Below, piece after piece: positions 1 to 64,000 of a DNA stretch of 64,000 nucleotides. Under the pieces are notes generated by a model. It made no database searches, was not told the DNA's origin, and worked only from the letters and a program-made list of their open reading frames with translations. The number at the start of each line of letters is the position of its first letter. The first letter of the stretch is position 1. Source of the DNA: Actinacidiphila yeochonensis CN732 (lineage in GTDB: Bacteria; Actinomycetota; Actinomycetes; Streptomycetales; Streptomycetaceae). The position numbers and the translations under genes were made by a program. Where the stretch lies: NCBI RefSeq assembly GCF_000745345.1, contig NZ_JQNR01000005.1, forward strand, positions 868,001 to 932,000, read 5' to 3'.

Positions 1-1
1 G

Positions 2-1201
2 TCCAACAAGCTGAACGGTGTCTGCTACGAGATCCGCGGCCCGGTGATCGAGCAGGCCGACGCGCTGGAGGAGGCCGGGCACAGCGTGCTGCGGCTGAAC
101 ACCGGCAACCCGGCGCTGTTCGGCTTCGAGGCGCCGGAGGAGATCGTCCAGGACATGATCCGGATGCTCCCCCGCGCGCACGGCTACACCGAGTCGCGCG
201 GGGTGCTGTCCGCGCGCCGGGCGGTGGCCCAGCACTACCAGGCCCGGGGGTTCCACGAGGTCGACGTGGACGACATCTACCTCGGCAACGGGGTCTCCGA
301 GCTGATCTCCATGTCGGTCCAGGCCCTGATCGAGGACGGTGACGAGATCCTCATCCCGACGCCGGACTTCCCGCTGTGGACGGCCGTCACCACGCTGGCC
401 GGCGGCAAGGCCGTGCACTACCTGTGCGACGAGGGCGCCGACTGGTACCCGGACCTGGCCGACCTGGAGTCGAAGATCACCGACCGCACCAAGGCCATGG
501 TGATCATCAACCCCAACAACCCCACAGGCGCCGTCTACCCGCCGGAGATCCTGGAGGCGATGCTGGAACTGGCCCGGCGGCACGGGCTGATGGTCCTCTC
601 CGACGAGATCTACGACAAGATCCTCTACGACGACGCCGTCCACCACAGCCCCGCGGTGCTCGCCCCCGACCTGGTGGTGCTCACCTTCAGCGGACTGTCC
701 AAGGCGTACCGGGTGGCGGGCTTCCGCAGCGGCTGGCTCGTCGTCAGCGGGCCGCGGAACCTGGCCAAGGACTACCTGGAGGGCCTGACCATGCTGGCCT
801 CCATGCGGCTGTGCGCCAACGCCCCCGCGCAGTACGCGATCCAGGTCGCGCTGGGCGGACGGCAGAGCATCCGGGACCTCGTGCTGCCCGGCGGCCGGCT
901 GCTCCAGCAGCGGGACACGGTCTGGGAGCGGCTCAACGAGATCCCGGGCATCTCCTGCGTCAAGCCGAGGGGCGCGCTGTACGCCTTCCCGCGGATCGAC
1001 CCCGAGGTGCACAAGATCGTGGACGACGAGCGGTTCGTCCTGGACCTGCTGCTGCGGGAGAAGATCCAGGTGGTCCAGGGCACCGGCTTCAACTGGCCCC
1101 GTCCGGACCACTTCCGTGTCATCACGCTGCCGCGCGCCGACGACCTGGAGGCGGCGATCGGCCGCATCGGACGGTTCCTCGCGGGCTACCGGCAGACCTG
1201 A
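2..1201 (+). CDS. PLP-dependent aminotransferase (AlaA/AlaT-like), 5' end outside window
   Basis: Class I/II (fold type I) aminotransferase; 399 residues are visible and the frame is open to the left edge, where it reads SNKLNGVCYEIRGPV, typical of residues just after the start of AlaA/AlaT-type enzymes. The real start therefore lies a few codons outside the window, and the GTG at 44 is not it. The NPNNPTGAVYP segment binds PLP and the Schiff-base lysine is in SGLSKAYRVAGFRSGW (Lys codon at 701). Family members move amino groups between alanine or similar amino acids and 2-oxo acids in the cytosol. The family assignment is firm; the exact substrate is inference. Confidence 0.93.
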   Translation, partial: SNKLNGVCYEIRGPVIEQADALEEAGHSVLRLNTGNPALFGFEAPEEIVQDMIRMLPRAHGYTESRGVLSARRAVAQHYQARGFHEVDVDDIYLGNGVSELISMSVQALIEDGDEILIPTPDFPLWTAVTTLAGGKAVHYLCDEGADWYPDLADLESKITDRTKAMVIINPNNPTGAVYPPEILEAMLELARRHGLMVLSDEIYDKILYDDAVHHSPAVLAPDLVVLTFSGLSKAYRVAGFRSGWLVVSGPRNLAKDYLEGLTMLASMRLCANAPAQYAIQVALGGRQSIRDLVLPGGRLLQQRDTVWERLNEIPGISCVKPRGALYAFPRIDPEVHKIVDDERFVLDLLLREKIQVVQGTGFNWPRPDHFRVITLPRADDLEAAIGRIGRFLAGYRQT

Positions 1202-1291
1202 GCGCCGCCTGCCCTGCCGCCCGTATCCGGCGGGCACCGGGGTTCCCCGGCCGGATGCGGGCTGGGCAGCCCGCTTCGGACGCGGGAGGAC

Positions 1292-1369
1292 GCTTCGGGC
1301 GCGGGGGATGTGGACCGGCTTCGGGCGCGGGGGATGCGGACCGGCTTCGGGCGGCGGGACGCGGTGCGG
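1292..1369. repeat. 26-bp tandem repeat, three copies
   Basis: Three near-identical copies start at 1292, 1318 and 1344, each opening with GCTTCGGGCG; the third degenerates toward 1369. A shorter related copy begins at 1273. The array lies between the aminotransferase stop and the convergent MBL remnant, and the period is not a multiple of three, as expected outside genes. Confidence 0.8.
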
Positions 1370-1383
1370 GTTCGGGCGGGGGG

Positions 1384-1860
1384 TCAGCCGCCGTCGGGCG
1401 GAGGCCAGGCCGCGGTCTCCACGGGCCGGTCACCGCGTTCCCGGAGCCGCTGCCGGAGCCGCTGCCGGAACCGCCGCTGGGCCTCGGCGTTACCGTGGAC
1501 CAGCATCACCTCCCCGGGCCTGACCTGGTCGACCACCTTCAGCAGGCCGTCCCGGTCGGCGTGCGCGCCGAGTTGGAACTGCCGCACCGCGGCCCGCACC
1601 TCGACGGGCCCGTCGGGGAGTTCGAGGGTCGAGCCGCCGTGGGCCAGCCCGAGCAGGCGGCGTCCCGGCGCCTCCTCGTCCTGGTACCCGCAGATCACCA
1701 GGGCGTTGGCCGGGTCGGGCAGGATGTCGCGGGCCCACTCGACGGCCGGGCCGCCGCGCAGCGTGCCCGCGGTCGAGATCACTCCCCCGCGACGGAACGT
1801 CAGCCGTTCGGCGCGGCGTTCCCGCCGTCGCTCGACGGCCTGCGTGACATGGCGGCTGAG
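1384..1860 (-). pseudogene. C-terminal remnant of an MBL-fold / beta-CASP hydrolase
   Basis: The last ~130 codons (GTG at 1782 to stop at 1384) match the C-terminal part of metallo-beta-lactamase beta-CASP hydrolases: ISTAGTLRGGPAVEW, ICGYQDEEAPGRRLL, the histidine in QLGAHADRDGLL and the LVHGNAEA motif. The frame stays open upstream to about 1860, but the metal-binding HxHxDH half is absent and no sensible N-terminus is found. Another frame at about 1810-1930 reads protein-like sequence (AEEIRSEVGPVV), suggesting further scrambled coding material. I read this as a decayed or deleted gene. In intact relatives these proteins are RNA-processing or related metallohydrolases. Confidence 0.7.
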
Positions 1861-2233
1861 ACCACAGGGCCGACCTCCGAGCGGATCTCCTCGGCCGGCT
1901 CCCCTGCAAGGTCACGGTGTACTTCTTGGTTGCCCTACCGTCCGGCCGACGATGCGGCCCCCGCACTCGCGGACAGCCCGCCGGACACCCGTCGTACGTC
2001 AACGGGTACCCGCTCCCCTGGCCGCCGCTTCGCGGGTGAACACTCGCGCCTGTGTGCCCGTGGAGGGGTGCGAGCGCCTCGGCCTACCGTGATGTGTCGA
2101 CGGCTGCTCCTCACGGCGGCCGTCGGTGGTGCGCGGTTCGCGGTTCATGGTTCGCGGTGCGCCCTTCGTGGGTCGTGCGTCGCGGGTGGCGGTTCGTGTT
2201 CGTGGTCCGGTTCGGCGTTGAGGGAGACCGCTC
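1861..2233. other. Intergenic stretch before the EF-hand gene
   Basis: No credible gene. The last part (about 2125-2220) is a degenerate array of GGTTCG/GCGGTT-like words. The ribosome-binding site GAGGGAG of the next gene lies at its end. A -10/-35 pair is not obvious. Confidence 0.5.
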
Positions 2234-2773
2234 ATGGCCAGCGCGTTTCAGGAGCGCAAGCTCAGGGGGATGTTCGACGCGTTCGACGCGGACGGAGACG
2301 GCTGTCTGCGCGAGGAGGACTTCAGGGCGCTGGTGGCCCGCTGGAGCCTACTGCCGGCGGTGGGGCCCGGGACGGAGGTGCGGGCGCGGGTGGAGACGCT
2401 GCTGATGGGGTGGTGGGCGACGCTGCTGGAGGCCGGGGACGCCAACGGTGACGGGGCCGTGGACTGGGGCGAACTGCTCGCTCTCGTCGACCGGTTGCCC
2501 ACGATGGTCGCGGATGTCACCGCGACCGCCGACACCATCTTCGACGCCGTGGACGCCAACGGGGACGGAGTCATCTCCCCGGAGGAGCACCGCACGCTGG
2601 TCGAGACCTGGAACGGGCAGCCCGTGGACACCTCGGGCGTCTTCGAACTGCTCGACCTGAACGGCGACGGCCACCTCAGCCGCGAGGAGTTCGCCCTGCT
2701 GTGGCGCCAGTTCTGGATCAGCGACGACCCCGCAGAGCCGGGAAACCTGCTCTGCGGTCGCTTCCCCGGGTAG
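2234..2773 (+). CDS. Four-EF-hand calcium-binding protein (calerythrin-like)
   Basis: A 179-residue cytosolic protein with four canonical EF-hand loops: DADGDGCLREED (18-29), DANGDGAVDWGE (69-80), DANGDGVISPEE (107-118) and DLNGDGHLSREE (141-152). The first has Asp instead of Glu at loop position 12, which usually lowers Ca2+ over Mg2+ selectivity. Length and spacing fit the bacterial calerythrin/sarcoplasmic-type family, thought to buffer or sense Ca2+. There is no signal peptide or membrane segment. ATG is preceded by GAGGGAG at good distance. It is monocistronic; the ABC-2 permease converges on it. The target, if any, cannot be read from sequence. Confidence 0.93.
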   Translation: MASAFQERKLRGMFDAFDADGDGCLREEDFRALVARWSLLPAVGPGTEVRARVETLLMGWWATLLEAGDANGDGAVDWGELLALVDRLPTMVADVTATADTIFDAVDANGDGVISPEEHRTLVETWNGQPVDTSGVFELLDLNGDGHLSREEFALLWRQFWISDDPAEPGNLLCGRFPG

Positions 2774-2869
2774 GCCCGGCCGGTACAGCCGGCGACCGCT
2801 CGGGCGCCCCTCCCCTCGGTGGGCCGGTCCCGTGGTGATGGGACCGGCTGGCCGAGGCGGGGGGGGCGG

Positions 2870-3709
2870 CTACCGCTGGGGGCCGGCCTTGAAGGTGCGG
2901 CGGGCCCACAGGTAGCCGACCAGGGAGAGCCCGGCGCACCAGGCGAGGGCGATGGCGGCGTTGCTGCCTATCCCGGTGCCGAGCCACAGTCCGCGCAGGG
3001 TCTCGATGATCGGGGTGAAGGGCTGGTACTCGGCGAACCAGCGCAGGCCGGTGGGCATGGAGCCGGTCGGCACGATGGCGCTGCCGAGGAAGGGCATGAA
3101 CGTCAGCGGCATCGGGATGTTGCTGGCGGACTCCGGGTTCTGCGCGATCAGGCCGATACCGGCGGAGATCCAGGTGAGGGCCAGGGTGAGTACGGCCAGC
3201 AGTCCGATGGCCGCGAGCCACTCGACCGGCGTCGCGTTGGGACGGAAGCCCGTCAGGAGGGCGACGCCGATGACGAGGGTGGCGCTGGTCATCGTCTGGA
3301 GCACGCCGCTGACCACGTGGCCGGTCAGGAACGCGCCCCGGGAGATCGGCATCGTACGGAAGCGGTTGACGATGCCCTCGGTCTTGTCGACGCACACGCT
3401 GATCGCGGTGGTGAGGGCGCCGGAGGTGACGGCCATCAGGATGATGCCGGGCGCCAGGTAGTCGATGTAGTGGCCGCCGCCGGTGGACTGGGTGCTGATG
3501 CCGGCGCCCAGGGCCCTGCCGAAGACGTAGTTGAACAGCAGCAGCACCATGACCGGCATGATGACGACGGTGAGCGTCAGGGACGGGTAGCGCAGCGCCT
3601 TCTTGAGGTTGCGCCGCAGCATCGTCCTGGCGTCGCGCGCCGCGTAGGACACGGAGGCGGAGACCGCGGCGGGCGCGGAGGCGGGCACGGTGGCGGGCGT
3701 GATGGCCAT
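2870..3709 (-). CDS. ABC-2 type transporter permease (DrrB-like)
   Basis: A 279-residue membrane protein with six hydrophobic segments and the ABC2_membrane/DrrB family layout: a cytoplasmic N-terminus ending in RNLKKALRYPSLTLTV, then FNYVFGRALG, a conserved cytoplasmic stretch EGIVNRFRTMPISRGAF, and AEYQPFTPIIETLRGLWLG near the end. It should form the channel of an efflux or lipid/drug exporter together with the ATPase encoded just upstream. Its ATG at 3709 shares one base with the ATPase stop (TGATG), so translation is coupled. Substrate unknown; family members export drugs, polyketides or glycolipids. Confidence 0.93.
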   Translation of the reverse strand: MAITPATVPASAPAAVSASVSYAARDARTMLRRNLKKALRYPSLTLTVVIMPVMVLLLFNYVFGRALGAGISTQSTGGGHYIDYLAPGIILMAVTSGALTTAISVCVDKTEGIVNRFRTMPISRGAFLTGHVVSGVLQTMTSATLVIGVALLTGFRPNATPVEWLAAIGLLAVLTLALTWISAGIGLIAQNPESASNIPMPLTFMPFLGSAIVPTGSMPTGLRWFAEYQPFTPIIETLRGLWLGTGIGSNAAIALAWCAGLSLVGYLWARRTFKAGPQR

Positions 3710-4719
3710 CAGACGTTCTCCTTCTGCGGTGCTGCGAGGTCGGCCGTGTCGGCGGGACGGGGGCGGCCGGTGAGGGTCAGGAAGACGTCGTCCAGGTCGG
3801 GCGTGTGCATGGTGAGCGACTCGGCCTGGACGGCGACGGACTCCAGGACGTCGAGCACGGCCCGCAGGTTGGGGATGGAGCCGTCGCTGGGGATCTGGAG
3901 GGTGAGGGTGTCCTCGTCGCGGGTGGCGACGCCGAATGCGCTCGCTGCGGTCCCCAGCCCCTCGGGATCGGCGAACCGGACCTTGATGTGGCCGCCGGGG
4001 ATGAGCCGCTTCAGCTCCTCGGGGGTGCCCTCGGCGATGAGCCTGCCGTTGTCCAACACGGCGATGCGGTCGGCGAGCCGGTCGGCCTCGTCGAGGTACT
4101 GGGTGGTCAGGAAGATGGTCACGCCGCCGGCGACGAGGCCCCGGATGATCTCCCACATGGTGCGCCGGCTGCGCGGGTCGAGCCCTGTGGTGGGCTCGTC
4201 GAGGAAGATGATCCGCGGGTCGCCGACGAGGGTCATCGCCAGGTCGAGCTTGCGCCGCATGCCGCCGGAGAAGGTGGTGGCGGTCTTGCCCGCCACCTCG
4301 GTGAGGTCGAAGCGGCGCAGCAGTTCCTCGGTGCGCCGCCTGCCCTCGCGCCGGTCGAGGTGGTGCAGGTCCGCCATGAGGAGCAGGTTCTCCTCGGCGG
4401 TCAGCAGGTTGTCGACGGCCGAGAACTGGCCGGTCACGCCGATCGCGGCGCGCACCCCGTCCGGGGACGCGGCGACGTCGTGGCCGGCGACCCGGGCCTG
4501 CCCGGCGTCGGCGCTGAGGAGCGTGGACAGGATCTCCACCGTGGTGGTCTTGCCGGCACCGTTCGGCCCGAGCAGCGCGAAGACGGTGCCCTCGGCGATG
4601 GTCAGGTCGATGCCGTCGAGCACGAGCTTTTCACCGTAGGACTTGCGCAGGCCGGTGGCGGTGATCGCCGGCACCGGCGCGTTCGCGGCGATCGGCGCGG
4701 ACGTCTGGGGTGCGGTCAT
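3709..4719 (-). CDS. ABC transporter ATP-binding protein (DrrA family)
   Basis: A 336-residue ATPase with Walker A GPNGAGKT (51-58), signature SGGMRRKLD (from 151), Walker B RIIFLDEPTTGLD (from 169) and the extended C-terminal domain typical of DrrA exporters. The ATG at 4719 has AAAGGAAAG upstream; the open frame reaches 4920 but that extension is Pro-rich shadow. It powers the permease that follows directly. The gene lies downstream of the DUF4097 and RHH genes on the same strand with 157- and 134-bp gaps, so one regulated transcription unit is likely (inference). Confidence 0.95.
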   Translation of the reverse strand: MTAPQTSAPIAANAPVPAITATGLRKSYGEKLVLDGIDLTIAEGTVFALLGPNGAGKTTTVEILSTLLSADAGQARVAGHDVAASPDGVRAAIGVTGQFSAVDNLLTAEENLLLMADLHHLDRREGRRRTEELLRRFDLTEVAGKTATTFSGGMRRKLDLAMTLVGDPRIIFLDEPTTGLDPRSRRTMWEIIRGLVAGGVTIFLTTQYLDEADRLADRIAVLDNGRLIAEGTPEELKRLIPGGHIKVRFADPEGLGTAASAFGVATRDEDTLTLQIPSDGSIPNLRAVLDVLESVAVQAESLTMHTPDLDDVFLTLTGRPRPADTADLAAPQKENV

Positions 4720-4876
4720 TGCCGCTTTCCTTTCAACGGTGGAGATACGGACGGGGTTGGTGAACCGGAGTCGGGGCTGAGGGGCAGGGGTGCCCGGGGC
4801 CGGAGCCCGGAACCCCGGGGCCGGCGGTCGGAGGCCGGCCCCAGGCAGGTGCTCGGGGTGCTCGGGGTGCTCGGGG

Positions 4877-5767
4877 TCAGGAGCGGCTGATGACGATGTC
4901 GCCGGCCGAGGTCCGCGCACGCACCTCGACGGTCTCGTCGGAGTCGGCGGGGCCGTCGGAGGCGCCGAGCGAGTTGCGGATGGTGCCGTACTTGGTGTTC
5001 ACGTCGAGCCAGGCCGCGGTGCCCTCGTGGATGCCGACTTCGAGGTTGCCGACGGCGGTGCGCAGGTCGACGCGGCCGCGGGTCACGTCGCCGACGCGGA
5101 TGCCGCCGTTGGAGGAGGCGGCTTCGACCCCGGCGTGCGCGGTGCCCACCTCGATGCGTCCGTTGGCGGACTTGGCGCCGACGTTGCTGTGCGCGATGCC
5201 CACGGAGATGTCGCCGTTGGCCGCGTTGGTCTTCAGGTCGCCGGTGACCTCGCCGATCTCGGTGGTGCCGTTGCCGTTCTTGACGGTCGCCGCGCCGGTG
5301 ACGGTGCCGATCTCGACCCGGCCCATGCCGACGATCTCGACGTCCCCGGTGGAGCGGGCCAGCCGGATGTTGCCGTGGTCGGTCCTGAGCTCGGCGCCGG
5401 CCACCTCATCCAGCTGGAGGTCGCCGAGCGAGGTCCTCAGCACGACCTCGCCGAGGCGGCCCGCGGCGAAGAAGCCGCCCATGCCGGAGGTGCCGCGGAC
5501 GTCCGACCCGGCGGGCAGTTCGACGCTCACCTCGACGGCGCCCGGCATGCCGAACAGGGACCGCTTCTTGGGCGTCCGAACGGTCAGGTGGCCGTCCGCG
5601 AAGGTGACCTGGGTCTGCTGCACGGCGCGGACGTCGTTGTCGTCCGATCCGTTGCGCGGCAGCACCTCCACGACGGTGTCGGTGCGCTTGCCGGCGGTGA
5701 TGCGAGCGGTGCCGACCTCCAGCTCGAAGGTGGCGGAGATGGGCTCAGGGGTCTCGAAAGCAGGCAT
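4877..5767 (-). CDS. DUF4097 family beta-strand repeat protein
   Basis: A 296-residue protein built of repeated short beta-strand units such as NGDISVGIAHSNVGAKSANG and SNGGIRVGDV, the right-handed beta-helix-like pattern of DUF4097 (putative adhesin-type, YvlB/LiaG-like). There is no signal peptide or TM helix, so it is probably cytosolic. In actinobacteria such proteins often sit between a small DNA-binding protein and an ABC-2 exporter, as here. Biochemical role unknown; one reading is an envelope-stress or transporter accessory. ATG at 5767 is the first Met and begins the conserved MPAFETPEPISATFELEVG. Confidence 0.9.
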   Translation of the reverse strand: MPAFETPEPISATFELEVGTARITAGKRTDTVVEVLPRNGSDDNDVRAVQQTQVTFADGHLTVRTPKKRSLFGMPGAVEVSVELPAGSDVRGTSGMGGFFAAGRLGEVVLRTSLGDLQLDEVAGAELRTDHGNIRLARSTGDVEIVGMGRVEIGTVTGAATVKNGNGTTEIGEVTGDLKTNAANGDISVGIAHSNVGAKSANGRIEVGTAHAGVEAASSNGGIRVGDVTRGRVDLRTAVGNLEVGIHEGTAAWLDVNTKYGTIRNSLGASDGPADSDETVEVRARTSAGDIVISRS

Positions 5768-5901
5768 GACGGTGCCGTCCTCTTGGCTCGGTTGAGCGAG
5801 ATCCCGCCGCTGCGGCGGGTGATGGGTGACGTCGGTACGTCGGACGGATCGGCGATCCGCCGGTGAAGGTGGAGGTGGAGGTGGGGCCGGGGCCCCGGCC
5901 G

Positions 5902-6438
5902 CTAGCGGACCCAGCCGGTGAAGCCCCGGCTGCCCGCGCTCTTGCCGCGGCCCGGCGGGCTGACGCGTTCGCCGCCGTCAAGGGCGGTGGACACGGCCCG
6001 TACCAGCCAGGCGTTGACCGACAGGCCCTCCGCCGCCGCCGCGCTCTCGGCGCGGCCCTTGAGGTGGGCGGGGAGGCGGAAGTTGATGCGCGCCATGGCG
6101 CCGTCGTCGGCCTCGGCGTCCGTGGGCGGGGTGGGCGACGCGGGCGCGGCGGGGGCGCTGGCCAGCGCCTGCGTCTCGTGGAACAGCTCGGGGGCGGGCG
6201 GGGGGGTCACCACGAACTCGGGGTCGAGTCCGCGGAGCCGCACGTCGACCGAGCCGGGCGCCAGCTCCCGGGTGACCTCGCTCATCGCGGCGGACAGCGC
6301 GTTGAGCAGGGTGAGTCGGAAGGCGGACTCCAGCGGCGTGGTGAGCCGCTCGGCCAGGGCGCGGGCTTCGTCACCGCCGGCGTCCGCCGCGACGGCGAGT
6401 TCTTGCCGGAGGTTGTCGACGTAGGGCGTGAGGTTCAT
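5902..6438 (-). CDS. Ribbon-helix-helix (Arc/HicB-like) regulator
   Basis: A 178-residue protein. Residues 1-90 form a helical region; residues 117-153 (ARINFRLPAHLKGRAESAAA...) are an Arc/HicB-type ribbon-helix-helix DNA-binding domain, the ARINFRLP strand being the DNA-contacting beta strand. The C-terminal tail is basic. No partner toxin is encoded next to it, so a toxin-antitoxin role is unlikely. It is first in the set with DUF4097 and the ABC exporter and probably represses it; three GCCA-N3-TGGC palindromes lie directly upstream. ATG at 6438 was chosen over the longer frame to 6681 because the extra residues cover the operator region. Confidence 0.85.
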   Translation of the reverse strand: MNLTPYVDNLRQELAVAADAGGDEARALAERLTTPLESAFRLTLLNALSAAMSEVTRELAPGSVDVRLRGLDPEFVVTPPPAPELFHETQALASAPAAPASPTPPTDAEADDGAMARINFRLPAHLKGRAESAAAAEGLSVNAWLVRAVSTALDGGERVSPPGRGKSAGSRGFTGWVR

Positions 6439-6441
6439 GAC

Positions 6442-6587
6442 GCCATCATGGCACATCCATGGCGCCATTGCGAGCCATCGTGGCACTTTCATGATGCCAC
6501 CCACTCTGACCTGCTGCTTCATCGGAATATTTGCGCGCCGCGGCAGGACTCGCACACGAAAACGGCCCACCATGACGCCAAGATGGC
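6442..6587. promoter_or_regulatory. Operator cluster for the RHH regulator (GCCA-N3-TGGC)
   Basis: Palindromes GCCATCATGGC (6442-6452), GCCATCGTGGC (6474-6484) and GCCAAGATGGC (6577-6587) share the form GCCA-N3-TGGC; between the first two lies ATGGCGCCAT (6459-6468). The first two are 32 bp apart, three helical turns. Their position a few bases upstream of the RHH gene suggests autoregulation. The motif and spacing are seen directly; the binding protein is inferred. Confidence 0.65.
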
Positions 6588-6739
6588 ACCACGACGACAC
6601 CACTGCCGTTCTAGCGTGGCACCATCCCGGCGCCCGTCGACACCAGACCCGGCCGACGCGCTCCGTCCGGCCGGCCGTCACGACGAAGCCCCCCGCAGCT
6701 CCCGGGAGTGGGGGCTACGGAGGGCATCGTCCGGCTTCG

Positions 6740-6823
6740 CTCGGCGTCTCTTCCTCGGTACGTCGTCCTCGGCGTCTCTTCCTCGGTACGTCGTCCTCGG
6801 CGTCTCTTCCTCGGTACGTCGTC
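6740..6823. repeat. 28-bp tandem repeat, three exact copies
   Basis: Exact copies at 6740-6767, 6768-6795 and 6796-6823, each with CTCGGTACGTCGTC as its right half, then a partial copy to about 6840. It occupies the 3' flank of the lipoprotein hydrolase gene (minus strand). Apart from this array and the RHH operators, 6439-6874 holds no gene I can support. Confidence 0.9.
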
Positions 6824-6874
6824 CTCGGCGTCGCTTCGGGGTCGAAGGGCTTGGAGGGCCTTCGCAAGGTGGGG

Positions 6875-7846
6875 TCAGTGCTGCGCCGCGACCATGCTCT
6901 CGATCTCCTTGAGCACGAGGTCGGGGCGGTCCTTCGGGACCTCGTGGGAGCTGCCCTTGGCGGTGACGAGGGTGCGGTGGGGGCCGGCCTTGACGAACGA
7001 GGCGGCGGCGTCCCGCCAGCGCTGGGCGTCCTCGGGGGAGCCGTCGAACGGGGTCTTCTCCGACACGATGACCGTCGCCGGCACCGCGTCCGGCCACGTG
7101 GCCTTGTGGTACGCCTTGCTCGTCGCGACGAAGCTCTCGGCGGTGGAGATGAGCTGGCGGTTCTGCGGCGTGTCCGGGTTCTTCTTCGCCGCCGCGACCT
7201 CGGGCTGGTCGAAGGCGTAGAGGCGGGCGGTCTCCGCGTCCGTGAAGAGCTGCGGCAGGTTGGCGTCCACGAGGACCGCGCCGGAGAGCATCTTCGGGTT
7301 CTGCTCGGCGAAGTAGGTCGCGATCTCGCCGGCCTGGGAGTGGGACACGAGGGTCACGTTCTTGGTGATGCCCAGCTGCTGGAGCCCCGTCGTGAGGTCG
7401 CTGACGGCGTCCTGGACCTTCCAGGGACCGGCCACCACGTCGCTCTTGCCGAGCCCGGACCGGTCGTAGGTGACGATGGTGGCGCCGGTGGCCGCGTGGA
7501 GCTTGGGGACGAGGTCGTTCCAGTACGACGCGTCGTTGCCGCCACCCGAGTCCAGGACGATGGTGGAGCCGTTGCCCTGCGTGACGTAGAAGGCCAGACG
7601 GTGACCGCCGTTGTCGATCATGTGCAGCTTCGCCTGTCCCGCCTGACTGGTCCCCGACGAGGCGGAGGCCGAAGCCGAGGCCGAACCCGAAGTCGAGGCC
7701 GAGGCCGAAGCCGAAGCCGACGTCGAGTGCTTCGCGGTGGAGTCGTGGTCGCTGCAGGCCGTGACAGCGCCGGCAGCCACGACCAGCAGGGCGAGGGCCG
7801 ACAGAGCGCGGTTCACGGACCGGCGGTTGGGTGTGGTGCGGGACAT
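6875..7846 (-). CDS. Alpha/beta-hydrolase lipoprotein
   Basis: A 323-residue protein with a signal peptide ending in lipobox AVTAC (lipidated Cys31), then a Ser/Ala repeat linker (about 40-66) from tandem 6-bp DNA units, then an alpha/beta-hydrolase domain. Seen: an oxyanion-type LDSGGGNDASYW, TYDRSGLGKSD, nucleophile elbow SHSQAGE (Ser170; Ala replaces the usual final Gly) and the late GSSHEVPKDRPD histidine. It should be a surface-anchored esterase/hydrolase facing the wall. Substrate unknown. It is transcribed alone; the start is the first ATG, with arginines before the hydrophobic core. Confidence 0.9.
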   Translation of the reverse strand: MSRTTPNRRSVNRALSALALLVVAAGAVTACSDHDSTAKHSTSASASASASTSGSASASASASSGTSQAGQAKLHMIDNGGHRLAFYVTQGNGSTIVLDSGGGNDASYWNDLVPKLHAATGATIVTYDRSGLGKSDVVAGPWKVQDAVSDLTTGLQQLGITKNVTLVSHSQAGEIATYFAEQNPKMLSGAVLVDANLPQLFTDAETARLYAFDQPEVAAAKKNPDTPQNRQLISTAESFVATSKAYHKATWPDAVPATVIVSEKTPFDGSPEDAQRWRDAAASFVKAGPHRTLVTAKGSSHEVPKDRPDLVLKEIESMVAAQH

Positions 7847-8211
7847 GGCTGATCCTTCGGGCTACGGGGACGGGGGGGACGGGTGCTGTTGACCGCCCTA
7901 TTCATCATTCGGGCAATCGGTTGATCGCAGAATGTGGCTGGCACGCGTCTCCGTAGTGCGGCTGAGGCGAGTGAGCGCGGTGGGGTTAACCCCCGCACGG
8001 CGCCGGATCAGTGCGTCCCACAGGGACGACGCGAGGCGGGCGAGGTCGGCGACGGCCCGCGAAGGCCCGCGAAGGCCAACGTCGGCCCGCGAAGGCCCGG
8101 CGAACGGGAGTCCCCCAGCGGCCGGCCGGAGGGCGGACGGATAGCCTCGGCGTCCTGCTTTCCGTTGAACGTGCGCCGGACGGCGCACCGTGCGATTGTG
8201 AGTGCGACTCC
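7847..8211. other. Divergent intergenic region between the lipoprotein and DUF4241 genes
   Basis: Contains the promoter side of the leftward lipoprotein gene and the leader of the rightward DUF4241 gene. About 8050-8100 carries repeated GGCCCGCGAA words. No gene is supported; the longer open frame running into the DUF4241 gene is low-complexity. Confidence 0.45.
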
Positions 8212-8883
8212 ATGCCGCTGATTGCCCCTGACGTGAACCGCCTGTTCAGCGCGGGCAGTTCGTACCAGAACGCCGACGGCGACCGGATGACGGTGGTGTC
8301 CCTGCCGGAGGCGGAGCTGACGCTGCCGACCGGGCAGGTGGCGGCCTGCGACCCCGACACGGCGCTGGGCGAGGAGATCGAGGCGTTCACCGACCAGGTC
8401 TCCCCCGGCGCCTACCGGGTGGTGCTGTCGGTCGTGGAGGTGGTGCCGGCCCGCCACTCGGACGTCCTCTCGCACGCGGTCGCCGCGGCCTGGCTGCAGA
8501 CCGCCGACGTCCCGACCGCCCGCTGGAGCGTGGCCCTGCTGCCGGAGCAGAGCCACGAGGACCTGTCGGACACCGAGTTCTACGGCTACGGAGTCGACGG
8601 GGGCACCGGCTGCTTCGTGGACGCCTCCGCCGCCGAGTCGCTCGGCTCCCTCGTGGACGGCTTCAACTCGCCCATCGTCGAGGCCCGGTTCGCCGAGGGC
8701 GCCGAGAACCTCCCGATCAACGTCACCGATCCCGACAGCGGCCTCGGCGTGGTCGCCTTCTCCTCAGGCTTCGGCGACGGCCACTACCCCACCTGGGTCG
8801 GCCACGCCGAGGACGGAACCGTCACCGGTTTCGTCACGGAGTTCTTCGTCGTCCCCCAGCCCGGCCGCGACAGCGACGACTAG
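8212..8883 (+). CDS. DUF4241 domain protein
   Basis: A 223-residue cytosolic protein matching DUF4241: the mid-part YGYGVDGGTGCFVDASAAESL and the C-terminal GFGDGHYPTWVGHAEDGTVTGFVTEFFVV are the diagnostic motifs. DUF4241 proteins have no firmly established function; they occur singly or near contact-toxin immunity genes in bacteria. Three more small orphan genes follow, one SUKH-like. ATG at 8212 starts a conserved-looking N-terminus (PLIAPDVNRLFSAG). The upstream in-frame region is repetitive and was left out. Confidence 0.85.
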   Translation: MPLIAPDVNRLFSAGSSYQNADGDRMTVVSLPEAELTLPTGQVAACDPDTALGEEIEAFTDQVSPGAYRVVLSVVEVVPARHSDVLSHAVAAAWLQTADVPTARWSVALLPEQSHEDLSDTEFYGYGVDGGTGCFVDASAAESLGSLVDGFNSPIVEARFAEGAENLPINVTDPDSGLGVVAFSSGFGDGHYPTWVGHAEDGTVTGFVTEFFVVPQPGRDSDD

Positions 8884-8998
8884 CGGCTCTCCCGGCACCA
8901 GCCGGGGCACGTCCGGCGGATCGCCCGACTCCTCTGCCGCAGGCGGGGTTTGCTGCCTACGGTGGTAGCCGGCACATCGGCGATGGGGAGGGGACACC

Positions 8999-9373
8999 GT
9001 GATCACCGGCTGCGTCGTCGGAGAGAGCCTGCGGTCGGGCGCGGTACTGGAACTGACCGGTCTGCGGGTGTGCCGGGTGACGCGCATGGACCTGGCCGGT
9101 TCGGCGCGCGGAAGCCAGCCGCCGGTGTGGACGGTTCTGGAGTTCGAGAGTGACGCGGAGGACGACGCGCCGCCGGCCCAGGCCCTGGCGGACGGACTCT
9201 CCCCTGACGGGGGCTGGTACGCCGACTACCGGCTGGACGACAAGGAGCGCGTGGTGGTGTTCGCCGGGCGGGTCTTCCGCTACGCGGGCGCCGACGACCC
9301 CCGCCGCGCGGAAGCCGTTGCCTACGGGGCGAGCGTGGGCGTTCCGGAGCACCAGCTCGACTGGAGGGACTGA
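8999..9373 (+). CDS. Hypothetical protein, 124 aa
   Basis: A small acidic soluble protein that I do not recognise. GTG start with GGGGAGGGG immediately upstream. Visible: a strand-rich beginning (MITGCVVGESLRSGAVLELTG), WTVLEFESDAED, and DGGWYADYRLDDKERVVVFAGRVFRY. No signal peptide or TM segment. Third-position G/C bias and the ribosome-binding site support a real gene. Confidence 0.75.
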   Translation: MITGCVVGESLRSGAVLELTGLRVCRVTRMDLAGSARGSQPPVWTVLEFESDAEDDAPPAQALADGLSPDGGWYADYRLDDKERVVVFAGRVFRYAGADDPRRAEAVAYGASVGVPEHQLDWRD

Positions 9374-9428
9374 GGCGCGTTCGAGCGTTCGGAGCTCGCT
9401 GGTGCCGCTCCCGGCAAGGTGTGCCGGA

Positions 9429-9962
9429 TCAGAGGATCGGCCGCGGGCGGTGCACGACCATGGCGTCGCGAGCGTCCCGCCACGATGACCACGTCGACGG
9501 CTGCACCCGCTCGTCGTAGACCCTGGTCTCGGCCGGCCTGAGTCGGTGGATCACCGTCCAGGCTGTCCGCCTGGTCAGCCCTTGAACCCACGCTTCGAGA
9601 CCGTCTCCAGCGTCGTGGAAGAACCACGAGTTGAAGCTTCCCAGGGCCTCCAAGGCGGGCGCGCATCCGTATCGAAGCTCGCAGTGGACCTGGACGTAGT
9701 GGTCGTGGTCACCGTCGTTGTCGCAGACCTCGAACTGCCGAGTGAGGTCCAAGGTGAACGTCGGAACACCGTCGAACGCGTACGTCCCGTACTGGAACAG
9801 CAGGCCGTCCGCGTCGGGCACCTCCGGAACGAGGAAGGGCCGTCGGCCGAAACGGAGGAAGGCGAGCCAGACGTCCTCCGTGACCGGATCGGCGAACGCC
9901 CGGGATCGCAGTTCGCCCTTGAGCAGTCCCACCGCCTCATCGGTCGACCGTTTCCGCGTCAC
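9429..9962 (-). CDS. Hypothetical protein, 177 aa
   Basis: A soluble protein with no family I can name. Visible: VWLAFLRFGRRPFLV, FQYGTYAFDGVPTFTLDLTRQFEV, an acidic DNDGDHDHYVQVHCEL and a Trp-rich C-terminal third. The start is placed at GTG 9962 because GGGAGGAGGG lies just upstream of it; the longer frame to 10037 would run over this ribosome-binding site. It is divergent from the SUKH-like gene with a gap of 78 bp. Confidence 0.75.
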   Translation of the reverse strand: MTRKRSTDEAVGLLKGELRSRAFADPVTEDVWLAFLRFGRRPFLVPEVPDADGLLFQYGTYAFDGVPTFTLDLTRQFEVCDNDGDHDHYVQVHCELRYGCAPALEALGSFNSWFFHDAGDGLEAWVQGLTRRTAWTVIHRLRPAETRVYDERVQPSTWSSWRDARDAMVVHRPRPIL

Positions 9963-10040
9963 ACCCACCCTCCTCCCGGGCGGCCGGGATGAACGTACCC
10001 GGCGGACCTTCCCCTCAGAGCGCTCACTATCGTCCACACC

Positions 10041-10622
10041 ATGACCTCACGTCACCGTCTGCTCAGCCTGGTCCAGAACGCCCCGGAGATCGGTCTGCTG
10101 CTGCGCTCGTCGTTCCATTTCGACATCGGGCGGAAGCACCACGGAGAGGGCATGCGGCTTGCCTCGGGTGCGCCGCTGGAGCCGATAGCCGGGGAGTCCG
10201 CCGGTGGGGCCTACTTCCTGTGTGCCGAGCAGGACGGTCGCCGGCCGGTGGTGTTCGCGAGTTCCGAAGGGGAGGGCGGGCTGATCGCCGATGACCTGGC
10301 GGACGCGCTGGAGATCATCATCGGGCTGGAGTGGCACGACTGCCTCTCGTTCTCCGGTGGGGGCGAGGTGGAGGTCATGCAGGAGTCCGCTCGACACCTC
10401 CATCGCCTCCGTGACCAGCGCAACCCGGGTCTCGGCAAGGACGCCGCCCGCGTGGCTGCGGCACTGTCGCTGCGCGTCGTGCCCGTCCCCGACCTTGTCG
10501 TCCGGCTGCACGCGGCCGCCTCACGAACCGAGCCGGACCACGTCGTGGCCGACGACCAAGGGCAGGCGTTCGACCCGCTTTTCGGCGAGTACACCGAGCC
10601 CCGCCAGGGCGGCTGGCGCTGA
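10041..10622 (+). CDS. SUKH/SMI1-like hypothetical protein
   Basis: A 193-residue soluble protein. The central part (GGAYFLCAEQDGRRPVVFAS, then ADDLADALEIIIGLEWHDCL) has the strand-turn-strand plus helix look of the SMI1/KNR4 (SUKH) superfamily, which includes many immunity proteins. No toxin gene is adjacent, so an immunity role is only a possibility. ATG at 10041. Confidence in the gene is good; family confidence is modest. Confidence 0.7.
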   Translation: MTSRHRLLSLVQNAPEIGLLLRSSFHFDIGRKHHGEGMRLASGAPLEPIAGESAGGAYFLCAEQDGRRPVVFASSEGEGGLIADDLADALEIIIGLEWHDCLSFSGGGEVEVMQESARHLHRLRDQRNPGLGKDAARVAAALSLRVVPVPDLVVRLHAAASRTEPDHVVADDQGQAFDPLFGEYTEPRQGGWR

Positions 10623-10741
10623 CCCTGACCGACCCGCGTGTCCGGCGTCGGTCGAGCGCTCACCGGGGGCGCGGTCGGCAGGTCCGCCCGGATCGCCGCG
10701 GCCGGGCCCGCCGCGTGCTTCCGTAAACGTTGCCGGGACCC

Positions 10742-10788
10742 TTGACACCCCTGTGGCGAAGCCCGATTCTCGCTGAGAGCGCTCTCAG
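10742..10788 (+). promoter_or_regulatory. GH16 promoter with LacI-type operator
   Basis: A perfect -35 TTGACA (10742-10747), a 17-bp spacer and GATTCT as -10 (10765-10770), followed at once by the 16-bp palindrome CTGAGAGCGCTCTCAG (10773-10788), which covers the expected transcription start. The AGAGCGCTCT core is typical of LacI-family sugar repressors such as CebR-type regulators in Streptomyces. Repression by occlusion and induction by an oligosaccharide is the expected logic; no LacI gene lies in the window. Confidence 0.85.
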
Positions 10789-10894
10789 TCCCACGTGCAC
10801 GCACCGCCCCCGCACCGCCCGGCGAACCGGCCGCCCCACAGGTCGGGACACGGCCCCTGCCGGGTGAACCCCCCACGGAGACAAAGGAGTACGC

Positions 10895-12757
10895 ATGTCA
10901 CCCGCAGGCACGCGCGTACCACCGCCGGCCCGTCGCAAGCGCCTACGGGACGCGCTGCGCGGCGGCCGGAGCACTGTCGCCCTCGTCGCGGCGGTCGCCT
11001 CGTTCGGCGTCCTCGCCCTGGCCGGCTCGGCCTCGGCGTCAGCCTCGGCCCCAGCAGCCGCGGCCCCGGCAGCCGCGGCCCCCGCAGCCCGGACCGCGGC
11101 CCGACCCGCCGCCGCGCCCTCGGCCGTGCCCGCCGCGCCGTCCGGCTTCACCACCACGTGGAGCGACGACTTCAGCGGCGCTGCCAACACCGGCCTGGAC
11201 ACCGGCACGTGGCGCTACGACGCCGGCGCCGGCTCGTCCTTCGGGACCGGCGAGATCGAGACCATGACCAACAGCACCAGCAACGTCTACACCGACGGCA
11301 ACGGCCACCTGGTGCTCAAGGCCCTGCACTCCGGCACCGACCCCAACTCCGGCTGGACGTCCGGCCGGGTGGAGACGCAGGCGGACGGCTTCGGCGCCCG
11401 GCCCGGCGGTGTGGTGCGGGTGCAGGCGTCGATCCAGCAGCCGAACCTGACCACCGCCAACGGCGCCGGCTACTGGCCCGCGTTCTGGATGCTGGGCTCG
11501 CCGCTGCGGGTCGGCGTCGGCTGGCCGGGCTCCGGCGAGGTCGACATCATGGAGGACATCAACGCCCGCAGCTCCGTCTTCGGCACCCTGCACTGCGGGG
11601 TCGGCTCGGGCGGGCCGTGCAACGAGACCTCCGGCCTCGGCTCGGGTGAGAGGGCCTGCTCCGGCTGCCAGACCGGCTACCACACCTACGCGGTGGAGAT
11701 CGACCGCTCCACCTCGCCCGAGCAGCTGCGCTACTACCTCGACGGCTCGCTCTACTTCACCGTCAACTCCTCGCAGGTGGACGCCACCACCTGGGCGAAC
11801 GCGGTGGACCACAGCTTCTTCGTCATCTTCGACCTGGCCATCGGCGGCGGCTTCCCCGCGGCCTTCGGCGGCGGACCCAACGCGGCCACCGCGTCCGGCG
11901 GGCAGATGAACGTCGACTACGTGGCCGTCTACAACAAGCAGCCGGACTACGGCACGAACATCGCGCTCGGCAAGACCGCCACCTCGTCCTCGAACGAGAG
12001 CGCGTCCTTCCCGGCCTCGAACGCGGTGGACGGCGACATCTCCACCCGCTGGTCCAGCGGCTTCTCCGACCCGCAGTGGCTCCAGGTCGACCTCGGCCAG
12101 TCCTACAACCTCACCCACGCGAGCCTGACATGGGAGGCGGCCGCCGCATCGGCCTACCAGCTACAGGTGTCCCCGGACGGTACGAACTGGACCACCGTCT
12201 ACACCAACAGCAACAGCCCGCAGGACCTCCAGGACACCGCGCTCAGCACCACGGGCCGGTACGTCCGGGTCTACGCGACCGGCAGAGCGAGCCAGTACGG
12301 CGACTCGCTCTACGAGTTGGGCCTGTACGGCACGCCGGCCAGCGGTGGCGGCGGCACGAACCCGGGCACGGGCACGCTGCTGTCGCAGGGGAAGACGGCC
12401 ACCGCGTCCGCCAGTGAGAACAGCAGCTTCACCGCGCCCATGGCCGTCGACGGCGACCTCGGCACCCGCTGGTCCAGCGGCTTCTCCGACCCGCAGTGGC
12501 TCCAGGTCGACCTCGGCGCCGTGCACACCCTCAGCCAGGTGAAGCTCGACTGGGAGACCGCGTACGGCACGGCTTACCAGATCCAGACCTCCACCGACGG
12601 CTCCACCTGGACCACCGTCTACTCCACCACCACCGGCACCGGCGGCAACGAGACGCTGCCGATCACCGGCTCCGGCCGCTACGTACGGCTGTACGGCACG
12701 GCCCGTTCCACGCAGTACGGCTACTCGCTCTGGGAGTTCCAGGTCTACGGGAGCTGA
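10895..12757 (+). CDS. Secreted GH16 beta-glucanase with two discoidin/F5-8C domains
   Basis: A 620-residue exported enzyme. An Arg-rich N-terminus and hydrophobic segment (about 25-50) form a signal peptide; an Ala/Pro linker follows; GH16 spans about 85-345 with catalytic motif GEVDIMED (nucleophile Glu and acid/base Glu in ExDxxE) and the upstream YWPAFWML. Two F5/8-type C domains (about 355-478 and 490-620) share the exact stretch RWSSGFSDPQWLQVDLG and probably bind polysaccharide. It likely cleaves beta-1,3- or mixed-linkage glucan outside the cell. ATG is preceded by AAAGGAG. It is expressed alone from a LacI-operator promoter, and two hairpins follow. Confidence 0.95.
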   Translation: MSPAGTRVPPPARRKRLRDALRGGRSTVALVAAVASFGVLALAGSASASASAPAAAAPAAAAPAARTAARPAAAPSAVPAAPSGFTTTWSDDFSGAANTGLDTGTWRYDAGAGSSFGTGEIETMTNSTSNVYTDGNGHLVLKALHSGTDPNSGWTSGRVETQADGFGARPGGVVRVQASIQQPNLTTANGAGYWPAFWMLGSPLRVGVGWPGSGEVDIMEDINARSSVFGTLHCGVGSGGPCNETSGLGSGERACSGCQTGYHTYAVEIDRSTSPEQLRYYLDGSLYFTVNSSQVDATTWANAVDHSFFVIFDLAIGGGFPAAFGGGPNAATASGGQMNVDYVAVYNKQPDYGTNIALGKTATSSSNESASFPASNAVDGDISTRWSSGFSDPQWLQVDLGQSYNLTHASLTWEAAAASAYQLQVSPDGTNWTTVYTNSNSPQDLQDTALSTTGRYVRVYATGRASQYGDSLYELGLYGTPASGGGGTNPGTGTLLSQGKTATASASENSSFTAPMAVDGDLGTRWSSGFSDPQWLQVDLGAVHTLSQVKLDWETAYGTAYQIQTSTDGSTWTTVYSTTTGTGGNETLPITGSGRYVRLYGTARSTQYGYSLWEFQVYGS

Positions 12758-12765
12758 CACCGACC

Positions 12766-12801
12766 GCGCCCTGGTGCCCGCTCCCCGCCGCACCAGGGCG
12801 C
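12766..12801 (+). terminator. Hairpin after the GH16 gene
   Basis: A perfect 12-bp stem, GCGCCCTGGTGC (12766-12777) with GCACCAGGGCGC (12790-12801), 12-nt loop, nine bases after the GH16 stop. Confidence 0.8.
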
Positions 12802-12812
12802 CCGACGACAGG

Positions 12813-12860
12813 GCTGTGCGGGCCGGATGTCAGGACCGGCCCGCACAGCTCGTCGTTTTT
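12813..12860 (+). terminator. Rho-independent terminator with T-tract
   Basis: A 14-bp stem, 12813-12826 (GCTGTGCGGGCCGG) with 12836-12849, followed by TCGTCGTTTTT (12850-12860). A classic U-tract is rare in such high-GC DNA, so this is the real stop for the GH16 transcript. Confidence 0.88.
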
Positions 12861-12927
12861 CCGGGGGCCGTCGACCGCGATGGCGCCCGCATGGGTCGGG
12901 TCCGCGCGGCCGGCTGGTGAGGCGGGG

Positions 12928-13710
12928 TCAGCCGAAGGTCTCGGCCAGGCCGGAGGAGAGGATCGTCGTACGGCGGTCGTTCACCGTGCCCGCCCACGGC
13001 TTGTCGATTTCGAGGAGGGTGCTGGTCCTCGGGTCGATGATCAGCTCGGTGGTGCCGACGGTTCCCTGGTGGGTCAGCTCGGTGCCGCTGCGGCCCGTGG
13101 CGTCCTTGACGGTGCCGGCGACCTTGACCCCCTTCATCTGCGAGAGGGCCGCGACCAGCCCGGCGCGCTGCCGCTGGCTGGTGGGGGCTTCGGCGAGCAG
13201 GGCGGCCGCGTCCTCGAAGGCGGTCGTGCCCGCGTCCTCCCCGTGCCCGCCCCGCCGCGTGGTGGCCGTGATCCGGAGCAGCGCCTCCGGGTCGCTGGTC
13301 AGTCGGGCGAGACCGTTCCAGTCGAGCACCCGCGTGCCGAGCCGCCAGCCCGGGAAGCCCACCTGGCGCTGCGGGTTGCTGCCGTCGCCGAGGTGCGTGA
13401 GGCGCATGTCCCGCGAGATGGAGAAGGCACCGTGGTCGGTGTCCACCCAGTAGCTCTCCTCGCCGTCCGGCTGGGCGGCGGCGGCGTCGGCCGTGTCCAT
13501 CAGGAGCGGCGTCGCGGAAGGCGGCCGGACGCCGTCCTGCGAGCGGCTCAGTCCGCCGGTGGCGGCCGTGGCGGCGAGGCCGACCGCGACCGCGACGGCG
13601 GCCACGAGGGCGAGTGCCCGGCGGCCGCGCCGGAACGGCGCCGCGACGGTGTCCTGCTGCTCCGATTCCACGGGCGTCTCCGCATCCCGACCGTCGGACG
13701 ACGGTCCCAC
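12928..13710 (-). CDS. CU044_5270 family membrane protein, short orphan paralogue
   Basis: A 260-residue single-pass membrane protein: cytoplasmic tail, TM about 31-52 (ALALVAAVAVAVGLAATAA), then an extracytoplasmic domain with VKVAGTVKDATGRSGTEL and LIIDPRTSTLLEIDKPW. The domain is clearly paralogous to the protein encoded at 16096-17166 (which reads VKVVGTVKDATGRSGTEL), but this copy lacks about 100 residues of the N-terminal cytoplasmic part and has no sigma gene beside it. In the longer copy that cytoplasmic part would be what meets the sigma factor, so this one may have lost or changed partner (inference). Confidence 0.85.
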   Translation of the reverse strand: MGPSSDGRDAETPVESEQQDTVAAPFRRGRRALALVAAVAVAVGLAATAATGGLSRSQDGVRPPSATPLLMDTADAAAAQPDGEESYWVDTDHGAFSISRDMRLTHLGDGSNPQRQVGFPGWRLGTRVLDWNGLARLTSDPEALLRITATTRRGGHGEDAGTTAFEDAAALLAEAPTSQRQRAGLVAALSQMKGVKVAGTVKDATGRSGTELTHQGTVGTTELIIDPRTSTLLEIDKPWAGTVNDRRTTILSSGLAETFG

Positions 13711-13816
13711 CTGGTACTTGTCGCCCGGCGCCGTTCCCGTTCGCGCCGGGCGGCCCGGCGGCGAGGAGACCTCCCCGCCAGGGCGCCCGGTGCCCGGTGC
13801 GGTGCCGGGCGTACGG

Positions 13817-14278
13817 TCAGCCGACGGTCACGGTGGCGGCGTCGGGGTCGGCGCCGGTGCACTCGGCCCAGACCATCTTGCCGACGCCGTCGCGGTCGCC
13901 GACCCCCCACCGCCCCGACGTGACGGCGTCCACCAGGGCCAGGCCGCGCCCGCGCTCGGCGTCGTCGGACGCCTGGCGCAGCTCGGGCCTGGCGGTGTTC
14001 GCGTCGTGCACCTCGATCCGGACGCCGCCGTCGAGCCGTTCGAACCGGGTGGCGATCAGTCGCCCGCTCGGCTCCCTGGCATAGCGGACGCTGTTGGTCA
14101 CCAGCTCCGACACGACGAGTTCGGCGGCGTCCGCGAGGTGTTTCAGGCCCCACACGTCGAGGCTGCTGACGAGCAGTCTGCGCGCCTTGCCGACGGAGCG
14201 GGGGCCGTGCGGCCAGGACTGGACGACGACGTCGGGAGGCTCGCTGTCAGTGGCCGAAGACGTGCTGTCGGTCACCAT
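13817..14278 (-). CDS. ATP-binding (HATPase_c_2) anti-sigma-like protein
   Basis: A 153-residue GHKL-fold protein of the RsbW/SpoIIAB-like type common in Streptomyces: N-box DAAELVVSELVTNSVRYA and a G-box-like RGRGLALVDAVTSGRWGV. It is probably a small serine kinase/anti-sigma type regulator. It is divergent from the XRE/DUF397 pair, the arrangement known from WhiJ/AbaA-like developmental loci. ATG at 14278 has GGAGGG ten bases upstream; the frame reaches 14320 but those residues cover the binding site. Confidence 0.9.
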   Translation of the reverse strand: MVTDSTSSATDSEPPDVVVQSWPHGPRSVGKARRLLVSSLDVWGLKHLADAAELVVSELVTNSVRYAREPSGRLIATRFERLDGGVRIEVHDANTARPELRQASDDAERGRGLALVDAVTSGRWGVGDRDGVGKMVWAECTGADPDAATVTVG

Positions 14279-14532
14279 ATGATCCGACCCTCCGGCCGGC
14301 CGGTGGTTATGATCGCGCATGGTCGTTCCAGCTTCCGATTGGCTGATCGACTGAGCCCCGGCGACCCGGTCGCAACGTGTGCGCCGGGGCTCCTTCCTCG
14401 TTCACCCCGGCTGTGCGCCACCGGGAGCGAGGGTCGTCCGCAGTGCCGTAGGGGGGCGCGCGACCGACATCGTTCACTCCTCTCCGTAGCCAAACCACTA
14501 CCGAGGAGGTTCAGCGTGACGTAGAGTCAGAG

Positions 14533-15405
14533 GTGACGCAACGTGTCGAGGAAGAACGGAAGGTCGGTGACTCCCCCTTGAACGTCAAGGAGTTGGACCC
14601 GGACAGCTCTCCACAAGCGGCCTTCGGAGCCCGTCTTCGCCGGATACGCTGCGAACTCGGCTTGACGCAGGACGAGTTGGGCGACCGGATGGGGTATTCC
14701 AGTACGCATCTCTCGTCCGTGGAAACTGGTCGCAAGATGCCGACCTTGCGCCTTTCGCGGCGCGCGGACGAGGCGTTGGGCACCGCGGACGCGTTCGAGC
14801 GCGAGTGGCGCGAGATGCGGCACGGCCTGCTGCTGGAGGGTTTCCCCGAGTTCCTTGAGTACGAGGCCCGCGCTGCGGAGATCCGGCTCTACGAGGTGGG
14901 CGTCATGCCGGGGTTGTTGCAGACCCCGGAGTACGCCGCTGTACTGGCCGACAGCGCCGTCAAGCGGGGGGCTATCACCTCCGACCAGGCGGATGAGCGG
15001 GTGGCCCTGGTCGCGGAGCGGCAGGCGTCGCTGATCCGCACGCCCCCGCCGGTGATCTTCGCCGTGCTGGACGAAGGCTGCGTGCTGCGGCCCGTCGGTG
15101 GGCCCGAGGTGGTGGAGGCCCAGCTCACACGGCTGCTGGAGTTCGCCGACCAGCCCAATACCGTGCTCCAGATCGCCCCCTTCACCATGGGGGAGCGACG
15201 CCCGTTCAATCTGCCGATCACGGTACTCACGATGCCGAACCGCTCGCTGATGTCATATGCGGAGTCCGCGCAACGAGGTGACCTCGAACGGGAAAGCACG
15301 TCCGTGGTCCCCCAGTTGACGGCCTACCATCAGCTACAGGCCGAAGCGCTGTCTCAGGCGGATACCGTGGCCTTGATCGAGAAGGTACGAAAGGGCACCT
15401 CGTGA
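14533..15405 (+). CDS. XRE-family regulator with DUF5753 (WhiJ-like)
   Basis: A 290-residue DNA-binding protein. The helix-turn-helix is about 33-60 (LRRIRCELGLTQDELGDRMGYSSTHLSSVETG), and DUF5753 fills the rest (VGVMPGLLQTPEYAAVLAD, VIFAVLDEGCVLRPVGG, TSVVPQLTAYHQLQAEAL). WhiJ-type proteins tune aerial development and antibiotic production and work with a small DUF397 protein, encoded here by the next gene with a GTGATGA overlap. GTG start at 14533. The opposite-strand ATP-binding gene completes the usual triad. Confidence 0.92.
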   Translation: MTQRVEEERKVGDSPLNVKELDPDSSPQAAFGARLRRIRCELGLTQDELGDRMGYSSTHLSSVETGRKMPTLRLSRRADEALGTADAFEREWREMRHGLLLEGFPEFLEYEARAAEIRLYEVGVMPGLLQTPEYAAVLADSAVKRGAITSDQADERVALVAERQASLIRTPPPVIFAVLDEGCVLRPVGGPEVVEAQLTRLLEFADQPNTVLQIAPFTMGERRPFNLPITVLTMPNRSLMSYAESAQRGDLERESTSVVPQLTAYHQLQAEALSQADTVALIEKVRKGTS

Positions 15406-15614
15406 TGACGACCGACTCCCCCCGCTGGTTCACGTCCTCCTACAGCGACAACGGCGGCCAGTGCGTCGAGGTAGCTGCCAACCTTGCCCCGACCCAGGGC
15501 GTCGTCCCCGTCCGGGACTCCAAGGACCGCTCCGGCCCCTCCCTGGCCTTCACGGCCGAGGCATGGACGGCCTTCGTGTCCGGCGTCCGCGAGGGCGACT
15601 TCCCCGCCGTCTGA
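15402..15614 (+). CDS. DUF397 protein, copy 1
   Basis: A 70-residue protein with the DUF397 core: WFTSSYSDNGGQCVEVA, then VPVRDSKDRSGPSLAFTAEAW and FVSGVREGDF. Such proteins partner the XRE/DUF5753 regulators. GTG 15402 (or ATG 15405) overlaps the XRE stop, so the two are translationally coupled. A near-identical second copy follows at 15749. Confidence 0.92.
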   Translation: MMTTDSPRWFTSSYSDNGGQCVEVAANLAPTQGVVPVRDSKDRSGPSLAFTAEAWTAFVSGVREGDFPAV

Positions 15615-15667
15615 CCCCACCCCGAAGCTCGCACGGCAGGCGGACTCTGGCGGGAAAACCCCCTCCA

Positions 15668-15713
15668 CAGCGCTTCAGCCCGCACCTAACGTCAGGCGCA
15701 GGCTGAAGCGCTG
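15668..15713 (+). terminator. Hairpin between the two DUF397 copies
   Basis: A perfect 13-bp stem: CAGCGCTTCAGCC (15668-15680) with GGCTGAAGCGCTG (15701-15713), 20-nt loop. It probably ends or attenuates the XRE-DUF397 transcript before copy 2. There is no T-tract. Confidence 0.65.
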
Positions 15714-15748
15714 CCCCGCCGTGGGCAGCCACGGAAAGGGGCACCCGC

Positions 15749-15961
15749 ATGACCGCGACCGCATCCCCCCACTGGTACACGTCCTCCCACAGCGACAACG
15801 GCGGCGCCTGCGTCGAGGTAGCTGCCAACCTTGCCCCGACCCAGGGCATCGTCCCCGTCCGCGACTCCAAGGACCGCTCCGGCCCCTCCCTGGCCTTCAC
15901 GGCCGAGGCATGGACGGCCTTCGTGTCCGGCGTCCGCGAGGGCGACTTCCCCGCCGTCTGA
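15749..15961 (+). CDS. DUF397 protein, copy 2 (tandem duplicate)
   Basis: A 70-residue protein differing from copy 1 at a few residues, mainly in the first 20 (MTATASPHWYTSSHSDNGGA). From CVEVAANLAPTQG onward it differs only by one Val/Ile change, and the DNA over the last ~150 bp is nearly identical. It has its own ATG with GGAAAGGGG upstream. A recent duplication or gene conversion explains this; partner specificity may differ through the N-terminus. Confidence 0.9.
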   Translation: MTATASPHWYTSSHSDNGGACVEVAANLAPTQGIVPVRDSKDRSGPSLAFTAEAWTAFVSGVREGDFPAV

Positions 15962-16047
15962 GCCCTGGGCGCCGGGCGCGTGCGGGTTCGCGGCGGCGAT
16001 CGGTTCGGGGCGGCCTCGGTCAGCGAGGGCGCGGCAGAACTGCCGAG

Positions 16048-16078
16048 GGCCCACGACCCCCCTCCGGGGCCGTGGGCC
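16048..16078. terminator. Hairpin between convergent DUF397 copy 2 and CU044_5270 genes
   Basis: An 8-bp perfect stem, GGCCCACG (16048-16055) with CGTGGGCC (16071-16078), GC-rich loop. It is placed where a bidirectional terminator is expected. Confidence 0.5.
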
Positions 16079-16095
16079 GTGGGCCGCGGCTCACA

Positions 16096-17166
16096 TCACC
16101 ACTTGGGCGTGTTCTCCTGCGGGTTCGAGCCGGTCAGGCCGGCCGACAGGATCGTCGTCCGCTGGTCGGACTTCGCGCTCGTCCACGGCTTCTCGATTTC
16201 GAGGAGCCTGCTGGTCTTCGGGTCGATGATCGCTCCGTCGGTGCCGACGTTGCCCGTGTAGGTCAGCTCCGTGCCGCTGCGGCCCGTGGCGTCCTTGACG
16301 GTACCGACGACCTTCACGCCCTTCATCTGCGACACCGCCTTGAACAGCCCGGCACGCAGCTCCGGGCTGGCCGGGGAGTTGGAGAGCAGGTCGGTCGCGT
16401 CCTCGAACGCGATCATGTTCGCGTCCTCCTCCCACTTGCCCTGCTTCGTGGTCTTCATGATCCCGAGCAGCGCCTTCGGGTCGGTGGTCAGCTTGGCCAG
16501 ACCGTCCCAGTCGTACGACTGCGTGCCGAGCTGCCATTCCGGGCTCTTCATCTCACGGTGATTCTTCGCACCGGGGAAGGCGAAGGTCATGACCATGGAC
16601 TGCGACGTGTACGAGGTGCCGTGGTCGGTCCGCATCTCCCAGTACTTCCCCGAGCCGGCCGACTGGACGGCGGCGACCTCGGCGGTGTTGTTCAGGAAGG
16701 CCGACGCGCTCTGCGCCTGCGTCGCGTGCCCCGAGCCGGAACCCACGCTCGCGACCGTCGCCACGGCACCGGCCGCGACCGCGGCGGCGGCCACGAGGCC
16801 GAGCACCCGGCGGCGCTTCCGGAACGGCGTCACCACGGCGTCCTGCTGCATGTTCTCCACGTCCTGCTGCATGTTGTCCTCCATGTCGTTGTCCGCCTTC
16901 ACCCGCGGGTCCATCCGCGCGACCCCGCGCACTCCCCTGCGTGCGTCGATCCGCGTGACCCTCCGCGCGTCGGTCCGGGCTTCCACCCGCGCGATCCCGG
17001 CCGCCTCCACCCGCACGGCCTCCTCGACCGCCGCCAGCGCCCGGGCCACGACCTGCTCCGACGGCGGCTCGACCCGGCCCGCCGCCTCCAGCGCCTTGGC
17101 GCCCGGGAAGTCCAGGAACGCCTGTCGCTCGGTCATGCCCGTCTCCTCCTCGTCACGCGTACTCAT
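16096..17166 (-). CDS. CU044_5270 family protein, putative partner of the ECF sigma factor
   Basis: A 356-residue single-pass membrane protein. The cytoplasmic N-terminus (1-120) starts MTERQAFLDFPGAKAL-like at residue 11 and has a run of charged repeats (VEARTDARRVTRIDARRG); the TM segment is about 121-142; an exported sensor-like domain has WEMRTDHGTSY, FEDATDLLSNSP and VKVVGTVKDATGRSGTEL. Its ATG at 17166 overlaps the sigma stop (ATGA), so the two are made together. An anti-sigma role is likely from context but there is no zinc-binding HxxxCxxC motif. Confidence 0.88.
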   Translation of the reverse strand: MSTRDEEETGMTERQAFLDFPGAKALEAAGRVEPPSEQVVARALAAVEEAVRVEAAGIARVEARTDARRVTRIDARRGVRGVARMDPRVKADNDMEDNMQQDVENMQQDAVVTPFRKRRRVLGLVAAAAVAAGAVATVASVGSGSGHATQAQSASAFLNNTAEVAAVQSAGSGKYWEMRTDHGTSYTSQSMVMTFAFPGAKNHREMKSPEWQLGTQSYDWDGLAKLTTDPKALLGIMKTTKQGKWEEDANMIAFEDATDLLSNSPASPELRAGLFKAVSQMKGVKVVGTVKDATGRSGTELTYTGNVGTDGAIIDPKTSRLLEIEKPWTSAKSDQRTTILSAGLTGSNPQENTPKW

Positions 17167-17753
17167 GCCAGGTCTCCCGTCACGGCCAGGTTTCGTCGGG
17201 CGAGGCGGGGCGGTGTGAGCCGCTCGCGCAATCTGCGCCGGGCCCGGTGCAGCCGCGAACGGGCCGTCCCGCTCGGGATGCCCACGGCGTCGGCCGCCTC
17301 GGTGGGGGTCAGCTGCTCCCAACTGACCAGGAGCATCACCTCCCGCTCCTCGGCGGGCAGCTCGGCCAGCGCCTGGCGCAGCGCGGGTGCCATAGCCGCC
17401 GCGTCCAGCCGCTGGTCCACCGCCTGCCACGGGTCGCTGACACGCGCCTCCGGCAGTGCCTCCACCCGCTCCGCCCGCCGCAGATGGGCGGCGAGAACGT
17501 TGCGGGCCACCCCGAACAGCCAGCCGCGCGCCGATCCCCGCGAGGGGTCGAACGTGCGCCGCGCTGCGAACGCCTGCAGCCACGCCTCGGACAGCAGATC
17601 GTCCGCCGCGCCGGGCACCCGCCGCGCGAAGTAGCCGTGCAGGGCGGCCGAGTACATCTCGACCAGGGGCGTGAACGCCGCAGGATCACCGGCCGCCATG
17701 GCCAGCTGGGCGTCAGCGCCGCGCTCGCCACTCAGGTCGTGCTCGGTTTCCAC
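17163..17753 (-). CDS. ECF (RpoE-like) RNA polymerase sigma factor
   Basis: A 196-residue sigma-70 family protein: region 2 (FTPLVEMYSAALHGYFARRV through SARGWLFGVARNVLAAHLRR) and region 4 (LRQALAELPAEEREVMLLVSWEQLTPTEAADAVGIPSGTARSRLHRARRRL). GTG at 17753 is chosen because GGAGACGGAGA precedes it; the open frame runs to 17924 without family features. It overlaps the CU044_5270 gene downstream. Its targets may include its own promoter. Confidence 0.93.
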   Translation of the reverse strand: METEHDLSGERGADAQLAMAAGDPAAFTPLVEMYSAALHGYFARRVPGAADDLLSEAWLQAFAARRTFDPSRGSARGWLFGVARNVLAAHLRRAERVEALPEARVSDPWQAVDQRLDAAAMAPALRQALAELPAEEREVMLLVSWEQLTPTEAADAVGIPSGTARSRLHRARRRLRERLTPPRLARRNLAVTGDLA

Positions 17754-18017
17754 GGATTCTCCGTCTCCGACCGCCGAGACGACGGTCTTACCCTCTACTT
17801 GTCGCGCGGCGGGATCCGCGTTCGCGGCACTGCCCGGCGGTGTACGACCTCCCCATGCTCCGCACGGCACCCGGGCGCTCACGGGGCAGGGACACGGTGC
17901 GCCTCCTGCCGGGGCGTGGCGCACCTCGCTAGGTTGCTCTTCGCGTCTCTCCGATCACGGTGCGTAGTTCCACTGCGACGGAAGAGCACCACGGCCACGC
18001 ACAGAGCGGAGAACCCC

Positions 18018-18818
18018 ATGCCCGTACGCTCCACGCCCTGGCCGGAGGGAACCCCCTGCTGGGTGGACTGCCAGGTGGACGATCCGGTCAAGGCGAGCGC
18101 GTTCTACTCCGCCCTGTTCGGCTGGGAGATCCGCAACGGCCCGCTGGACTCCGGCGGGCACTTCCGGGCGGTGCGGGACGGCCGGGTCATCGCCGGGATC
18201 GGCCCCATTCCGCGACCCGGGATGCATTCGGTGTGGACCACCTTCTTCGCCGCCGAGGACGCCGACGCCGCCGCCGGACGGCTGGTCAGGGCCGGGGGAC
18301 AGCTCCTGGCTCCCCCGTTCGACGTACGCGACCAGGGGCGGATGTCCGTCGGCGCGGACCCCACCGGTGGAGTGTTCGGGATCTGGCAGGCCCACGCGCA
18401 CAACGGTGCCGCCGTCTACAACGAACACGGCGCCTACTGCTGGAACGAGCTGCACACCCGGCAGCTCGACACCGCGAAGCGGTTCTACGCCGAGGTCTTC
18501 GACCTCACCTACGCCGACATCGGCGACGACGCGACCACGAAGTACACGATCTTCACCCCGCCGGGCGAGGAAAAGCCCGCCGGCGGCATGCACGACGACA
18601 CCCTGACCCCCGGCGAACCGACGCCCAGCCACTGGCTCATCTGGTTCCAGTACGACGGCGTCGACACCGCGGTCGAACGGGTCGTCGAACTGGGCGGCAC
18701 GGTGCTCACGCCTCCGGCCGACTCGCCCTTCGGCCGGATGGCGGTGGTCACGGCACCGCAGGGCGAGAGGTTCGGCCTCATCGACGCCAACGTGAAGACG
18801 GGGGAAGTGCCGCAGTAG
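18018..18818 (+). CDS. VOC family protein with two glyoxalase-like domains
   Basis: A 266-residue cytosolic protein with two VOC modules: 1-125 (PCWVDCQVDDPVKASAFYSALFGWEI ... DPTGGVFGIWQ) and 130-260 (CWNELHTRQLDTAKRFYAEVFDL ... APQGERFGLID). Members bind a metal and act as dioxygenases, isomerases or antibiotic-binding proteins; this type is usually annotated only as VOC/glyoxalase-like. ATG at 18018 with GGAGA upstream. It is divergent from the ECF sigma gene. Confidence 0.92.
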   Translation: MPVRSTPWPEGTPCWVDCQVDDPVKASAFYSALFGWEIRNGPLDSGGHFRAVRDGRVIAGIGPIPRPGMHSVWTTFFAAEDADAAAGRLVRAGGQLLAPPFDVRDQGRMSVGADPTGGVFGIWQAHAHNGAAVYNEHGAYCWNELHTRQLDTAKRFYAEVFDLTYADIGDDATTKYTIFTPPGEEKPAGGMHDDTLTPGEPTPSHWLIWFQYDGVDTAVERVVELGGTVLTPPADSPFGRMAVVTAPQGERFGLIDANVKTGEVPQ

Positions 18819-18938
18819 CGGGCGGAGGCGGGAGCGCGGGCGGAGGCACTGGCGGGGGCTCGTTCACGGGCGCGCTCCCGGATTGGCCGAGGTAGTTGTC
18901 AACCTTGCCCCCCGTTCCCCACGGGGCTCGGCGCTTGA

Positions 18939-19499
18939 TCACGCTCCGTGTTCGTCGCCCTCGGAGGTGGCAGCTTCGGGTGCACCGTCGGAGGCGGCGA
19001 TGAGTTCGCTCAGCCGCCGGGTCAGCGTCACGAGCTGAACGCGCTCGCTCGGCGTGAAGGCGGCGAAGGCACGCGCCTGCCGTTCGCGCAGCCGCCCTTG
19101 CAGGTGGGCGAGCTTGACGGCGCCTTCCTCGGTGAGGCTGACGAGGACCTGCCGCTCGTCGCGCGCCGAGCGCTCACGCACCACCACCCCCTTGCCTTCG
19201 AGCTGCTTGAGCATGCGCGTGGCGGTGGGAACGCTCACGTCGGCGTTGGCCGCGAGCCGGCTGACGGGGATCTCCCGCTCCCGGGCCAGGGGTTCGAGCA
19301 GCGTCAACTGCGCGAGCGAGATCCCACCGTCCTGGTGCGTGGCCGTGGTGCGGGCCCGGCGCATGGCGAAGAAGAGCGCGTCGGCGGCCTGCGCCAGGTC
19401 CTCGGCGGCCACATCCGCCACGTCTTTCACGTCTCTCACTTCTTTCACGTCTGCCGCCCGTTCCGGGCCCGGACCCTCGCCCTTGATCTCGTTTCTCAC
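18939..19499 (-). CDS. MarR-family transcriptional regulator
   Basis: A 186-residue winged-helix regulator: helix ISLAQLTLLEPLAREREIPVSRLAANADVSVPTATRMLKQLEGKG, wing VVVRERSARDERQVLVSLTEEG. The first 35 residues carry a charged repeat (VKEVRDVKDVADVAAED). GTG at 19499 is used; the frame to 19535 would include the operator. It is divergent from the amidohydrolase gene, with a perfect palindrome between, so it probably represses both. Confidence 0.92.
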   Translation of the reverse strand: MRNEIKGEGPGPERAADVKEVRDVKDVADVAAEDLAQAADALFFAMRRARTTATHQDGGISLAQLTLLEPLAREREIPVSRLAANADVSVPTATRMLKQLEGKGVVVRERSARDERQVLVSLTEEGAVKLAHLQGRLRERQARAFAAFTPSERVQLVTLTRRLSELIAASDGAPEAATSEGDEHGA

Positions 19500-19527
19500 G
19501 AGTGCTAGCTTACCAACCAAGCAAACA

Positions 19528-19541
19528 GTTAGCACGCTAAC
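19528..19541. promoter_or_regulatory. Palindromic operator between marR and amidohydrolase genes
   Basis: GTTAGCACGCTAAC: 6-bp arms around a 2-bp centre, in a locally A/T-rich island (19500-19560) between divergent starts. A related, incomplete word TGCTAGCTTACC lies at 19503. The size and place fit MarR binding. Confidence 0.75.
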
Positions 19542-19561
19542 GATTAGGGAGCTTGGTAATC

Positions 19562-20506
19562 ATGACCACCAACGCAGGCCGCATAGACGTCCACCAGCAC
19601 CTGATCCCCGCGGCCTATCGCGCGCTGCTCGACCAGCGCGGGCTGACCGCCGGGGGCTGGCCCACACCCGACTGGGACCCGCAGTCCGCGATCGGGATGA
19701 TGGACCGGCGCTCCATCGCGACCGGGGTCCTGTCGATCAGCTCCCCGGGCGTGCACCTGGGCGACGACGCCGAGGGCCGCGCCCTGGCGCGGAGCGTCAA
19801 CGAGTTCGGCGCCGAACTGGTCAAGGACCGGCCCGACCGGTTCGGCCTCTTCGCGTCCGTCCCGCTGCCGGACGTCGACGGCGCCGTCGCCGAGGCCGTG
19901 TACGCGCTGGACGAGCTGCACGCGGACGGCGTCGTACTGCTCTCCAACGCCCACGGCCGCTACCTCGGGGAGAAGGAGTTCGAGCCGCTGTGGGCCGAAC
20001 TCGACGCCCGTTCCGCGGTGGTGTTCATCCACCCGACCGCCCCGCAGCTGCCCATGCTGGACGGGCTGCCCAGCCCGCTGCTGGACTTCCCCTTCGACAC
20101 CACCCGCACCGCGCTGCACATGGTGGCCAACGGCGTGATGAGCCGCCACACGCAGCTGAAGGTGATCCTCTCGCACGGCGGCGGCTTCCTGCCCTACGCG
20201 GCCGTCCGGTTCGCCGGTGCCTCGCAGTTCGTGCCCGGCACCACGTCCGAGGGCATCCTGGCCGACCTGCGCCGCTTCTACTTCGACACGGCCCTGTCCG
20301 CCACGCCGTACTCGCTGCCGTCCCTGCTGGCCTTCGCCGAGCCCGGCCACGTCCTCTACGGCAGCGACTCCCCGTTCGCGTCCGAACCGTGGGGCGTGGA
20401 GTTCGACGCCGGACTCGACGGCTACTCCGGCTGGCAGCCCGGCCAGCAGCACGCCGTCAACCGCGGCAGCGCCGAAGCGCTCTTCCCCCGCCTCGCGCGC
20501 CCCTGA
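19562..20506 (+). CDS. Amidohydrolase family protein (ACMSD-like)
   Basis: A 314-residue amidohydrolase_2 (TIM-barrel metal hydrolase/decarboxylase): IDVHQHLIP near the start (metal ligands HxH), FIHPTAPQ, LSHGGGFLPY and YGSDSPFA (catalytic Asp). Members decarboxylate or hydrolyse aromatic acids, for example ACMSD and resorcylate decarboxylases. ATG at 19562 has AGGGAG ten bases upstream; the TTG at 19553 is too close to it. It is likely controlled by the divergent MarR regulator, pointing to an aromatic or phenolic inducer. Confidence 0.92.
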   Translation: MTTNAGRIDVHQHLIPAAYRALLDQRGLTAGGWPTPDWDPQSAIGMMDRRSIATGVLSISSPGVHLGDDAEGRALARSVNEFGAELVKDRPDRFGLFASVPLPDVDGAVAEAVYALDELHADGVVLLSNAHGRYLGEKEFEPLWAELDARSAVVFIHPTAPQLPMLDGLPSPLLDFPFDTTRTALHMVANGVMSRHTQLKVILSHGGGFLPYAAVRFAGASQFVPGTTSEGILADLRRFYFDTALSATPYSLPSLLAFAEPGHVLYGSDSPFASEPWGVEFDAGLDGYSGWQPGQQHAVNRGSAEALFPRLARP

Positions 20507-20588
20507 CCCGGCGCCCCGGCGCCGCGGCGACCCGGCGGCCTCGGCAGCACGACGGCCTCGGCCGATCCGCCCGGCGCCCTCGTCGGTC

Positions 20589-20656
20589 CGTCTGCCTCGT
20601 CGGACCGTCTGCCTCGTCGGACCGTCTGCCTCGTCGGACCGTCTGCCTCGTCGGAC
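20589..20656. repeat. 17-bp tandem repeat, four copies
   Basis: Exact units CGTCTGCCTCGTCGGAC at 20589, 20606, 20623 and 20640. It lies in the 431-bp gap after the amidohydrolase gene. The rest of the gap holds the promoter of the next operon (see 20724-20806). Confidence 0.9.
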
Positions 20657-20723
20657 CGGCGACCTCACAGGCCCGTCGCGGACCCGCTCACCGGAGCCGG
20701 TCCGCACCCGCCTGAGCTGCCGC

Positions 20724-20806
20724 GTCAAGGGAACGTCAGGAAGCGGGACGGAGCGTCAAGCGCGTGTCAGCGGCCGGCGGAGGCCGCCGGGGGCCGGGCA
20801 TAGCGT
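20724..20806 (+). promoter_or_regulatory. Four-GTCA direct-repeat promoter (first copy)
   Basis: GTCA at 20724, 20735, 20755 and 20766: two pairs with 11-bp period, 20 bp between the pairs. TAGCGTCC at 20801 fits a -10 element, 35 bp from the last repeat. The next gene starts at 20938, so the leader would be about 130 nt. The same layout occurs at 23284-23365. Geometry resembles sites of OmpR-type response regulators; the regulator is unknown. Confidence 0.55.
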
Positions 20807-20937
20807 CCTTGCCAGGACGCCTCTCGCGACCGCCGTCGCGGCAGCCCGCGTGAAGCGGCCCGGCCCGCACCCTCCACGGGTGCGGCGCCGAAGACCGCCC
20901 GGCCCAACGGCCGGGCCACCCGTGAAGGAGCCGCGCC

Positions 20938-21306
20938 ATGTCCGCACCCCTGGCCGCCGAGGACCCCGAGCCCCTTGAACCCGTCCCGGCCGGAACCGCG
21001 TTGTACGTCCCGGTCCGGCCGGGTCCCACCGGGCCGACCGCCCGCTTCTTCCGCACCGCCCTGGGCGGCCGGACGGCGGTGGCGTTCACCACCGAGGAGC
21101 GGCTGCGCGCCACGCTCGGCCGGCAGCCGTACATCCGGCTGGCCGAGCCGGCGCTGCGGGCACTGGCCGAACCGCTGGGGGTGCTCGAACTGCGCCTCGA
21201 CCCCCGGCTGGCCGCGCCCGCGCCCGCCCAGGTGCCCGACGTGCCGCACCCCGCGCCCGCCGGCCTGGGGCTCGCCGGCCACCCCGCCACGGGAGGTGTC
21301 CGATGA
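20938..21306 (+). CDS. SAV_915-like small protein
   Basis: A 122-residue soluble protein. TALYVPVRPG..., VAFTTEERLRATLGRQPYIRLAEPALRALAEPLGVLELRLDPRL resembles the SAV_915 / SseB-N-like family of Streptomyces, whose function is unknown. ATG has GAAGGAG upstream. Its last codons overlap the LysA-like start (ATGA), so it is coupled to that enzyme. Confidence 0.8.
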   Translation: MSAPLAAEDPEPLEPVPAGTALYVPVRPGPTGPTARFFRTALGGRTAVAFTTEERLRATLGRQPYIRLAEPALRALAEPLGVLELRLDPRLAAPAPAQVPDVPHPAPAGLGLAGHPATGGVR

Positions 21307-22958
21307 CGCGTCCTGCCGTACACCCGCCCCTCCACGGAGCCGTCCGGGAGCCCGCGGGTCCGGCCCTGCGGAGGTCGACCGGTCCGGGCCCGGGTACGGC
21401 GCTCGTCGCCGGCACGGGCACCCCGCGCCCCGCCATCGGGGTGCGGCAACCGCAGCGCGTTCAGGACGACCTTCGGGAGGACGTACTCGTGGACGCCCCG
21501 CAGGACACCCCCCAGGACATCCCGCTGGACCTTCCCCAGGATCTTCCGCGCGACATTCCGCTGGACCTTCCCCAGGACCTTCCGCGCGACATTCCGCTGG
21601 ACCTTCCGCGCGACATTCCGCGCGACCTCACCGAGACCGTGACCGTCCCGAGGGCTCTCGGCGCCGACCCGCTGTCGGTGTGGCCCGCCTCCGCCCGGCC
21701 CGCGCCCGGCGGGGACGTGGCCGTCGGCGGGGTGTCGCTGGCCGAGGCGGCGGACCGCTTCGGCACCCCCCTCTACGTACTCGACGAGGCCGAGGTGCGG
21801 GCCCGCTGCCGCGGCTACCTGGCCGCGTTCCCCGACGCCGACGTCGTCTACGCGGCCAAGGCGTTCCTGTGCCGGGCGGTGGCCCGCTGGGTGCGCGAGG
21901 AGGGCCTGGGCCTGGACGTGTGCTCGGCCGGCGAGCTGGAACTGGCCGTGACCAGCGGCTTCCCCGCCGAACGGATCGTCCTGCACGGCAACGCCAAGAC
22001 CCCGGAGGACCTGCGGGCCGCCGTCCGCCTCGGGGTGGGCCGGATCGTCATCGACAGCCCCGCCGAGATCGCCCGCATCGCCACCCTCGTACGCCCCGGC
22101 GACCGGCAGGCGGTGATGCTGCGGGTGGTGCCCGGCGTGGTCGCCGGCGGCCACCAGTCGGTGCGCACCGGCGGCGAGGGCCAGAAGTTCGGGCTCTCCC
22201 TCACCGACGGCTCCGCGCAGCACGCCGTGGACCGGGTGCTGGGCCAGCCGGGCCTCGAACTGGTCGGCCTGCACTGCCACATCGGCTCCCAGATCGCGAC
22301 CGTGAAGCCGTACCTGGCGGCGGTCCGGCGGCTGGTCGGGCTGCTGGCCCGCATCCGCGACCAGCACGGCGTGGCGCTGCCGCAGCTCGACATCGGCGGC
22401 GGCCACGCGGTCGCCTACCGCCCGGGCGAACCCGCCCTGGACGTCCCCACGTTGGCCGCCCGGGTGCGCGCCGAACTCGCCGACGGGTGCGCCGGCAACG
22501 GCCTCCCGGTACCCCGGCTCACGGTGGAGCCCGGCCGGGCGGTCATCGGGCCCGCCGGGGTGGCGCTCTACCGGGTGCTGTCTATCAAGCACGGCGGCGG
22601 CCGCACCATGGTCGCCGTGGACGGCGGCATGGGCGACAACCCGCGCCCCGCCCTCTACGGAGTGCGGTACGCGCCACTGCTGGTGGGCCGGGCCAGCACC
22701 GCCCGCCCCGTCCCGGTGGACGTCGTGGGCCGCTACTGCGAGGCCGGCGACATCCTCGCCGAGGACGTCGCCCTGCCCGAGGACCTGCGACCCGGCGACC
22801 TGCTGGCCGTACCCGTCGCGGGCGCGTACCACCTCTCGATGGCGGCCGCGTACAACATGGTCGGCCGCCCGCCCGTCGTGGGCGTCGCGGACGGCACCGC
22901 ACGCCTCCTGGTGCGCCGCGAGTCGCTGGCGGACCTGTCCCTGCGCGACGTCGGCTGA
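21303..22958 (+). CDS. LysA-like PLP decarboxylase with repeat-rich N-terminal extension
   Basis: A 551-residue fold-III PLP enzyme. From about 140 it matches diaminopimelate/ornithine decarboxylases: PLP Lys186 in VVYAAKAFLCRAV, LHCHIGSQ, DIGGGHAVAY, TVEPGRAV and CEAGDILAED (active-site Cys). The first ~140 residues are extra; residues about 63-109 are an Asp/Pro repeat of DIPLDLPQDLPR units from 36-bp DNA repeats. LysA normally makes lysine from meso-DAP; the pairing with a SAV_915-like gene, the special promoter and the extension suggest a second, specialised decarboxylase rather than the housekeeping LysA (inference). Confidence 0.88.
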   Translation: MTRPAVHPPLHGAVREPAGPALRRSTGPGPGTALVAGTGTPRPAIGVRQPQRVQDDLREDVLVDAPQDTPQDIPLDLPQDLPRDIPLDLPQDLPRDIPLDLPRDIPRDLTETVTVPRALGADPLSVWPASARPAPGGDVAVGGVSLAEAADRFGTPLYVLDEAEVRARCRGYLAAFPDADVVYAAKAFLCRAVARWVREEGLGLDVCSAGELELAVTSGFPAERIVLHGNAKTPEDLRAAVRLGVGRIVIDSPAEIARIATLVRPGDRQAVMLRVVPGVVAGGHQSVRTGGEGQKFGLSLTDGSAQHAVDRVLGQPGLELVGLHCHIGSQIATVKPYLAAVRRLVGLLARIRDQHGVALPQLDIGGGHAVAYRPGEPALDVPTLAARVRAELADGCAGNGLPVPRLTVEPGRAVIGPAGVALYRVLSIKHGGGRTMVAVDGGMGDNPRPALYGVRYAPLLVGRASTARPVPVDVVGRYCEAGDILAEDVALPEDLRPGDLLAVPVAGAYHLSMAAAYNMVGRPPVVGVADGTARLLVRRESLADLSLRDVG

Positions 22959-23024
22959 CGCACCGCCGGGACCGCCGGACATCGACTGACGCACGGCCGG
23001 AACCGGCCGGCATCGGCTGAGACC

Positions 23025-23058
23025 GTGGCAGCCGACGTCGGCGGACGTCCGCTGCCAC
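23025..23058 (+). terminator. Hairpin after the LysA-like gene
   Basis: GTGGCAGC and GACGT on the left pair with ACGTC and GCTGCCAC on the right, with one-base bulges; 66 bp after the stop. Confidence 0.6.
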
Positions 23059-23100
23059 CGGGCCGGGGCGCCTGCTCATCGCCCCGGCCCACCCCACGCG

Positions 23101-23136
23101 GGCCCGTACCCGGCCGTCCAGGCCCGGGTACGGGCC
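23101..23136. terminator. Second strong hairpin after the LysA-like gene
   Basis: A perfect 13-bp stem GGCCCGTACCCGG (23101-23113) with 23124-23136. It lies before the 22-bp repeat array; no T-tract. Confidence 0.6.
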
Positions 23137-23188
23137 CGCCGCCGTACCGGCTCCTGCCCGCGCCGTACCGCGCGAAGGCGGGCCCCAG

Positions 23189-23276
23189 AGGGTCGGACGG
23201 CGGGCTTCGGAGGGTCGGACGGCGGGTTCCGGAGGGTCGGACGGCGGGTTCCGGAGGGTCCGACGGCGGGCTTCGG
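23189..23276. repeat. 22-bp tandem repeat, four copies
   Basis: Copies at 23189, 23211, 23233 and 23255, each opening AGGGTCGGACGGCGGG (the last has AGGGTCCGAC). They directly precede the GTCA-repeat promoter of the next gene. Confidence 0.88.
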
Positions 23277-23283
23277 CGTCGGT

Positions 23284-23365
23284 GTCAGGGGGGTGTCAGG
23301 AAGGGCTCGGGAGGCGTCAGGGCGGCGTCAAGGGCCCGTTCAGCGAGGCGGCCGGTGCCTAGCGT
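23284..23365 (+). promoter_or_regulatory. Four-GTCA direct-repeat promoter (second copy)
   Basis: GTCA at 23284, 23295, 23316 and 23327: pairs with 11-bp period separated by 21 bp, then TAGCGTC at 23360, 33 bp from the last repeat. The match to 20724-20806 in repeat number, spacing and -10 is close. Here the -10 ends seven bases before the ATG, so the transcript would be almost leaderless. Confidence 0.55.
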
Positions 23366-23372
23366 CGGAGAC

Positions 23373-23930
23373 ATGCAGCGCGGCGACTTCCCCACCACGG
23401 CGTCCCGTCCCCCGGCCGGAGCGGCGGCCCACCCTGTGCCCGCGCGGGACCGCGAATGGCCGCACAGAATGCGTACCGCCTACGCCTCCTCGGTCAGCGT
23501 GCTGGCCCTGGCGCTGGTCTTCGACGGCTGGGACGGCTCCCTCACCTGGTGGCGCGCCCTGCTGTGGACGGCGCTCGCGGCGACGCTCTTCGCGATCCTG
23601 CTGCCGCCGCGCACCACCGCCGGCGAGGGCTGGCTGGCCGTACGCGGCCTGCTGCACACCGAGCGGGTGCGCACCGACCGGCTCGTCTCGGCCCGCCTCA
23701 TGGGCACCGTGGACCGGCGGCTGATCCTGCGGGACGCCTCCGGCGCGCTGGCCTCCGTCGACGTGACGGTGCTGATCGCCAACCCGTTCCTCTGGCACGA
23801 GCTGGACAGCGGCGCCCGCCGCGCGCACGCCGCCGGGCTGCTGCCGGACCGGGGGGCGCTGAACGAGCTGGCCAAGGCCGTGGACGCCGACGAGGCCCGC
23901 CGACTGCTCTCCTCCGCCGGCCTGTCCTGA
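23373..23930 (+). CDS. PH-domain-like membrane protein
   Basis: A 185-residue protein with two TM helices (about 36-50 and 58-74: SVLALALVF, ALLWTALAATLFAILL) followed by a small beta domain (GWLAVRGLLHTERVRTDRLVSARLM, RRLILRDASGALASVDV), as in actinobacterial PH-like (bPH) membrane proteins. Function unknown. ATG at 23373 with GGAG close upstream. It shares a promoter pattern with the SAV_915-like/LysA-like operon. Confidence 0.82.
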   Translation: MQRGDFPTTASRPPAGAAAHPVPARDREWPHRMRTAYASSVSVLALALVFDGWDGSLTWWRALLWTALAATLFAILLPPRTTAGEGWLAVRGLLHTERVRTDRLVSARLMGTVDRRLILRDASGALASVDVTVLIANPFLWHELDSGARRAHAAGLLPDRGALNELAKAVDADEARRLLSSAGLS

Positions 23931-24059
23931 CGCGTCAGCGTCAGCGTCAGCGGCCACGACCGCGTGCACGATCTCGTCCACGACCTCGTCCGGACGCTGA
24001 CGCGGCCCGTCCCTGACGCTGCTCGTCCGGAGTGCTGACGCAAACGCCGAGGAGCCGGC

Positions 24060-25010
24060 TCAGATCACGCGGACGGGGTCGCCCGCCAGGAACGCGGCGA
24101 TGTCCTCGACCACGTCCCCGAAGAAGATCCGGTAGGTCCGCTCCGTCACGTACCCCATGTGCGGGGTGAGCAGGGTGCGCGGGGCCGTGCGCAGCCAGTG
24201 GCCGGCCGGCAGCGGCTCCTGCGGGAAGACGTCGAGCCCCACCCCGGCCGGGCGGTCCGAGGCCAGCGCCCGGCGCAGCGCCTCCTCGTCGAGCAGGCCG
24301 AAGCGCGAGGTGTTGACCAGGTACGCGTCCGGGCGCATCACCGACAGCTCCGGGTCGCCGACGACGCCACGGGTGCGCTCCGAGAGCACCAGGTGCAGCG
24401 TGACGACCTTGGCCGTGGCGAACAGCTCCTCCTTGCCGACCAGCCGCGCGCCGTGCTCGGCGGCCCGCTCGGCGGTCAGGTTCGGGCTCCACGCCGCCAC
24501 GTCCATGCCGAACGCCGACCCCACCGCGGCCACCTTCGACCCGAGCCGGCCCAGCCCGGCAATGCCCAGCACCTGCCCGTCCAGGTCCGGGGCCAACGTC
24601 TGCTGCCAGCCGCCGGACCGCACCCGCCCGTCCTCGGCCGCCGTGCCCCGGACCAGGCCCAGGATCAGCGCCCACGTCAGCTCGGTGGTGCCCGAGGGGT
24701 GCGAACGGGTGCCGCAGACCGTCACGCCGGCCTCGGCGGCGGCTTCGAGGTCCACGGCCGCGTTGACCATCCCGGTGGTGACCAGCAGCCGCAGCGCGGG
24801 GAGCCGTTCGAACAGCCGGCGCGGGAAGGCGGTGCGCTCGCGCATCGCCACCACCACCTCGGCCTCCGCCAGGGCGGCGGCCAGCGCGTCCTCGTCGGCG
24901 ATGTGCTCGGGGAAGAACTCCACCCGCGCGTCGGGCAGCCGTCCCGCCCAGTCCGCGAACTCCCCGGCGACCTGCTGGTAGTCGTCGAGCACGGCGACCC
25001 GGATCGGCAC
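24060..25010 (-). CDS. D-2-hydroxyacid dehydrogenase family protein
   Basis: A 316-residue NAD(P)-dependent enzyme: dinucleotide motif GLGRLG (in VLGIAGLGRLGSKVAAVGSAFG), catalytic Arg in NTSRFGLLDEEAL, Glu in LDVFPQEPLP, His in LTPHMGYVTE. It reduces 2-oxo acids or oxidises D-2-hydroxy acids in the cytosol; substrate unknown. GTG at 25010 is selected because GAGGAGG precedes it. It follows the XRE regulator gene on the same strand after 209 bp; an operon is possible. Confidence 0.93.
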   Translation of the reverse strand: MPIRVAVLDDYQQVAGEFADWAGRLPDARVEFFPEHIADEDALAAALAEAEVVVAMRERTAFPRRLFERLPALRLLVTTGMVNAAVDLEAAAEAGVTVCGTRSHPSGTTELTWALILGLVRGTAAEDGRVRSGGWQQTLAPDLDGQVLGIAGLGRLGSKVAAVGSAFGMDVAAWSPNLTAERAAEHGARLVGKEELFATAKVVTLHLVLSERTRGVVGDPELSVMRPDAYLVNTSRFGLLDEEALRRALASDRPAGVGLDVFPQEPLPAGHWLRTAPRTLLTPHMGYVTERTYRIFFGDVVEDIAAFLAGDPVRVI

Positions 25011-25219
25011 GGCGGCCTCCTCGTTGGCGATGGACGAACAGGTGGGCGGCCGGACACGGCAGGTCCCGCCGACACCCGATCCTAGGCGCCCCGGCCGGAG
25101 AGGCCGTCGGTGCCCGGGGCGGCGGGTCGGCCCGGCGCCGTCCGGGACGCGGCCAGGCCCCGACGGGCTGGTCCCCACCGCCCGCTCGCAGCTGTCGACT
25201 GACACGGCCACAGCCACGG

Positions 25220-26035
25220 TCAGGAGGGAACGTCGAGTGTGGCAAGGAGCGCGAGGGCGTCGGCCGAGGGCGTGCCGGGCCTGGCGTGCAGGAGCAGCGC
25301 TTCCAGGCCGCCGGAGCCGACCACCTGGAACTTCTCGGCGAGCAGTTCCAGGGCACCGACCCGTGGGTGCCGGAGGCGGAAGGTGGCGTCGTGTGCCGAG
25401 CGCACGTCGTGCCGTGCCCAGAGCACGCGGAACCTCTCGCTCCTGAGTGACAGCTCGCCGATCAGCGCGTGCAGGCGCTCGTCGTCGGTCTCCGTGCCGA
25501 TCTGGGCCCGCAGGTGGGCCACGGCGGTGGCGGTGTACCGCTCCCAGTCGGCGTTGTACTCATGTGCCGCCCGGTCGGTGAACAGGACGCGCAGGCGGTT
25601 CCTGCCTGGAACCATGTCGGGCGACAGGGCTCGGGCCAGCCGGTTGGCGGCCAGTACGTCGCTGTACTTGTTGAAGACCAGGGCGGGCACGTTGAGGGTC
25701 CGCAGCAGCGATTCGAGCCGGGCGGGCACCCGTTCGTCGGGCTCTGCGGGGCCGCGGCGCGGCTTCGGGCGGGCGAGGGACGTCAGGTAGGCCGTGCTCT
25801 CCGCGTCCAGTCGGAGGACGCGGGCGAGCGCGTCGATCACCTGGGCCGAGGGGTTGCGGTCACGTCCCTGTTCGAGGCGGAGGTAGTACTCGACGCTGAT
25901 CCCGGCCAGCATGGCCACCTCCTCGCGGCGCAGTCCGGGCACCCGGCGCAGTCCGTGGCCAGGTGCCAGGCCGACCTCGGCGGGGGTGACCAGTTCCCGC
26001 CGCGCGCGCAGGAAGTCTCCGAGGGCCTTGTCCAC
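25220..26035 (-). CDS. XRE-type regulator with MmyB-like ligand domain
   Basis: A 271-residue protein: HTH at 9-75 (RRVPGLRREEVAMLAGISVEYYLRLEQGRDRNPS is diagnostic) and an MmyB-like PAS-type domain (PALVFNKYSDVLAANRLARAL ... HYNADWERY-like). These proteins often control a divergent SDR or oxidoreductase gene, exactly as here. GTG start at 26035; 101 bp separate it from the SDR start. Confidence 0.93.
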   Translation of the reverse strand: MDKALGDFLRARRELVTPAEVGLAPGHGLRRVPGLRREEVAMLAGISVEYYLRLEQGRDRNPSAQVIDALARVLRLDAESTAYLTSLARPKPRRGPAEPDERVPARLESLLRTLNVPALVFNKYSDVLAANRLARALSPDMVPGRNRLRVLFTDRAAHEYNADWERYTATAVAHLRAQIGTETDDERLHALIGELSLRSERFRVLWARHDVRSAHDATFRLRHPRVGALELLAEKFQVVGSGGLEALLLHARPGTPSADALALLATLDVPS

Positions 26036-26136
26036 ACGTCCAGCCTATGAGGGGGCAGCACCCGGTGGGTGCCCCTGCCACTACCAGGAACACCGGGAGC
26101 TGGCAGGGCCGGTTCGCAGCCGTGAACGTGGGCGGC

Positions 26137-27045
26137 ATGGCAACAGACACATGGTTCATCACCGGCGTCAACAGCGGGTTCGGTCGCGAGCTGGCCGAGC
26201 AACTCCTCTCGCGCGGCTGCCGGGTCGCCGGCACGGTGCGGCGGGAGGGCTCGGTCGACGACCTGCGGGCCACGTACGGTGACCGCTTCCGGGTCGCTCA
26301 CCTCGACGTCACCGACCTCTCGAGGGTCCGCGAGGTCGTCGACGCCGCCTTCCGCGACCTCGGTCGCATCGACGTCGTCGCGATCAACGCCGGCTACGGC
26401 CTGTTCGGCGCCGCCGAGGAGCTCAGCGACGAGCAGATGCTCCACCAGATCAGCACCAACCTGCTCGGGTCGATGCAGACGGCGCGGGCGGCGCTGCCGC
26501 ACCTGCGCGCTCAGGGCGGCGGCCGGCTGATCCAGATCTCCTCGGTCGCCGGGCTCGCAGCCCATGCCGGGGCCTCGCTCTACCACGCGAGCAAGTGGGG
26601 CTGCGAAGGCTTCATGGAAGCCCTGGCCCAGGAAGTCGCCCCGTTCGGGATCGGAGTCACGCTCGTCGAGCCGGGCGGCGCGCGTACCGCGTTCGCCCGC
26701 GGCAGCCTGCGGCTGGGCGAGCCGCTGCCCGCCTACGACGGGACGCCGGCGGCATTCGTGCGCCGGTTCAAGGACGCCCCGCCGCCGCTCCTCGGCGATC
26801 CGGCGAAGATCGCCGCCCGCATCATCGACAGCGCGGCACAGCGGCCCGCCCCGATGAGGGTCGTCCTGGGCAGCGACTCCCACCAGGGGGTCACCGCCGC
26901 TCTGCGCAACCGCCTCGCCCAGGTCGAACCCCAGCAGGCCACCGCCGCCGAGACCGACACCGGCACCGGCACCGGCACCGACACCGGAACCAGCACCGGA
27001 ACCAGCACCGGCACCGGCACCGGCACCGGCACCGACGAGACCTGA
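26137..27045 (+). CDS. SDR family oxidoreductase with Thr/Gly repeat tail
   Basis: A 302-residue classical SDR: TGVNSGFG (9-16, cofactor), INAGYG, ISSVAGLAA (Ser), YHASK (catalytic Tyr/Lys). The last ~30 residues are Thr-Gly/Asp/Ser repeats encoded by a 6-bp (ACCGGC-type) microsatellite and lie outside the fold. It probably reduces or oxidises a small carbonyl or alcohol, under control of the divergent MmyB-like regulator. ATG 26137 is preceded by GTGGGCGG only, a weak site. Confidence 0.92.
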   Translation: MATDTWFITGVNSGFGRELAEQLLSRGCRVAGTVRREGSVDDLRATYGDRFRVAHLDVTDLSRVREVVDAAFRDLGRIDVVAINAGYGLFGAAEELSDEQMLHQISTNLLGSMQTARAALPHLRAQGGGRLIQISSVAGLAAHAGASLYHASKWGCEGFMEALAQEVAPFGIGVTLVEPGGARTAFARGSLRLGEPLPAYDGTPAAFVRRFKDAPPPLLGDPAKIAARIIDSAAQRPAPMRVVLGSDSHQGVTAALRNRLAQVEPQQATAAETDTGTGTGTDTGTSTGTSTGTGTGTGTDET

Positions 27046-27096
27046 GCCGGCGCCCGGCCTACCCGGTGGCCCGGTGGCCCGGCACCCGGCCGCCGG

Positions 27097-30000
27097 TCAC
27101 TCCTCGCCCTCCAGCTCCCCCTCCGTCTCCAGGTAGAGGCGGCGCAGCTCGGCCAGGGCCGCCGGGTCGGGCTCGGCCCACAGGCCGCGCGACTCGGCCT
27201 CCAGCAGCCGCTCGGCGATGCCGTGCAGCGCCCACGGGTTGGCCTCGCGCAGGAAGTCCCGGTTGACCGGGTCCATCAGGTACGTCTCGGTGATCTTGTC
27301 GTACATCCAGTCGGCGATGACGTTGGTGGTGGCGTCGTACCCGAACAGGTAGTCCACGGTGGCGGCCAGCTCGAAGGCGCCCTTGTAGCCGTGGCGGCGC
27401 ATCGCCTCGATCCAGCGGGGGTTGACCACCCGGGCCCGGAAGACCCGCGAGGTCTCCTCCAGCAGGGTGCGGGTGCGGACCGTCTCCGGCCGGGTGGAGT
27501 CGCCGATGTAGGCGGCCGGGGAGCTGCCGGTGAGCGCCCGCACCGCCGCCACCATGCCGCCGTGGTACTGGAAGTAGTCGTCGGAGTCGGCGATGTCGTG
27601 CTCGCGGGTGTCGGTGTTCTTCGCCGCCACCGCGATCCGCCGGTACGCCGTCTCCATCTCCGGCCGGGCCGGCCGCCCGTCCAGCCCGCGCCCGTAGGCG
27701 TAGCCGCCCCACACCGTGTAGACCTCCGCGAGGTCGGCGTCGGTACGCCAGTCGCGGGAGTCGATCAGCTGGAGCAGCCCGGCCCCGTACGTGCCCGGCC
27801 GGGAGCCGAAGATGCGGGTGGTGGCGCGCCGTTCGTCGCCGTGCTCGGCCAGGTCGGCCCGGGTGTGGGCGCGTACGTGGTTGGCCTCGTCGGGCTCGTC
27901 CAGCGACGCGGCCAGCCGTACCGCGTCGTCCAGCAGCGCCACCGCGTGCGGGAAGGCGTCGCGGAAGAAGCCGGAGATGCGCAGCGTCACGTCGACGCGG
28001 GGGCGACCCAGCTCGTCGGCCGGGATCGGCTCCAGGCCGGTGACGCGGCGCGAGGCGTCGTCCCAGACCGGGCGGATACCGAGCAGCGCCAGCGCCTCCG
28101 CGATGTCGTCGCCGGCGGTGCGCATCGCCGAGGTGCCCCACAGCGACAGGCCCACCGAGGCCGGCCAGGTGCCGTTGTCGTCGCGGTAGCGGGCCAGCAG
28201 CGAGTCGGCCAGCGCCTGCCCGGTCTCCCAGGCCAGCCGCGAGGGCACCGCCTTGGGGTCGACGGAGTAGAAGTTGCGGCCGGTGGGCAGCACGTTGACC
28301 AGCCCGCGCAGCGGCGACCCGGACGGCCCGGCCGGGACGAACCCGCCGGACAGCGCGTGCGCCACCCGGTCCAGCTCGTCGGTGGTGGCCGCCAGCCGGG
28401 GCACCACCTCGCGCGCGGCGAACTCCAGCACGGCGGCGACCTTCCGGTCCACGCCGTTCGCGCCGTTCACGCCGTTCACGCCGTCGGCGCCGTCCGTGCC
28501 GTTCACGCCGTCCGGTTCCGCGAGGGGTTCGCCGAGGACGCGCGTGACGGTGTCCGGCACCGCCGCCGGGTCCCAGTCGGCCGCCTCCATCGCCTCCACC
28601 AGGGCTCGGGCCAGGGCCTCGGCCTCGTCGGCGGCGGTCCGGCCGGCGGCCGACTCGTCCAGGCCGAGCGCCTCCCGCAGGCCGGGCAGCGCGTTGGTGC
28701 CGCCCCAGATCTGCCGGGCGCGCAGGATCGCCAGCACCAGGTTGACCCGGTCCCCAGCGGCCGGGGCCTTGCCCAGCACGTGCAGGCCGTCGCGGATCTG
28801 GGCGTCCTTGATCTCGCACAGCCAACCGTCGACGTGCAGCAGGAAGTCGTCGAAGCCCGCGTCGTCGGGGCGGTCGTCCAGGCCGAGGTCGTGGTCGAGC
28901 CGCGCGGCCTGGATCAGCGTCCAGATCTGCGCCCGCACGGCCGGCAGCTTCGCCGGGTCCATCGACGCGATCTGCGCGTGCTCGTCCATCAGCTGTTCCA
29001 GCCGGGCGATGTCGCCGTACGAGTCGGCGCGGGCCATCGGCGGCACCAGGTGGTCCACGAGGGTGGCGTGCGCCCGGCGCTTGGCCTGGGTGCCCTCGCC
29101 CGGGTCGTTGACGAGGAACGGGTAGACCAGCGGCAGCCCGCCCAGCGCCGCGTCGGGCCCGCAGGAGGCCGACAGGCCCGCGTTCTTGCCCGGCAGCCAC
29201 TCCAGGTTGCCGTGCTTGCCCAGGTGCACCATCGCGTCGGCGCCGAAACCGCCCTCCGCGACCGGCGCCGCGATCCAGCGGTAGGCGGCCAGGTAGTGGT
29301 GGGACGGCGGCAGGTCCGGGTCGTGGTAGATCGCGATCGGGTTCTCGCCGAAGCCGCGCGGCGGCTGGATCAGCACCAGCAGGTTCCCGTACCGCAGTGC
29401 CGCGAGCACGATGTCGCCGTCCGGGTCACGGCTGCGGTCCACGAACATCTCACCCGGCGGCGGTCCCCAGTGCCGCTCCACCGCCTCCCGCAGCTCCGCC
29501 GGGAGGGTGGCGTACCAGCGGCGGTAGTCGGCGGCCGGCACCCGCACGGGGTTGCGGGCCAGCTGCTCCTCGGTCAACCAGTCCTGGTCGTGGCCGCCGG
29601 CGTCGATGAGGGCGCGGATCAGCGCGTCGCCGTCGTGTCCGTCGGGGCCGTGGTGTCCGTCGGGGCCGTCGGGGCCGCCGCTCGCGGCCTCGTTCCCGCC
29701 GTCGTTCCCGCCGTCGTCGTTCCCGCCGTCGAGGCCGGGCACCGGCTCGGAGCCGAAGTCGTAGCCGTCCGCCCGCAGTCGGCGCAGCAGCGCCACCGCG
29801 CTCGCGGGGGTGTCCAGGCCGACCGCGTTGCCGATCCGCGAGTGCTTCGTCGGGTACGCCGACAGCACCAGGGCCAACCGCTTCTCCGCGTTCGGCACCT
29901 GCCGCAGCCGGGCGTGCGCCACGGCGGTGCCGGCCACCCGCGCGGCCCGCTCGGGGTCGGGGACGTAGGCGGGCAGGCCGTCCTCGTCGACCTCCTTGAA

Positions 30001-30891
30001 CGAGAACGGGACAGTGATCAGCCGCCCGTCGAACTCCGGCACCGCGATCTGGCTGGCCGCGTCCAGCGGGGACACGCCCTCGTCGCTGGCCAGCCAGTCC
30101 GCCCGCGAGGAGGTCAGGCACAGCGCCTGGAGCACCGGAACGTCCAGGCCGGTGAGGGCGCCCGCGTCCCACGCCTCGTCGTCGCCGCCCGCGCCCGCGT
30201 CCGCCGGACGGGTGCCGCCCGCCGCGAGAACGGTCGTCACGATCGCGCCGGCGGCACCGAGTTCGGCCACCAGCTCCGGCTCCGGGGCGCGCAGCGAGGC
30301 CACGAAGTACGGCATCGCCCGGCCGCCGGCCTCCTCGACGGCCGTGCAGAGTGCCTCCACGAACGCGGTGTTGCCGCTCATGTGGTGGGCCCGGTAGTAC
30401 AGCACGGCGACGGCCGGGGCGTCCGGCGCGGCGGTGGCGTGCGAGCGCTCCAGCGGTCCCCAGGACGGCGCAGGGGCCGGCGGCTCGAAGCCGTGGCCGG
30501 TCAGCAGCACCGTGTCGGACAGGAAGCGGGCGAGCTGTTCGAGGTTGGCCGGGCCGCCGTGCGCGAGGTAGGCGTGCGCCTCGGCGGCGATCCCGACCGG
30601 CACCGTGGAGGCGGCCATCAGCTGGGCGTCCGGGGCCTGTTCACCGGAGAGCACGACGACGGGGCGGCCGTCGGCGCGCAGCACGTCGAGGCCGTCCTGC
30701 CAGGCCCGCACCCCGCCGAGCAGCCGCACCACGACCAGTCCGGCGCCCTCCAGCAGCGCGGGCAGCTCCTGCGCGGACAGCCGCGAGGGGTTGGCGAAGC
30801 GGAAGCCGACCGGGCCGGCGGCGGCGCGGGCGCTGAGCAGGTCGGTGTCGGAGGTGGAGAGCAGCAGGATCGGCTCGTCGGCGTAGGGCAT
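27097..30891 (-). CDS. cobN: Cobaltochelatase subunit CobN
   Basis: A 1264-residue large subunit that inserts cobalt into hydrogenobyrinate a,c-diamide in the aerobic B12 route, using ATPase subunits encoded elsewhere. Family motifs: PVVVLSGEQAPDAQLM, YPTKHSRIGNAVGLDTP, MVHLGKHGNLEWLPGKNAGLS, YPFLVNDPGEGTQAKRRAHA, GRNFYSVDPKAVPSRLAWE and MRRHGYKGAFELAATVDYLFG. Two low-complexity inserts, Gly/Asn/Asp/His-rich (about 410-445) and Val-Asn-Gly-rich (about 820-845), sit between conserved blocks. ATG 30891 is chosen because GAGGAAGG precedes it; the GTG at 30960 lies in the riboswitch. Regulated by B12. Confidence 0.97.
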   Translation of the reverse strand: MPYADEPILLLSTSDTDLLSARAAAGPVGFRFANPSRLSAQELPALLEGAGLVVVRLLGGVRAWQDGLDVLRADGRPVVVLSGEQAPDAQLMAASTVPVGIAAEAHAYLAHGGPANLEQLARFLSDTVLLTGHGFEPPAPAPSWGPLERSHATAAPDAPAVAVLYYRAHHMSGNTAFVEALCTAVEEAGGRAMPYFVASLRAPEPELVAELGAAGAIVTTVLAAGGTRPADAGAGGDDEAWDAGALTGLDVPVLQALCLTSSRADWLASDEGVSPLDAASQIAVPEFDGRLITVPFSFKEVDEDGLPAYVPDPERAARVAGTAVAHARLRQVPNAEKRLALVLSAYPTKHSRIGNAVGLDTPASAVALLRRLRADGYDFGSEPVPGLDGGNDDGGNDGGNEAASGGPDGPDGHHGPDGHDGDALIRALIDAGGHDQDWLTEEQLARNPVRVPAADYRRWYATLPAELREAVERHWGPPPGEMFVDRSRDPDGDIVLAALRYGNLLVLIQPPRGFGENPIAIYHDPDLPPSHHYLAAYRWIAAPVAEGGFGADAMVHLGKHGNLEWLPGKNAGLSASCGPDAALGGLPLVYPFLVNDPGEGTQAKRRAHATLVDHLVPPMARADSYGDIARLEQLMDEHAQIASMDPAKLPAVRAQIWTLIQAARLDHDLGLDDRPDDAGFDDFLLHVDGWLCEIKDAQIRDGLHVLGKAPAAGDRVNLVLAILRARQIWGGTNALPGLREALGLDESAAGRTAADEAEALARALVEAMEAADWDPAAVPDTVTRVLGEPLAEPDGVNGTDGADGVNGVNGANGVDRKVAAVLEFAAREVVPRLAATTDELDRVAHALSGGFVPAGPSGSPLRGLVNVLPTGRNFYSVDPKAVPSRLAWETGQALADSLLARYRDDNGTWPASVGLSLWGTSAMRTAGDDIAEALALLGIRPVWDDASRRVTGLEPIPADELGRPRVDVTLRISGFFRDAFPHAVALLDDAVRLAASLDEPDEANHVRAHTRADLAEHGDERRATTRIFGSRPGTYGAGLLQLIDSRDWRTDADLAEVYTVWGGYAYGRGLDGRPARPEMETAYRRIAVAAKNTDTREHDIADSDDYFQYHGGMVAAVRALTGSSPAAYIGDSTRPETVRTRTLLEETSRVFRARVVNPRWIEAMRRHGYKGAFELAATVDYLFGYDATTNVIADWMYDKITETYLMDPVNRDFLREANPWALHGIAERLLEAESRGLWAEPDPAALAELRRLYLETEGELEGEE

Positions 30892-30933
30892 GCTGCGGCT
30901 GGCCTTCCTCGGGGTGTCCGCGCCCCGGGCGGT

Positions 30934-31078
30934 GTCGGACGGCGGGAGTTCCTGGCTCACCCGGCTTTTCAGGCCGGGCTCACAGTGGCGGGACCGCGCC
31001 GGATTCGCACCGGGCTTCCTCCCCTGTCGCCGTCTGCGGCGGTCGCGGGCCGGTCGGCCCGCGCTGCGAGCATCTTAG
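30934..31078 (-). ncRNA. Cobalamin riboswitch upstream of cobN
   Basis: Read on the minus strand: GGAGGAAGCCCGGTGCGAAT, CCGGCGCGGTCCCGCCACTG (the B12-box region), then TGAGCCCGGCC and AAAGCCGGGTGAGCCAGGAA and the CCCGCCGTCCGAC end. All core elements of the adenosylcobalamin aptamer are present in order. It ends about 40 bases before the cobN ATG, so control is probably of translation or transcription into cobN. High B12 would lower cobaltochelatase. Confidence 0.95.
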
Positions 31079-31323
31079 GCGGCAGGGGGCCGCCTTGGGC
31101 CATCGGTTCGCGCCAGGAACGAACTGCCGGCCTTGAGGGCGACGACGGAGGCGGCGGGGAGGCGGCGGGGAGGCGAAGGGAGGGCGGCGCGGAGGATGGC
31201 GGGAGGCCGACGGGGAGGATGGCGGGAGGGCGACGGGAGGCCGACGGGGAGGGTGTTCCGCGTCCGCAAGGGCCGTCGCAGGCAGATCATCCGATTTGTG
31301 GTCCGGTCGGTATGCTCGCCGCC
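31079..31323 (+). promoter_or_regulatory. cobN/cobG divergent region with putative leaderless cobG promoter
   Basis: 31140-31255 is a purine-rich array of GGGAGG/GGCGGGAGG words without a gene. TATGCT at 31311-31316 ends seven bases before the ATG at 31324, the geometry of a leaderless transcript, common in Streptomyces. A matching -35 is not clear. No B12-box sequence lies on the cobG side. Confidence 0.5.
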
Positions 31324-32835
31324 ATGCCCTCCGCCCCCGGCCAGCCGTTCCGCTCCGGCCCCGTCCCCGCGCGGGACCGCGCGGACGCCTGCCCCGGCGC
31401 CCTGCGGCTGCACAGCGCGGACGACGGCGCCCTGGCCCGGATACGCGTCCCCGGCGGCGTCCTGACCTCGGCCCAGGCCGCGGCACTCGGCGAGGCCGCG
31501 TCCCGGCTCGGCGACGGCGACCTCCACCTCACCTCGCGCGGCAACGTCCAGCTGCGCGGCCTCGGCGCCACCTGCGGCGGCGCGTTGGAGGAGCTGCTCA
31601 CCGCGGCGGGGCTGCTGCCGTCACCCGCTCACGAACGGGTGCGCAACGTCGTCGCCTCGCCGCTGTCCGGCCTGGACGGCCTCGGCCACGCCGACATCCG
31701 CCCGTGGCTGCGCGCGCTGGACGCCCTGCTGTGCGGCAGCGGCCCGGCCCGCGCGCTCTCCGGACGGTTCCTGTTCGCGCTGGACGACGGCCGCGGCGAC
31801 GTCGCCGCGCTGGCCCCCGACGTCACGCTGCGGGCCGCCCCCGACAGCTCCGCGCTGCTGCGGCTCGGCCGCGCCGCGCCGCTCGGGCTGCCCGCCGCCG
31901 AGGCGCCGCGGGCCGCACTGCTGGCGGCTGAGGCCTTCACCGACGCGGCCCGCACGGAGCCCACCGGCGAGCCCGGGGTGTGGCGCGTCACCGAACTACC
32001 CGACGGTGGTGCTGCCCTGACGGAGCGTCTGGCGCGCCTACTCGCCGCCTCGGGCGTCCCCGTCACCTGGCCCGCCCCCACCCCTGGCCCTGGCCCCTGG
32101 CCGGCTGGGCCGGCGCCCCGGCCCGGCCTCGTCCGGGACCCGGCCGCGCCCGGCTCCGCCGCCCTCAGCGTGCTCGCCCCGCTCGGCCGACTGACCCCGG
32201 ACCAGTGGCGGGCCCTGGCCGACGCCGCCTCCCGCACCCCGGCCGGCGAGCTGCGGCTGACCCCGTGGCGCGGCGCCGTGGTCCCGGCGGTGCCCGCCGA
32301 CCGGGCCCCGGCCGAGCTGGCCGTCCTCGCGGCGGCCGGGCTGGTGACCGACGAGAGCTCCCCCTGGGCCGGCGTCGGAGCGTGCACCGGCCGGCCCGGC
32401 TGCGCGAAGGCGCTGGCCGACGTGCGGGCGGACGCCGCCACGACGGTCGCCGACCACGCCGGTACGGACCGGACCGCCACAGACCGGACCGCCGCCGACC
32501 GGACCGCCACAGACCGGGCCGCCACAGACCGGGCCGCCACAGACCGGGCCGCCACAGACCGGGCCGCGGGCCAAACGGCCTCCGGCGGGCGGTTGTTGCC
32601 GGTGTACTGGTCCGGCTGCGAACGCGCCTGCGGGCGGCCGCGCGGCGACCGCGTCGACGTCGTCGCCACGGCCGAGGGCTACCGCGTGGACCTGGTCCGG
32701 GGCGGCGTACCCGTGACCCGGGGTACCGCCGTCCCGTCAGCCCCCACCGACCCTTCAGCCTCCACCGACCCTTCAGCCCCCTCCGACCTCGCCGCCACCG
32801 TGGCGGCGGCGCGCCGCGGCGCGGTGAGCAGATGA
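31324..32835 (+). CDS. cobG: Precorrin-3B synthase CobG
   Basis: A 503-residue nitrite/sulfite-reductase-like monooxygenase that makes precorrin-3B, the O2-dependent step before ring contraction. Visible: [14 protein letters not shown] (siroheme/substrate region), and the Fe-S cysteines CTGRPGC and SGCERACG. Between these pairs is an insert of ATDRA pentapeptide repeats (about 380-418) from a 15-bp DNA repeat. ATG 31324 (alternative ATG 31312). It overlaps cobH by ATGA. The presence of CobG marks the aerobic route. Confidence 0.95.
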
Positions 32836-33473
32836 GCGAGACCACTGTGTTCGACTACGAGAAGGACGGCGCGGCCATCTACCGCCAGTCCTTTGCCACC
32901 ATCCGGGCCGAGGCCGACCTCGGACGGCTGCCGGAGGACGTCAGCCGGGTCGCGGTGCGCATGATCCACGCCTGCGGCATGGTCGACCTCACCGCCGACC
33001 TCGGTTGGACCCCCGGCGTGGTGGCCGCCGCCCGCGCCGCGCTGCGCGACGGGGCGCCGATCCTGTGCGACGCCCAGATGGTCGCCAGCGGCGTCACCCG
33101 GCGCCGGCTGCCCGCCGCGAACGAGGTGGTGTGCACCCTCGGCGACCCGTCCGTACCCGAGCTGGCCGCGAAGCTCGGCACCACCCGCAGCGCCGCCGCG
33201 CTGGACCTGTGGGGCGACCGGCTGGCCGGCGCGGTCGTGGCCGTCGGCAACGCGCCCACCGCGCTGTTCCGGCTGCTGGAGCTGGTCGAGGCGGGCGCTC
33301 CCCGCCCGGCGGCGGTCATCGGCGTGCCCGTCGGGTTCGTCGGCGCCGCCGAGTCCAAGGACGCGCTCGCCGCCCACCCGGCGGGCCTTGAGCACCTGGT
33401 CGTCCGCGGCCGGCGCGGCGGCAGCGCGATGGCCGCGGCCGCCCTGAACGCGATCGCGAGCGAGGAAGAATGA
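32832..33473 (+). CDS. cobH: Precorrin-8X methylmutase CobH
   Basis: A 213-residue enzyme that moves the C11 methyl group to C12, giving hydrogenobyrinate. Signature: [11 protein letters not shown] with the catalytic His, [37 protein letters not shown] and [13 protein letters not shown]. Overlaps cobG and cobIJ by ATGA at both ends, so the three are one translationally coupled operon. Confidence 0.97.
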
Positions 33474-35182
33474 GCACCGCCCGTCCCACCGACACCGCCG
33501 ACCCGGACCCGTCCGACACCGGAAGCACCGGAAGCACCGGAAGCACCGGAAGCACCGGAAGCACCGAACGCACCGAACGCACCGGACGGCTCTACGGGGT
33601 CGGACTCGGCCCCGGCGACCCCTCGTTGATGACCCTGCGCGCCGTGGAGGCCATCGCCGAGGCCGACGTCGTGGCGTACCACAGCGCCCGGCACGGACGG
33701 TCGATCGCCCGCTCCATCGCGGCCCGCCACATCCGGCCGGACCACGTCGAGGAGGCGCTGGTCTACCCGGTCACCACCGAGACCACCGACCACCCCGGCG
33801 GCTACCAGGGCGCGATGGACGAGTTCTACGAGCAGGCCGCCGCGCGGCTGGCCGCGCACCTGGACGCCGGGCGGACGGTCGCCGTGCTCGCCGAGGGCGA
33901 CCCGCTCTTCTACGGCTCCTACATGCACATGCACAAGCGGCTGGCGGACCGCTACCCGACGGAGGTCGTGCCCGGCGTGACCGCGATGGCCGCGGCGGCG
34001 GCCCGGCTCGGCACCCCGCTGGCCGAGGGCGACGAGGTGCTGACCGTCCTGCCCGGCACGCTCCCGGAGGAGGAGCTGGCCGCGCGGCTGGCCGCCACCG
34101 ACGCCGCCGTGGTGATGAAGCTCGGCCGCACCTTCCCCACCGTACGGCGGGCCCTGGAGCGCGCCGGCCGGCTCGACGAGGCCCACTACGTGGAACGGGC
34201 CACGATGCCGGGCGAGCGCACCGCCGACCTCGCGTCGGTCGACCCCGGCAGCGTCCCGTACTTCGCGGTGGCCCTGCTGCCCAGCCGGGCCGGGGCCCTG
34301 CTGCCCGGCCAGGATCGCGCGGGCCGCACGAACCCCGCTGACCCGATGGACGCTGCCGCTCCGGCGGACGGGTCCGCCGCGCCGGGCGAGGTGGTGGTGG
34401 TCGGCACCGGGCCGGCCGGGCCGCTGTGGCTGACGCCGGAGTCGCGGGGCGCGCTGGCCGCCGCCGACGACCTCGTCGGGTACGCCACCTACCTGGACCG
34501 GGTGCCGGTACGGCCGGGCCAGCGCCGGCACCGCACCGACAACCGGGTGGAGGCCGAACGTGCCGAGTTCGCCCTCGACCTGGCACGGCGCGGCCGCCGG
34601 GTCGCGGTCGTCTCCGGCGGCGACCCGGGCGTGTTCGCGATGGCCACGGCGGTGCTGGAGGCGTCCGCGCAGCCGGAGTACGACGACGTACCGGTGCGGG
34701 TGCTGCCCGGGGTGACCGCGGCGAACGCCGCCGCGGCCCGCGCGGGCGCCCCCCTCGGCCACGACTACGCGACGATCTCCCTCTCCGACCGGCTCAAGCC
34801 GTGGGAGGTCATCGCCGAACGGCTGCGGGCGGCGGCCACCGCTGACCTGGTGCTGGCCCTGTACAACCCGGGCTCACGCAGCCGCACCTGGCAGGTGGCC
34901 AGGGCGCGCGAGCTGCTGCTGGAGCTGCGCGCCCCCGAGACGCCGGTCGTCGTGGCCCGCGACATCGGCGGCCCGGACGAGCGGGTCCGCGTCGTGCCCC
35001 TCGTCGACCTCGACCCCGCCGAGGTCGACATGCGCACGCTCCTGATCGTCGGCTCCACCCAGACCCGTACGATCCCCCGCCCCGGCACCCACCCCCTCGC
35101 CTTCACCCCCCGCACCTACCCGGCGCCCACCGGCGAAAGCCCGCCAAGGGACGGAGCCGCCACCGCCCCGGACCCCGCCTGA
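33470..35182 (+). CDS. cobIJ: CobIJ fusion: precorrin-2 C20- and precorrin-3B C17-methyltransferase
   Basis: A 570-residue fusion of two SAM uroporphyrinogen-type methyltransferases. CobI, about 41-285: [52 protein letters not shown]. CobJ, about 305-545: [82 protein letters not shown]. The N-terminus has a Gly-Ser-Thr repeat from 9-bp units. Such CobIJ fusions are usual in actinobacteria. It performs the two methylations flanking CobG's step. Confidence 0.96.
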
Positions 35183-35310
35183 GGCCCGGGCCCACGGCTT
35201 CGCGGACGGTCCCCCAGCTCACTCCGGCGGGCGGGGGACCGGCAGCGTAGAGCCGCCGGCTCAAGAGGGCCTGCGGCTCAGGAGGGTCCGCACCTCGGAG
35301 GGCCGGCGGC

Positions 35311-36390
35311 TCAGGAGGGCTGGCGAGTCCCTTCGGCGGGTGCCGTGCGGGCGAACCAGGTGCGCGTCTCGTCAGCCGTCAGGACGCGGGTCAGCTCGGC
35401 GGTGCCCGGGAGGTGCGGGAAGAACCGGTCCGCGTTCCAACTGCGCTGGTACGCCGGTTCGTCGAGCACGAGGAGGCGGCGTCTCTCCACCACGGGGATG
35501 TCGTCGGGCAGCCCTTCGTTCCACAGGGGCGTGCCGTCCGGGGCGAGGAGTTCGAAGGCGCCGGTCGCGACGGTCTGGGTGCGCCCCCGGGCGGGCTCAG
35601 GGTCCGTGGCCAGGCGGACGCTCTCCGCCGACGGCGCCGTGCCGGGCAGGTGGCCGCCGCCGACGAGGACGTGGGCGAGCAGCGTGTGCAACTGGAAGTT
35701 GTCCCCGATGCCGCCGATGCGCACCTCGAACCCCGTTCCGCTGGGCCGGTGCAGTACGACCAGGGGCTCGTCGTCCAGCACCGCCAGCGCGTAGGCCAGG
35801 CACTTCAGGTCGTGCCGCCCCAGGGCCTCCACCTCCTGGCAGGCGGGAAGGAGCCCGGACGCGTGCCGACGGCGCACCTCGGCGCTGCGGCACAGCACGG
35901 CCAGCGCGGGCGGCTGCCACTCCTCGACCGAGCACCAGGCCAGTGCCAGCCGCGTGGCCTCGCGTTCGTCGCCGCCGAGGCGCGCCAGCAGCGCGTCGTC
36001 GATGATCTTCACGTCCGGCTCCGGCAGTTCGTCCTCGGCCCCGCCGGCGGCGGTCCAGCGGCGGGCGAGCTCCAGGGCGTCGACGAGGTCCCGGTGAACG
36101 CCGCCGAGGACCGGCTCGGCGCAGGCCACCGGATCGGCCCCGTGCTCGACGCAGAATCCGGCCGCCATCGCCAGCATCGGGCGCGGCCCGGTGGGCGGGA
36201 AGGCGGGGATCAGTGCCGCCAACCGGGGCCCTGCCTGGACGCGTTCGCCATCCGACGCCGACTGCACGACGTTCATCACGGCGGTGAAGGCGCGCCCGGT
36301 GCGGTCGCCGTCGCGGGCGGCGACCCCCTCCTCCAGTTCGGAGACGGCGGCGGCGAGCGCCGAGCCCTCCTGCTTCCTCTTGAAGATCAT
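35311..36390 (-). CDS. Hypothetical protein, 359 aa
   Basis: A soluble protein of unknown family inserted in the cobalamin locus. Features: helical first half (LALAWCSVEEWQPPALAVL, RHDLKCLAYALAVLDDEPLVVLHRP), then strand-rich part (GTGFEVRIGGIGDNFQLHTLLAHVLVGG, GAFELLAPDGTPLWNEGLPDDI) and a C-terminal WNADRFFPHLPGTAELTRVL. No signal peptide or cofactor motif. ATG 36390 with AAGG upstream; a GTG lies two codons earlier. No evidence for a link to B12 other than position. Confidence 0.8.
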   Translation of the reverse strand: MIFKRKQEGSALAAAVSELEEGVAARDGDRTGRAFTAVMNVVQSASDGERVQAGPRLAALIPAFPPTGPRPMLAMAAGFCVEHGADPVACAEPVLGGVHRDLVDALELARRWTAAGGAEDELPEPDVKIIDDALLARLGGDEREATRLALAWCSVEEWQPPALAVLCRSAEVRRRHASGLLPACQEVEALGRHDLKCLAYALAVLDDEPLVVLHRPSGTGFEVRIGGIGDNFQLHTLLAHVLVGGGHLPGTAPSAESVRLATDPEPARGRTQTVATGAFELLAPDGTPLWNEGLPDDIPVVERRRLLVLDEPAYQRSWNADRFFPHLPGTAELTRVLTADETRTWFARTAPAEGTRQPS

Positions 36391-36506
36391 CGGCACACCT
36401 TAGGGCCGAGGTCCGTCAGCCGTCACCGGGCATCGAACCCGGTGTGCCCGGTGTACCCGGTGTACCCGGGCGCGTAGTGCGCCCAGTCCGCCCGGTGCCC
36501 TGTCGT

Positions 36507-37289
36507 TCAGGCGTCGGTCGGAGGGCGTGGGTCGTGGAGCCGCTTCCGTACCCACTCCAGCGCCCCCGGCGCGTCCACCACCGAGGGGACACCCGGTGAC
36601 GGCACGGGCCGCCGTACGACGACCACGCGTACCCCCAGGGAGCGCGCCGCCGCCAGCTTCGGGGCCGTCGCACCGCCGCCGCTGTCCTTCGTGACCAGCA
36701 CGTCGATCCGGTGCGCCCGCAGCAGCTCCCGCTCGCCGTCGAGTGTGAACGGCCCCCGGTCCAGCAGCACCTCCAGCCGCGCCGGTACGGGCAGGCCGGG
36801 CGCCGGCGGGTCCACCGAGCGCAGCAGGAACCACAGCGGGTCGAGCCCGGCGAACGCCTCCACGCCGGTGCGCCCGGTCGTCAGGAACACCCGCGTGCCC
36901 AGGCCCGGCAGCACCCGGGCCGCGTCCGCCAGCGAGTCCACCCGGTGCCAGTCGTCCCCGGGCTCCTGGACCCACCCGGGGCGGCGCACCGCGAGCAGGG
37001 GAACATGGGCCTGCGCGGCAGCCTCCGCCGCGTTGCGGCTGATGGTCCCGGCGAAGGGGTGGGTGGCGTCGATGAGCAGGTGCACGGCGTTCTCGCGCAG
37101 CCACGCCGCCAGCCCCGCGCTGCCGCCGAAGCCGCCCACCCGCACCTCACCGGACGGCAGCCGGGGCGCGGCCACCCGCCCGGCGAGCGAGCTGGTCACC
37201 TTGAGCGAGGGCAGCCGCTCGGCCAGCAGCCCCGCGAGTTCGCGCCCCTCGGCCGTACCGCCGAGGATGAGCACGTGCACGGAAGCCAT
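36507..37289 (-). CDS. cobK: Precorrin-6A reductase CobK
   Basis: A 260-residue NADPH-dependent reductase of precorrin-6A: VHVLILGGTAEGRELAGLL, LLIDATHPFAGTISRNAAEAA, RVFLTTGRTGVEAFAGL and VLVTKDSGGGATAPKLAAAR are the CobK/CbiJ signatures. It starts only 17 bp from the divergent cbiD start. Confidence 0.96.
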   Translation of the reverse strand: MASVHVLILGGTAEGRELAGLLAERLPSLKVTSSLAGRVAAPRLPSGEVRVGGFGGSAGLAAWLRENAVHLLIDATHPFAGTISRNAAEAAAQAHVPLLAVRRPGWVQEPGDDWHRVDSLADAARVLPGLGTRVFLTTGRTGVEAFAGLDPLWFLLRSVDPPAPGLPVPARLEVLLDRGPFTLDGERELLRAHRIDVLVTKDSGGGATAPKLAAARSLGVRVVVVRRPVPSPGVPSVVDAPGALEWVRKRLHDPRPPTDA

Positions 37290-37306
37290 GGAAGCGCGGT
37301 CCCTTC

Positions 37307-38527
37307 ATGAGTGACAACGGAGGCGGAACCGGCCGCCCCGCGGCCGAGGGCGGCCGCAGCGCCCAACTCAAGCACACCGGTCTGCGCTCGGGCTGGACCA
37401 CCGGGGCCTGCGCGACCGCCGCCGCCACGGCCGCCTACACCGCCCTGCTGACCGGCGAGTTCCCCGATCCCGTGACGATCACCCTGCCGCGCGGCCACAC
37501 CCCGGCGTTCGCGCTGGCCGTGGAGAGGCTGACCGTCAGGGAGACGGCGAACGCGGAACCTGCGGACGGCGCCCCGGCCATCGACGGGCCCGGCGGCCCG
37601 TACGCGATGGCGGGCGTGGTCAAGGACGCCGGGGACGACCCGGACGTCACCCACGGCGCCCTGGTGCGGGCCACCGTCAGGGGCCTGCCAGCGGGCTCGG
37701 GCGTCGTCTTCCGGGCCGGACCGGGCGTCGGCACCGTGACCCTGCCGGGCCTCCCGCTGCCGGTCGGGGAGCCCGCGATCAACCCGGTACCCCGGCAGCT
37801 GATCCGCGATCACCTCGCCGAGGTGGCCGGCCGCCACGGCGGGAGCGGCGACGTCGAGGTTACCGTCTCCGTGGACGACGGCGAGGAGATCGCACGTTCC
37901 ACGTGGAACCCCCGGCTGGGCATCCTCGGCGGGCTGTCCATCCTCGGCACCACCGGCATCGTCGTGCCCTACTCGTGCTCGGCGTGGATCGACTCCATCC
38001 GGCGGGGCGTGGACGTGGCCCGCGCCGCCGGCCGCACCCACGTGGCGGGCTGCACCGGCTCCACCTCCGAGCGGACCGTGATCGCGGAGTACGGGCTGCC
38101 CATGGACGCCCTGCTCGACATGGGCGACTTCGCCGGGGCCGTGCTGAAGTACCTGCGCCGCCATCCCGTGGACCGGCTCACCATCTGCGGCGGCTTCGCC
38201 AAGCTCTCCAAGCTCGCCGCCGGCCACCTCGACCTGCACTCGGCCCGCTCCCAGGTCGACCCGGCCCACCTCGCCCGGCTGACCCGCGAGGCCGGAGGCG
38301 GCAGCGAGCTGGTGGCAGCGGTCACGGAGGCCAACACCGCGCTGGCCGCGCTCCAGCTCTCCGCCGCGGCCGGCGTGCCGCTCGGCAACCGGGTGGCCGA
38401 GGCCGCCCGCGACCAGGCCCTCGGCGTCCTGCGCGGCGCCCCCGTGACCGTGGACGTGATCTGCGTCGACCGGGCCGGGAACGTCGTCGGCCGCAGCAGA
38501 CCGGAAGCCTCCATTCCTGCTCCGTGA
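37307..38527 (+). CDS. cbiD: Cobalt-precorrin-5B C1-methyltransferase CbiD
   Basis: A 406-residue enzyme: GLRSGWTTGACATAAATAAY, GVGTVTLPGLPLPVGEPAINP, PRLGILGGLSILGTTGIVVPYS, HVAGCTGSTSERTVIAEYGLP and LTICGGFAKLSKLAAGHLDLH are CbiD signatures. CbiD is the C1 methylase first known from the anaerobic route; here it stands beside CobG and CobN and presumably replaces CobF. ATG 37307; GGAAGC-type weak ribosome-binding site. Divergent from cobK with 17 bp between start codons. Confidence 0.95.
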   Translation: MSDNGGGTGRPAAEGGRSAQLKHTGLRSGWTTGACATAAATAAYTALLTGEFPDPVTITLPRGHTPAFALAVERLTVRETANAEPADGAPAIDGPGGPYAMAGVVKDAGDDPDVTHGALVRATVRGLPAGSGVVFRAGPGVGTVTLPGLPLPVGEPAINPVPRQLIRDHLAEVAGRHGGSGDVEVTVSVDDGEEIARSTWNPRLGILGGLSILGTTGIVVPYSCSAWIDSIRRGVDVARAAGRTHVAGCTGSTSERTVIAEYGLPMDALLDMGDFAGAVLKYLRRHPVDRLTICGGFAKLSKLAAGHLDLHSARSQVDPAHLARLTREAGGGSELVAAVTEANTALAALQLSAAAGVPLGNRVAEAARDQALGVLRGAPVTVDVICVDRAGNVVGRSRPEASIPAP

Positions 38528-38607
38528 GCCACCGACTCCCCCTACGATCGGGCGTGTTGGACCCACCGGTGCGCAGGGGGCGCGCCGGACGACGAGGGGG
38601 GACCACC

Positions 38608-39021
38608 ATGTCCGCGATCTCCAGGCGCGCCGTGCTCGGCTACACGGGGACGGCTGCGGCCGGAACGATCCTCGCGGGGGCCGGCCAGGCACACGCCGCC
38701 GAACCCGCGCAGCAGCCGACGGCCACCCCGCAGGCCCAGACGCAGGCCCAGCCGGAGGCCCGGGCTCAGCAGGCCGACGCCTCGACCCCGGACTTCCCGC
38801 AGGGCACCCAGTTCTCCGGCGGGACGTACACGACCTTCCCCGGAGCCGACGACGGCACGTCGATGACCATCACCTTCTCCGTCCAGTGGGACATGGTGGC
38901 CCCTGGCACCCACGCGGTCACGCCCGCGGAGATCGCGCAGGCGCTGTCGCAGCTCGTGCAGTCCAAGGGCTGGCCGGCCATCACCTTCTACGGCGCGCCG
39001 GCCCCCGTCGCGGTGAACTGA
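38608..39021 (+). CDS. Small secreted (Tat-like) hypothetical protein
   Basis: A 137-residue protein with a twin-arginine-like leader SRRAVLGYTGTAAAGTILAGAGQAHA (cleavage after AHA), then a Gln/Ala linker (TPQAQTQAQPEARAQQ) and a mature part of ~85 residues: FSGGTYTTFPGADDGTSMTITF ... TPAEIAQALSQLVQSKGWPAITFYG. Family not recognised. ATG with GAGGGGGG upstream. It sits between cbiD and the convergent cobM, 80 bp after cbiD. Confidence 0.8.
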   Translation: MSAISRRAVLGYTGTAAAGTILAGAGQAHAAEPAQQPTATPQAQTQAQPEARAQQADASTPDFPQGTQFSGGTYTTFPGADDGTSMTITFSVQWDMVAPGTHAVTPAEIAQALSQLVQSKGWPAITFYGAPAPVAVN

Positions 39022-39029
39022 CGCCGCCT

Positions 39030-39109
39030 CCAGCACGGCCTGGCCCGGCTTCCAGCACCACCGGCACGGCTTTCAGCACCGCCGGCACGGCTTCCAGCAC
39101 GACCCTCGG
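39030..39109. repeat. 21-bp tandem repeat, about three copies
   Basis: Units beginning CCAGCAC/TCAGCAC and ending CGGCACGGCTT start at 39051 and 39072, with partial ones at 39030 and 39093. It fills the gap between the convergent secreted-protein and cobM genes. Confidence 0.75.
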
Positions 39110-39183
39110 GCCGGAACGGCAGGGCGGGCGCCGCCCACCGCTCCGGCCCGCTTCTGCCTTCGCTCCCGGCCCTGGCGCGGGTG

Positions 39184-39927
39184 TCAGTCGCGGCAGCGGG
39201 CCGACGAGTACAGGTGGCTGTCCGGGAAGGACTCGGCGGCCAGCGTGCGGCCGACGATGATCACCGCCGTGCGCCGCACCCCCGCGGCGTGCACCTGGCC
39301 GGCGATGTCGGCGAGGGTGCCGCGCAGCACCACCTCCTCGGGGCGGCTGGCGTAGGCGACGACCGCGGCCGGGCACTGCGGCCCGTAGTGCGGCAGCAAC
39401 TCCTCCACCACGCGGTCCACGTAGCCGGCCGCGAGGTGGAGCACCAGCAGCGCGCCGCTGCGGGCGAGCGAGGGCAGCTCCTCACCGGGCGGCATCGGCG
39501 TCGCCCGCTGCGCTATCCGGGTGAGGACGACGGTCTGGCCGACGGCCGGCACGGTCAGCTCCCGCCGCAGCGCCGCCGCCGCGGCGGCGAAGGCCGGCAC
39601 CCCCGGCACCACCTCGTACGGCACCCCGGCAGCGTCCAGGCGCCGCATCTGCTCGGCCACCGCGCTGAAGACCGACGGGTCGCCGGAGTGCAGCCGCGCC
39701 ACGTCGTGGCCGTCCCGGTGGGCGCCGACCAGGGCGGCGGTGATCTGGTCGAGGTCCATCCGCGCGGTGTCGACGAGTTCGGCGTCCGGCGGGCACTCGG
39801 CCAGCAGCTCGCGCGGCACCAGGCTGCCCGCGTACAGGCACACCCGGCACGCCGCCAGCAGCCGGGCACCGCGCACGGTGATCAGGTCGGGGGCGCCGGG
39901 CCCGGCTCCGATGAAGTACACGGTCAT
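39184..39927 (-). CDS. cobM: Precorrin-4 C11-methyltransferase CobM
   Basis: A 247-residue SAM methyltransferase: VYFIGAGPGAPDLITVRGARLL, LYAGSLVPRELL, RLHSGDPSVFSAVAEQMRRLD, PYEVVPGVPAFAAAAAALRREL, LTRIAQRATPMP. It methylates C11 of precorrin-4. ATG 39927 overlaps the cobL stop (ATGA), so cobL-cobM are one coupled unit transcribed leftward. Confidence 0.96.
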   Translation of the reverse strand: MTVYFIGAGPGAPDLITVRGARLLAACRVCLYAGSLVPRELLAECPPDAELVDTARMDLDQITAALVGAHRDGHDVARLHSGDPSVFSAVAEQMRRLDAAGVPYEVVPGVPAFAAAAAALRRELTVPAVGQTVVLTRIAQRATPMPPGEELPSLARSGALLVLHLAAGYVDRVVEELLPHYGPQCPAAVVAYASRPEEVVLRGTLADIAGQVHAAGVRRTAVIIVGRTLAAESFPDSHLYSSARCRD

Positions 39928-41273
39928 ACGCCGTCAGCCTCCTGCGTCGCGCGCGGATCGTGGTGGGGGTCGGGCCGAGGTGCGGTTCCGGAGGCTTCGG
40001 GCCCGCCGGGACCGCTCGGACCACCGGGCTCGTCGGGCTCTTCGGGCTCGTCGGGCTTGGTGACCGACCACTGGGTGACCGGCATGGCCTGCCGCCAGCC
40101 GGTGAAGCCGCCCACCGGCACCGCGTGCGCGACCGCGAGCCGCACCAGCTCCCCGCCGAGCCGCCGGTACCAGGCGCCCAGCAGCGCCTCGGACTCCAGG
40201 GTGACGGTGTTGGCGACCAGCCGGCCGCCAGGCGGCAGCGCGCCCCAGCAGGCGTCGAGCAGGCCGGGAACGGTCAGGCCGCCGCCGACGAACACCGCGT
40301 CGGGCACCGGAAGCCCGTCCAGCGCCTCGGGGGCCCGCCCGGTCACCACGCGCAGCCCGGGGACGCCGAGCCGCCGGGCGTTCTCCCCGATCCGGGCCGC
40401 CCGGACCGGGTCGCGCTCGACACTGACCGCCCGGCAGGACGGGTGGGCACGCATCCACTCCACGGCCACCGAGCCGGAGCCGCCGCCGACGTCCCACAGC
40501 AGCTCGCCGGGGGCGGGCGCGAGGACGGCCAGCGTGGCGGCCCGCACATGGCGCTTGGTCAGCTGGCCGTCGTGGTCGTAGGCGTCGTCGGGCAGGCCCG
40601 GCACCGCGCCCAGCCGCAGGGCGTCCCCGGCGCGGCGGCACTCCACGGCGACGACGGCGAGCGGATCTCCCGGCGGCTGGTCCCAGCCGTCGGCGGTGCC
40701 CTCGGCGCTCGTCCGCTCGGCCGGGCCGCCGAGCTGCTCCAGCACCCGCAGCCGGCTCGGGCCGAAGCCGCGGTCGCGCAGCAGCGCGGCCACCTCGGCG
40801 GGCCCGGCGGCGTCCGGGACGAGGACCAGAAGCCGGCGGCCGTCGTGCAGGGCGGCGGCCAGCCGGTCGGCGGGCCGGCCCACCAGCGACACGGTCCCGG
40901 TCTCCTCCGCCGGCCAGCCGAGCCGGGCGCAGGCGTAGGCGAGCGACGAGGGGTGCGGCAGCACGCGCAGCGCCCCGGGGCCCAACTCCTCGGCCAGCGC
41001 CCGGCCGATCCCGTAGCAGAACGGGTCCCCGCTGGCGAGCACGGCGACGCGGCGCCCGGCGTGCGCGGCCAGCAGCCCCGGCAGCGCGGAGCGCAGCGGC
41101 GACGGCCACGCCACCCGCTCCCCCGGGCACTCCGGCGGCAGGTAGCCGAGCTGTCGGCGCGCCCCGAGGAGCGTCTCGGCGGCGCGCAGCGCGGCCCGCG
41201 CCGGACCGGAGAGCCCCTCCCACCCGTCGGCGCCGATACCGACGACGGTCACGGGGGCGGGCCCGGCGGTCAC
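39924..41273 (-). CDS. cobL: Precorrin-6Y C5,15-methyltransferase (decarboxylating) CobL
   Basis: A 449-residue two-domain enzyme. CbiE-like part, 1-210: VTVVGIGADGWEGLSGPARAAL, VLASGDPFCYGIGRAL, LPHPSSLAYACARLGW. CbiT-like part, 230-425: TKRHVRAATLAVLAPAPGELLWDVGGGSGSVAVEW, VFVGGGLTVPGLLDACWGALPPGGRLVANTVTLE. It adds methyls at C5 and C15 and decarboxylates C12. GTG 41273 with GGAG six bases upstream is preferred over the long frame to 41621. A Glu/Pro/Gly-rich tail (EPEEPDEPGGPSG) is an addition outside the fold. Confidence 0.95.
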   Translation of the reverse strand: MTAGPAPVTVVGIGADGWEGLSGPARAALRAAETLLGARRQLGYLPPECPGERVAWPSPLRSALPGLLAAHAGRRVAVLASGDPFCYGIGRALAEELGPGALRVLPHPSSLAYACARLGWPAEETGTVSLVGRPADRLAAALHDGRRLLVLVPDAAGPAEVAALLRDRGFGPSRLRVLEQLGGPAERTSAEGTADGWDQPPGDPLAVVAVECRRAGDALRLGAVPGLPDDAYDHDGQLTKRHVRAATLAVLAPAPGELLWDVGGGSGSVAVEWMRAHPSCRAVSVERDPVRAARIGENARRLGVPGLRVVTGRAPEALDGLPVPDAVFVGGGLTVPGLLDACWGALPPGGRLVANTVTLESEALLGAWYRRLGGELVRLAVAHAVPVGGFTGWRQAMPVTQWSVTKPDEPEEPDEPGGPSGPGGPEASGTAPRPDPHHDPRATQEADGV

Positions 41274-41514
41274 GTGCGCTCCATCGTCATCTTGTCGTCT
41301 CGTCACATCGACCGGCTCGTACAGCTCGTACCGGACGGCGCCAACCGGCGGACCGGGCCGTGCCGTCCAGGAGACGCACCGGACGAGTGACCCGGTCAGC
41401 GTCCCGGTCACCATTCCGGTCAGCGCCCGGTCAGCGGTTCCAGCCCGTACGGGCCGAAGGCCGCACTCTACTGACCGGAGCCGCACGAACAGCTCCCCGG
41501 GTCCCGCCGGCAGC

Positions 41515-42084
41515 TCAGCCGCGGCCCACGGCGTAGCGCAGGTAGGCGAACTGGCCGCGCTGCTCCACGGAGGTGAGGGTGAGGACGGAGGAGGTGAGCC
41601 GGCGGGGCAGCAGCGGCGCACCGGCGCCGAGGGTCACCGGTGCCACGCCGAGGACGAGTTCGTCCAGCAGCCCCTGGTCGGCGAAGGCGCCGGCCAGCTC
41701 TCCACCGCCGACCAGCCAGATCCGCCGGTCGCCCGCGGCCTCGGCCATCGCCCGGTGCACCGGCGCGACGTCGCCGCGCACGAAGGTGATGTCGGCGCCC
41801 GGCACGGGCGGCAGGTCGTCGCGGTGGGTGAAGACCCAGCAGGGCACGTCGCCGTAGAAGGTCTGCCACTTCTCCGGGTGGGCGAGCAGGTCCTCGTGCT
41901 CCAGCAGCCACCGGTACGTGGTGGCGCCGCTCACGAACGCGCCGACGCCGGCGAAGAAGTCCGGGAACGGGTTGCCCGCCCCCTGCTCCCCGTGCTCCAC
42001 CTCGAACAGCCAGTCCAGGCCGTTCTCCTCGTCCGCGATCCATCCGTCGAGGGTGGTGGCCGTGTAGTACGTCGTCGTCGCCAT
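41515..42084 (-). CDS. Dihydrofolate-reductase-fold protein (RibD C-terminal type)
   Basis: A 189-residue protein of the RibD_C/DHFR-like family: TTTYYTATTLDGWIADEENGLDWL, FVSGATTYRWLLEHEDL, WQTFYGDVPCWVFTHRDDL, RRIWLVGGGELAGAFADQGLLDELVL and TLGAGAPLLPRRL. Members are NADPH reductases of uncertain substrate. ATG 42084. It follows the 241-bp gap after cobL, which shows no riboswitch. Confidence 0.93.
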   Translation of the reverse strand: MATTTYYTATTLDGWIADEENGLDWLFEVEHGEQGAGNPFPDFFAGVGAFVSGATTYRWLLEHEDLLAHPEKWQTFYGDVPCWVFTHRDDLPPVPGADITFVRGDVAPVHRAMAEAAGDRRIWLVGGGELAGAFADQGLLDELVLGVAPVTLGAGAPLLPRRLTSSVLTLTSVEQRGQFAYLRYAVGRG

Positions 42085-42257
42085 GGCACCGAACGTACCG
42101 GCGGCCACCGACATCGCACCCGGAGACGCCGGCGCCCCCCGCGAGAGGTCAGCGGGGGGCGGAGAGGTCGGGCGTCGCCGGCACCGGGCCCCGGGCCCCG
42201 GGACGGCGAAGGTCCGGGGGGCGAAGGTCCGGAGCAGCGAAGGTCCGGGAACGCCGA

Positions 42258-42296
42258 AAGGGGCCGCCGGCGAGGGGGGAAGGCCGACGGCCCCTT
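42258..42296 (-). terminator. Hairpin downstream of the first rodlin gene
   Basis: A 9-bp perfect stem AAGGGGCCG (42258-42266) with CGGCCCCTT (42288-42296). It is 21 bp past the rodlin stop. Confidence 0.65.
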
Positions 42297-42316
42297 GGTG
42301 CGGGGTCAGGCTGCGG

Positions 42317-42718
42317 TCAGCTGTTGGCAGCGCCGTTGCCGGAGAGCACCGGGATGTTGCTGAGGATGTGCGACAGCGGCTCGTCACCCTGGGCCTGGGT
42401 GGAGTTCTCGGCGCACTGCTGGTTCTGCGGCGAGGTCAGGACGTTGACGTCCTGGACGGTGATCGGGATCAGGCCGATCAGCGAGCCGACGTTGGCCTTG
42501 ACCGGAACGCCGAGGCAGGGCTTGTTCAGGGTGCCCTGGATCAGGCCGATCTGGGGGCTCTGGACGCCGCCGGTGACGGTGTTGCCGTACGCCTGCGTGG
42601 AGCCGTTGCCGTTCACCGTGGTGGTGCCCGTGTCGTTGCCGATGGCCATGGCCTGGGGGGCGGCGACAGCGGCGACGGACGCGGCGAGCGCGGCGCCGGC
42701 GAGCATCTTCTTGATCAT
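42317..42718 (-). CDS. rdl: Rodlin (RdlA/RdlB family), copy 1
   Basis: A 133-residue secreted protein: signal peptide 1-25 (MIKKMLAGAALAASVAAVAAPQAMA), then the rodlin body with GNDTGTTTVNGNGSTQAYGN, LIQGTLNKPCLGVPVKANVGSLIGLIPITVQDVNVLTSPQNQQCAENSTQAQGDEPLSHILSNIPVLSGNG (two Cys). Rodlins organise chaplin fibrils into the rodlet layer on aerial hyphae and spores. ATG 42718 starts MIKK; the extra Met upstream is not used. A second rodlin is at 44942. Confidence 0.95.
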   Translation of the reverse strand: MIKKMLAGAALAASVAAVAAPQAMAIGNDTGTTTVNGNGSTQAYGNTVTGGVQSPQIGLIQGTLNKPCLGVPVKANVGSLIGLIPITVQDVNVLTSPQNQQCAENSTQAQGDEPLSHILSNIPVLSGNGAANS

Positions 42719-42851
42719 TGGATGTCCCTTGTGTGGTACTTGGTGCACGGTTCTGGAAGATCCGGAACGATCTGGTCAACCGCTCCGGGGGAGTTTGGTT
42801 CCGGCCATTCACTCCGATGGAGGAGTACGGCCGGAGGGGCTGACGCGCAGG

Positions 42852-43235
42852 TCAGCCGAGGCCGCCCAGCAGGCTGCCGAGCGGCAGACCGCCCAGCAGC
42901 GAGCCGCCCGGCAGACCGCCCAGCGCGGAGCCGGCGGTGTTCTGCACGCCCTGGAGGCCGCCGACGCTGTTGAGCGCGGAGCCCGCGACGCCCTGGACCT
43001 GGTCCGCGCCGCCCTGGACGGTCTCCAGCGCGTCCTGGACGTGCGTGGTGTCCGCGACCTTCTGCAGCGGCTGCTCGGCGAGCGCCTGGTCCACCCCGCC
43101 GTTGATGCTGGTGGGCATCGTCGACATGTTGTCGGGGGACACGGAATTGGCGGCGGTCTCGGCAAAGGCCGGCACGGCCATTCCGGCCGCCATCACCGAG
43201 CCGGCCAGAACCGCCGCCACCTTCGAGTACTTCAT
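42852..43235 (-). CDS. Small secreted Gly/Val-rich protein of the chaplin-rodlin cluster
   Basis: A 127-residue exported protein. Its signal peptide (MKYSKVAAVLAGSVMAAGMAVPAFA) is very close to that of the short chaplin at 44317, but there is no chaplin domain. The mature part has VNGG/VQGG motifs and a C-terminus of GGLPGGSLLGGLPLGSLLGGLG. Function unknown; probably a surface-layer component made with chaplins. ATG 43235 with AAGGAAAGGG upstream. Confidence 0.85.
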   Translation of the reverse strand: MKYSKVAAVLAGSVMAAGMAVPAFAETAANSVSPDNMSTMPTSINGGVDQALAEQPLQKVADTTHVQDALETVQGGADQVQGVAGSALNSVGGLQGVQNTAGSALGGLPGGSLLGGLPLGSLLGGLG

Positions 43236-43712
43236 TGCCACCCTTTCCTTAGCCAGAGCCGGCGGCCGCCCGTCGAGGGGGCCGACCACCGCTGTCACCG
43301 TCGGACCGTCGGTCCGTCGATGTGCACAACGACCAGGCGGACCAGCGGAAACGTGACCGTCACCCGCCGTTCGGCAATCACCCGTACGGGAGATACCTGG
43401 TGTGTTCGTCGCACTATGTGTTTTGCCGGAGGAGCCTCGCCCGCCCGTGCGCGCGGCACACGAGGCGCACCCAGGGCACGCGGAACACGAGGGCGGGGTC
43501 TCCCGCGCTCGTGTCCCGCACCCGGCGGGTGCGCGTGGGGGCGCCGTCCGGCCGCGCCGTTCTTCAGCTCTTCGGTGGGCCCCGTCGGACTCCTGTGGAG
43601 ACCGGCGGGGTCCGCCGGACCCCACCGCGACGCACTGGAGCGAACCGAGGCACCGGTCGCGGCAGTTGACGGCGGCGGGGTCAGAGCGGGGGTCAGTGGG
43701 GGGTCGGACGGT
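43236..43712. other. Gap between secreted-protein and sortase-chaplin genes
   Basis: The part just left of 43400 contains the promoter of the leftward gene at 42852; on the minus strand it reads GTACGGGTGATTGCCG near 43370-43388, similar to words upstream of the short chaplin and second rodlin. I see no gene in the rest. Confidence 0.45.
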
Positions 43713-44180
43713 TCAGCGGGTCCGCGCGGAGGCGCGGGACGAGCGCCGGTAGAGCAGCGCACCGCCGAGCAGCAGCGCGGCGCCGGCGGCGGAGGCCGCA
43801 CCTGCCTCGCGCACGTTCAGGCCCGTCTCGGCCAGTTGCGTGTGCCGGGGCGCGGGGGGCGCCTGCCGGACCGGTGGGGTGGTCGTGGGAGCGGGCGGCG
43901 GAGGCGTGGTCGGCGCCGCCTGGGCCGGCGGGGCCCCAGCGGTGTTCTGGCAGTTGTTGCCGAACGCCGGGTTGAGGACGCCCACGGCGTCCACGGTGTT
44001 CCCGCACGCGTTGACCGGGACGTTCACCGGTACCTGCACGCTGTTGCCCGACAGGACGCCGGGCGAGCCGGCGGCGTTGCCCGTGGCGGTGGAGTCCGCG
44101 TGCGCGGCTCCCCCGGTCGCGGCGAGGACGCCGCCTACGGCAGCGACCGTGAGCAGGCTCCGGCTGAGGATCTGTCGCAT
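43713..44180 (-). CDS. Sortase-anchored chaplin with a single chaplin domain
   Basis: A 155-residue secreted protein: signal peptide 1-28, one chaplin domain (GSPGVLSGNSVQVPVNVPVNACGNTVDAVGVLNPAFGNNCQN, Cys pair), a Pro/Thr linker (TPPPPAPTTTPP), sorting signal LAETG, TM helix AASAAGAALLLGGALLYRR. Long chaplins of S. coelicolor (ChpA-C) carry two chaplin domains before the sorting signal; this has one. It should be covalently attached to the wall by a class E sortase and nucleate chaplin fibres. Confidence 0.93.
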   Translation of the reverse strand: MRQILSRSLLTVAAVGGVLAATGGAAHADSTATGNAAGSPGVLSGNSVQVPVNVPVNACGNTVDAVGVLNPAFGNNCQNTAGAPPAQAAPTTPPPPAPTTTPPVRQAPPAPRHTQLAETGLNVREAGAASAAGAALLLGGALLYRRSSRASARTR

Positions 44181-44316
44181 GACTCTTCTTTCCGCATCTG
44201 TGGTCCGGGGCCGGACGCCACTGCGCCGGCCCCCGCCGGGACGCACCGCCCGGGGCCGCCGCAGTGGCGGCCCGGGCAGCACCCGACCTGGGCACCAGGG
44301 CCCCGTCAGGTAGGCG

Positions 44317-44556
44317 TCAGCTGTCGGCGTTGATGCAGGTGTTGCCGAACGCCGGGTTGAGCAGCGCGATGATGTCGATGGTGTTGCCGCACAGGTTGAC
44401 CGGCACGTGCACCGGGACCTGGATGACGTTGCCGGACAGCACGCCGGGGGAGCCGGCGGCGACCGCGCCCGCGTCAGAGCTGGCGAACGCCGGAACGGCG
44501 GCACCCGCGGCCATCAGGGTGCCCGCGGCGACGGCCGCGATCTTCGTGTACTTCAC
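44317..44556 (-). CDS. Short chaplin
   Basis: A 79-residue protein: signal peptide (KYTKIAAVAAGTLMAAGAAVPAFA) and one chaplin domain: GSPGVLSGNVIQVPVHVPVNLCGNTIDIIALLNPAFGNTCIN, with two Cys for a disulfide. Secreted, self-assembles as amyloid-like film that lowers surface tension for aerial growth. GTG 44556. It lies 136 bp upstream of the sortase chaplin. Confidence 0.95.
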   Translation of the reverse strand: MKYTKIAAVAAGTLMAAGAAVPAFASSDAGAVAAGSPGVLSGNVIQVPVHVPVNLCGNTIDIIALLNPAFGNTCINADS

Positions 44557-44941
44557 GGTGTGGACTCCTTTTCCGGAAGCGGCGACTGGGAACCCCCACG
44601 TCGGTCGTGGCGGCCGGGCGCGACCCTTGCGCCCACGCACCGCTGCCGCCCGGTCCAACGACCGGGCTCGACGCGAGGAAACTCCCTCTTTGCCACTATT
44701 TATTGCGATTCACCCGTAAGGCTGTAGCCGACGGGCAGGCGGAACCGCCCACGAGCGCTCCGGCCCGGCTCCCGCGGCGAGCCGCCCTGCCCCGGCCCAC
44801 CGGCGCGGGGCTCGGCGGACGGGGCGGGACGGGCGGCCCGGCGGTCGCGGGACAGCGGACGCATGACAGCGGACGCGGGTCAGCTGACGCCGGTGGCGGG
44901 CCGGTGGTCGCCGAAGGCGGGCCGGCGGTCGCCGGTGGCGG
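44557..44941. other. Gap upstream of the short chaplin
   Basis: Minus strand has TTACGGGTGAATCGCAATAA near 44696-44716 inside an A/T-rich island, the likely promoter of the chaplin genes. The rest lies downstream of the second rodlin. No gene seen. Confidence 0.5.
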
Positions 44942-45352
44942 TCAGTGGTTGCCGGTCCCGTTGCCGGACAGCAGCGGGATGTTGTCCAGGATGTGGGAGA
45001 GCGCCCCGTCACCCTGCACCTGCGTGGAGTTCTCGGTGCACTGCTGGGTCTGCGGCGAGCTCAGGACGTTCAGGTCCTGGACGGTGATCGGGATCGCGCC
45101 GATCAGCGAACCGAGGTTGGCCGTCGCGGGCAGCGCGATGCAGGGCTTGTTGAGCGAGCCCTGGATGAGCGCGAAGGACGGGCTCATCACGCCGCTGGTG
45201 TAGGTGTTGCCGTAGCTCTGCTCGGAACCGTTGCCGTTGGCGGTGGTGGTTCCGTGTTCGTCGCCGATGGCCATCGCGCCCGGGGCGACCGCGGCGGAGA
45301 CACCCGCGAGGGAGGCGGCGACGGCCGCGGTGGCGAAGAGCTTCTTGATCAC
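44942..45352 (-). CDS. rdl: Rodlin, copy 2
   Basis: A 136-residue secreted rodlin: signal peptide to AMA, then GDEHGTTTANGNGSEQSYGN, LIQGSLNKPCIALPATANLGSLIGAIPITVQDLNVLSSPQTQQCTENSTQVQGDGALSHILDNIPLLSGNG. It is clearly paralogous to the protein at 42317, differing at many positions, so the duplication is old. GTG 45352. In S. coelicolor the two rodlin genes are adjacent; here they bracket three other surface genes. Confidence 0.95.
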   Translation of the reverse strand: MIKKLFATAAVAASLAGVSAAVAPGAMAIGDEHGTTTANGNGSEQSYGNTYTSGVMSPSFALIQGSLNKPCIALPATANLGSLIGAIPITVQDLNVLSSPQTQQCTENSTQVQGDGALSHILDNIPLLSGNGTGNH

Positions 45353-45843
45353 GGTGGGTCCTTCATCAGGGAACGGGGGAACGCAGGGACCGCCGGAACG
45401 ACGGGACCGCGGGAGCCTCCTTCGGCCGGTGCTCGGCCCCGAGTTCCCGCGCCGCCCTGACCAACACCCGGGAACCGCCGCCGGTAATGAACCTTCACCC
45501 GAATGGATAACGACCGTCGCGACGCACGGACAGCCCACCCGCGAACGGGTGAATTCACGGAGCGCCAGATTGACGTTCCCTACATCCCGACCTTCCGATG
45601 GTCATAAGAAAGTGCAGTTCAGGGGGGTGGAAGCGACCCGCCGCGCGTCGTCCGCCGTATTCCGCACACGGTCTGGGACGGTGCCGGAGGAGCGCGCGGG
45701 GATTACCTGGCCGCCACCGGACTCGTTGAGTGCACACGACCCGTTGATCACTGTTGGTCCGCAATGTTCCATCACCGGTCACCGGGTCGCGGAACCGACC
45801 AGACTTCGCACGTCTCCGGCCACCGGGGAGAGGGAACGGCGCG
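45353..45843. other. Divergent region between rodlin 2 and the exopolysaccharide operon
   Basis: Minus strand TTCGGGTGAAGGTTCATTAC (45484-45503) is the probable rodlin promoter zone. ACGGGTGAATTCAC at about 45545 faces the other way. 45740-45830 leads the exopolysaccharide operon; GGGGAGAGGGA precedes its ATG. No gene. Confidence 0.5.
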
Positions 45844-47097
45844 ATGCGGCAAGAGCAGAACGGCGCGGAAGACCGGCTGTGCGGGCTGACGGTGATGCAC
45901 CTGGCGCAGCCCGTCGAAGGCGGCGTCGCCCGCGTCGTCGCCGACCTGGCGGACGCCCAGGTGCGGCAGGGCGCCCGGGTGGTCGTCGCGTGCCCGCCCG
46001 GCGGGACGCTCGGGGCGGAGGCCGCCGCCCGCGGCGCGCGGGTCGTGCCCTGGGCCGCCCGCCGCCCGCCCGGGACCTCGCTGGCCGCCGAGACGCGGGC
46101 CGCGGCCCACGTACTGGGCTCGGTCCGCCCCGACCTCCTCCACCTGCACAGCGCCAAGGCGGGCCTGGCCGGACGGCTGGCCGCCAGGGGCCGGGTGCCC
46201 ACCGTCTTCCAGCCGCACGCCTGGTCGTACGAGGCCGTACGCGGTCCGGTCGGCGCCGCCGCGGTGCGCTGGGAGCGGTACGCCGCCCGCTGGGCGCACC
46301 GGGTGCTGTGCGTCAGCGCGGCGGAGCGCGACCGAGGGCTGCTGCACGGGGTGCTGGCCGAGTACGCGGTCGTCCCCAACGGCGTGGACACCGAACGGTT
46401 CCGCCCGCCCCGCGACCGCGTCGCCGCCCGCGCCGCGCTGCCCGCGCTCACCGCCTTCGCCGCCACCCCGCTCCCCGTCGGCCCCACCGTCCCCGGGCAG
46501 CCGCTCGGCCACCCGCGGCCCGGCGCCACCGGCGGCGCCCGCGACGGGACTCCACTGGTGGTGTGCGTCGGTCGGCTGTGCCCGCAGAAGGGGCAGGACG
46601 TGCTGCTGCGGGCCTGGCCGCGGGTCACCGAGCGGCTGCCCGCCGCCCGGCTGGCCCTCGTCGGCGACGGCCCCGACCTGCCCCGGCTGCTGCGCGACGC
46701 ACCGGACGGCGTGCTCTTCGCCGGCCCCGCCGCCGACCCGCTCCCCTGGTACCAGGCCGCCGACGTCGCGGTGCAGCCGTCCCGTTGGGAGGGGATGGCG
46801 CTGGCCCCGCTGGAGGCGATGGCCTGCGGCGTGCCGGTCGTCGCCACCGACGTGGCCGGTGCCCGGGAGAGCGCCCCGCCGGACGGCGGCGGCGCGATCG
46901 TGCCGCCCGGCGACCCCGCCGCGCTGGCCGCCGCGCTGCTGGTCCTGCTCACCGCCCCGGCGCGGCGCGCCGCCGCCGGACGGCGGGCTCTCGACCACGT
47001 ACGCGCCCACCACGACGTGCGCGCCGCCACCGCGGCGGTCAGCGCCCTCTACGCCGACCTGCTCCCCCGCCCCATCTCCGAGGCATCCGCCCGATGA
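45844..47097 (+). CDS. Glycosyltransferase family 4 (exopolysaccharide)
   Basis: A 417-residue GT-B enzyme. N-domain: LTVMHLAQPVEGGVARVVADLA, LHLHSAKAGLAGRLAARG. C-domain: VVCVGRLCPQKGQDVLLRAW, ALVGDGPDLPRLL, VAVQPSRWEGMALAPLEAMACGVPVVATDVAGARE (donor-binding E-x7-E). A low-complexity insert (about 205-235) lies between. It transfers a sugar from a nucleotide donor to a lipid-linked oligosaccharide in the cytoplasm. ATG 45844 with a strong site GGGGAGAGGGA. First gene of a rightward operon to 57286. Confidence 0.94.
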   Translation: MRQEQNGAEDRLCGLTVMHLAQPVEGGVARVVADLADAQVRQGARVVVACPPGGTLGAEAAARGARVVPWAARRPPGTSLAAETRAAAHVLGSVRPDLLHLHSAKAGLAGRLAARGRVPTVFQPHAWSYEAVRGPVGAAAVRWERYAARWAHRVLCVSAAERDRGLLHGVLAEYAVVPNGVDTERFRPPRDRVAARAALPALTAFAATPLPVGPTVPGQPLGHPRPGATGGARDGTPLVVCVGRLCPQKGQDVLLRAWPRVTERLPAARLALVGDGPDLPRLLRDAPDGVLFAGPAADPLPWYQAADVAVQPSRWEGMALAPLEAMACGVPVVATDVAGARESAPPDGGGAIVPPGDPAALAAALLVLLTAPARRAAAGRRALDHVRAHHDVRAATAAVSALYADLLPRPISEASAR

Positions 47098-49130
47098 CCC
47101 GCACCGCCGCACCCCAGCCCGCCGAGGAGCCGCCCGCCGCCGGCGCGGCGCCGGCGCAGCCCTCCACAGCCCTGTGGATGGACAACGCCTTCACCCCCTA
47201 CAGCGCCTCCGCCGCCCACGGCCGCCTGGTCCAGCCGCCGTTCGCCCCCTCAGGCCCGTTCGCCTCATCCGGTCCGTCCGGCCCGTTCGCCTCGTCCGGC
47301 CCGCTCGCCTCGTCCGCCTCGACCGGCCCTCGGCCGGAGGCGGCCCCGCCCCGCGTCCTGGCCGGCGGTGCGCCCGGCACCCACCCGCTCGCGGAGGGCG
47401 GGGCCTCCCCGCCGGCCGCCCCGGGCACCGGGCCCGTCCCGGGCGCCGCCCCCGCGCCCGCCGGCTCGACGCCGCCCGCGCGGGTGCCCGGGGCGGACGG
47501 CCGGGTCGCCGTACTGCCCCAGGTCCAGCCGGAGGCGCGGCTGGACCGGACGGAGCCGCGGCCGGACCAGAAGGAGTCACGGCCGGCGGTGCCGCCGCCG
47601 GGCGGCGCCGCGCGCACGGCGACCGAGGCGGAGTCCGGCACCGAATTCAGGGCGGAGTCCAGGGCGCCGTCCGGCGCCGAGTCCGGTCCCGCTGCGGCCG
47701 GTCCCACGGCGGCCGGCACCGCGGCCCGCGGCCGACGGCAGGGCCGCCCGAGCGGCTGGGCGGCCGCCCTCGCGGCGGCCGACGGCGCCGCGGCGCTGCT
47801 CGGCCTGGCGCTGGTCGGCCCGCACGGCGGCCCGGTGCTCCCCGTGGTGCTGCTCGCCGTCCTGTACGCCGCCCAGCGTCGTACCGGCCTGTACCGGCCG
47901 CTGCTCGCCCCGGCCACGCTGGACGAGGTGCCGTCGGCCGCCCTCGGCACCGCGCTGGCCTGGGGGCTGGCCGCCGCCGCGCTGGCCGCGACCGCGCCGC
48001 GCCGGGCGCTGGACTGGTCCGACCTGTTCGGCGCCGCCGCGCTGACGCTGCTCGGCTGCGTGGCGCTGCGCGGGCTCGTCCACCGGCTGCACCGGTGGCG
48101 GCGCGGTCGCCGGCCCGAGCCCGCCCTCGTCGTCGGCGACGCCCCGGCGGCCCGGCACGTCGCGGAGGCGCTGCGCGCCCACCCCGAGTACGGGCTGTAC
48201 CCGGTCACGGTCAGCACCGACCCGGCCGACCCCCACACGCCAGCCGACCCGGCCGACCTGACCGACCCGAGCGGCCTGACCGACCTCGTCCGCCGCGCCG
48301 CCCGCGAGGACGTCCGGCACGTGCTGCTGGTCGGTCCGCACCCGGCGCACCCCGCCGACGGCCCGTCACCCGCCGCGCCCGGCCGCCGGACCGGGGCCGG
48401 TGCCCGGGACGCGGTGGGCACGGCGGTCGCCGCGCGCCTCGCCGGACTCGGCTGCCGCACCTGGCGGGTGGAGCCGGCCGGGCGGGCGGGCGAGCCCGGG
48501 GGCTCCGGGGCGCACCACCTGTGGGCGTACGCCTGCTCGCCGGTGGAGACCGCCCGCGCGCGGGGGAAGCGAGCCACCGACGTGCTGCTGGCCGGTACCG
48601 CGCTGCTGGCGGTCTCCCCGGTGCTGGCCGGGTGCGCGCTGGCCGTCAGGCTGGCCGACGGGCCCGGCGTCCTCTTCCGGCAGGAGCGGATCGGCCGCGG
48701 CGGCCGGCCGTTCACCCTGCTGAAGTTCCGCACCCTGCGCCCCCGCGACGAGGACGAGGCGGCCACCCGCTGGAGCATCGCGCACGACGGGCGCGTGAGC
48801 GGAGTCGGCCGGCTGCTGCGCAGGACCTCCCTCGACGAGCTGCCGCAGCTGTGGAACGTGCTGCGCGGTGACATGAGCCTGGTCGGCCCCCGTCCCGAAC
48901 GGCCGCACTTCGTCGAGGAGTTCAGCCGGACGCACGCCGGGTACGCGGACCGGCACCGGATGCCCGCCGGACTCACCGGCCTCGCCCAGGTGCACGGCCT
49001 GCGCGGCGACACCTCGATCGCCGACCGGGCCCGGTTCGACAACCACTACATCGACTCCTGGTCGCTCTGGCGGGACGTGGCGATCATGCTGCGCACCGCC
49101 CTGGCGCTGCTCCGGCCGGGCGGCAGCTGA
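47094..49130 (+). CDS. Polyprenyl-phosphate sugar-phosphotransferase (exopolysaccharide initiator)
   Basis: A 678-residue membrane protein. Residues 1-215 are disordered and repeat-rich (Ser/Pro/Ala with FASSGP-like units). TM helices follow (AALAAADGAAALLGLALVG, VLPVVLLAVLYAA, ALGTALAWGLAAAALAA, ALTLLGCVALRG), a CoA-binding-like domain (ALVVGDAPAARHVAEALRAH) and the catalytic domain at about 490-678: KRATDVLLAGTALLAVSPV, FRQERIGRGGRPFTLLKFRTL, RRTSLDELPQLWNVLRGDMSLVGPRPE. It puts the first sugar phosphate on undecaprenyl phosphate. Coupled by ATGA to the GT4. Confidence 0.94.
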   Translation: MTRTAAPQPAEEPPAAGAAPAQPSTALWMDNAFTPYSASAAHGRLVQPPFAPSGPFASSGPSGPFASSGPLASSASTGPRPEAAPPRVLAGGAPGTHPLAEGGASPPAAPGTGPVPGAAPAPAGSTPPARVPGADGRVAVLPQVQPEARLDRTEPRPDQKESRPAVPPPGGAARTATEAESGTEFRAESRAPSGAESGPAAAGPTAAGTAARGRRQGRPSGWAAALAAADGAAALLGLALVGPHGGPVLPVVLLAVLYAAQRRTGLYRPLLAPATLDEVPSAALGTALAWGLAAAALAATAPRRALDWSDLFGAAALTLLGCVALRGLVHRLHRWRRGRRPEPALVVGDAPAARHVAEALRAHPEYGLYPVTVSTDPADPHTPADPADLTDPSGLTDLVRRAAREDVRHVLLVGPHPAHPADGPSPAAPGRRTGAGARDAVGTAVAARLAGLGCRTWRVEPAGRAGEPGGSGAHHLWAYACSPVETARARGKRATDVLLAGTALLAVSPVLAGCALAVRLADGPGVLFRQERIGRGGRPFTLLKFRTLRPRDEDEAATRWSIAHDGRVSGVGRLLRRTSLDELPQLWNVLRGDMSLVGPRPERPHFVEEFSRTHAGYADRHRMPAGLTGLAQVHGLRGDTSIADRARFDNHYIDSWSLWRDVAIMLRTALALLRPGGS

Positions 49131-49292
49131 TGGCCGCCCCGACCGCTCCCCCGGCCCGCCCCCGGCCGGACGCCGATCCGCCCCGCCGCCGCACCCGCCC
49201 GGCCTCCCCTGCCTCCCCGGCCCCTCCGCTCCTGGTGGCGCGGGCTCACCCGTCCGGCCGAGCTCGCCCGCTACGCGTACCTCGCCCCGGCC

Positions 49293-50702
49293 GTGGCCAC
49301 GGTGCTGCTGCTCGCGCTGCCGGTGCCGCCCGGGAACGTCAGCTCGTCCGGCAAGGTCACCCCCGCCGACGCGGCCTCCGCCGTCCTCGTACTGGCCTGC
49401 GCGGTACGGCTGCTGCGCGACCGTCGCCGCCCGCTGCGCCCGGCCGCCGCGCTGCTGCTCGGCGCACCGCTCGTCGCCTTCGCCGCCTCGGCGGTCGTGA
49501 CGCCCGATCCGGGCGCCGGGGCCACCGGGTTCGTCCGCTACGCGCAGGTGTTCGTCCTGGTGCCGGCCGCGGTGGTGCTGCTGCTGCGCGACCGGCGGGA
49601 CTTCGCGGTGCTGGCCGGCGCCGTGGTGGCCCTGGCCCTGGTGCAGGGCGGCGTCGGGGTGTGGCAGTACGCGACCGGCGGCGGCGCCTCCTACCAGGGG
49701 CAGGACGTCCGGGCGGTCGGCACGTTCGGGCCCTCGGACATCATGGGCATGGCCACCGTGGTCGCCTACGGGCTGCTGGTGGCCGCCGGTTACGCGCTCG
49801 CACCGGGCCGGCGGGGGGTGCGGATCGGCGCGGGCGCCTGCGCGGCCGTCCTCCTCGTACCGCTGACGGTGTCGTTCAGCCGGGGGACGTGGATCGCGAC
49901 GGCGGTGGCGCTCGGCGCCGTCACGGTGCTGGCCGGACGGCGGCAGGCCGTCCGGGTGCTGGGCACGGCGGCCGCGTGCGCGGTGCTGCTGGTCGGCGGG
50001 GCCGGCGTCGGCTCGCAGATGATCACCGAACGGCTGACCAGCATCACGCAGGTGACGGACGCGCCCGACCCGTCCGTCACCGACCGCTACACCCTCTGGT
50101 CGGCGGCGGTCTCCATGTGGCGCGAGCACCCGGTGCTCGGCGTCGGCCTCAAGCGCTTCCCGGCGGAACGCGACAGCCACGCCTCGCTCGCCCTCGACTC
50201 CGGCAGCGACACCGACGGCGCCGGCCAGGGCTTCACCCGTGAACCCCTCCTCTCCCCGCACAACATGTACCTGCTGGCCCTCTCCGAGCAGGGCCTGACG
50301 GGCTGCCTGCTGCTGGGCGGCTCCTGGGCGGCCCTCCTCGCGGCCGGCACCGCCCGGCTGCTCCGTACCCGCCGGACGGCGGCCGGCACCGCCCGGCTGC
50401 TCCGTACCCGCCGGACGGCGGCCGCCGACCGCTCCCGTCCCACCGCGCCCCTTCCCGGAACCGGAACCGGCGGCGGTACGGCGGCCTCGTCCGGCAGTAC
50501 GGCGCCACGGCCCGGCGGTACGGCGGTCCCGCTCCCCGCCGGGTCCGTCGGCCCGGGGCTCGCGGCCGTCGGGCTGCTGCTGTGGACCTGCGTCGACTTC
50601 CTCTACGCCGACATCGGCGGCCCGGTGACCCCGCTGACGGCCGTCGTCCTCGGCCTCGCGGCCTGGTGGGCCCTCGAACCCTCGGACGGGCGGCGCTCAT
50701 GA
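49293..50702 (+). CDS. O-antigen ligase-like polymerase; N-terminus uncertain
   Basis: A 469-residue multi-span protein with Wzy_C features: VSFSRGTWIATAV, SVTDRYTLWSAAVSMWREHPVLGVGLKRFP, LSPHNMYLLALSEQGLTG. It polymerises or ligates lipid-linked repeats outside the membrane. GTG 49293 is the first start in frame but lies inside the first TM helix (RYAYLAPAVATVLLLALP begins earlier). The coupled ATG at 49130 (TGATG with the preceding stop) is in another frame, so a +1 frameshift between 49130 and 49240 is likely. A 39-bp duplication is inside. Confidence 0.85.
   Translation: MATVLLLALPVPPGNVSSSGKVTPADAASAVLVLACAVRLLRDRRRPLRPAAALLLGAPLVAFAASAVVTPDPGAGATGFVRYAQVFVLVPAAVVLLLRDRRDFAVLAGAVVALALVQGGVGVWQYATGGGASYQGQDVRAVGTFGPSDIMGMATVVAYGLLVAAGYALAPGRRGVRIGAGACAAVLLVPLTVSFSRGTWIATAVALGAVTVLAGRRQAVRVLGTAAACAVLLVGGAGVGSQMITERLTSITQVTDAPDPSVTDRYTLWSAAVSMWREHPVLGVGLKRFPAERDSHASLALDSGSDTDGAGQGFTREPLLSPHNMYLLALSEQGLTGCLLLGGSWAALLAAGTARLLRTRRTAAGTARLLRTRRTAAADRSRPTAPLPGTGTGGGTAASSGSTAPRPGGTAVPLPAGSVGPGLAAVGLLLWTCVDFLYADIGGPVTPLTAVVLGLAAWWALEPSDGRRS
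50343..50420. repeat. 39-bp perfect in-frame tandem duplication
   Basis: 50343-50381 and 50382-50420 are identical and encode GTARLLRTRRTAA twice in a cytoplasmic loop of the O-antigen ligase-like protein. Frame is kept. Confidence 0.95.
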
Positions 50703-50979
50703 CCGCGCCCCCGCGCCCCCTCCACGCCCCGGCAGCGCCCCACCGCGACCGGGCTGCCGCGGCCGTACGCACGAGCCGTCGGCACCCGCACGCCGGCGAC
50801 GCCCGGCCCCGCCGCCACGGCCACCTCGCACCGCCCCGGCCACCGCGCCGGCCCCCTACCCGCACCCGTCCGCTCTGCGGCGGCCCTCCGCCGCGCACCC
50901 GAACACGGGGACCGCCATCAACCACGCGAACCCCCAGGAGCCGGCCGCCCGAACCCGCGGCGAGGGCACGGCCCACGAC

Positions 50980-52875
50980 GTGTGGGCCCCGCCCGCCGAC
51001 CGGAGCACCACCGACGCGGACACCACCGACGCGCGCACCGCCGACGGGACGGAGCAGGAACTGGCCGAGCGGACGGAGCGGTTCGAGTCGGCCGAACGCT
51101 CCGGGTGGACGGTGGCCGACGCCGCCCACGACGACGTGTGGGCGTCCCCCTACGACCAGGCCGTCCCCCCAGCCGTCCCGGCCGCGCCGCCGCCCCGCCG
51201 GGTCCCGACCCGTCGCGTCCCCGGCAGGCACGCCAGGTCGACGTCCGGCCCCGTCCACTCGCCATCGCCCCCGGCTGCGCCCGCACCCGCTGCGCCCGCA
51301 CCCGCCGGGGCCGCCGCGCCGTCCTCGCGGATGGCCCGAGCGGCCGTCGCCACCGCCGGGCTCAGCGTCGCGGGCTCCGTACTCGGCCTGGTCCGCGACC
51401 AGGGCATCGCCCACCTCTTCGGGGCGGGCGCGGAGAGCGACGCGTTCCTGGTGGCCTGGACGGTGCCCGAGGTCGCCGCCACCGTGCTCATCGAGGACGC
51501 CATGGCGCTGCTGATGGTGCCCGCCTTCAGCACGGCGCTGGCCCGCCGCGGGGTGCGCGCCCTGGTCCGCGGCACGCTGCCGCGGCTGGTCGCCCTGCTG
51601 GCCGGGCTGACGGCGCTGCTCGCGGCGGGCGCGCCCGCCGTGGTGCGGGTGCTGGCCCCGGGACTGGCCGACCCGGCCACGGCGGTGGCGTGCACCCGGC
51701 TGACCGCGCTGACCGTGCTCACCTTCGGGATCGCCGGCTACCTCAGCGCGGGGCTGCGCGCCCACCGCCGGTTCGGGCCGCCCGCGGCGATCTACGTCGC
51801 CTACAACGCGGGCATCGTCGCCACCCTCTTTGCCCTGCACGGCGCGCTGGGCGTCAGGGCGGCGGCGGCCGGGGTGGCCGTCGGCGGAGCACTGATGGTG
51901 GCGGCCCAACTCCTCCCGGCGGTACGGCTGCTGCGCACCTCGCCCGGCACCGCGCACGCGACCGCGCCCGACACCGCGCCCGCCCCGGCCGACGCGCCCG
52001 GCCGGGCCGCCGGGTACGACCCGCTGGGCGTCGTGCTGCTCGCCCCCGTCGTCGTCTACACCCTCAGCCGCCAGGCGCAGGTGCTGGTGGAGCGGTACTT
52101 CGCCGCACCGCTGCGGGCCGGCGCCATCTCGCACCTCAACTACGCCGAGAAGGTCGCCCAGTTGCCGATGGCGCTGTCGGTGATGATCGTGACCGTCACC
52201 TTCCCCGCGCTCTCCCGGGCGCTGGCCGAGGGCGACGCCGACACGGCCCGGCGGCGGGTCGAACGGGATCTGGGACTGGCCTGCTTCGTGGTGCTGCTCG
52301 GCACCGCGTACGTGGTGGCGTGCGCCCCGCAGATCGTCCATGTGCTCTTCCAGCGAGGCGAGTTCACCGCCGCCGACACCACCGCGACGGCCGCCGTGAT
52401 GCGGGTGTACGCGCTCGGCCTGCTCGGCCAGAGCCTGGTCGGCACGCTGGTGCGGCCCTACTTCTCCGCGGCCCGGCCCACCTGGTACCCGGCCGCGGCG
52501 ATGGGCGCCGGGCTGCTGCTCACGGCGGTGCTGGACGCCGCCGCGGTCGGCCCGTTCGGCGCCTGCGGCATCGCGGCCGGCAACGCGGCGGGGATCACCC
52601 TGGCCGCGGCGCTGCTGCTGCGCGGCCTCGGCGGCCGCCCGGTCGCCCTGCGGGCCCGCGCCCTCGCCCCGGCCATGGCCCGCACCCTGCTGGCCGCCGC
52701 CGCGGCGGCGGCCGCCGGGTGGGCACTGGCGGCGCGGCTGCCGGACACCGCGGCCGTGGCCGCCTGCGCGGTGGCCGTCCCGCTGGTGTTCGGGGCCGGC
52801 GCGGCGGCCGTCCGCGCGCCCGAAGTCCCCTACCTGCTCGCGACCGTGACCCGGAGGGCCGTCCATGACCGCTGA
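50980..52875 (+). CDS. MurJ/MviN-family lipid flippase; N-terminus uncertain
   Basis: A 631-residue protein with an Ala/Pro-rich 115-residue lead and about 12-14 TM helices starting at MARAAVATAGLSVAGSVLGLVRDQGIAHLFGAGAESDAFLVAWTVPE, the MviN/MurJ signature; also VVYTLSRQAQVLVERYFAAPLRAGAISHLNYAEKVAQLP and RPYFSAARPTWYPA. Here it probably flips the exopolysaccharide lipid intermediate. GTG 50980 is the first in-frame start; the coupled ATG at 50699 (ATGA with the preceding stop) is out of frame by one missing base. Confidence 0.9.
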   Translation: MWAPPADRSTTDADTTDARTADGTEQELAERTERFESAERSGWTVADAAHDDVWASPYDQAVPPAVPAAPPPRRVPTRRVPGRHARSTSGPVHSPSPPAAPAPAAPAPAGAAAPSSRMARAAVATAGLSVAGSVLGLVRDQGIAHLFGAGAESDAFLVAWTVPEVAATVLIEDAMALLMVPAFSTALARRGVRALVRGTLPRLVALLAGLTALLAAGAPAVVRVLAPGLADPATAVACTRLTALTVLTFGIAGYLSAGLRAHRRFGPPAAIYVAYNAGIVATLFALHGALGVRAAAAGVAVGGALMVAAQLLPAVRLLRTSPGTAHATAPDTAPAPADAPGRAAGYDPLGVVLLAPVVVYTLSRQAQVLVERYFAAPLRAGAISHLNYAEKVAQLPMALSVMIVTVTFPALSRALAEGDADTARRRVERDLGLACFVVLLGTAYVVACAPQIVHVLFQRGEFTAADTTATAAVMRVYALGLLGQSLVGTLVRPYFSAARPTWYPAAAMGAGLLLTAVLDAAAVGPFGACGIAAGNAAGITLAAALLLRGLGGRPVALRARALAPAMARTLLAAAAAAAAGWALAARLPDTAAVAACAVAVPLVFGAGAAAVRAPEVPYLLATVTRRAVHDR

Positions 52876-53692
52876 TCCCCCCACCCGGACGCGCTCCCGC
52901 CACGGGGGCCGGGCCGGCCGCCGCGCGCCCTGGGCGCTGATGTACCACTCGGTGGCCGACCGGGCGGCCGGCGACCCGTACCTGGTCACCGTGGACCCCG
53001 ACCGGCTGGCCGACCAGTTGCGCTGGCTGGGCCGGCACGGCCTGACCGGGGTGAGCATGCGCGAACTGCTCACCGCCCGCGCCCGCGGCCGGGCCGACCG
53101 GCTGGTCGGCCTGACCTTCGACGACGGCTACGCCGACTTCCTCACCGAGGCCGTCCCGCGGCTGCGCGAACACGGCCACACCGCCACCGTGTTCGTCCTG
53201 GCCGGCCGGCTCGGCGGCAGCAACGTCTGGGACGCCGAGGGCCCGCGCAAGCCGCTGCTGACCGCCGACGGCGTCCGCGCCGTCCACCGGGCCGGCATGG
53301 AGGTCGGCTCCCACGGCCTGCTGCACCGCGACCTGACCACACTGGACGAGGCCGAGCTGGCCCGCGAACTCACCGAGAGCCGACGCCTGCTGGCCGAGAT
53401 CACCGGCGCCGTCCCGGTCGGCTTCTGCCACCCCTACGGCGCCGTCGACCCGCGCACCCTGCGGGCCGCCCGCACCTCCGGCTACGCCTACGCCTGCGCG
53501 GTCGACCCCGGTCCGCTGGCCTGCGTCCACGCGCTGCCGCGCAGCTACGTCGGCCACGCCGACACCTCTCCCCGGCTGCACGCCAAACGGCTGCTCCACC
53601 GGCTGCGCGGCCCCGTCCTGGCGCCGCCTTCCCCCCAGGCCGCCGTACCACCCGCCACACCACCCGCCGTACCGACAGGAGGCGACGCATGA
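52865..53692 (+). CDS. Polysaccharide deacetylase family protein (CE4)
   Basis: A 275-residue NodB-like protein: WALMYHSVADR, catalytic Asp and metal Asp in LTFDDGYADFLTE, metal His in SHGLLHRDLTTL and FCHPYGAVDPRTL. No signal peptide, so it acts in the cytoplasm or is exported by another way; expected to remove N-acetyl groups from the exopolysaccharide or its precursor. Start overlaps the MurJ stop by 11 bp. Confidence 0.93.
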   Translation: MTADPPTRTRSRHGGRAGRRAPWALMYHSVADRAAGDPYLVTVDPDRLADQLRWLGRHGLTGVSMRELLTARARGRADRLVGLTFDDGYADFLTEAVPRLREHGHTATVFVLAGRLGGSNVWDAEGPRKPLLTADGVRAVHRAGMEVGSHGLLHRDLTTLDEAELARELTESRRLLAEITGAVPVGFCHPYGAVDPRTLRAARTSGYAYACAVDPGPLACVHALPRSYVGHADTSPRLHAKRLLHRLRGPVLAPPSPQAAVPPATPPAVPTGGDA

Positions 53693-55443
53693 AGGTCCTG
53701 CACGTCATCACCGGCCTGGAGATCGGTGGCGCCGAGCAGCAACTGCGGCTGCTGCTCAGGCACCTGGACGCCGAGTGCGAGGTCGTCTCGCTCACCGGCA
53801 GCGGCCCGCTGGCCGAGGCGATCCGCGCCGACGGGGTGCGGGTCACCGAGCTGCGCATGGCCGGCAACCTCGACCTGGAGGCGCTGCCCCGGCTGGTCGG
53901 GGTGATCCGGGCCGCCCGACCCGACATCGTCCACACCCACCTGTACCGGGCCTGCGTCTACGGCCGCGTCGCCGCCCGGCTCGCCGGGGTGCGCACCGTG
54001 GTGGCCACCGAGCACTCGCTGGGCGCCACCCGGATCGAGGGCCGCCCGCTGACGGCGGGCACCCGGGCGCTGTACCGGGCCACCGAACTCCTCGGCCAGG
54101 CCACCCTCGCGGTGTCGCCGACCGTCGCCGCACGCCTGCGGGCGTGGGGGGTGCCCGCCGCCCGCGTGCACGTGGCGCCCAACGGCATCGAGCCCGGGCG
54201 CTTCGCCTACGACCCGGCCGCGCGCGCCCGGGTCCGGAAGCTCCTGCGCATCCCGCAGGACGCGTTCGTGGTCGGCGGGGTGGGCCGGCAGGTGGCCGGC
54301 AAGCGGTTCGACGTACTGGTACGGGCCGTGGCCGAACACCCGGGCGTCCACCTGCTGCTGGCCGGCGACGGCATCGAACGGGTGCCGCTGCTCCGCCTCG
54401 TGCAGGGCCTCGGCGTCCAGGACCGGGTCCGGATGGCGGACCAGGCCACCACTGAGGTCGCCGAGGTCCTCAGCGCCATGGACCTGTTCGCCTCGCCCTC
54501 CGACGACGAGGCGTTCGGCCTCGCGGTCGTCGAGGCGCTGGCCGCCGGGCTCCCGGTGCTCTACGCGGCCTGCCCGGCCGTGGAGGACCTGCCGCCCGAC
54601 CACGCCCCCGGCGCCCGGAAGATCGTCCCGGCGCGGGCGTCGGCGCAGTCGGCCGAGCCCGCGGAGCCCGCCGAGCCCGCGGAGCCCGCCGAGCCCGCGG
54701 AGCCCGCCGGGTCCGCGGAGCCCGCCGCGCACCCCGGTGACCGAGCGGGCGGGCAGGACGGCGGGCGGTCGACGGCGGAGCTGGCAGCGCGGTTCGCGGA
54801 GGCGATCGGCGCCGAACTCGCCGCCGGGCCGCGCCGCCTGCCACCGCCGCCGGCCGTCGGCCAGTACGACATCGTCTGCACCGCGCAGCAGGTCATGGCC
54901 GTCTACGAACGTGCGCACCACCGCGCCGGGCTGCTGCGCCGACGCCGGCCCGCGCCGCCCGCCGCCGTCCCGGCCCAGTCGGCGGCCCCCGGGACCCCGC
55001 CGCACAGGCGGCCCCGTCCGGTGCTCTGGAGCCCGGGTCCGTCCCCGCGCCGCAGGGTCCCGCCACCGCCCCGGCGCCGACTCCCGTCCCCCCGGCCGCC
55101 GGACCGTCCGCGACCGCCGCCCAGAAGTGAGAAGACAGCCATGACCGACTTCCGCGACCCGACGGACCTCCGGCGGGCCGCCCCCGCCGCCGGGTTCCCC
55201 GCCGGATGCCCCGCTGGGTGCCGCTCCCGCTCGGCATCGGCCTCGGCCTGGCCGCCGGGCTGGGCTACGGGCTCGCGGCCACCCCGCAGTACACCGCCTC
55301 CGGGTACGTGGTGGTCGTCCCCGAGGCCGGCACCGACGCGCCCACCGCCCTCGGCTTCGCCCAGGCGTACGGCCGGATCGCCACCGGCTCGGCGGTACTG
55401 GCCGGCGCCCAGGCCGCCACACACACGGCCGCGTCCGACCTGA
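53689..55443 (+). CDS. Glycosyltransferase family 4, C-terminus apparently frameshifted
   Basis: Residues 1-370 are an intact GT4: LHVITGLEIGGAEQQLRLLLRHL, HTHLYRACVYGRVAARLAGV, APNGIEPGRFAY, VGGVGRQVAGKRFDVLVRAV, DLFASPSDDEAFGLAVVEALAAG (E-x7-E). A Glu-Pro-Ala repeat (EPAEPAEPA) lies at about 323-345. After about 54990 this frame turns Arg/Pro-rich, while the frame one base earlier reads a plausible tail ending GPSATAAQK with TGA at 55128-55130, just before the next ATG (55141). So the native end is probably 55130 and the frame to 55443 is artefactual. ATG 53689 overlaps the deacetylase gene by ATGA. Confidence 0.85.
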   Translation: MKVLHVITGLEIGGAEQQLRLLLRHLDAECEVVSLTGSGPLAEAIRADGVRVTELRMAGNLDLEALPRLVGVIRAARPDIVHTHLYRACVYGRVAARLAGVRTVVATEHSLGATRIEGRPLTAGTRALYRATELLGQATLAVSPTVAARLRAWGVPAARVHVAPNGIEPGRFAYDPAARARVRKLLRIPQDAFVVGGVGRQVAGKRFDVLVRAVAEHPGVHLLLAGDGIERVPLLRLVQGLGVQDRVRMADQATTEVAEVLSAMDLFASPSDDEAFGLAVVEALAAGLPVLYAACPAVEDLPPDHAPGARKIVPARASAQSAEPAEPAEPAEPAEPAEPAGSAEPAAHPGDRAGGQDGGRSTAELAARFAEAIGAELAAGPRRLPPPPAVGQYDIVCTAQQVMAVYERAHHRAGLLRRRRPAPPAAVPAQSAAPGTPPHRRPRPVLWSPGPSPRRRVPPPPRRRLPSPRPPDRPRPPPRSEKTAMTDFRDPTDLRRAAPAAGFPAGCPAGCRSRSASASAWPPGWATGSRPPRSTPPPGTWWSSPRPAPTRPPPSASPRRTAGSPPARRYWPAPRPPHTRPRPT

Positions 55444-55808
55444 GGGCGCGGGTGCGGGCCGAGACCTCGCCCGACGCGCCGATGATCGAACTAACCGGCA
55501 CCTCCCCCCGGGCGGCCGAGGCCGCCTCCGCCGCCAACGCCGTGGCCCGCTCGCTGGCCGCCGTCGCCAACCGGGACAGCGCGGCCACCGGGGTACGGCT
55601 GATGTTCTTCTCCCCCGCCGCCGCGCCCACCGCGCCTTCCTCCCCCTCGGCCCCGCTCGCCGGGGCGGTCGGCGCGAGCGCGGGCGGCCTGCTGGGCGGG
55701 CTGGTCCTGCTCGTCCGCCCGCGGCCCGAGGAACAGGACGGACCGGAGGGGCCCGCGGCCCAGGTGCCGACCCCGGCGGCGGCCGAGCCGGAACGGGCCG
55801 CGGTGTGA
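55206..55808 (+). CDS. Wzz-like chain-length/lipopolysaccharide biosynthesis protein; start probably frameshifted
   Basis: A 200-residue protein with TM helices at both ends (LPLGIGLGLAAGLGYGLAA; GAVGASAGGLLGGLVLLV) and a periplasm-type loop: QYTASGYVVVVPEAGT, the Wzz/capsule-chain-length pattern without a kinase domain. ATG 55206 has no ribosome-binding site. The likely start is ATG 55141 (GAAGTGAGAAG upstream), whose frame reads MTDFRDPTDLRRAAPAAGF and needs one base added near 55200 to join this frame. Confidence 0.75.
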   Translation: MPRWVPLPLGIGLGLAAGLGYGLAATPQYTASGYVVVVPEAGTDAPTALGFAQAYGRIATGSAVLAGAQAATHTAASDLRARVRAETSPDAPMIELTGTSPRAAEAASAANAVARSLAAVANRDSAATGVRLMFFSPAAAPTAPSSPSAPLAGAVGASAGGLLGGLVLLVRPRPEEQDGPEGPAAQVPTPAAAEPERAAV

Positions 55809-57286
55809 GCGCCCCCCGACCGGACCCACGCGTCGGGCCACCCGCGCCCACCTCCGCGACGGCACGTCCGCCGGAACCCGGACCGCCTCGGCCCCGCCGC
55901 ACCCCTGCCGAGCCCGACGACCCCGACGGGCCCCACGAGCCCGAGGACCCCGACGGGCCGGTTTCTGCCGGATACGAGGTGGCCGTCTGCCGCGACACCG
56001 CGGGCTTCGCCGCCCTCGGCCCCGAGTGGTCGGCGCTGCACGGCCGCTGCCCGGAGGCCACACCGTTCCAGAGCCACGCCTGGCTCCACTCGTGGTGGCT
56101 GTCGTACGGGGGGCGCCGGGGGCGGCTGCGGGTCGTGGTGGTCCGGCACGGCGGGCGGCTGGTCGCGGCGGCGCCGCTGGCGCGGGTCGGCGGGCCGCTG
56201 CCCGCCGTGGTGCCGCTCGGCGGCGCGGTCACCGACTACTCCGACGTGCTGCTCGACCCGGCGCACCGCCCGGGCGCCGTCGACGCGCTGCTGGCCGGAC
56301 TGCGCCGGGCCGCCCGCGGCGCGGTGCTCGACCTGCGCGAGGTGCGGCCGGGCGGCGCGGCCGAGTTGCTGTACACGCGGTGGGAGGGCCCCCGGCGGCG
56401 GCTGCCGGACTCGCTCTGCCTTGAGCTGCCGGGCGGCCCGATGGACGCGCTGATCGCCCGGGTGGGCAGCTCGCGCGGCCAGCGCATCCGCTCCGACCTG
56501 CGGAAGATCGCCGCCGCCGGGCTGGCCGAACGGCAGGTGCCGGTGGCTGAGGTACCGGCCGCCGTGGCACGGCTGCTGCGGCTGCACCAGGAGCAGTGGC
56601 GGGGGCGCGGCATCACCCCCGAGCATCTGAGGCCACGGTTCGCCGAGCACCTGGCACGCGCCTGCGGGGCGATGGCCGCCTCCGGCGAGGCGGCGGTCAC
56701 CGAGTTCCGGCTCCCCTCCGCGCAGGGCGCACCGGACACTCCGGGTGCGCCGGACGAACAGGGCGCACCGGACACACCGGACGCACCGGGCGAAGGCCGA
56801 GAGGCCGACGCGGGCGCTCGCCCTCACCCGGACGGCGGTACGGCCGACGGACCCGGCGGCGAACTGGTGGCCGCCGACCTCACGCTGCTGTCGCCCGCGC
56901 TCTGCGGCGGCTACCTCTTCGGTGCCCGGCCGGCCGCGCTGCGCGCCGCGCGGGTCGACACCACCACGCTGCTGATGCGGCTGGGCGCGCGCCACACCGC
57001 GGAGGGCGGGCTGCCGGTGCTGAGCCTGCTGCGGGGGGACGAGCCGCACAAGGCGCACTGGCGTCCCGGACGGGCCGTCAACTCCCGGCTGATGATGGCC
57101 GGCCCGTTCTCCGCGCCGCTGCTCGCCGCACGGTACGCCCCGGCCTCCGCCCGCGCCCGACTGCGCGGCCGCCCACTGCCGAGGCTGCGCGCCGCACGGG
57201 CCCGGCTCATGGCCCTGCGGGCGGCCCTGGCGGAGCGGGCCGCGCGGGTCCGCCGCGACGGTCAGCGGGACCGGCGCGAACGCTGA
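55805..57286 (+). CDS. GNAT / BioF2-like (CelD-type) acyltransferase
   Basis: A 493-residue protein. A Pro-rich lead precedes GYEVAVCRDTAGFAALGPEWSALH, TPFQSHAWLHSWWLSYG, SRGQRIRSDLRKIAAAGL, LLRLHQEQWRGRGITPEHLRPRFAEHLAR, an acidic insert (about 300-355) and HTAEGGLPVLSLLRGDEPHKAHWRPG. This is the GNAT_6/BioF2-like fold linked with cellulose/exopolysaccharide operons (CelD). It may acylate the polysaccharide or lipid carrier. GTG 55805 overlaps the Wzz-like stop by GTGA. Last gene of the operon. Confidence 0.9.
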   Translation: MSAPRPDPRVGPPAPTSATARPPEPGPPRPRRTPAEPDDPDGPHEPEDPDGPVSAGYEVAVCRDTAGFAALGPEWSALHGRCPEATPFQSHAWLHSWWLSYGGRRGRLRVVVVRHGGRLVAAAPLARVGGPLPAVVPLGGAVTDYSDVLLDPAHRPGAVDALLAGLRRAARGAVLDLREVRPGGAAELLYTRWEGPRRRLPDSLCLELPGGPMDALIARVGSSRGQRIRSDLRKIAAAGLAERQVPVAEVPAAVARLLRLHQEQWRGRGITPEHLRPRFAEHLARACGAMAASGEAAVTEFRLPSAQGAPDTPGAPDEQGAPDTPDAPGEGREADAGARPHPDGGTADGPGGELVAADLTLLSPALCGGYLFGARPAALRAARVDTTTLLMRLGARHTAEGGLPVLSLLRGDEPHKAHWRPGRAVNSRLMMAGPFSAPLLAARYAPASARARLRGRPLPRLRAARARLMALRAALAERAARVRRDGQRDRRER

Positions 57287-57347
57287 GCCCGGCAGTTCAG
57301 GACGCCACCGGGTCCTGAGCCCGGCAGTTCAGGACGCCACGGGGTCC
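57284..57347. repeat. 32-bp tandem repeat containing the GNAT stop codon
   Basis: Copies at 57284-57315 and 57316-57347, with a third partial one to 57360. Each starts TGAGCCCGGCAGTTCAGGAC; the first TGA is the GNAT stop. Confidence 0.88.
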
Positions 57348-58730
57348 TGAGCCCGGCGGTTCAGGACCCCGTGGCGCGGCTGAGGGCGGCGATCGGGGCG
57401 CCGTCGGCCGCGCCGCCCGAGGGCCGCACGAGCGGCTCCGGGCTCGCCGGCGGCGCGGCCGGCGTCGTCCCCTCGGGCGCGGGGACCGCCGGGACGGCGG
57501 CGGGCGCCGAGGGGCCGCCTGGCCGTGCGGCGGCGTGCCGGCCGGGCTGGGGGACGGGCCCGCAGGCCGGGCAGCGGGGGAAGCGGCCGGCTGCTCGGCG
57601 GCGGACGGACCGTCTGACGCGCCGGTGGACGGCGCCGAGGTGTCGATCGGCGGGGGCGCCGAGGCGGTCTGCCGGCCGTAGAGCATGATCCGGTAGACCT
57701 TGGCCGCCTGCGGGTTCTGGTCGCACTCCCGGATGCCGTGCGGGCAGTAGTCGGTGAGGGTCTGGTAGAGCGCGTGGTGGGTGTTGATCCAGGTGAGCAT
57801 CAGCGTCATCCAGTCCGGGTCGTCGCCGTTCTGGAAGAGGCCCCACTCCGGGTAGGAGACCGGTTTTCCGTGTTCGCCCGCGAAGTCCACCTGCTCCTGG
57901 AGGCCGTACGGCTCGGTCACCTGGTCGTAGAAGGACTCGCCCGCGGGCTGGTCGTAGGAGTCCATGCCGATGACGTCCACCACGCCGTCGCCCGGGTAGC
58001 ACTCGGTCCACGGGATCGCGTCCTGGCCGCGGCTGGGCGCGAAGTCGAAGCGGAAGTGCTGGCCGGGCACCGCGCGCATCGCGGCCACGATCCGGTTCCA
58101 GTACTCCTTCCAGCCGGCCGGGTCGGGCCCGCAGCGGTGGGTGTAGGTGACGCCGTTCATCTCCCAGCCGAGCACGATCACCGTGTCCGGCACGCCGAGC
58201 CGCACCAGGCGGCGGGCCAGCGCGGTGAAGTGCGCGTCGTCGGCGCCCCGCGCGCCCTGGTCGATCAGGGCGCGCACGTCGGCGTCGGACACGCCGCCCT
58301 CGTCGTCCTCCTGCATGGGGACGTTGAGCACGAACATCCGCCCGGACCGGGCGCGGGTCCACTGCGCCCAGGGCGCCAGCTGCGCGTCCTCGCCCTCGAT
58401 GCCCTGCCAGCTGTCGCCCGGCAGGTAGGTGTGGGCGACCCGCACCGGCGTACCGCCGAGCCAGGACTGGAGGTCCGCCAGGGCCGCCACGCCCTCCGGA
58501 CCCGAGTCGGTGAAGGCGCCCAGCGGGGGGATCTCGTCGGCGCCGGCCCTGGCCGCCGCGCCGTCCGCCGCCACGGCCGAGGTCCCGTCGGCGGCCGGCA
58601 CGCCCGCCGTACCGGGCCGCGCGGACACCGAGTCGTCGCGGACCGCCGTCGCCGTCAGGCCGCTGAGTGCCAGCGCCGCAGCGGCCAGCACCACCCCCGT
58701 CCTCCCCCGCAACCGGTACCGGTCGGCCAT
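57297..58730 (-). CDS. Secreted GH26-like glycoside hydrolase; C-terminal tail frameshifted
   Basis: A 477-residue exported protein: signal/TM segment VVLAAAALALSGLTATAV, then a TIM-barrel domain: VRVAHTYLPGDSWQGIEG, VIVLGWEMNGVTYTH (acid/base Glu in WEMNG), DVIGMDSYDQPAG, GKPVSYPEWGLFQNGDDPDW (nucleophile Glu). GH26-type enzymes cut beta-mannan or related glycans. From about 57530 the frame becomes Arg/Pro-rich, and the neighbouring frame gives a natural tail (PAPEGTTPAAPPASPEPLV ... LSRATGS) ending at 57361. Adjacent to the exopolysaccharide operon it may trim that polymer. ATG 58730 has GAGCGATCC only. Confidence 0.85.
   Translation of the reverse strand: MADRYRLRGRTGVVLAAAALALSGLTATAVRDDSVSARPGTAGVPAADGTSAVAADGAAARAGADEIPPLGAFTDSGPEGVAALADLQSWLGGTPVRVAHTYLPGDSWQGIEGEDAQLAPWAQWTRARSGRMFVLNVPMQEDDEGGVSDADVRALIDQGARGADDAHFTALARRLVRLGVPDTVIVLGWEMNGVTYTHRCGPDPAGWKEYWNRIVAAMRAVPGQHFRFDFAPSRGQDAIPWTECYPGDGVVDVIGMDSYDQPAGESFYDQVTEPYGLQEQVDFAGEHGKPVSYPEWGLFQNGDDPDWMTLMLTWINTHHALYQTLTDYCPHGIRECDQNPQAAKVYRIMLYGRQTASAPPPIDTSAPSTGASDGPSAAEQPAASPAARPAGPSPSPAGTPPHGQAAPRRPPPSRRSPRPRGRRRPRRRRARSRSCGPRAARPTAPRSPPSAAPRGPEPPGSGPRGVLNCRAQDPVAS
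57336..57375. terminator. Bidirectional terminator between exopolysaccharide operon and GH26-like gene
   Basis: A perfect 15-bp stem GCCACGGGGTCCTGA (57336-57350) with 57361-57375, 10-nt loop. It lies between convergent genes and covers the probable native stop codon (57361) of the hydrolase. Confidence 0.85.
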
Positions 58731-59432
58731 GGATCGCTCCTCGCTCGAAAACGGCGGCACCCTGGCCGCCCCTCTGTGCGGTAATTCATAACGTACGAAG
58801 AATTGACGGCCAGACATCTGCGCGCCGACCACCGGCGTGCCGCCCCCGTCCGGCCCCACAGCGTCCCTTCACACCGGCCACCACTCTCGTGAGGGGCGCG
58901 GCAGCCACCCCAGGGAGGGCCGCCGGAACGGCCACCGGGACAGCCGCCAGGAGAGCCACCGGGACGGCCCGCGCCGGGGGCACCCGGCCGCCGATCCGCC
59001 CCGGCGCGCGGGCGGAAGGAACGTTACGTCAGAAGTATTCCCGCAGGTCAGCTCGGCCTCACCGGGAATCGGCCGCACTCCGGCGCGTCCGCCGGGCCGT
59101 TCCCGCCGTCCCGCCAACCGCCGGTCCCGCGCACGCCCTTCCGCACCACGGCGTGCGCCCCGCCGACCACGCCCGCCCCCTGGTTCCACGTATCCACGCC
59201 TGCACCTCACGGGGCTTTCGGCGCCGATTCCGTGCCGTTCCAGCACCGTTGGCGCACCGGGGGGATTCCGCTCCTTACCAGGAAGACGCCGAGACCCGAC
59301 GGAAGACAGGAAGAGTCGATATCACTCGGGCGGATGAATTCCACGACTGCTTTTGCCGATAATCGGCTCCAATCCACGGTTCTCCCGCCCCCCGGCGCCA
59401 CGATGAGGCCCGGACTCACGGAAGGGGTCGGC
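58731..59432. other. Long gap between the hydrolase and melC1-like genes
   Basis: Holds the divergent promoters: an A/T-rich patch at 58785-58805 (GGTAATTCATAACGTACGAA) for the hydrolase, and 59300-59380 for the tyrosinase pair, with the palindrome GCCGATAATCGGC at 59355-59367. The middle (58840-59240) is GC-rich with no gene I can support. Confidence 0.5.
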
Positions 59433-59840
59433 ATGGTCTCGCGCAGGCGAGTGCTGAGGACCGGGTTCACCACCGCCGCCGCCGTGTCGGGCACCGCCGC
59501 GGCGCTGCTGCCCGTCACGGCCGGGAGCCACACCGCCGGCAGCGCCACCGCTCCCGGCGACCCGGGCCCCGACGACGGGAAGCCGGGCGGCGCGCTCTTC
59601 GACGAGGTGTACCGGGGCCGCCACATCCAGGGCTACCACGCCCCCGACGAGCCCTCCGGGGTGGCCGTGCTGGTGGACGGCCGCCAACTCGACCTGATGC
59701 GCCGGGTGGACGGCAGCTTCATCAGCATGGCCAACCACTACCAGCCGTACCTGACCCCGGTGGAGACCGCCCGAGCGGCCGTCGACGTCATCGGGCGGGC
59801 CCAGCTGTCCGAGGCCGCCGCCGTCATGCACCACCACTGA
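59433..59840 (+). CDS. melC1: Tyrosinase co-factor / copper chaperone MelC1
   Basis: A 135-residue Tat-exported chaperone: SRRRVLRTGFTTAAAVSGTAA is the twin-arginine leader. The mature part DEVYRGRHIQGYHAPDEPSGVAVLVDGRQLDLMRRVDGSFISMANHYQPYLTPVETARAAVDVIGRAQL is the MelC1 family core, His-rich for copper delivery; C-terminal MHHH. It inserts copper into the tyrosinase and carries it through the Tat pathway. ATG 59433 with GGAAGGGG upstream; ATG 59403 is less likely. 28 bp before melC2. Confidence 0.95.
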   Translation: MVSRRRVLRTGFTTAAAVSGTAAALLPVTAGSHTAGSATAPGDPGPDDGKPGGALFDEVYRGRHIQGYHAPDEPSGVAVLVDGRQLDLMRRVDGSFISMANHYQPYLTPVETARAAVDVIGRAQLSEAAAVMHHH

Positions 59841-59868
59841 CCGACCGAGCGCGAAGGGTCCGCGAAGC

Positions 59869-60741
59869 GTGTACACCCGCATGAACCAGCGCAACCTCAC
59901 CAGCGACCAGCGCTCCCGGTTCGTCAACGCCGTGCTCCAGCTCAAACACCTCGGCCGGTACGACAAGTACGTCAAGCTGCACGCCCAGTACTTCGCCGCC
60001 GACGGGGAGACGGGGCTGCGGATGGCCCACATGGCCCCCACGTTCTTCCCCTGGCACCGCCAGTTCCTGCTGGTCTTCGAGCACGAGCTCCAGATGATCG
60101 ACCCCTCGGTCACCATCCCGTACTGGGACTGGACCGCGGACCGCTCCACCACCTCGGCGCTGTGGGACGACGACTTCATGGGCGGCGACGGCCGCTCCAG
60201 CGACGGCCAGGTGACGTCCGGGCCGTTCGCCTACCGCAACGGCGGATGGCCGATCAACTTCGGCGTCACGAAGGAGAAGTACCTCACCCGCTCCATGGGC
60301 CGGCCGGACCGCCCGATCGTGCTGCCGACCTCGGACGAGCTGTCGAGCGCGCTGTCCATCTCCACCTACGACACCTCGCCGTGGAACTCCGCGCCGGGCA
60401 CCCGGGGCTTCCGCAACACGATCGAGGGGTGGACGGTCGACGAGTCCAAGGGCGGCTACCTGCACAACCGGGTCCACCAGTGGGTCGGCGGCCAGATGAC
60501 CGGCGGCGCCTCCCCGAACGACCCGATCTTCTGGCTGCACCACTCCTTCATCGACCTGATCTGGGTGCGCTGGCAGCGGCAGCACCCGAACTCCGCCTTC
60601 TACCTGCCGTCCCGCCCGCTGGCCGCGAACGACCCCCAACACGGCCGGCTGCTCAGCCTGGACGAGCCGATGCCCCCGTTCAACGTGAAGCCCTCCACGC
60701 TGCTGGACCACCGCCGGTACTACACCTACGAGGAGAACTGA
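59869..60741 (+). CDS. melC2: Tyrosinase MelC2
   Basis: A 290-residue type-3 copper oxidase that turns tyrosine to dopaquinone and melanin. Copper A ligands in KLHAQYF, RMAHMAPTFFPWHRQFLL; copper B in YLHNRVHQWVGG and NDPIFWLHHSFIDLIW. Also YWDWTADRS. AHMAPTFFPWH replaces the GHRSPSFLPWH of the classical MelC2, closer to the MelD2-type enzymes as I recall. No own signal; exported with MelC1. GTG 59869 with GAAGGG upstream. Confidence 0.95.
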   Translation: MYTRMNQRNLTSDQRSRFVNAVLQLKHLGRYDKYVKLHAQYFAADGETGLRMAHMAPTFFPWHRQFLLVFEHELQMIDPSVTIPYWDWTADRSTTSALWDDDFMGGDGRSSDGQVTSGPFAYRNGGWPINFGVTKEKYLTRSMGRPDRPIVLPTSDELSSALSISTYDTSPWNSAPGTRGFRNTIEGWTVDESKGGYLHNRVHQWVGGQMTGGASPNDPIFWLHHSFIDLIWVRWQRQHPNSAFYLPSRPLAANDPQHGRLLSLDEPMPPFNVKPSTLLDHRRYYTYEEN

Positions 60742-60825
60742 CCCCGCGCGCCTGCCCGCACGCACCCCGCACGCCGGCGCCCGCACACCGGCCCGCCGGC
60801 CCGCGGAAGGTCCCGGCACGACGCG

Positions 60826-60862
60826 AGCGGCCCCCGCCCCGAGGCTCGGGACGGGGGCCGCT
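60826..60862. terminator. Bidirectional terminator between tyrosinase and chaplin
   Basis: A perfect 11-bp stem AGCGGCCCCCG (60826-60836) with CGGGGGCCGCT (60852-60862) and a nested CCCGA/TCGGG inside. It lies between convergent genes. Confidence 0.85.
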
Positions 60863-60879
60863 GCCACGCGGGAGACGGC

Positions 60880-61167
60880 TCAGTACTGGCCGCCGGCGGC
60901 GACCGGGGCGATGCCCAGGCCGCTGGACGAGCTGTTCACGCAGGTGTTGCCGAAAGCGGGGTTGAGCAGCCCGACGATGTCGATGGTGTTGCCGCAGACG
61001 TTCACCGGCACGTGCACCGGCACCTGGATGACGTTGCCGGACAGGACGCCCGGCGAGCCCAGAGCGGCGCCCTCGGCACCGGCGTCGGCCGAGGCCGCAC
61101 CCGCGCCAGCGGCCAGGGCGGCACCAACGGCGGCGGTCAGGGCCGCAGCCTTCGCGATACGCGACAT
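60880..61167 (-). CDS. Short chaplin (second locus)
   Basis: A 95-residue protein: signal peptide 1-28 and one chaplin domain GSPGVLSGNVIQVPVHVPVNVCGNTIDIVGLLNPAFGNTCVN, with a Ser/Gly-rich C-terminal tail (SSSSGLGIAPVAAGGQY) as in ChpG-type proteins. Secreted, amyloid-forming surface protein. ATG 61167 with AAGGAG upstream. Placement next to melC matches the chpG-melC order I recall from S. coelicolor. Confidence 0.94.
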   Translation of the reverse strand: MSRIAKAAALTAAVGAALAAGAGAASADAGAEGAALGSPGVLSGNVIQVPVHVPVNVCGNTIDIVGLLNPAFGNTCVNSSSSGLGIAPVAAGGQY

Positions 61168-61430
61168 CACGTTCTCCTTGAGAGACAGTTCGGGTACAGG
61201 AACAGCCGCAGCGCTGCGACGTTGCCACCCAGCGCAACGGCCCGGGGCGCGGATGGTCACGCTGGTTCGGCCGAACCGGTGAGTGCCTCCGGTCGATCCC
61301 GGCCGGAACCGTCCCGAACCGGCCCGCACCGGCGAGGGGATGACACGTTCGGGGGAATCCCCGCCCAGGCGTCGCCCGCTGAGGTGACATCGGCGCCGTC
61401 GCCGCCCGCCCGGCCGCTAGGGTCCGGCGC

Positions 61431-61931
61431 ATGAGCCAGACCAACACCGCCGCCGGACCGCCCCTCCAGAGCCGTATGGGCACTCTCATGGTGATCCCGT
61501 GGGCCGGGGCCGACGACGACGGCGTCGACATGCCGTTCCTGATGGCCTACTCGCTCGGCGACGGGCCCGCGGGCCCCGAGGCCGGCCAGGAGGCGGTGCT
61601 GGCCGCGGCCGCCGAGGTGGGGCTGCCCGTCGGCGGCGCCATCCTCGACCTCGCGGAGGCCCAGCGGAACGACGTGCGGCTGCTGGTGGAGGCCGGCAAG
61701 GCCGTTCTGACGATGCCGTACCTGAAGGTCACCTGCCCGGTGCCCGAGCAGTGGACGGCCGCCGCCCGCGCCCGCGGCTCGGTCTACTTCATCCTGGCCA
61801 GCCGCCCCTGGCCGGGCGCGGTGGCGGGCGCGCCGGTCAGCGAGGAGCAGCTGCGCGCCTTCGCCTCCGACGAGAGCGTGCTGCGCACCGCCGCGCACGT
61901 CCTCGTCCCCGTCGGCAGCATCCGGCGCTGA
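61431..61931 (+). CDS. DUF5949 family protein
   Basis: A 166-residue soluble protein: RMGTLMVIPWAGADDDGVDMPFLMAYSLGDGPAGP and VYFILASRPWPGAVAG, SDESVLRTAAHVLVPVGSI match DUF5949 of actinobacteria. Function unknown. ATG 61431. Monocistronic. Confidence 0.85.
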   Translation: MSQTNTAAGPPLQSRMGTLMVIPWAGADDDGVDMPFLMAYSLGDGPAGPEAGQEAVLAAAAEVGLPVGGAILDLAEAQRNDVRLLVEAGKAVLTMPYLKVTCPVPEQWTAAARARGSVYFILASRPWPGAVAGAPVSEEQLRAFASDESVLRTAAHVLVPVGSIRR

Positions 61932-62095
61932 CACCTCCCCTCCCCCGGTCCGCCGCCGGGACCGCCGGGACCGCCGCGCCCTCCCGCACCCCCGCACCGT
62001 GCCGGGGGCCGCTGGGCCGCCGGTGCACTGGGCCACTGGTGCACTGGTCTGCTGGTCTGCTGGTCGCCACGAACGTGCCGGTCCGCCGGAACATG

Positions 62096-62136
62096 CCGAA
62101 GGGGTGCCCCTCCGCGGTGGAGGGGCACCCCTTCGG
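62096..62136. terminator. Very strong bidirectional terminator hairpin
   Basis: A perfect 18-bp stem: 62096-62113 (CCGAAGGGGTGCCCCTCC) with 62119-62136, 5-nt loop GCGGT. It lies between the DUF5949 gene and the convergent small secreted protein. Confidence 0.95.
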
Positions 62137-62157
62137 TGCTGTGGACGCGGGAGCTGG

Positions 62158-62424
62158 TCAGCCGTTGACCAGCTGGTTGCCCGCGCTCACCACCTGGGCG
62201 CCGCCCTGCACGGCCTGGTTCACGTCGGCCATCTTGGAGCCGACGCCGGACTGCTGGAGCACGCTGGAGGCGGCACCGCCCGCCTGCTGTCCCGCGTCCG
62301 CGGCGGTCAGCGCGGTGCCGGTCAGGGTGGAGCTGAGGTCGGCCGCCTGAGCGGCGACGGGGACGGCGGCGGCCATCGCGAAGGCTCCGAGGGCGGCGGT
62401 GGTGATGGTGCGGAATACGTTCAT
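62158..62424 (-). CDS. Small secreted protein, 88 aa
   Basis: A signal peptide (MNVFRTITTAALGAFAMAAAVPVAAQA) followed by about 60 residues without cysteine: LSSTLTGTALTAADAGQQAGGAASSVLQQSGVGSKMADVNQAVQGGAQVVSAGNQLVNG. It recalls the protein at 42852 in size and in its V/G/Q-rich mature part. Function unknown; a probable surface component. ATG 62424. Confidence 0.8.
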   Translation of the reverse strand: MNVFRTITTAALGAFAMAAAVPVAAQAADLSSTLTGTALTAADAGQQAGGAASSVLQQSGVGSKMADVNQAVQGGAQVVSAGNQLVNG

Positions 62425-62703
62425 GGCCCGTACAACGCCCGCGCGGTCCTCAGGGCACGCCCCGGACGGCCAGCCGTCAGCACCCGTACGCGGACTTCAC
62501 CCGCGCGGGGCCGCCGGGCTCACCCGGACAGCCCATCAGGCGAGCTTGGCCCACCACCCCGGGCCGGCGCATCCCCTGTTGCCAGGTCGTGACAACCGCC
62601 TTACACCGTCGGGAAATCGGCGCCGCACCCTGCTGGCAGGGACCGACTCGCCGTGCCCGGCACGGCGCCCGCACGCGACCGCACCGCTTCCAGGGGGAAC
62701 CTC

Positions 62704-63852
62704 ATGTCCGCGAACGCCACCAGACGCCGCACCACCGCCATCGCCCTCGCGGCCGGCCTCACCGCGGGGGCGACCCTCGCCCTGTGCGGCTGCGGCTCGA
62801 AGGGCGGCTCCGACGCCGCCGCGTCCAGCGCGGCGTCGCCCAGGACCTCGGCCTCGACCCCGGCCGACACCGCGTCCGCGACCGCCTCCCCGTCCGCCTC
62901 CCCGTCCGCCTCCCCGTCCGCCTCCGGCACGGCCGGCGCGGGCAGCGGGGGCAGTGCGGCCAGCGCGCCCGGGCAGAGCGCCCGTACCGCCGCGTCGACC
63001 GCACCCCTCAACGGCACCAAGGGCACCGGCCTGACCATCAGCGACGGCAGCCGGTACGTCGTGATGAACGGCACCCGGGTGGACTTCGGCACCCCCGTAC
63101 GGGACCTGTCCTGGTCCCCGGACGGCCGCCGCGCCGCCTTCGTGGACGGTGCCGGCGACCTCGCCGTCAGCCGCCCGGACGGCACCGGCCGGGTGGTCGT
63201 GGCCCGCGACACCGGCGGCCAGGTCTGGTCGCACCCGGCGTGGCTGACCCGTGCGGCGTCCCCGCAGGACAGCCTGCCCCCGCTGGACGAACTCGTCTTC
63301 ACCGCTGCCGGGCCCGGGGCCGGCGGCACCACCCGCCTGTACTCCGTGCCCGCGTCCGGCGGCACCCCGCAGCTCCTCGGCCTGAGCGGCGAGCCCGGCG
63401 GCTCCGACGTCAAACCGCTGCCGAAGACCGGCAACACCTGGGCCGCCGGGGGCGGCGACGCGGGCACCATCGTCTACGAGAACACCGCCGACGGGCAGGT
63501 CTACATCCGCGACGACAACCTGCGCCAGCAGGGCTCCGCCCTCACCAAGGGCTCCGAACCGACGCTCGCGGGCGGCGAGAACGCGGACGACGAGGGATCG
63601 GAGATCGTCTTCGTCCGCTCGGTCGACGGGCACGACCACCTCTTCGCCGGGCACTTCACCGCCGACGGCCCCGTCTACCAGGACCTCACCCCGCACGCGG
63701 CCACCAACTACGCCGAGCCCGCGCTCTCCCCCGACGGCCGGCAGATCGCCGCCCGCACCCCCGACGGCGTCGTCGTCCTGCCCGCCGACGGCTCGGCCGC
63801 CCCGGTGCGCGTCTCCGGCTACCACGGCCTCCCGGCCTACCGTCGCTCCTGA
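62704..63852 (+). CDS. TolB-like beta-propeller lipoprotein
   Basis: A 382-residue exported protein with lipobox-like LCGC (TLALCGCGSKGG), a Ser/Ala/Pro linker from 12-bp repeats (SPSASPSASPSAS), and WD40-like/TolB propeller repeats: VRDLSWSPDGRRAAFVDGAGDLAVSRPDGTGR, EPTLAGGENADDEGSEIVFVRSVDGHDHLF, AEPALSPDGRQIAARTPDGVVVLPADGS. It sits on the outer face of the membrane; ligand unknown. ATG 62704. Confidence 0.85.
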   Translation: MSANATRRRTTAIALAAGLTAGATLALCGCGSKGGSDAAASSAASPRTSASTPADTASATASPSASPSASPSASGTAGAGSGGSAASAPGQSARTAASTAPLNGTKGTGLTISDGSRYVVMNGTRVDFGTPVRDLSWSPDGRRAAFVDGAGDLAVSRPDGTGRVVVARDTGGQVWSHPAWLTRAASPQDSLPPLDELVFTAAGPGAGGTTRLYSVPASGGTPQLLGLSGEPGGSDVKPLPKTGNTWAAGGGDAGTIVYENTADGQVYIRDDNLRQQGSALTKGSEPTLAGGENADDEGSEIVFVRSVDGHDHLFAGHFTADGPVYQDLTPHAATNYAEPALSPDGRQIAARTPDGVVVLPADGSAAPVRVSGYHGLPAYRRS

Positions 63853-63999
63853 CCGCCGCGGGCCAACTCGGCCCGCAGCTCCGCCAGGAGGGTGTCGGAC
63901 GTGTCGTAGGGCAGGAACTCCAGCACGTCCAGGAAACGGAACAGCGTGCGGTTCGCGGTCACCGCGAACTCGTACTCGGCGAACCCCACCACCGCGCCC
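63837..63999 (-). CDS. C-terminal part of an unrecognised protein, cut by window edge
   Basis: The minus-strand frame is open from the edge to TAG at 63837: GFAEYEFAVTANRTLFRFLD then VLEFLPYDTSDTLLAELRAELA. Codon use fits a real gene. It overlaps the end of the lipoprotein gene by 16 bp on the other strand. Family not recognised from 53 residues. Confidence 0.6.
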   Translation of the reverse strand, partial: GAVVGFAEYEFAVTANRTLFRFLDVLEFLPYDTSDTLLAELRAELARGGQERR

Positions 64000-64000
64000 A

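Follow-up and report, generated by a model that had tools for sequence, protein, structure and literature searches.

Two neighbouring transcription units in the window (the whole 64-kb stretch of DNA that was analysed) are preceded by closely matching arrangements of a four-base word, which raises the question of which regulator would read them and what the genes behind them would have in common. Array 1 (20724 to 20769, plus strand), recognized by exact match, score and conservation, holds four GTCA half-sites in two 11-bp direct-repeat pairs, starting at 20724, 20735, 20755 and 20766 (steps of 11, 20 and 11). Array 2 (23284 to 23330, plus strand), recognized in the same way, has its four at 23284, 23295, 23316 and 23327 (steps of 11, 21 and 11). 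Across the two arrays, each of the eight GTCA units continues with A or G. Counted from the first base of the last GTCA, TAGCGTC begins at a distance of 35 nt for array 1 (20801 to 20807, plus strand) and of 33 nt for array 2 (23360 to 23366, plus strand); by position and by a conserved TAnnnT, these are the proposed -10 elements of the SAV_915-LysA2 operon and of the gene for a PH-like membrane protein, respectively. These coordinates confirm a sequence-only reading that had described two neighbouring promoters with four GTCA, 11-bp pairs, a spacing of 20 or 21 and TAGCGTC 33-35 nt further on.

That reading had also judged such agreement unlikely by chance, and this judgement is borne out by dinucleotide shuffles and simulated Markov windows. 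The pattern GTCA-N7-GTCA-N14-19-GTCA-N7-GTCA occurs exactly twice in the 64-kb window, compared with a mean of 0.00 and a maximum of 0 in 100 dinucleotide shuffles, and the whole genome (7.82 Mb) contains five exact arrays (gap 13-20) and no match to the reversed pattern. On a graded array score, arrays 1 and 2 reach 40.6 and 40.5, no other site in the window exceeds 24, and the top value among 40 simulated first-order Markov windows was 28.3; as this score was set by hand once the first arrays had been seen, its absolute values have no probability meaning and only the comparisons with controls count. Tandem repeats do lie directly 5' of both arrays (20578-20658 and 23177-23276), but the arrays lie outside them, keep their position across genera though the spacers differ and exceed all controls in count and score, so that an origin by chance or as a by-product of local repeats is virtually untenable, the chance reading being refuted already by conservation.

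The arrays are conserved before orthologous genes, one of the two points that had been named as those on which the proposal could fail. An array score above 30 was found before 28 of 30 SAV_915 loci and 27 of 30 PH-like loci (0/30 in either control), two and three loci, respectively, falling below the threshold; these loci were the 30 best matches per search, the window's own included, from 150 genomes in which SAV_915 had a match in 102 and the PH-like protein in 47. By comparison, 312 unrelated windows scored at most 24.4. TAnnnT follows the last GTCA by 33-35 nt in 27 of the 28 conserved SAV_915 arrays and by 32-34 nt in 26 of the 27 conserved PH-like arrays. Among 10 named Streptomyces and Kitasatospora LysA2 loci, a same-strand upstream array above 29 is present at only 6; one of the other four has no upstream DNA, two have an array on the opposite strand and one has none.

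The same array is an element of kdpA promoters. It scores above 29 upstream of kdpA at all 30 genus loci (the 30 best among 35 genomes, counting the own genome) and at 21 of 30 loci of other genera (from 40 chosen genomes), with 0/60 in a reversed-sequence control for the kdpA upstream regions; a narrow protein motif that recognized 22 of 30 kdpA loci was superseded by the full set of 30. In the genome that carries the window, where KdpA, KdpB and KdpC exceed their NCBIfam cut-offs and KdpD matches PF02702, arrays with one altered half-site precede kdpA and kdpD.

In addition, SAV_915 and PH-like genes adjoin kdp in several relatives. At one locus (L135), kdpE-kdpD, an array with SAV_915-LysA2 and an array with the PH-like gene lie within about 6 kb; at another (L140), an array with SAV_915-LysA2 has a second kdpB, kdpC and kdpA behind it; and at a third (L131), two arrays lie between the divergently transcribed PH-like gene and kdpA. 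Of the array sites counted by hand in the other genus genomes, 12 of 23 are no more than 10 kb away from kdpA or kdpD, a count that leaves out 5 own rows and 12 rows of other types from 40 (four GtrA-type, four AAATGAGCGTCA-type and four with simple tandem or unlike cores); with no type dropped, it is 13 of 35. One of the rows left out, G010:C135, is likewise no more than 10 kb from a kdpD. In 13 regions chosen for holding arrays, there are further ones ahead of usp genes and kdpB operons, as well as one next to a Kup K+ transporter.

Because the arrays are the same as the kdpA promoter element, their regulator is most likely KdpE. We therefore propose, with a probability of roughly 0.87, that the arrays are KdpE operators of a K+-shortage regulon comprising the pump, kdpD, SAV_915-LysA2 and the PH-like gene, in which lysine made through LysA2 would partly replace K+. 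The earlier idea of an OmpR-type response regulator acting on 11-bp direct repeats is supported by the conservation and by the kdpA promoter array, and the suggested regulon joining a decarboxylase and a membrane protein likewise gains support, except that it need no longer be called unassigned, KdpE now being its most likely regulator. No KdpE regulon described in Streptomyces was found by literature search, and no riboswitch was found by Rfam at the gathering threshold at the arrays or the searched kdp loci (window, L094, L135 and L140). The sole Rfam match at that threshold in these four sources is a cobalamin riboswitch.

Several observations count against KdpE. The kdpD-B operon of the own genome has no array (best score 19.1), 9 of the 30 kdpA loci of other genera fall below the threshold, and kdpA promoters carry a TTnnnT-like hexamer, with TAnnnT in 0 of 51. 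Three genomes of the genus (G017, G022 and G031) have arrays and KdpD only of a 53-55%-identical type. Moreover, the own genome encodes at least three KdpE-like regulators as candidate binders, which score 238-245 bits against a curated KdpE cut-off of 325, KdpE still being their best model. The co-occurrence of arrays with kdpDE across genomes points neither way. Two genomes without kdpA still have the complete KdpD domain; one of them (G042) carries an array next to a KimA-like transporter and the other (G055) one before the PH-like gene. In G023, KdpA is present only as a fragment, the PF02702 matches are short and partial, and there is no exact array. The absence of an exact array says little, because 17 of 35 genus genomes lack one of this type and 16 of those 17 have kdpA. 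A search for the array family matched 79 of 150 genomes (reversed control, 9 of 150); not all of these matches are KdpE sites. Some array matches stand ahead of genes that have no obvious connection to K+, such as those for an eCIS_core protein, a YCII/LuxR protein and GtrA.

The arrays might instead be read by a different member of the OmpR family that recognizes an 11-bp GT-rich repeat, chiefly MtrA, which would then also control kdp. Streptomyces MtrA sites are given as GtnAcC-n5-GTnAcn with half-sites 11 bp apart (PMC13189361), and a GTCA-N7-GTCA pair precedes mtrA itself in the own genome, the only such exact pair before a regulator gene among 29 PF00486 matches (about 1.5 kb on each side). 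Position weight matrix matches near other regulators are weak. The base after GTCA, which is C in the MtrA consensus, is nevertheless A or G in every one of the 84 units (42 pairs) from 21 selected arrays; among 147 distinct arrays above 33, for which the score itself favours A or G, it is C in just 6 of 486 units. The arrays are linked to kdp, and linkage to mtrAB was not seen in the neighbourhoods covered; together, this makes such a regulator very improbable. CutR, which serves as response regulator in a two-component system conserved in Streptomyces, had been the first candidate and was rejected: its published site, TAWATAAA (PMC12802291), is unlike the arrays, and TAWATAAA was not found on reading 20721-20940 and 23260-23380.

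What would the regulon do? The first gene behind array 1 encodes a SAV_915 family protein of 122 aa (20938 to 21306, plus strand; NCBIfam NF042914, 66.8 bits, cut-off 40), and the second encodes LysA2, a diaminopimelate decarboxylase paralogue (21303 to 22958, plus strand; TIGR01048 and PDB matches); the labels 'SAV_915' and 'LysA-like' of the sequence-only reading are thus confirmed by NCBIfam models above their cut-offs. The open frame of LysA2 runs from 21303 and an alternative start at 21489 is possible; from there, the protein scores 399.1 bits against the TIGR01048 cut-off of 297.9, and its best PDB match is diaminopimelate decarboxylase 2o0t (E 4.1e-114). AAKA, HxHIGSQ, EPGR, DNxRxALYG, CExGD and GAY, which we take to be diaminopimelate decarboxylase active-site segments, are all present in LysA2 and in 11 of 13 checked relatives; L214 lacks HxHIGSQ, and L228, read from just one of two aligned pieces, showed no AAKA.

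Array 2 precedes a gene for a small membrane protein (23373 to 23930, plus strand) with two N-terminal helices followed by a six-stranded PH-like domain. The start at 23373 is placed there because GTCGGAGACATG is kept in three orthologues (L036, L041 and L043), and as this ATG lies about at the expected transcript start, the mRNA is probably leaderless. From 23469 onward, the protein has an AlphaFold model (mean pLDDT 88.6) whose fold looks PH-like. The earlier 'PH-like' label gains some weak support: the best Foldseek matches are PH domains at E 0.05, with none at 0.001, and in the orthologue alignment bPH_6 matches 7 of the 27 sequences at E values up to 0.1 (best 0.0014), but the window protein itself has no Pfam match, the bPH_6 model included.

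On a drop in K+ or turgor, KdpD would phosphorylate KdpE, a regulator of the OmpR/PhoB family. Two KdpE dimers could then occupy the two 11-bp pairs on nearly the same helix face, the pairs being 20-21 bp apart, and with the end of the array at the -35 position, KdpE would recruit RNA polymerase to a promoter that appears to have a good -10 (TAGCGT) and no obvious -35. KdpE would thereby activate, rather than repress, the KdpFABC pump, kdpD and a satellite set of SAV_915-LysA2 and the small PH-like membrane protein. LysA2 would raise the lysine pool, and the lysine cation might partly substitute for K+, a role suggested by the family of the enzyme. B. subtilis can grow without added K+ if it is supplied with lysine, ornithine, arginine, citrulline or glutamate, and its mutants raise ornithine, citrulline and arginine, not lysine (PMC5573677). 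According to unpublished data cited in a review, KdpDE is dispensable in S. venezuelae for growth with 0.5 M NaCl or KCl (PMC10117811).

KdpE may also read the arrays with LysA2 having no part in cation replacement, serving instead the cell-wall balance of diaminopimelate and lysine or some other decarboxylation under osmotic stress, an alternative to which we give nearly an even chance. Three lysA-type genes lie above the cut-off in the genome, and LysA2 relatives include ornithine/lysine, D-ornithine/D-lysine and BtrK-type decarboxylases; against this, LysA2 scores 100 bits above the cut-off of the lysA equivalog model, solved diaminopimelate decarboxylases match it best and the six motifs are retained. 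Returning to cation replacement, we offer as a tentative and somewhat doubtful idea that Streptomycetaceae have a built-in programme in which low K+ acts through KdpE on a dedicated diaminopimelate decarboxylase and lysine carries part of the charge balance, SAV_915 and the PH-like protein being accessory. If true, this would be a wired-in regulon for what B. subtilis reached through laboratory mutation with other cationic amino acids. The proposed KdpE regulon would connect potassium shortage with an enzyme of amino-acid metabolism and with two families that lack an assigned role, SAV_915 and the PH-like membrane protein. It would also provide a list of likely KdpE targets beyond the pump and open the exchange of K+ for cationic amino acids to direct tests in antibiotic-making soil bacteria.

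Among known systems, LysA2 is like LysA (TIGR01048; PDB 2o0t and 1hkv) in exceeding the family cut-off and keeping the signature motifs, and differs in being a paralogue under an array, the better-scoring lysA lying at C5:2819373 (469.2 bits). The Streptomyces MtrA box is likewise a GTnAC-type direct repeat with half-sites 11 bp apart, but has C after GTnA, whereas that base is A or G in the arrays, which have two fixed pairs (PMC13189361). The arrays share their 11-bp direct-repeat geometry with the studied KdpE sites of M. smegmatis and E. coli. According to the accessible part of the M. smegmatis report (PMC5401905), the kdpFABC site, which involves the same regulator family and target operon, has GTAAAG and ATCAAG 11 bp apart, each one base from GTCAAG; scored as a half-site pair, this footprinted 22-bp site gains 16.3 of 22, a value reached by 0 of 20,000 shuffles. 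It differs as a single pair with a SigF-type promoter and with kdpFABC as the only target named there; the authors describe their site as unlike other KdpE sites, and the kdpE dependence of the kdpD promoter was not significant. The E. coli site (PMC3264566) consists of two 6-bp direct repeats with 5 bp between them before kdpFABC, with a core (TTTATA/TTTACA) that differs from that of the arrays. What would be new here is a candidate operator with four half-sites, compared with the single pair of E. coli and M. smegmatis.

Array 1, upstream of the SAV_915-LysA2 operon, has its four GTCA half-sites at 20724, 20735, 20755 and 20766, with TAGCGTC 35 nt beyond the first base of the last GTCA; array 2, upstream of the PH-like membrane gene, has them at 23284, 23295, 23316 and 23327, with TAGCGTC 33 nt beyond the equivalent base. 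Both arrays and their proposed -10 motifs, as placed by the sequence-only reading, were reproduced when we read the window sequence. The exact four-part pattern has two matches in the window, 100 shuffles gave none, and five exact arrays occur in the 7.82-Mb genome of CN732, compared with none of the reversed pattern. On a graded array score, which was set by hand after the first arrays had been seen and is meaningful only against controls, arrays 1 and 2 reached 40.6 and 40.5, the rest of the window at most 24, and the top of 40 simulated windows 28.3. Short tandem repeats lie directly 5' of both arrays (20578-20658, 17 bp x 4.8; 23177-23276, 22 bp x 4.5). Elsewhere in the window, a cobalamin riboswitch (RF00174, 30946-31021, minus strand, 42.3 bits) heads a long ORF (27097-30960, minus strand), which looks CobN-like to us.

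Conservation before orthologous genes, the check named in the sequence-only reading, was borne out. An array scoring above 30 lies upstream in 28 of 30 SAV_915 loci and 27 of 30 PH-like loci, these being the 30 best-matching of each with the window's own counted (out of 150 genomes, the searches matched SAV_915 in 102 and the PH-like gene in 47); the reversed sequence gave 0 in both sets, and the highest score in 312 unrelated windows was 24.4. The array falls short in two SAV_915 loci (L160, L162), where the downstream pair is still present, in one case carrying a mismatch, and in three PH-like loci (L191, L193, L202). The spacer between pairs differs among the conserved arrays, while half-sites, pair-to-pair step and TAnnnT distance are constant; TAnnnT follows the last GTCA by 33-35 nt in 27 of 28 SAV_915 arrays and by 32-34 nt in 26 of 27 PH-like arrays. 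Across the genus, 22 of 35 genomes hold an exact match and 2 match the reversed control; sorted by hand, 18 of the 22 carry the array type at issue and four (G007, G012, G020, G021) other types only.

A search of the CN732 genome for half-site pairs (32 matches against 6 in the control) led to kdp, where arrays with one half-site altered lie upstream of kdpA and of kdpD; KdpA, KdpB and KdpC exceed their NCBIfam cut-offs and KdpD contains PF02702. KdpA was matched in all 35 genus genomes, in G023 as a fragment only, and in 38 of 40 hand-picked genomes of other genera. Judged by sequence, the element upstream of the LysA operon is the element upstream of the potassium pump, since an array precedes kdpA in 30 of the best 30 loci from the 35 genus genomes (score above 29) and in 21 of 30 from the 40 picked genomes, with 0 of 60 for the reversed control. 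Several of the nine lower-scoring loci outside the genus carry a recognisable variant, for example CGTATGGAGCCCGTCA. At the -10 place kdpA has a TTnnnT-like hexamer (TAnnnT in 0 of 51).

In relatives the genes are also linked. Within about 6 kb, one locus (L135) carries same-strand kdpE2 and kdpD followed by array, SAV_915, LysA2, array and PH-like gene; another (L140) has kdpA, B, C and D and, further along, array, SAV_915, LysA2, kdpB, kdpC, kdpA, array and PH-like gene. Two arrays separate a divergent PH-like gene and kdpA in L131, and kdpA lies about 2.5 kb from SAV_915-LysA2 in L133. A hand count puts 12 of the 23 array sites from genomes other than CN732 no more than 10 kb from kdpA or kdpD; the 12 rows that hold other types had been set aside beforehand, and with them kept the count is 13 of 35. 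The best 80 of 589 LysA2 relatives in named genomes include 10 Streptomyces/Kitasatospora loci, of which six have a same-strand upstream array above 29, two an opposite-strand one, one none and one no upstream DNA; kdp genes fall within the available flank in four of the 10.

Thirteen further regions were chosen for holding arrays. These lie upstream of universal stress protein genes (Pfam-confirmed in L329, L338 and L340, further ones by resemblance), of kdpB operons (L331, L332, L336), and of LysA2 with SAV_915 absent (L330). In L332 an array also has a Kup K+ transporter and a Na+/H+ exchanger close by. The bare motif is no sure sign, because some arrays precede genes with no evident K+ link (L333, L334, L001). 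In L333 and L334 conserved TGTCA-type arrays, probably sites of another regulator, precede a YCII/LuxR-domain gene (domains checked in L333); in L001 (1501-1547) an eCIS_core protein is preceded by a four-part array whose last GTCA is followed at 34 nt by TACAGT. Other arrays were seen as well: in CN732 (L002, 1479-1550), a ladder built from seven 11-bp units, GTCA in six and GTTA in one, near small, presumably WXG100-like proteins; a related multi-unit GTCAGCG/GTCAGTG array in four genomes (L044, L045, L046, L057) directly upstream of a membrane gene that we take to be GtrA-like; and, in three genomes (L039, L047, L058, L062), a distinct element, GTCAAATGAGCGTCA...GCGTCATTTCAGCGTCA or a near-variant, which fits the pattern and could be part of an iteron or mobile element.

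The candidate regulator is KdpE. CN732 encodes at least three KdpE-like regulators, for all of which KdpE is the best NCBIfam model, each below its cut-off, and three PF02702 (KdpD) genes (L094, L127), so K+ signalling may be branched. Two genomes lack kdpA and keep KdpD: in G055 an array (score 29) lies upstream of the PH-like gene, and in G042 one adjoins a transporter that we take to be KimA-like and that matched no Pfam or NCBIfam model. A 2023 review (PMC10117811) prompted that assignment. G023, the one genus genome with a KdpA fragment only and no full KdpD domain, lacks an exact array; this counts for little, since 16 kdpA-bearing genus genomes also lack one of this type. A GTCA-N7-GTCA pair in CN732 (L095, 3744-3758, minus strand) lies upstream of a gene presumed to be mtrA. 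The main rival explanation is that MtrA instead of KdpE reads the arrays; however, C follows GTnA in the MtrA consensus (PMC13189361), whereas A or G follows GTCA in 84 of 84 units of 21 hand-selected arrays.

What has been shown is the sequence element with its conservation and occurrence at kdp, together with the gene linkage and the enzyme family. For KdpE as the regulator, we infer that two dimers would sit on the pairs, which are separated by roughly two turns of the helix and end at the -35 position, and would activate a promoter with a -10 but no evident -35. The PH-like mRNA is probably leaderless, as its ATG (23373) starts 8 nt beyond the final -10 base. By family, LysA2 is a diaminopimelate decarboxylase (399.1 bits against a cut-off of 297.9; PDB 2o0t at E 4.1e-114), and a better-scoring lysA lies elsewhere in the genome. 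In the open frame of LysA2, an Asp/Pro-rich N-terminal repeat lies ahead of the model match (21516-21626; 36-bp unit, 3.1 copies). B. subtilis is described as growing without added K+ if lysine, ornithine, arginine, citrulline or glutamate is supplied (PMC5573677); in its mutants, ornithine, citrulline and arginine were raised and lysine was not. From this growth and the enzyme family, we hypothesize that LysA2 could make lysine as a substitute cation for K+.

According to the 2023 review (PMC10117811), KdpDE had been analysed in no Streptomyces model, and unpublished data cited there indicate that S. venezuelae does not need KdpDE on 0.5 M NaCl or KCl. Searches of the open-licence PMC literature, judged by the titles and abstracts in ranked lists, yielded no KdpE regulon in Streptomyces and no link between KdpE and diaminopimelate decarboxylase; a 2026 synteny paper mentions kdpDE beside another gene cluster (PMC13118837). 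KdpE operators as a kind are already known, and the four-half-site form and extra targets would be new. The M. smegmatis KdpE site, mapped by footprint and truncation, contains GTAAAG and ATCAAG 11 bp apart (PMC5401905) and scored 16.3 of 22 as a half-site pair, a value reached by 0 of 20,000 shuffles; the authors of that study saw no resemblance between it and the KdpE sites of other bacteria. In E. coli, KdpE binds 6-bp repeats 11 bp apart (PMC3264566); our arrays share this 11-bp step but differ in the core.
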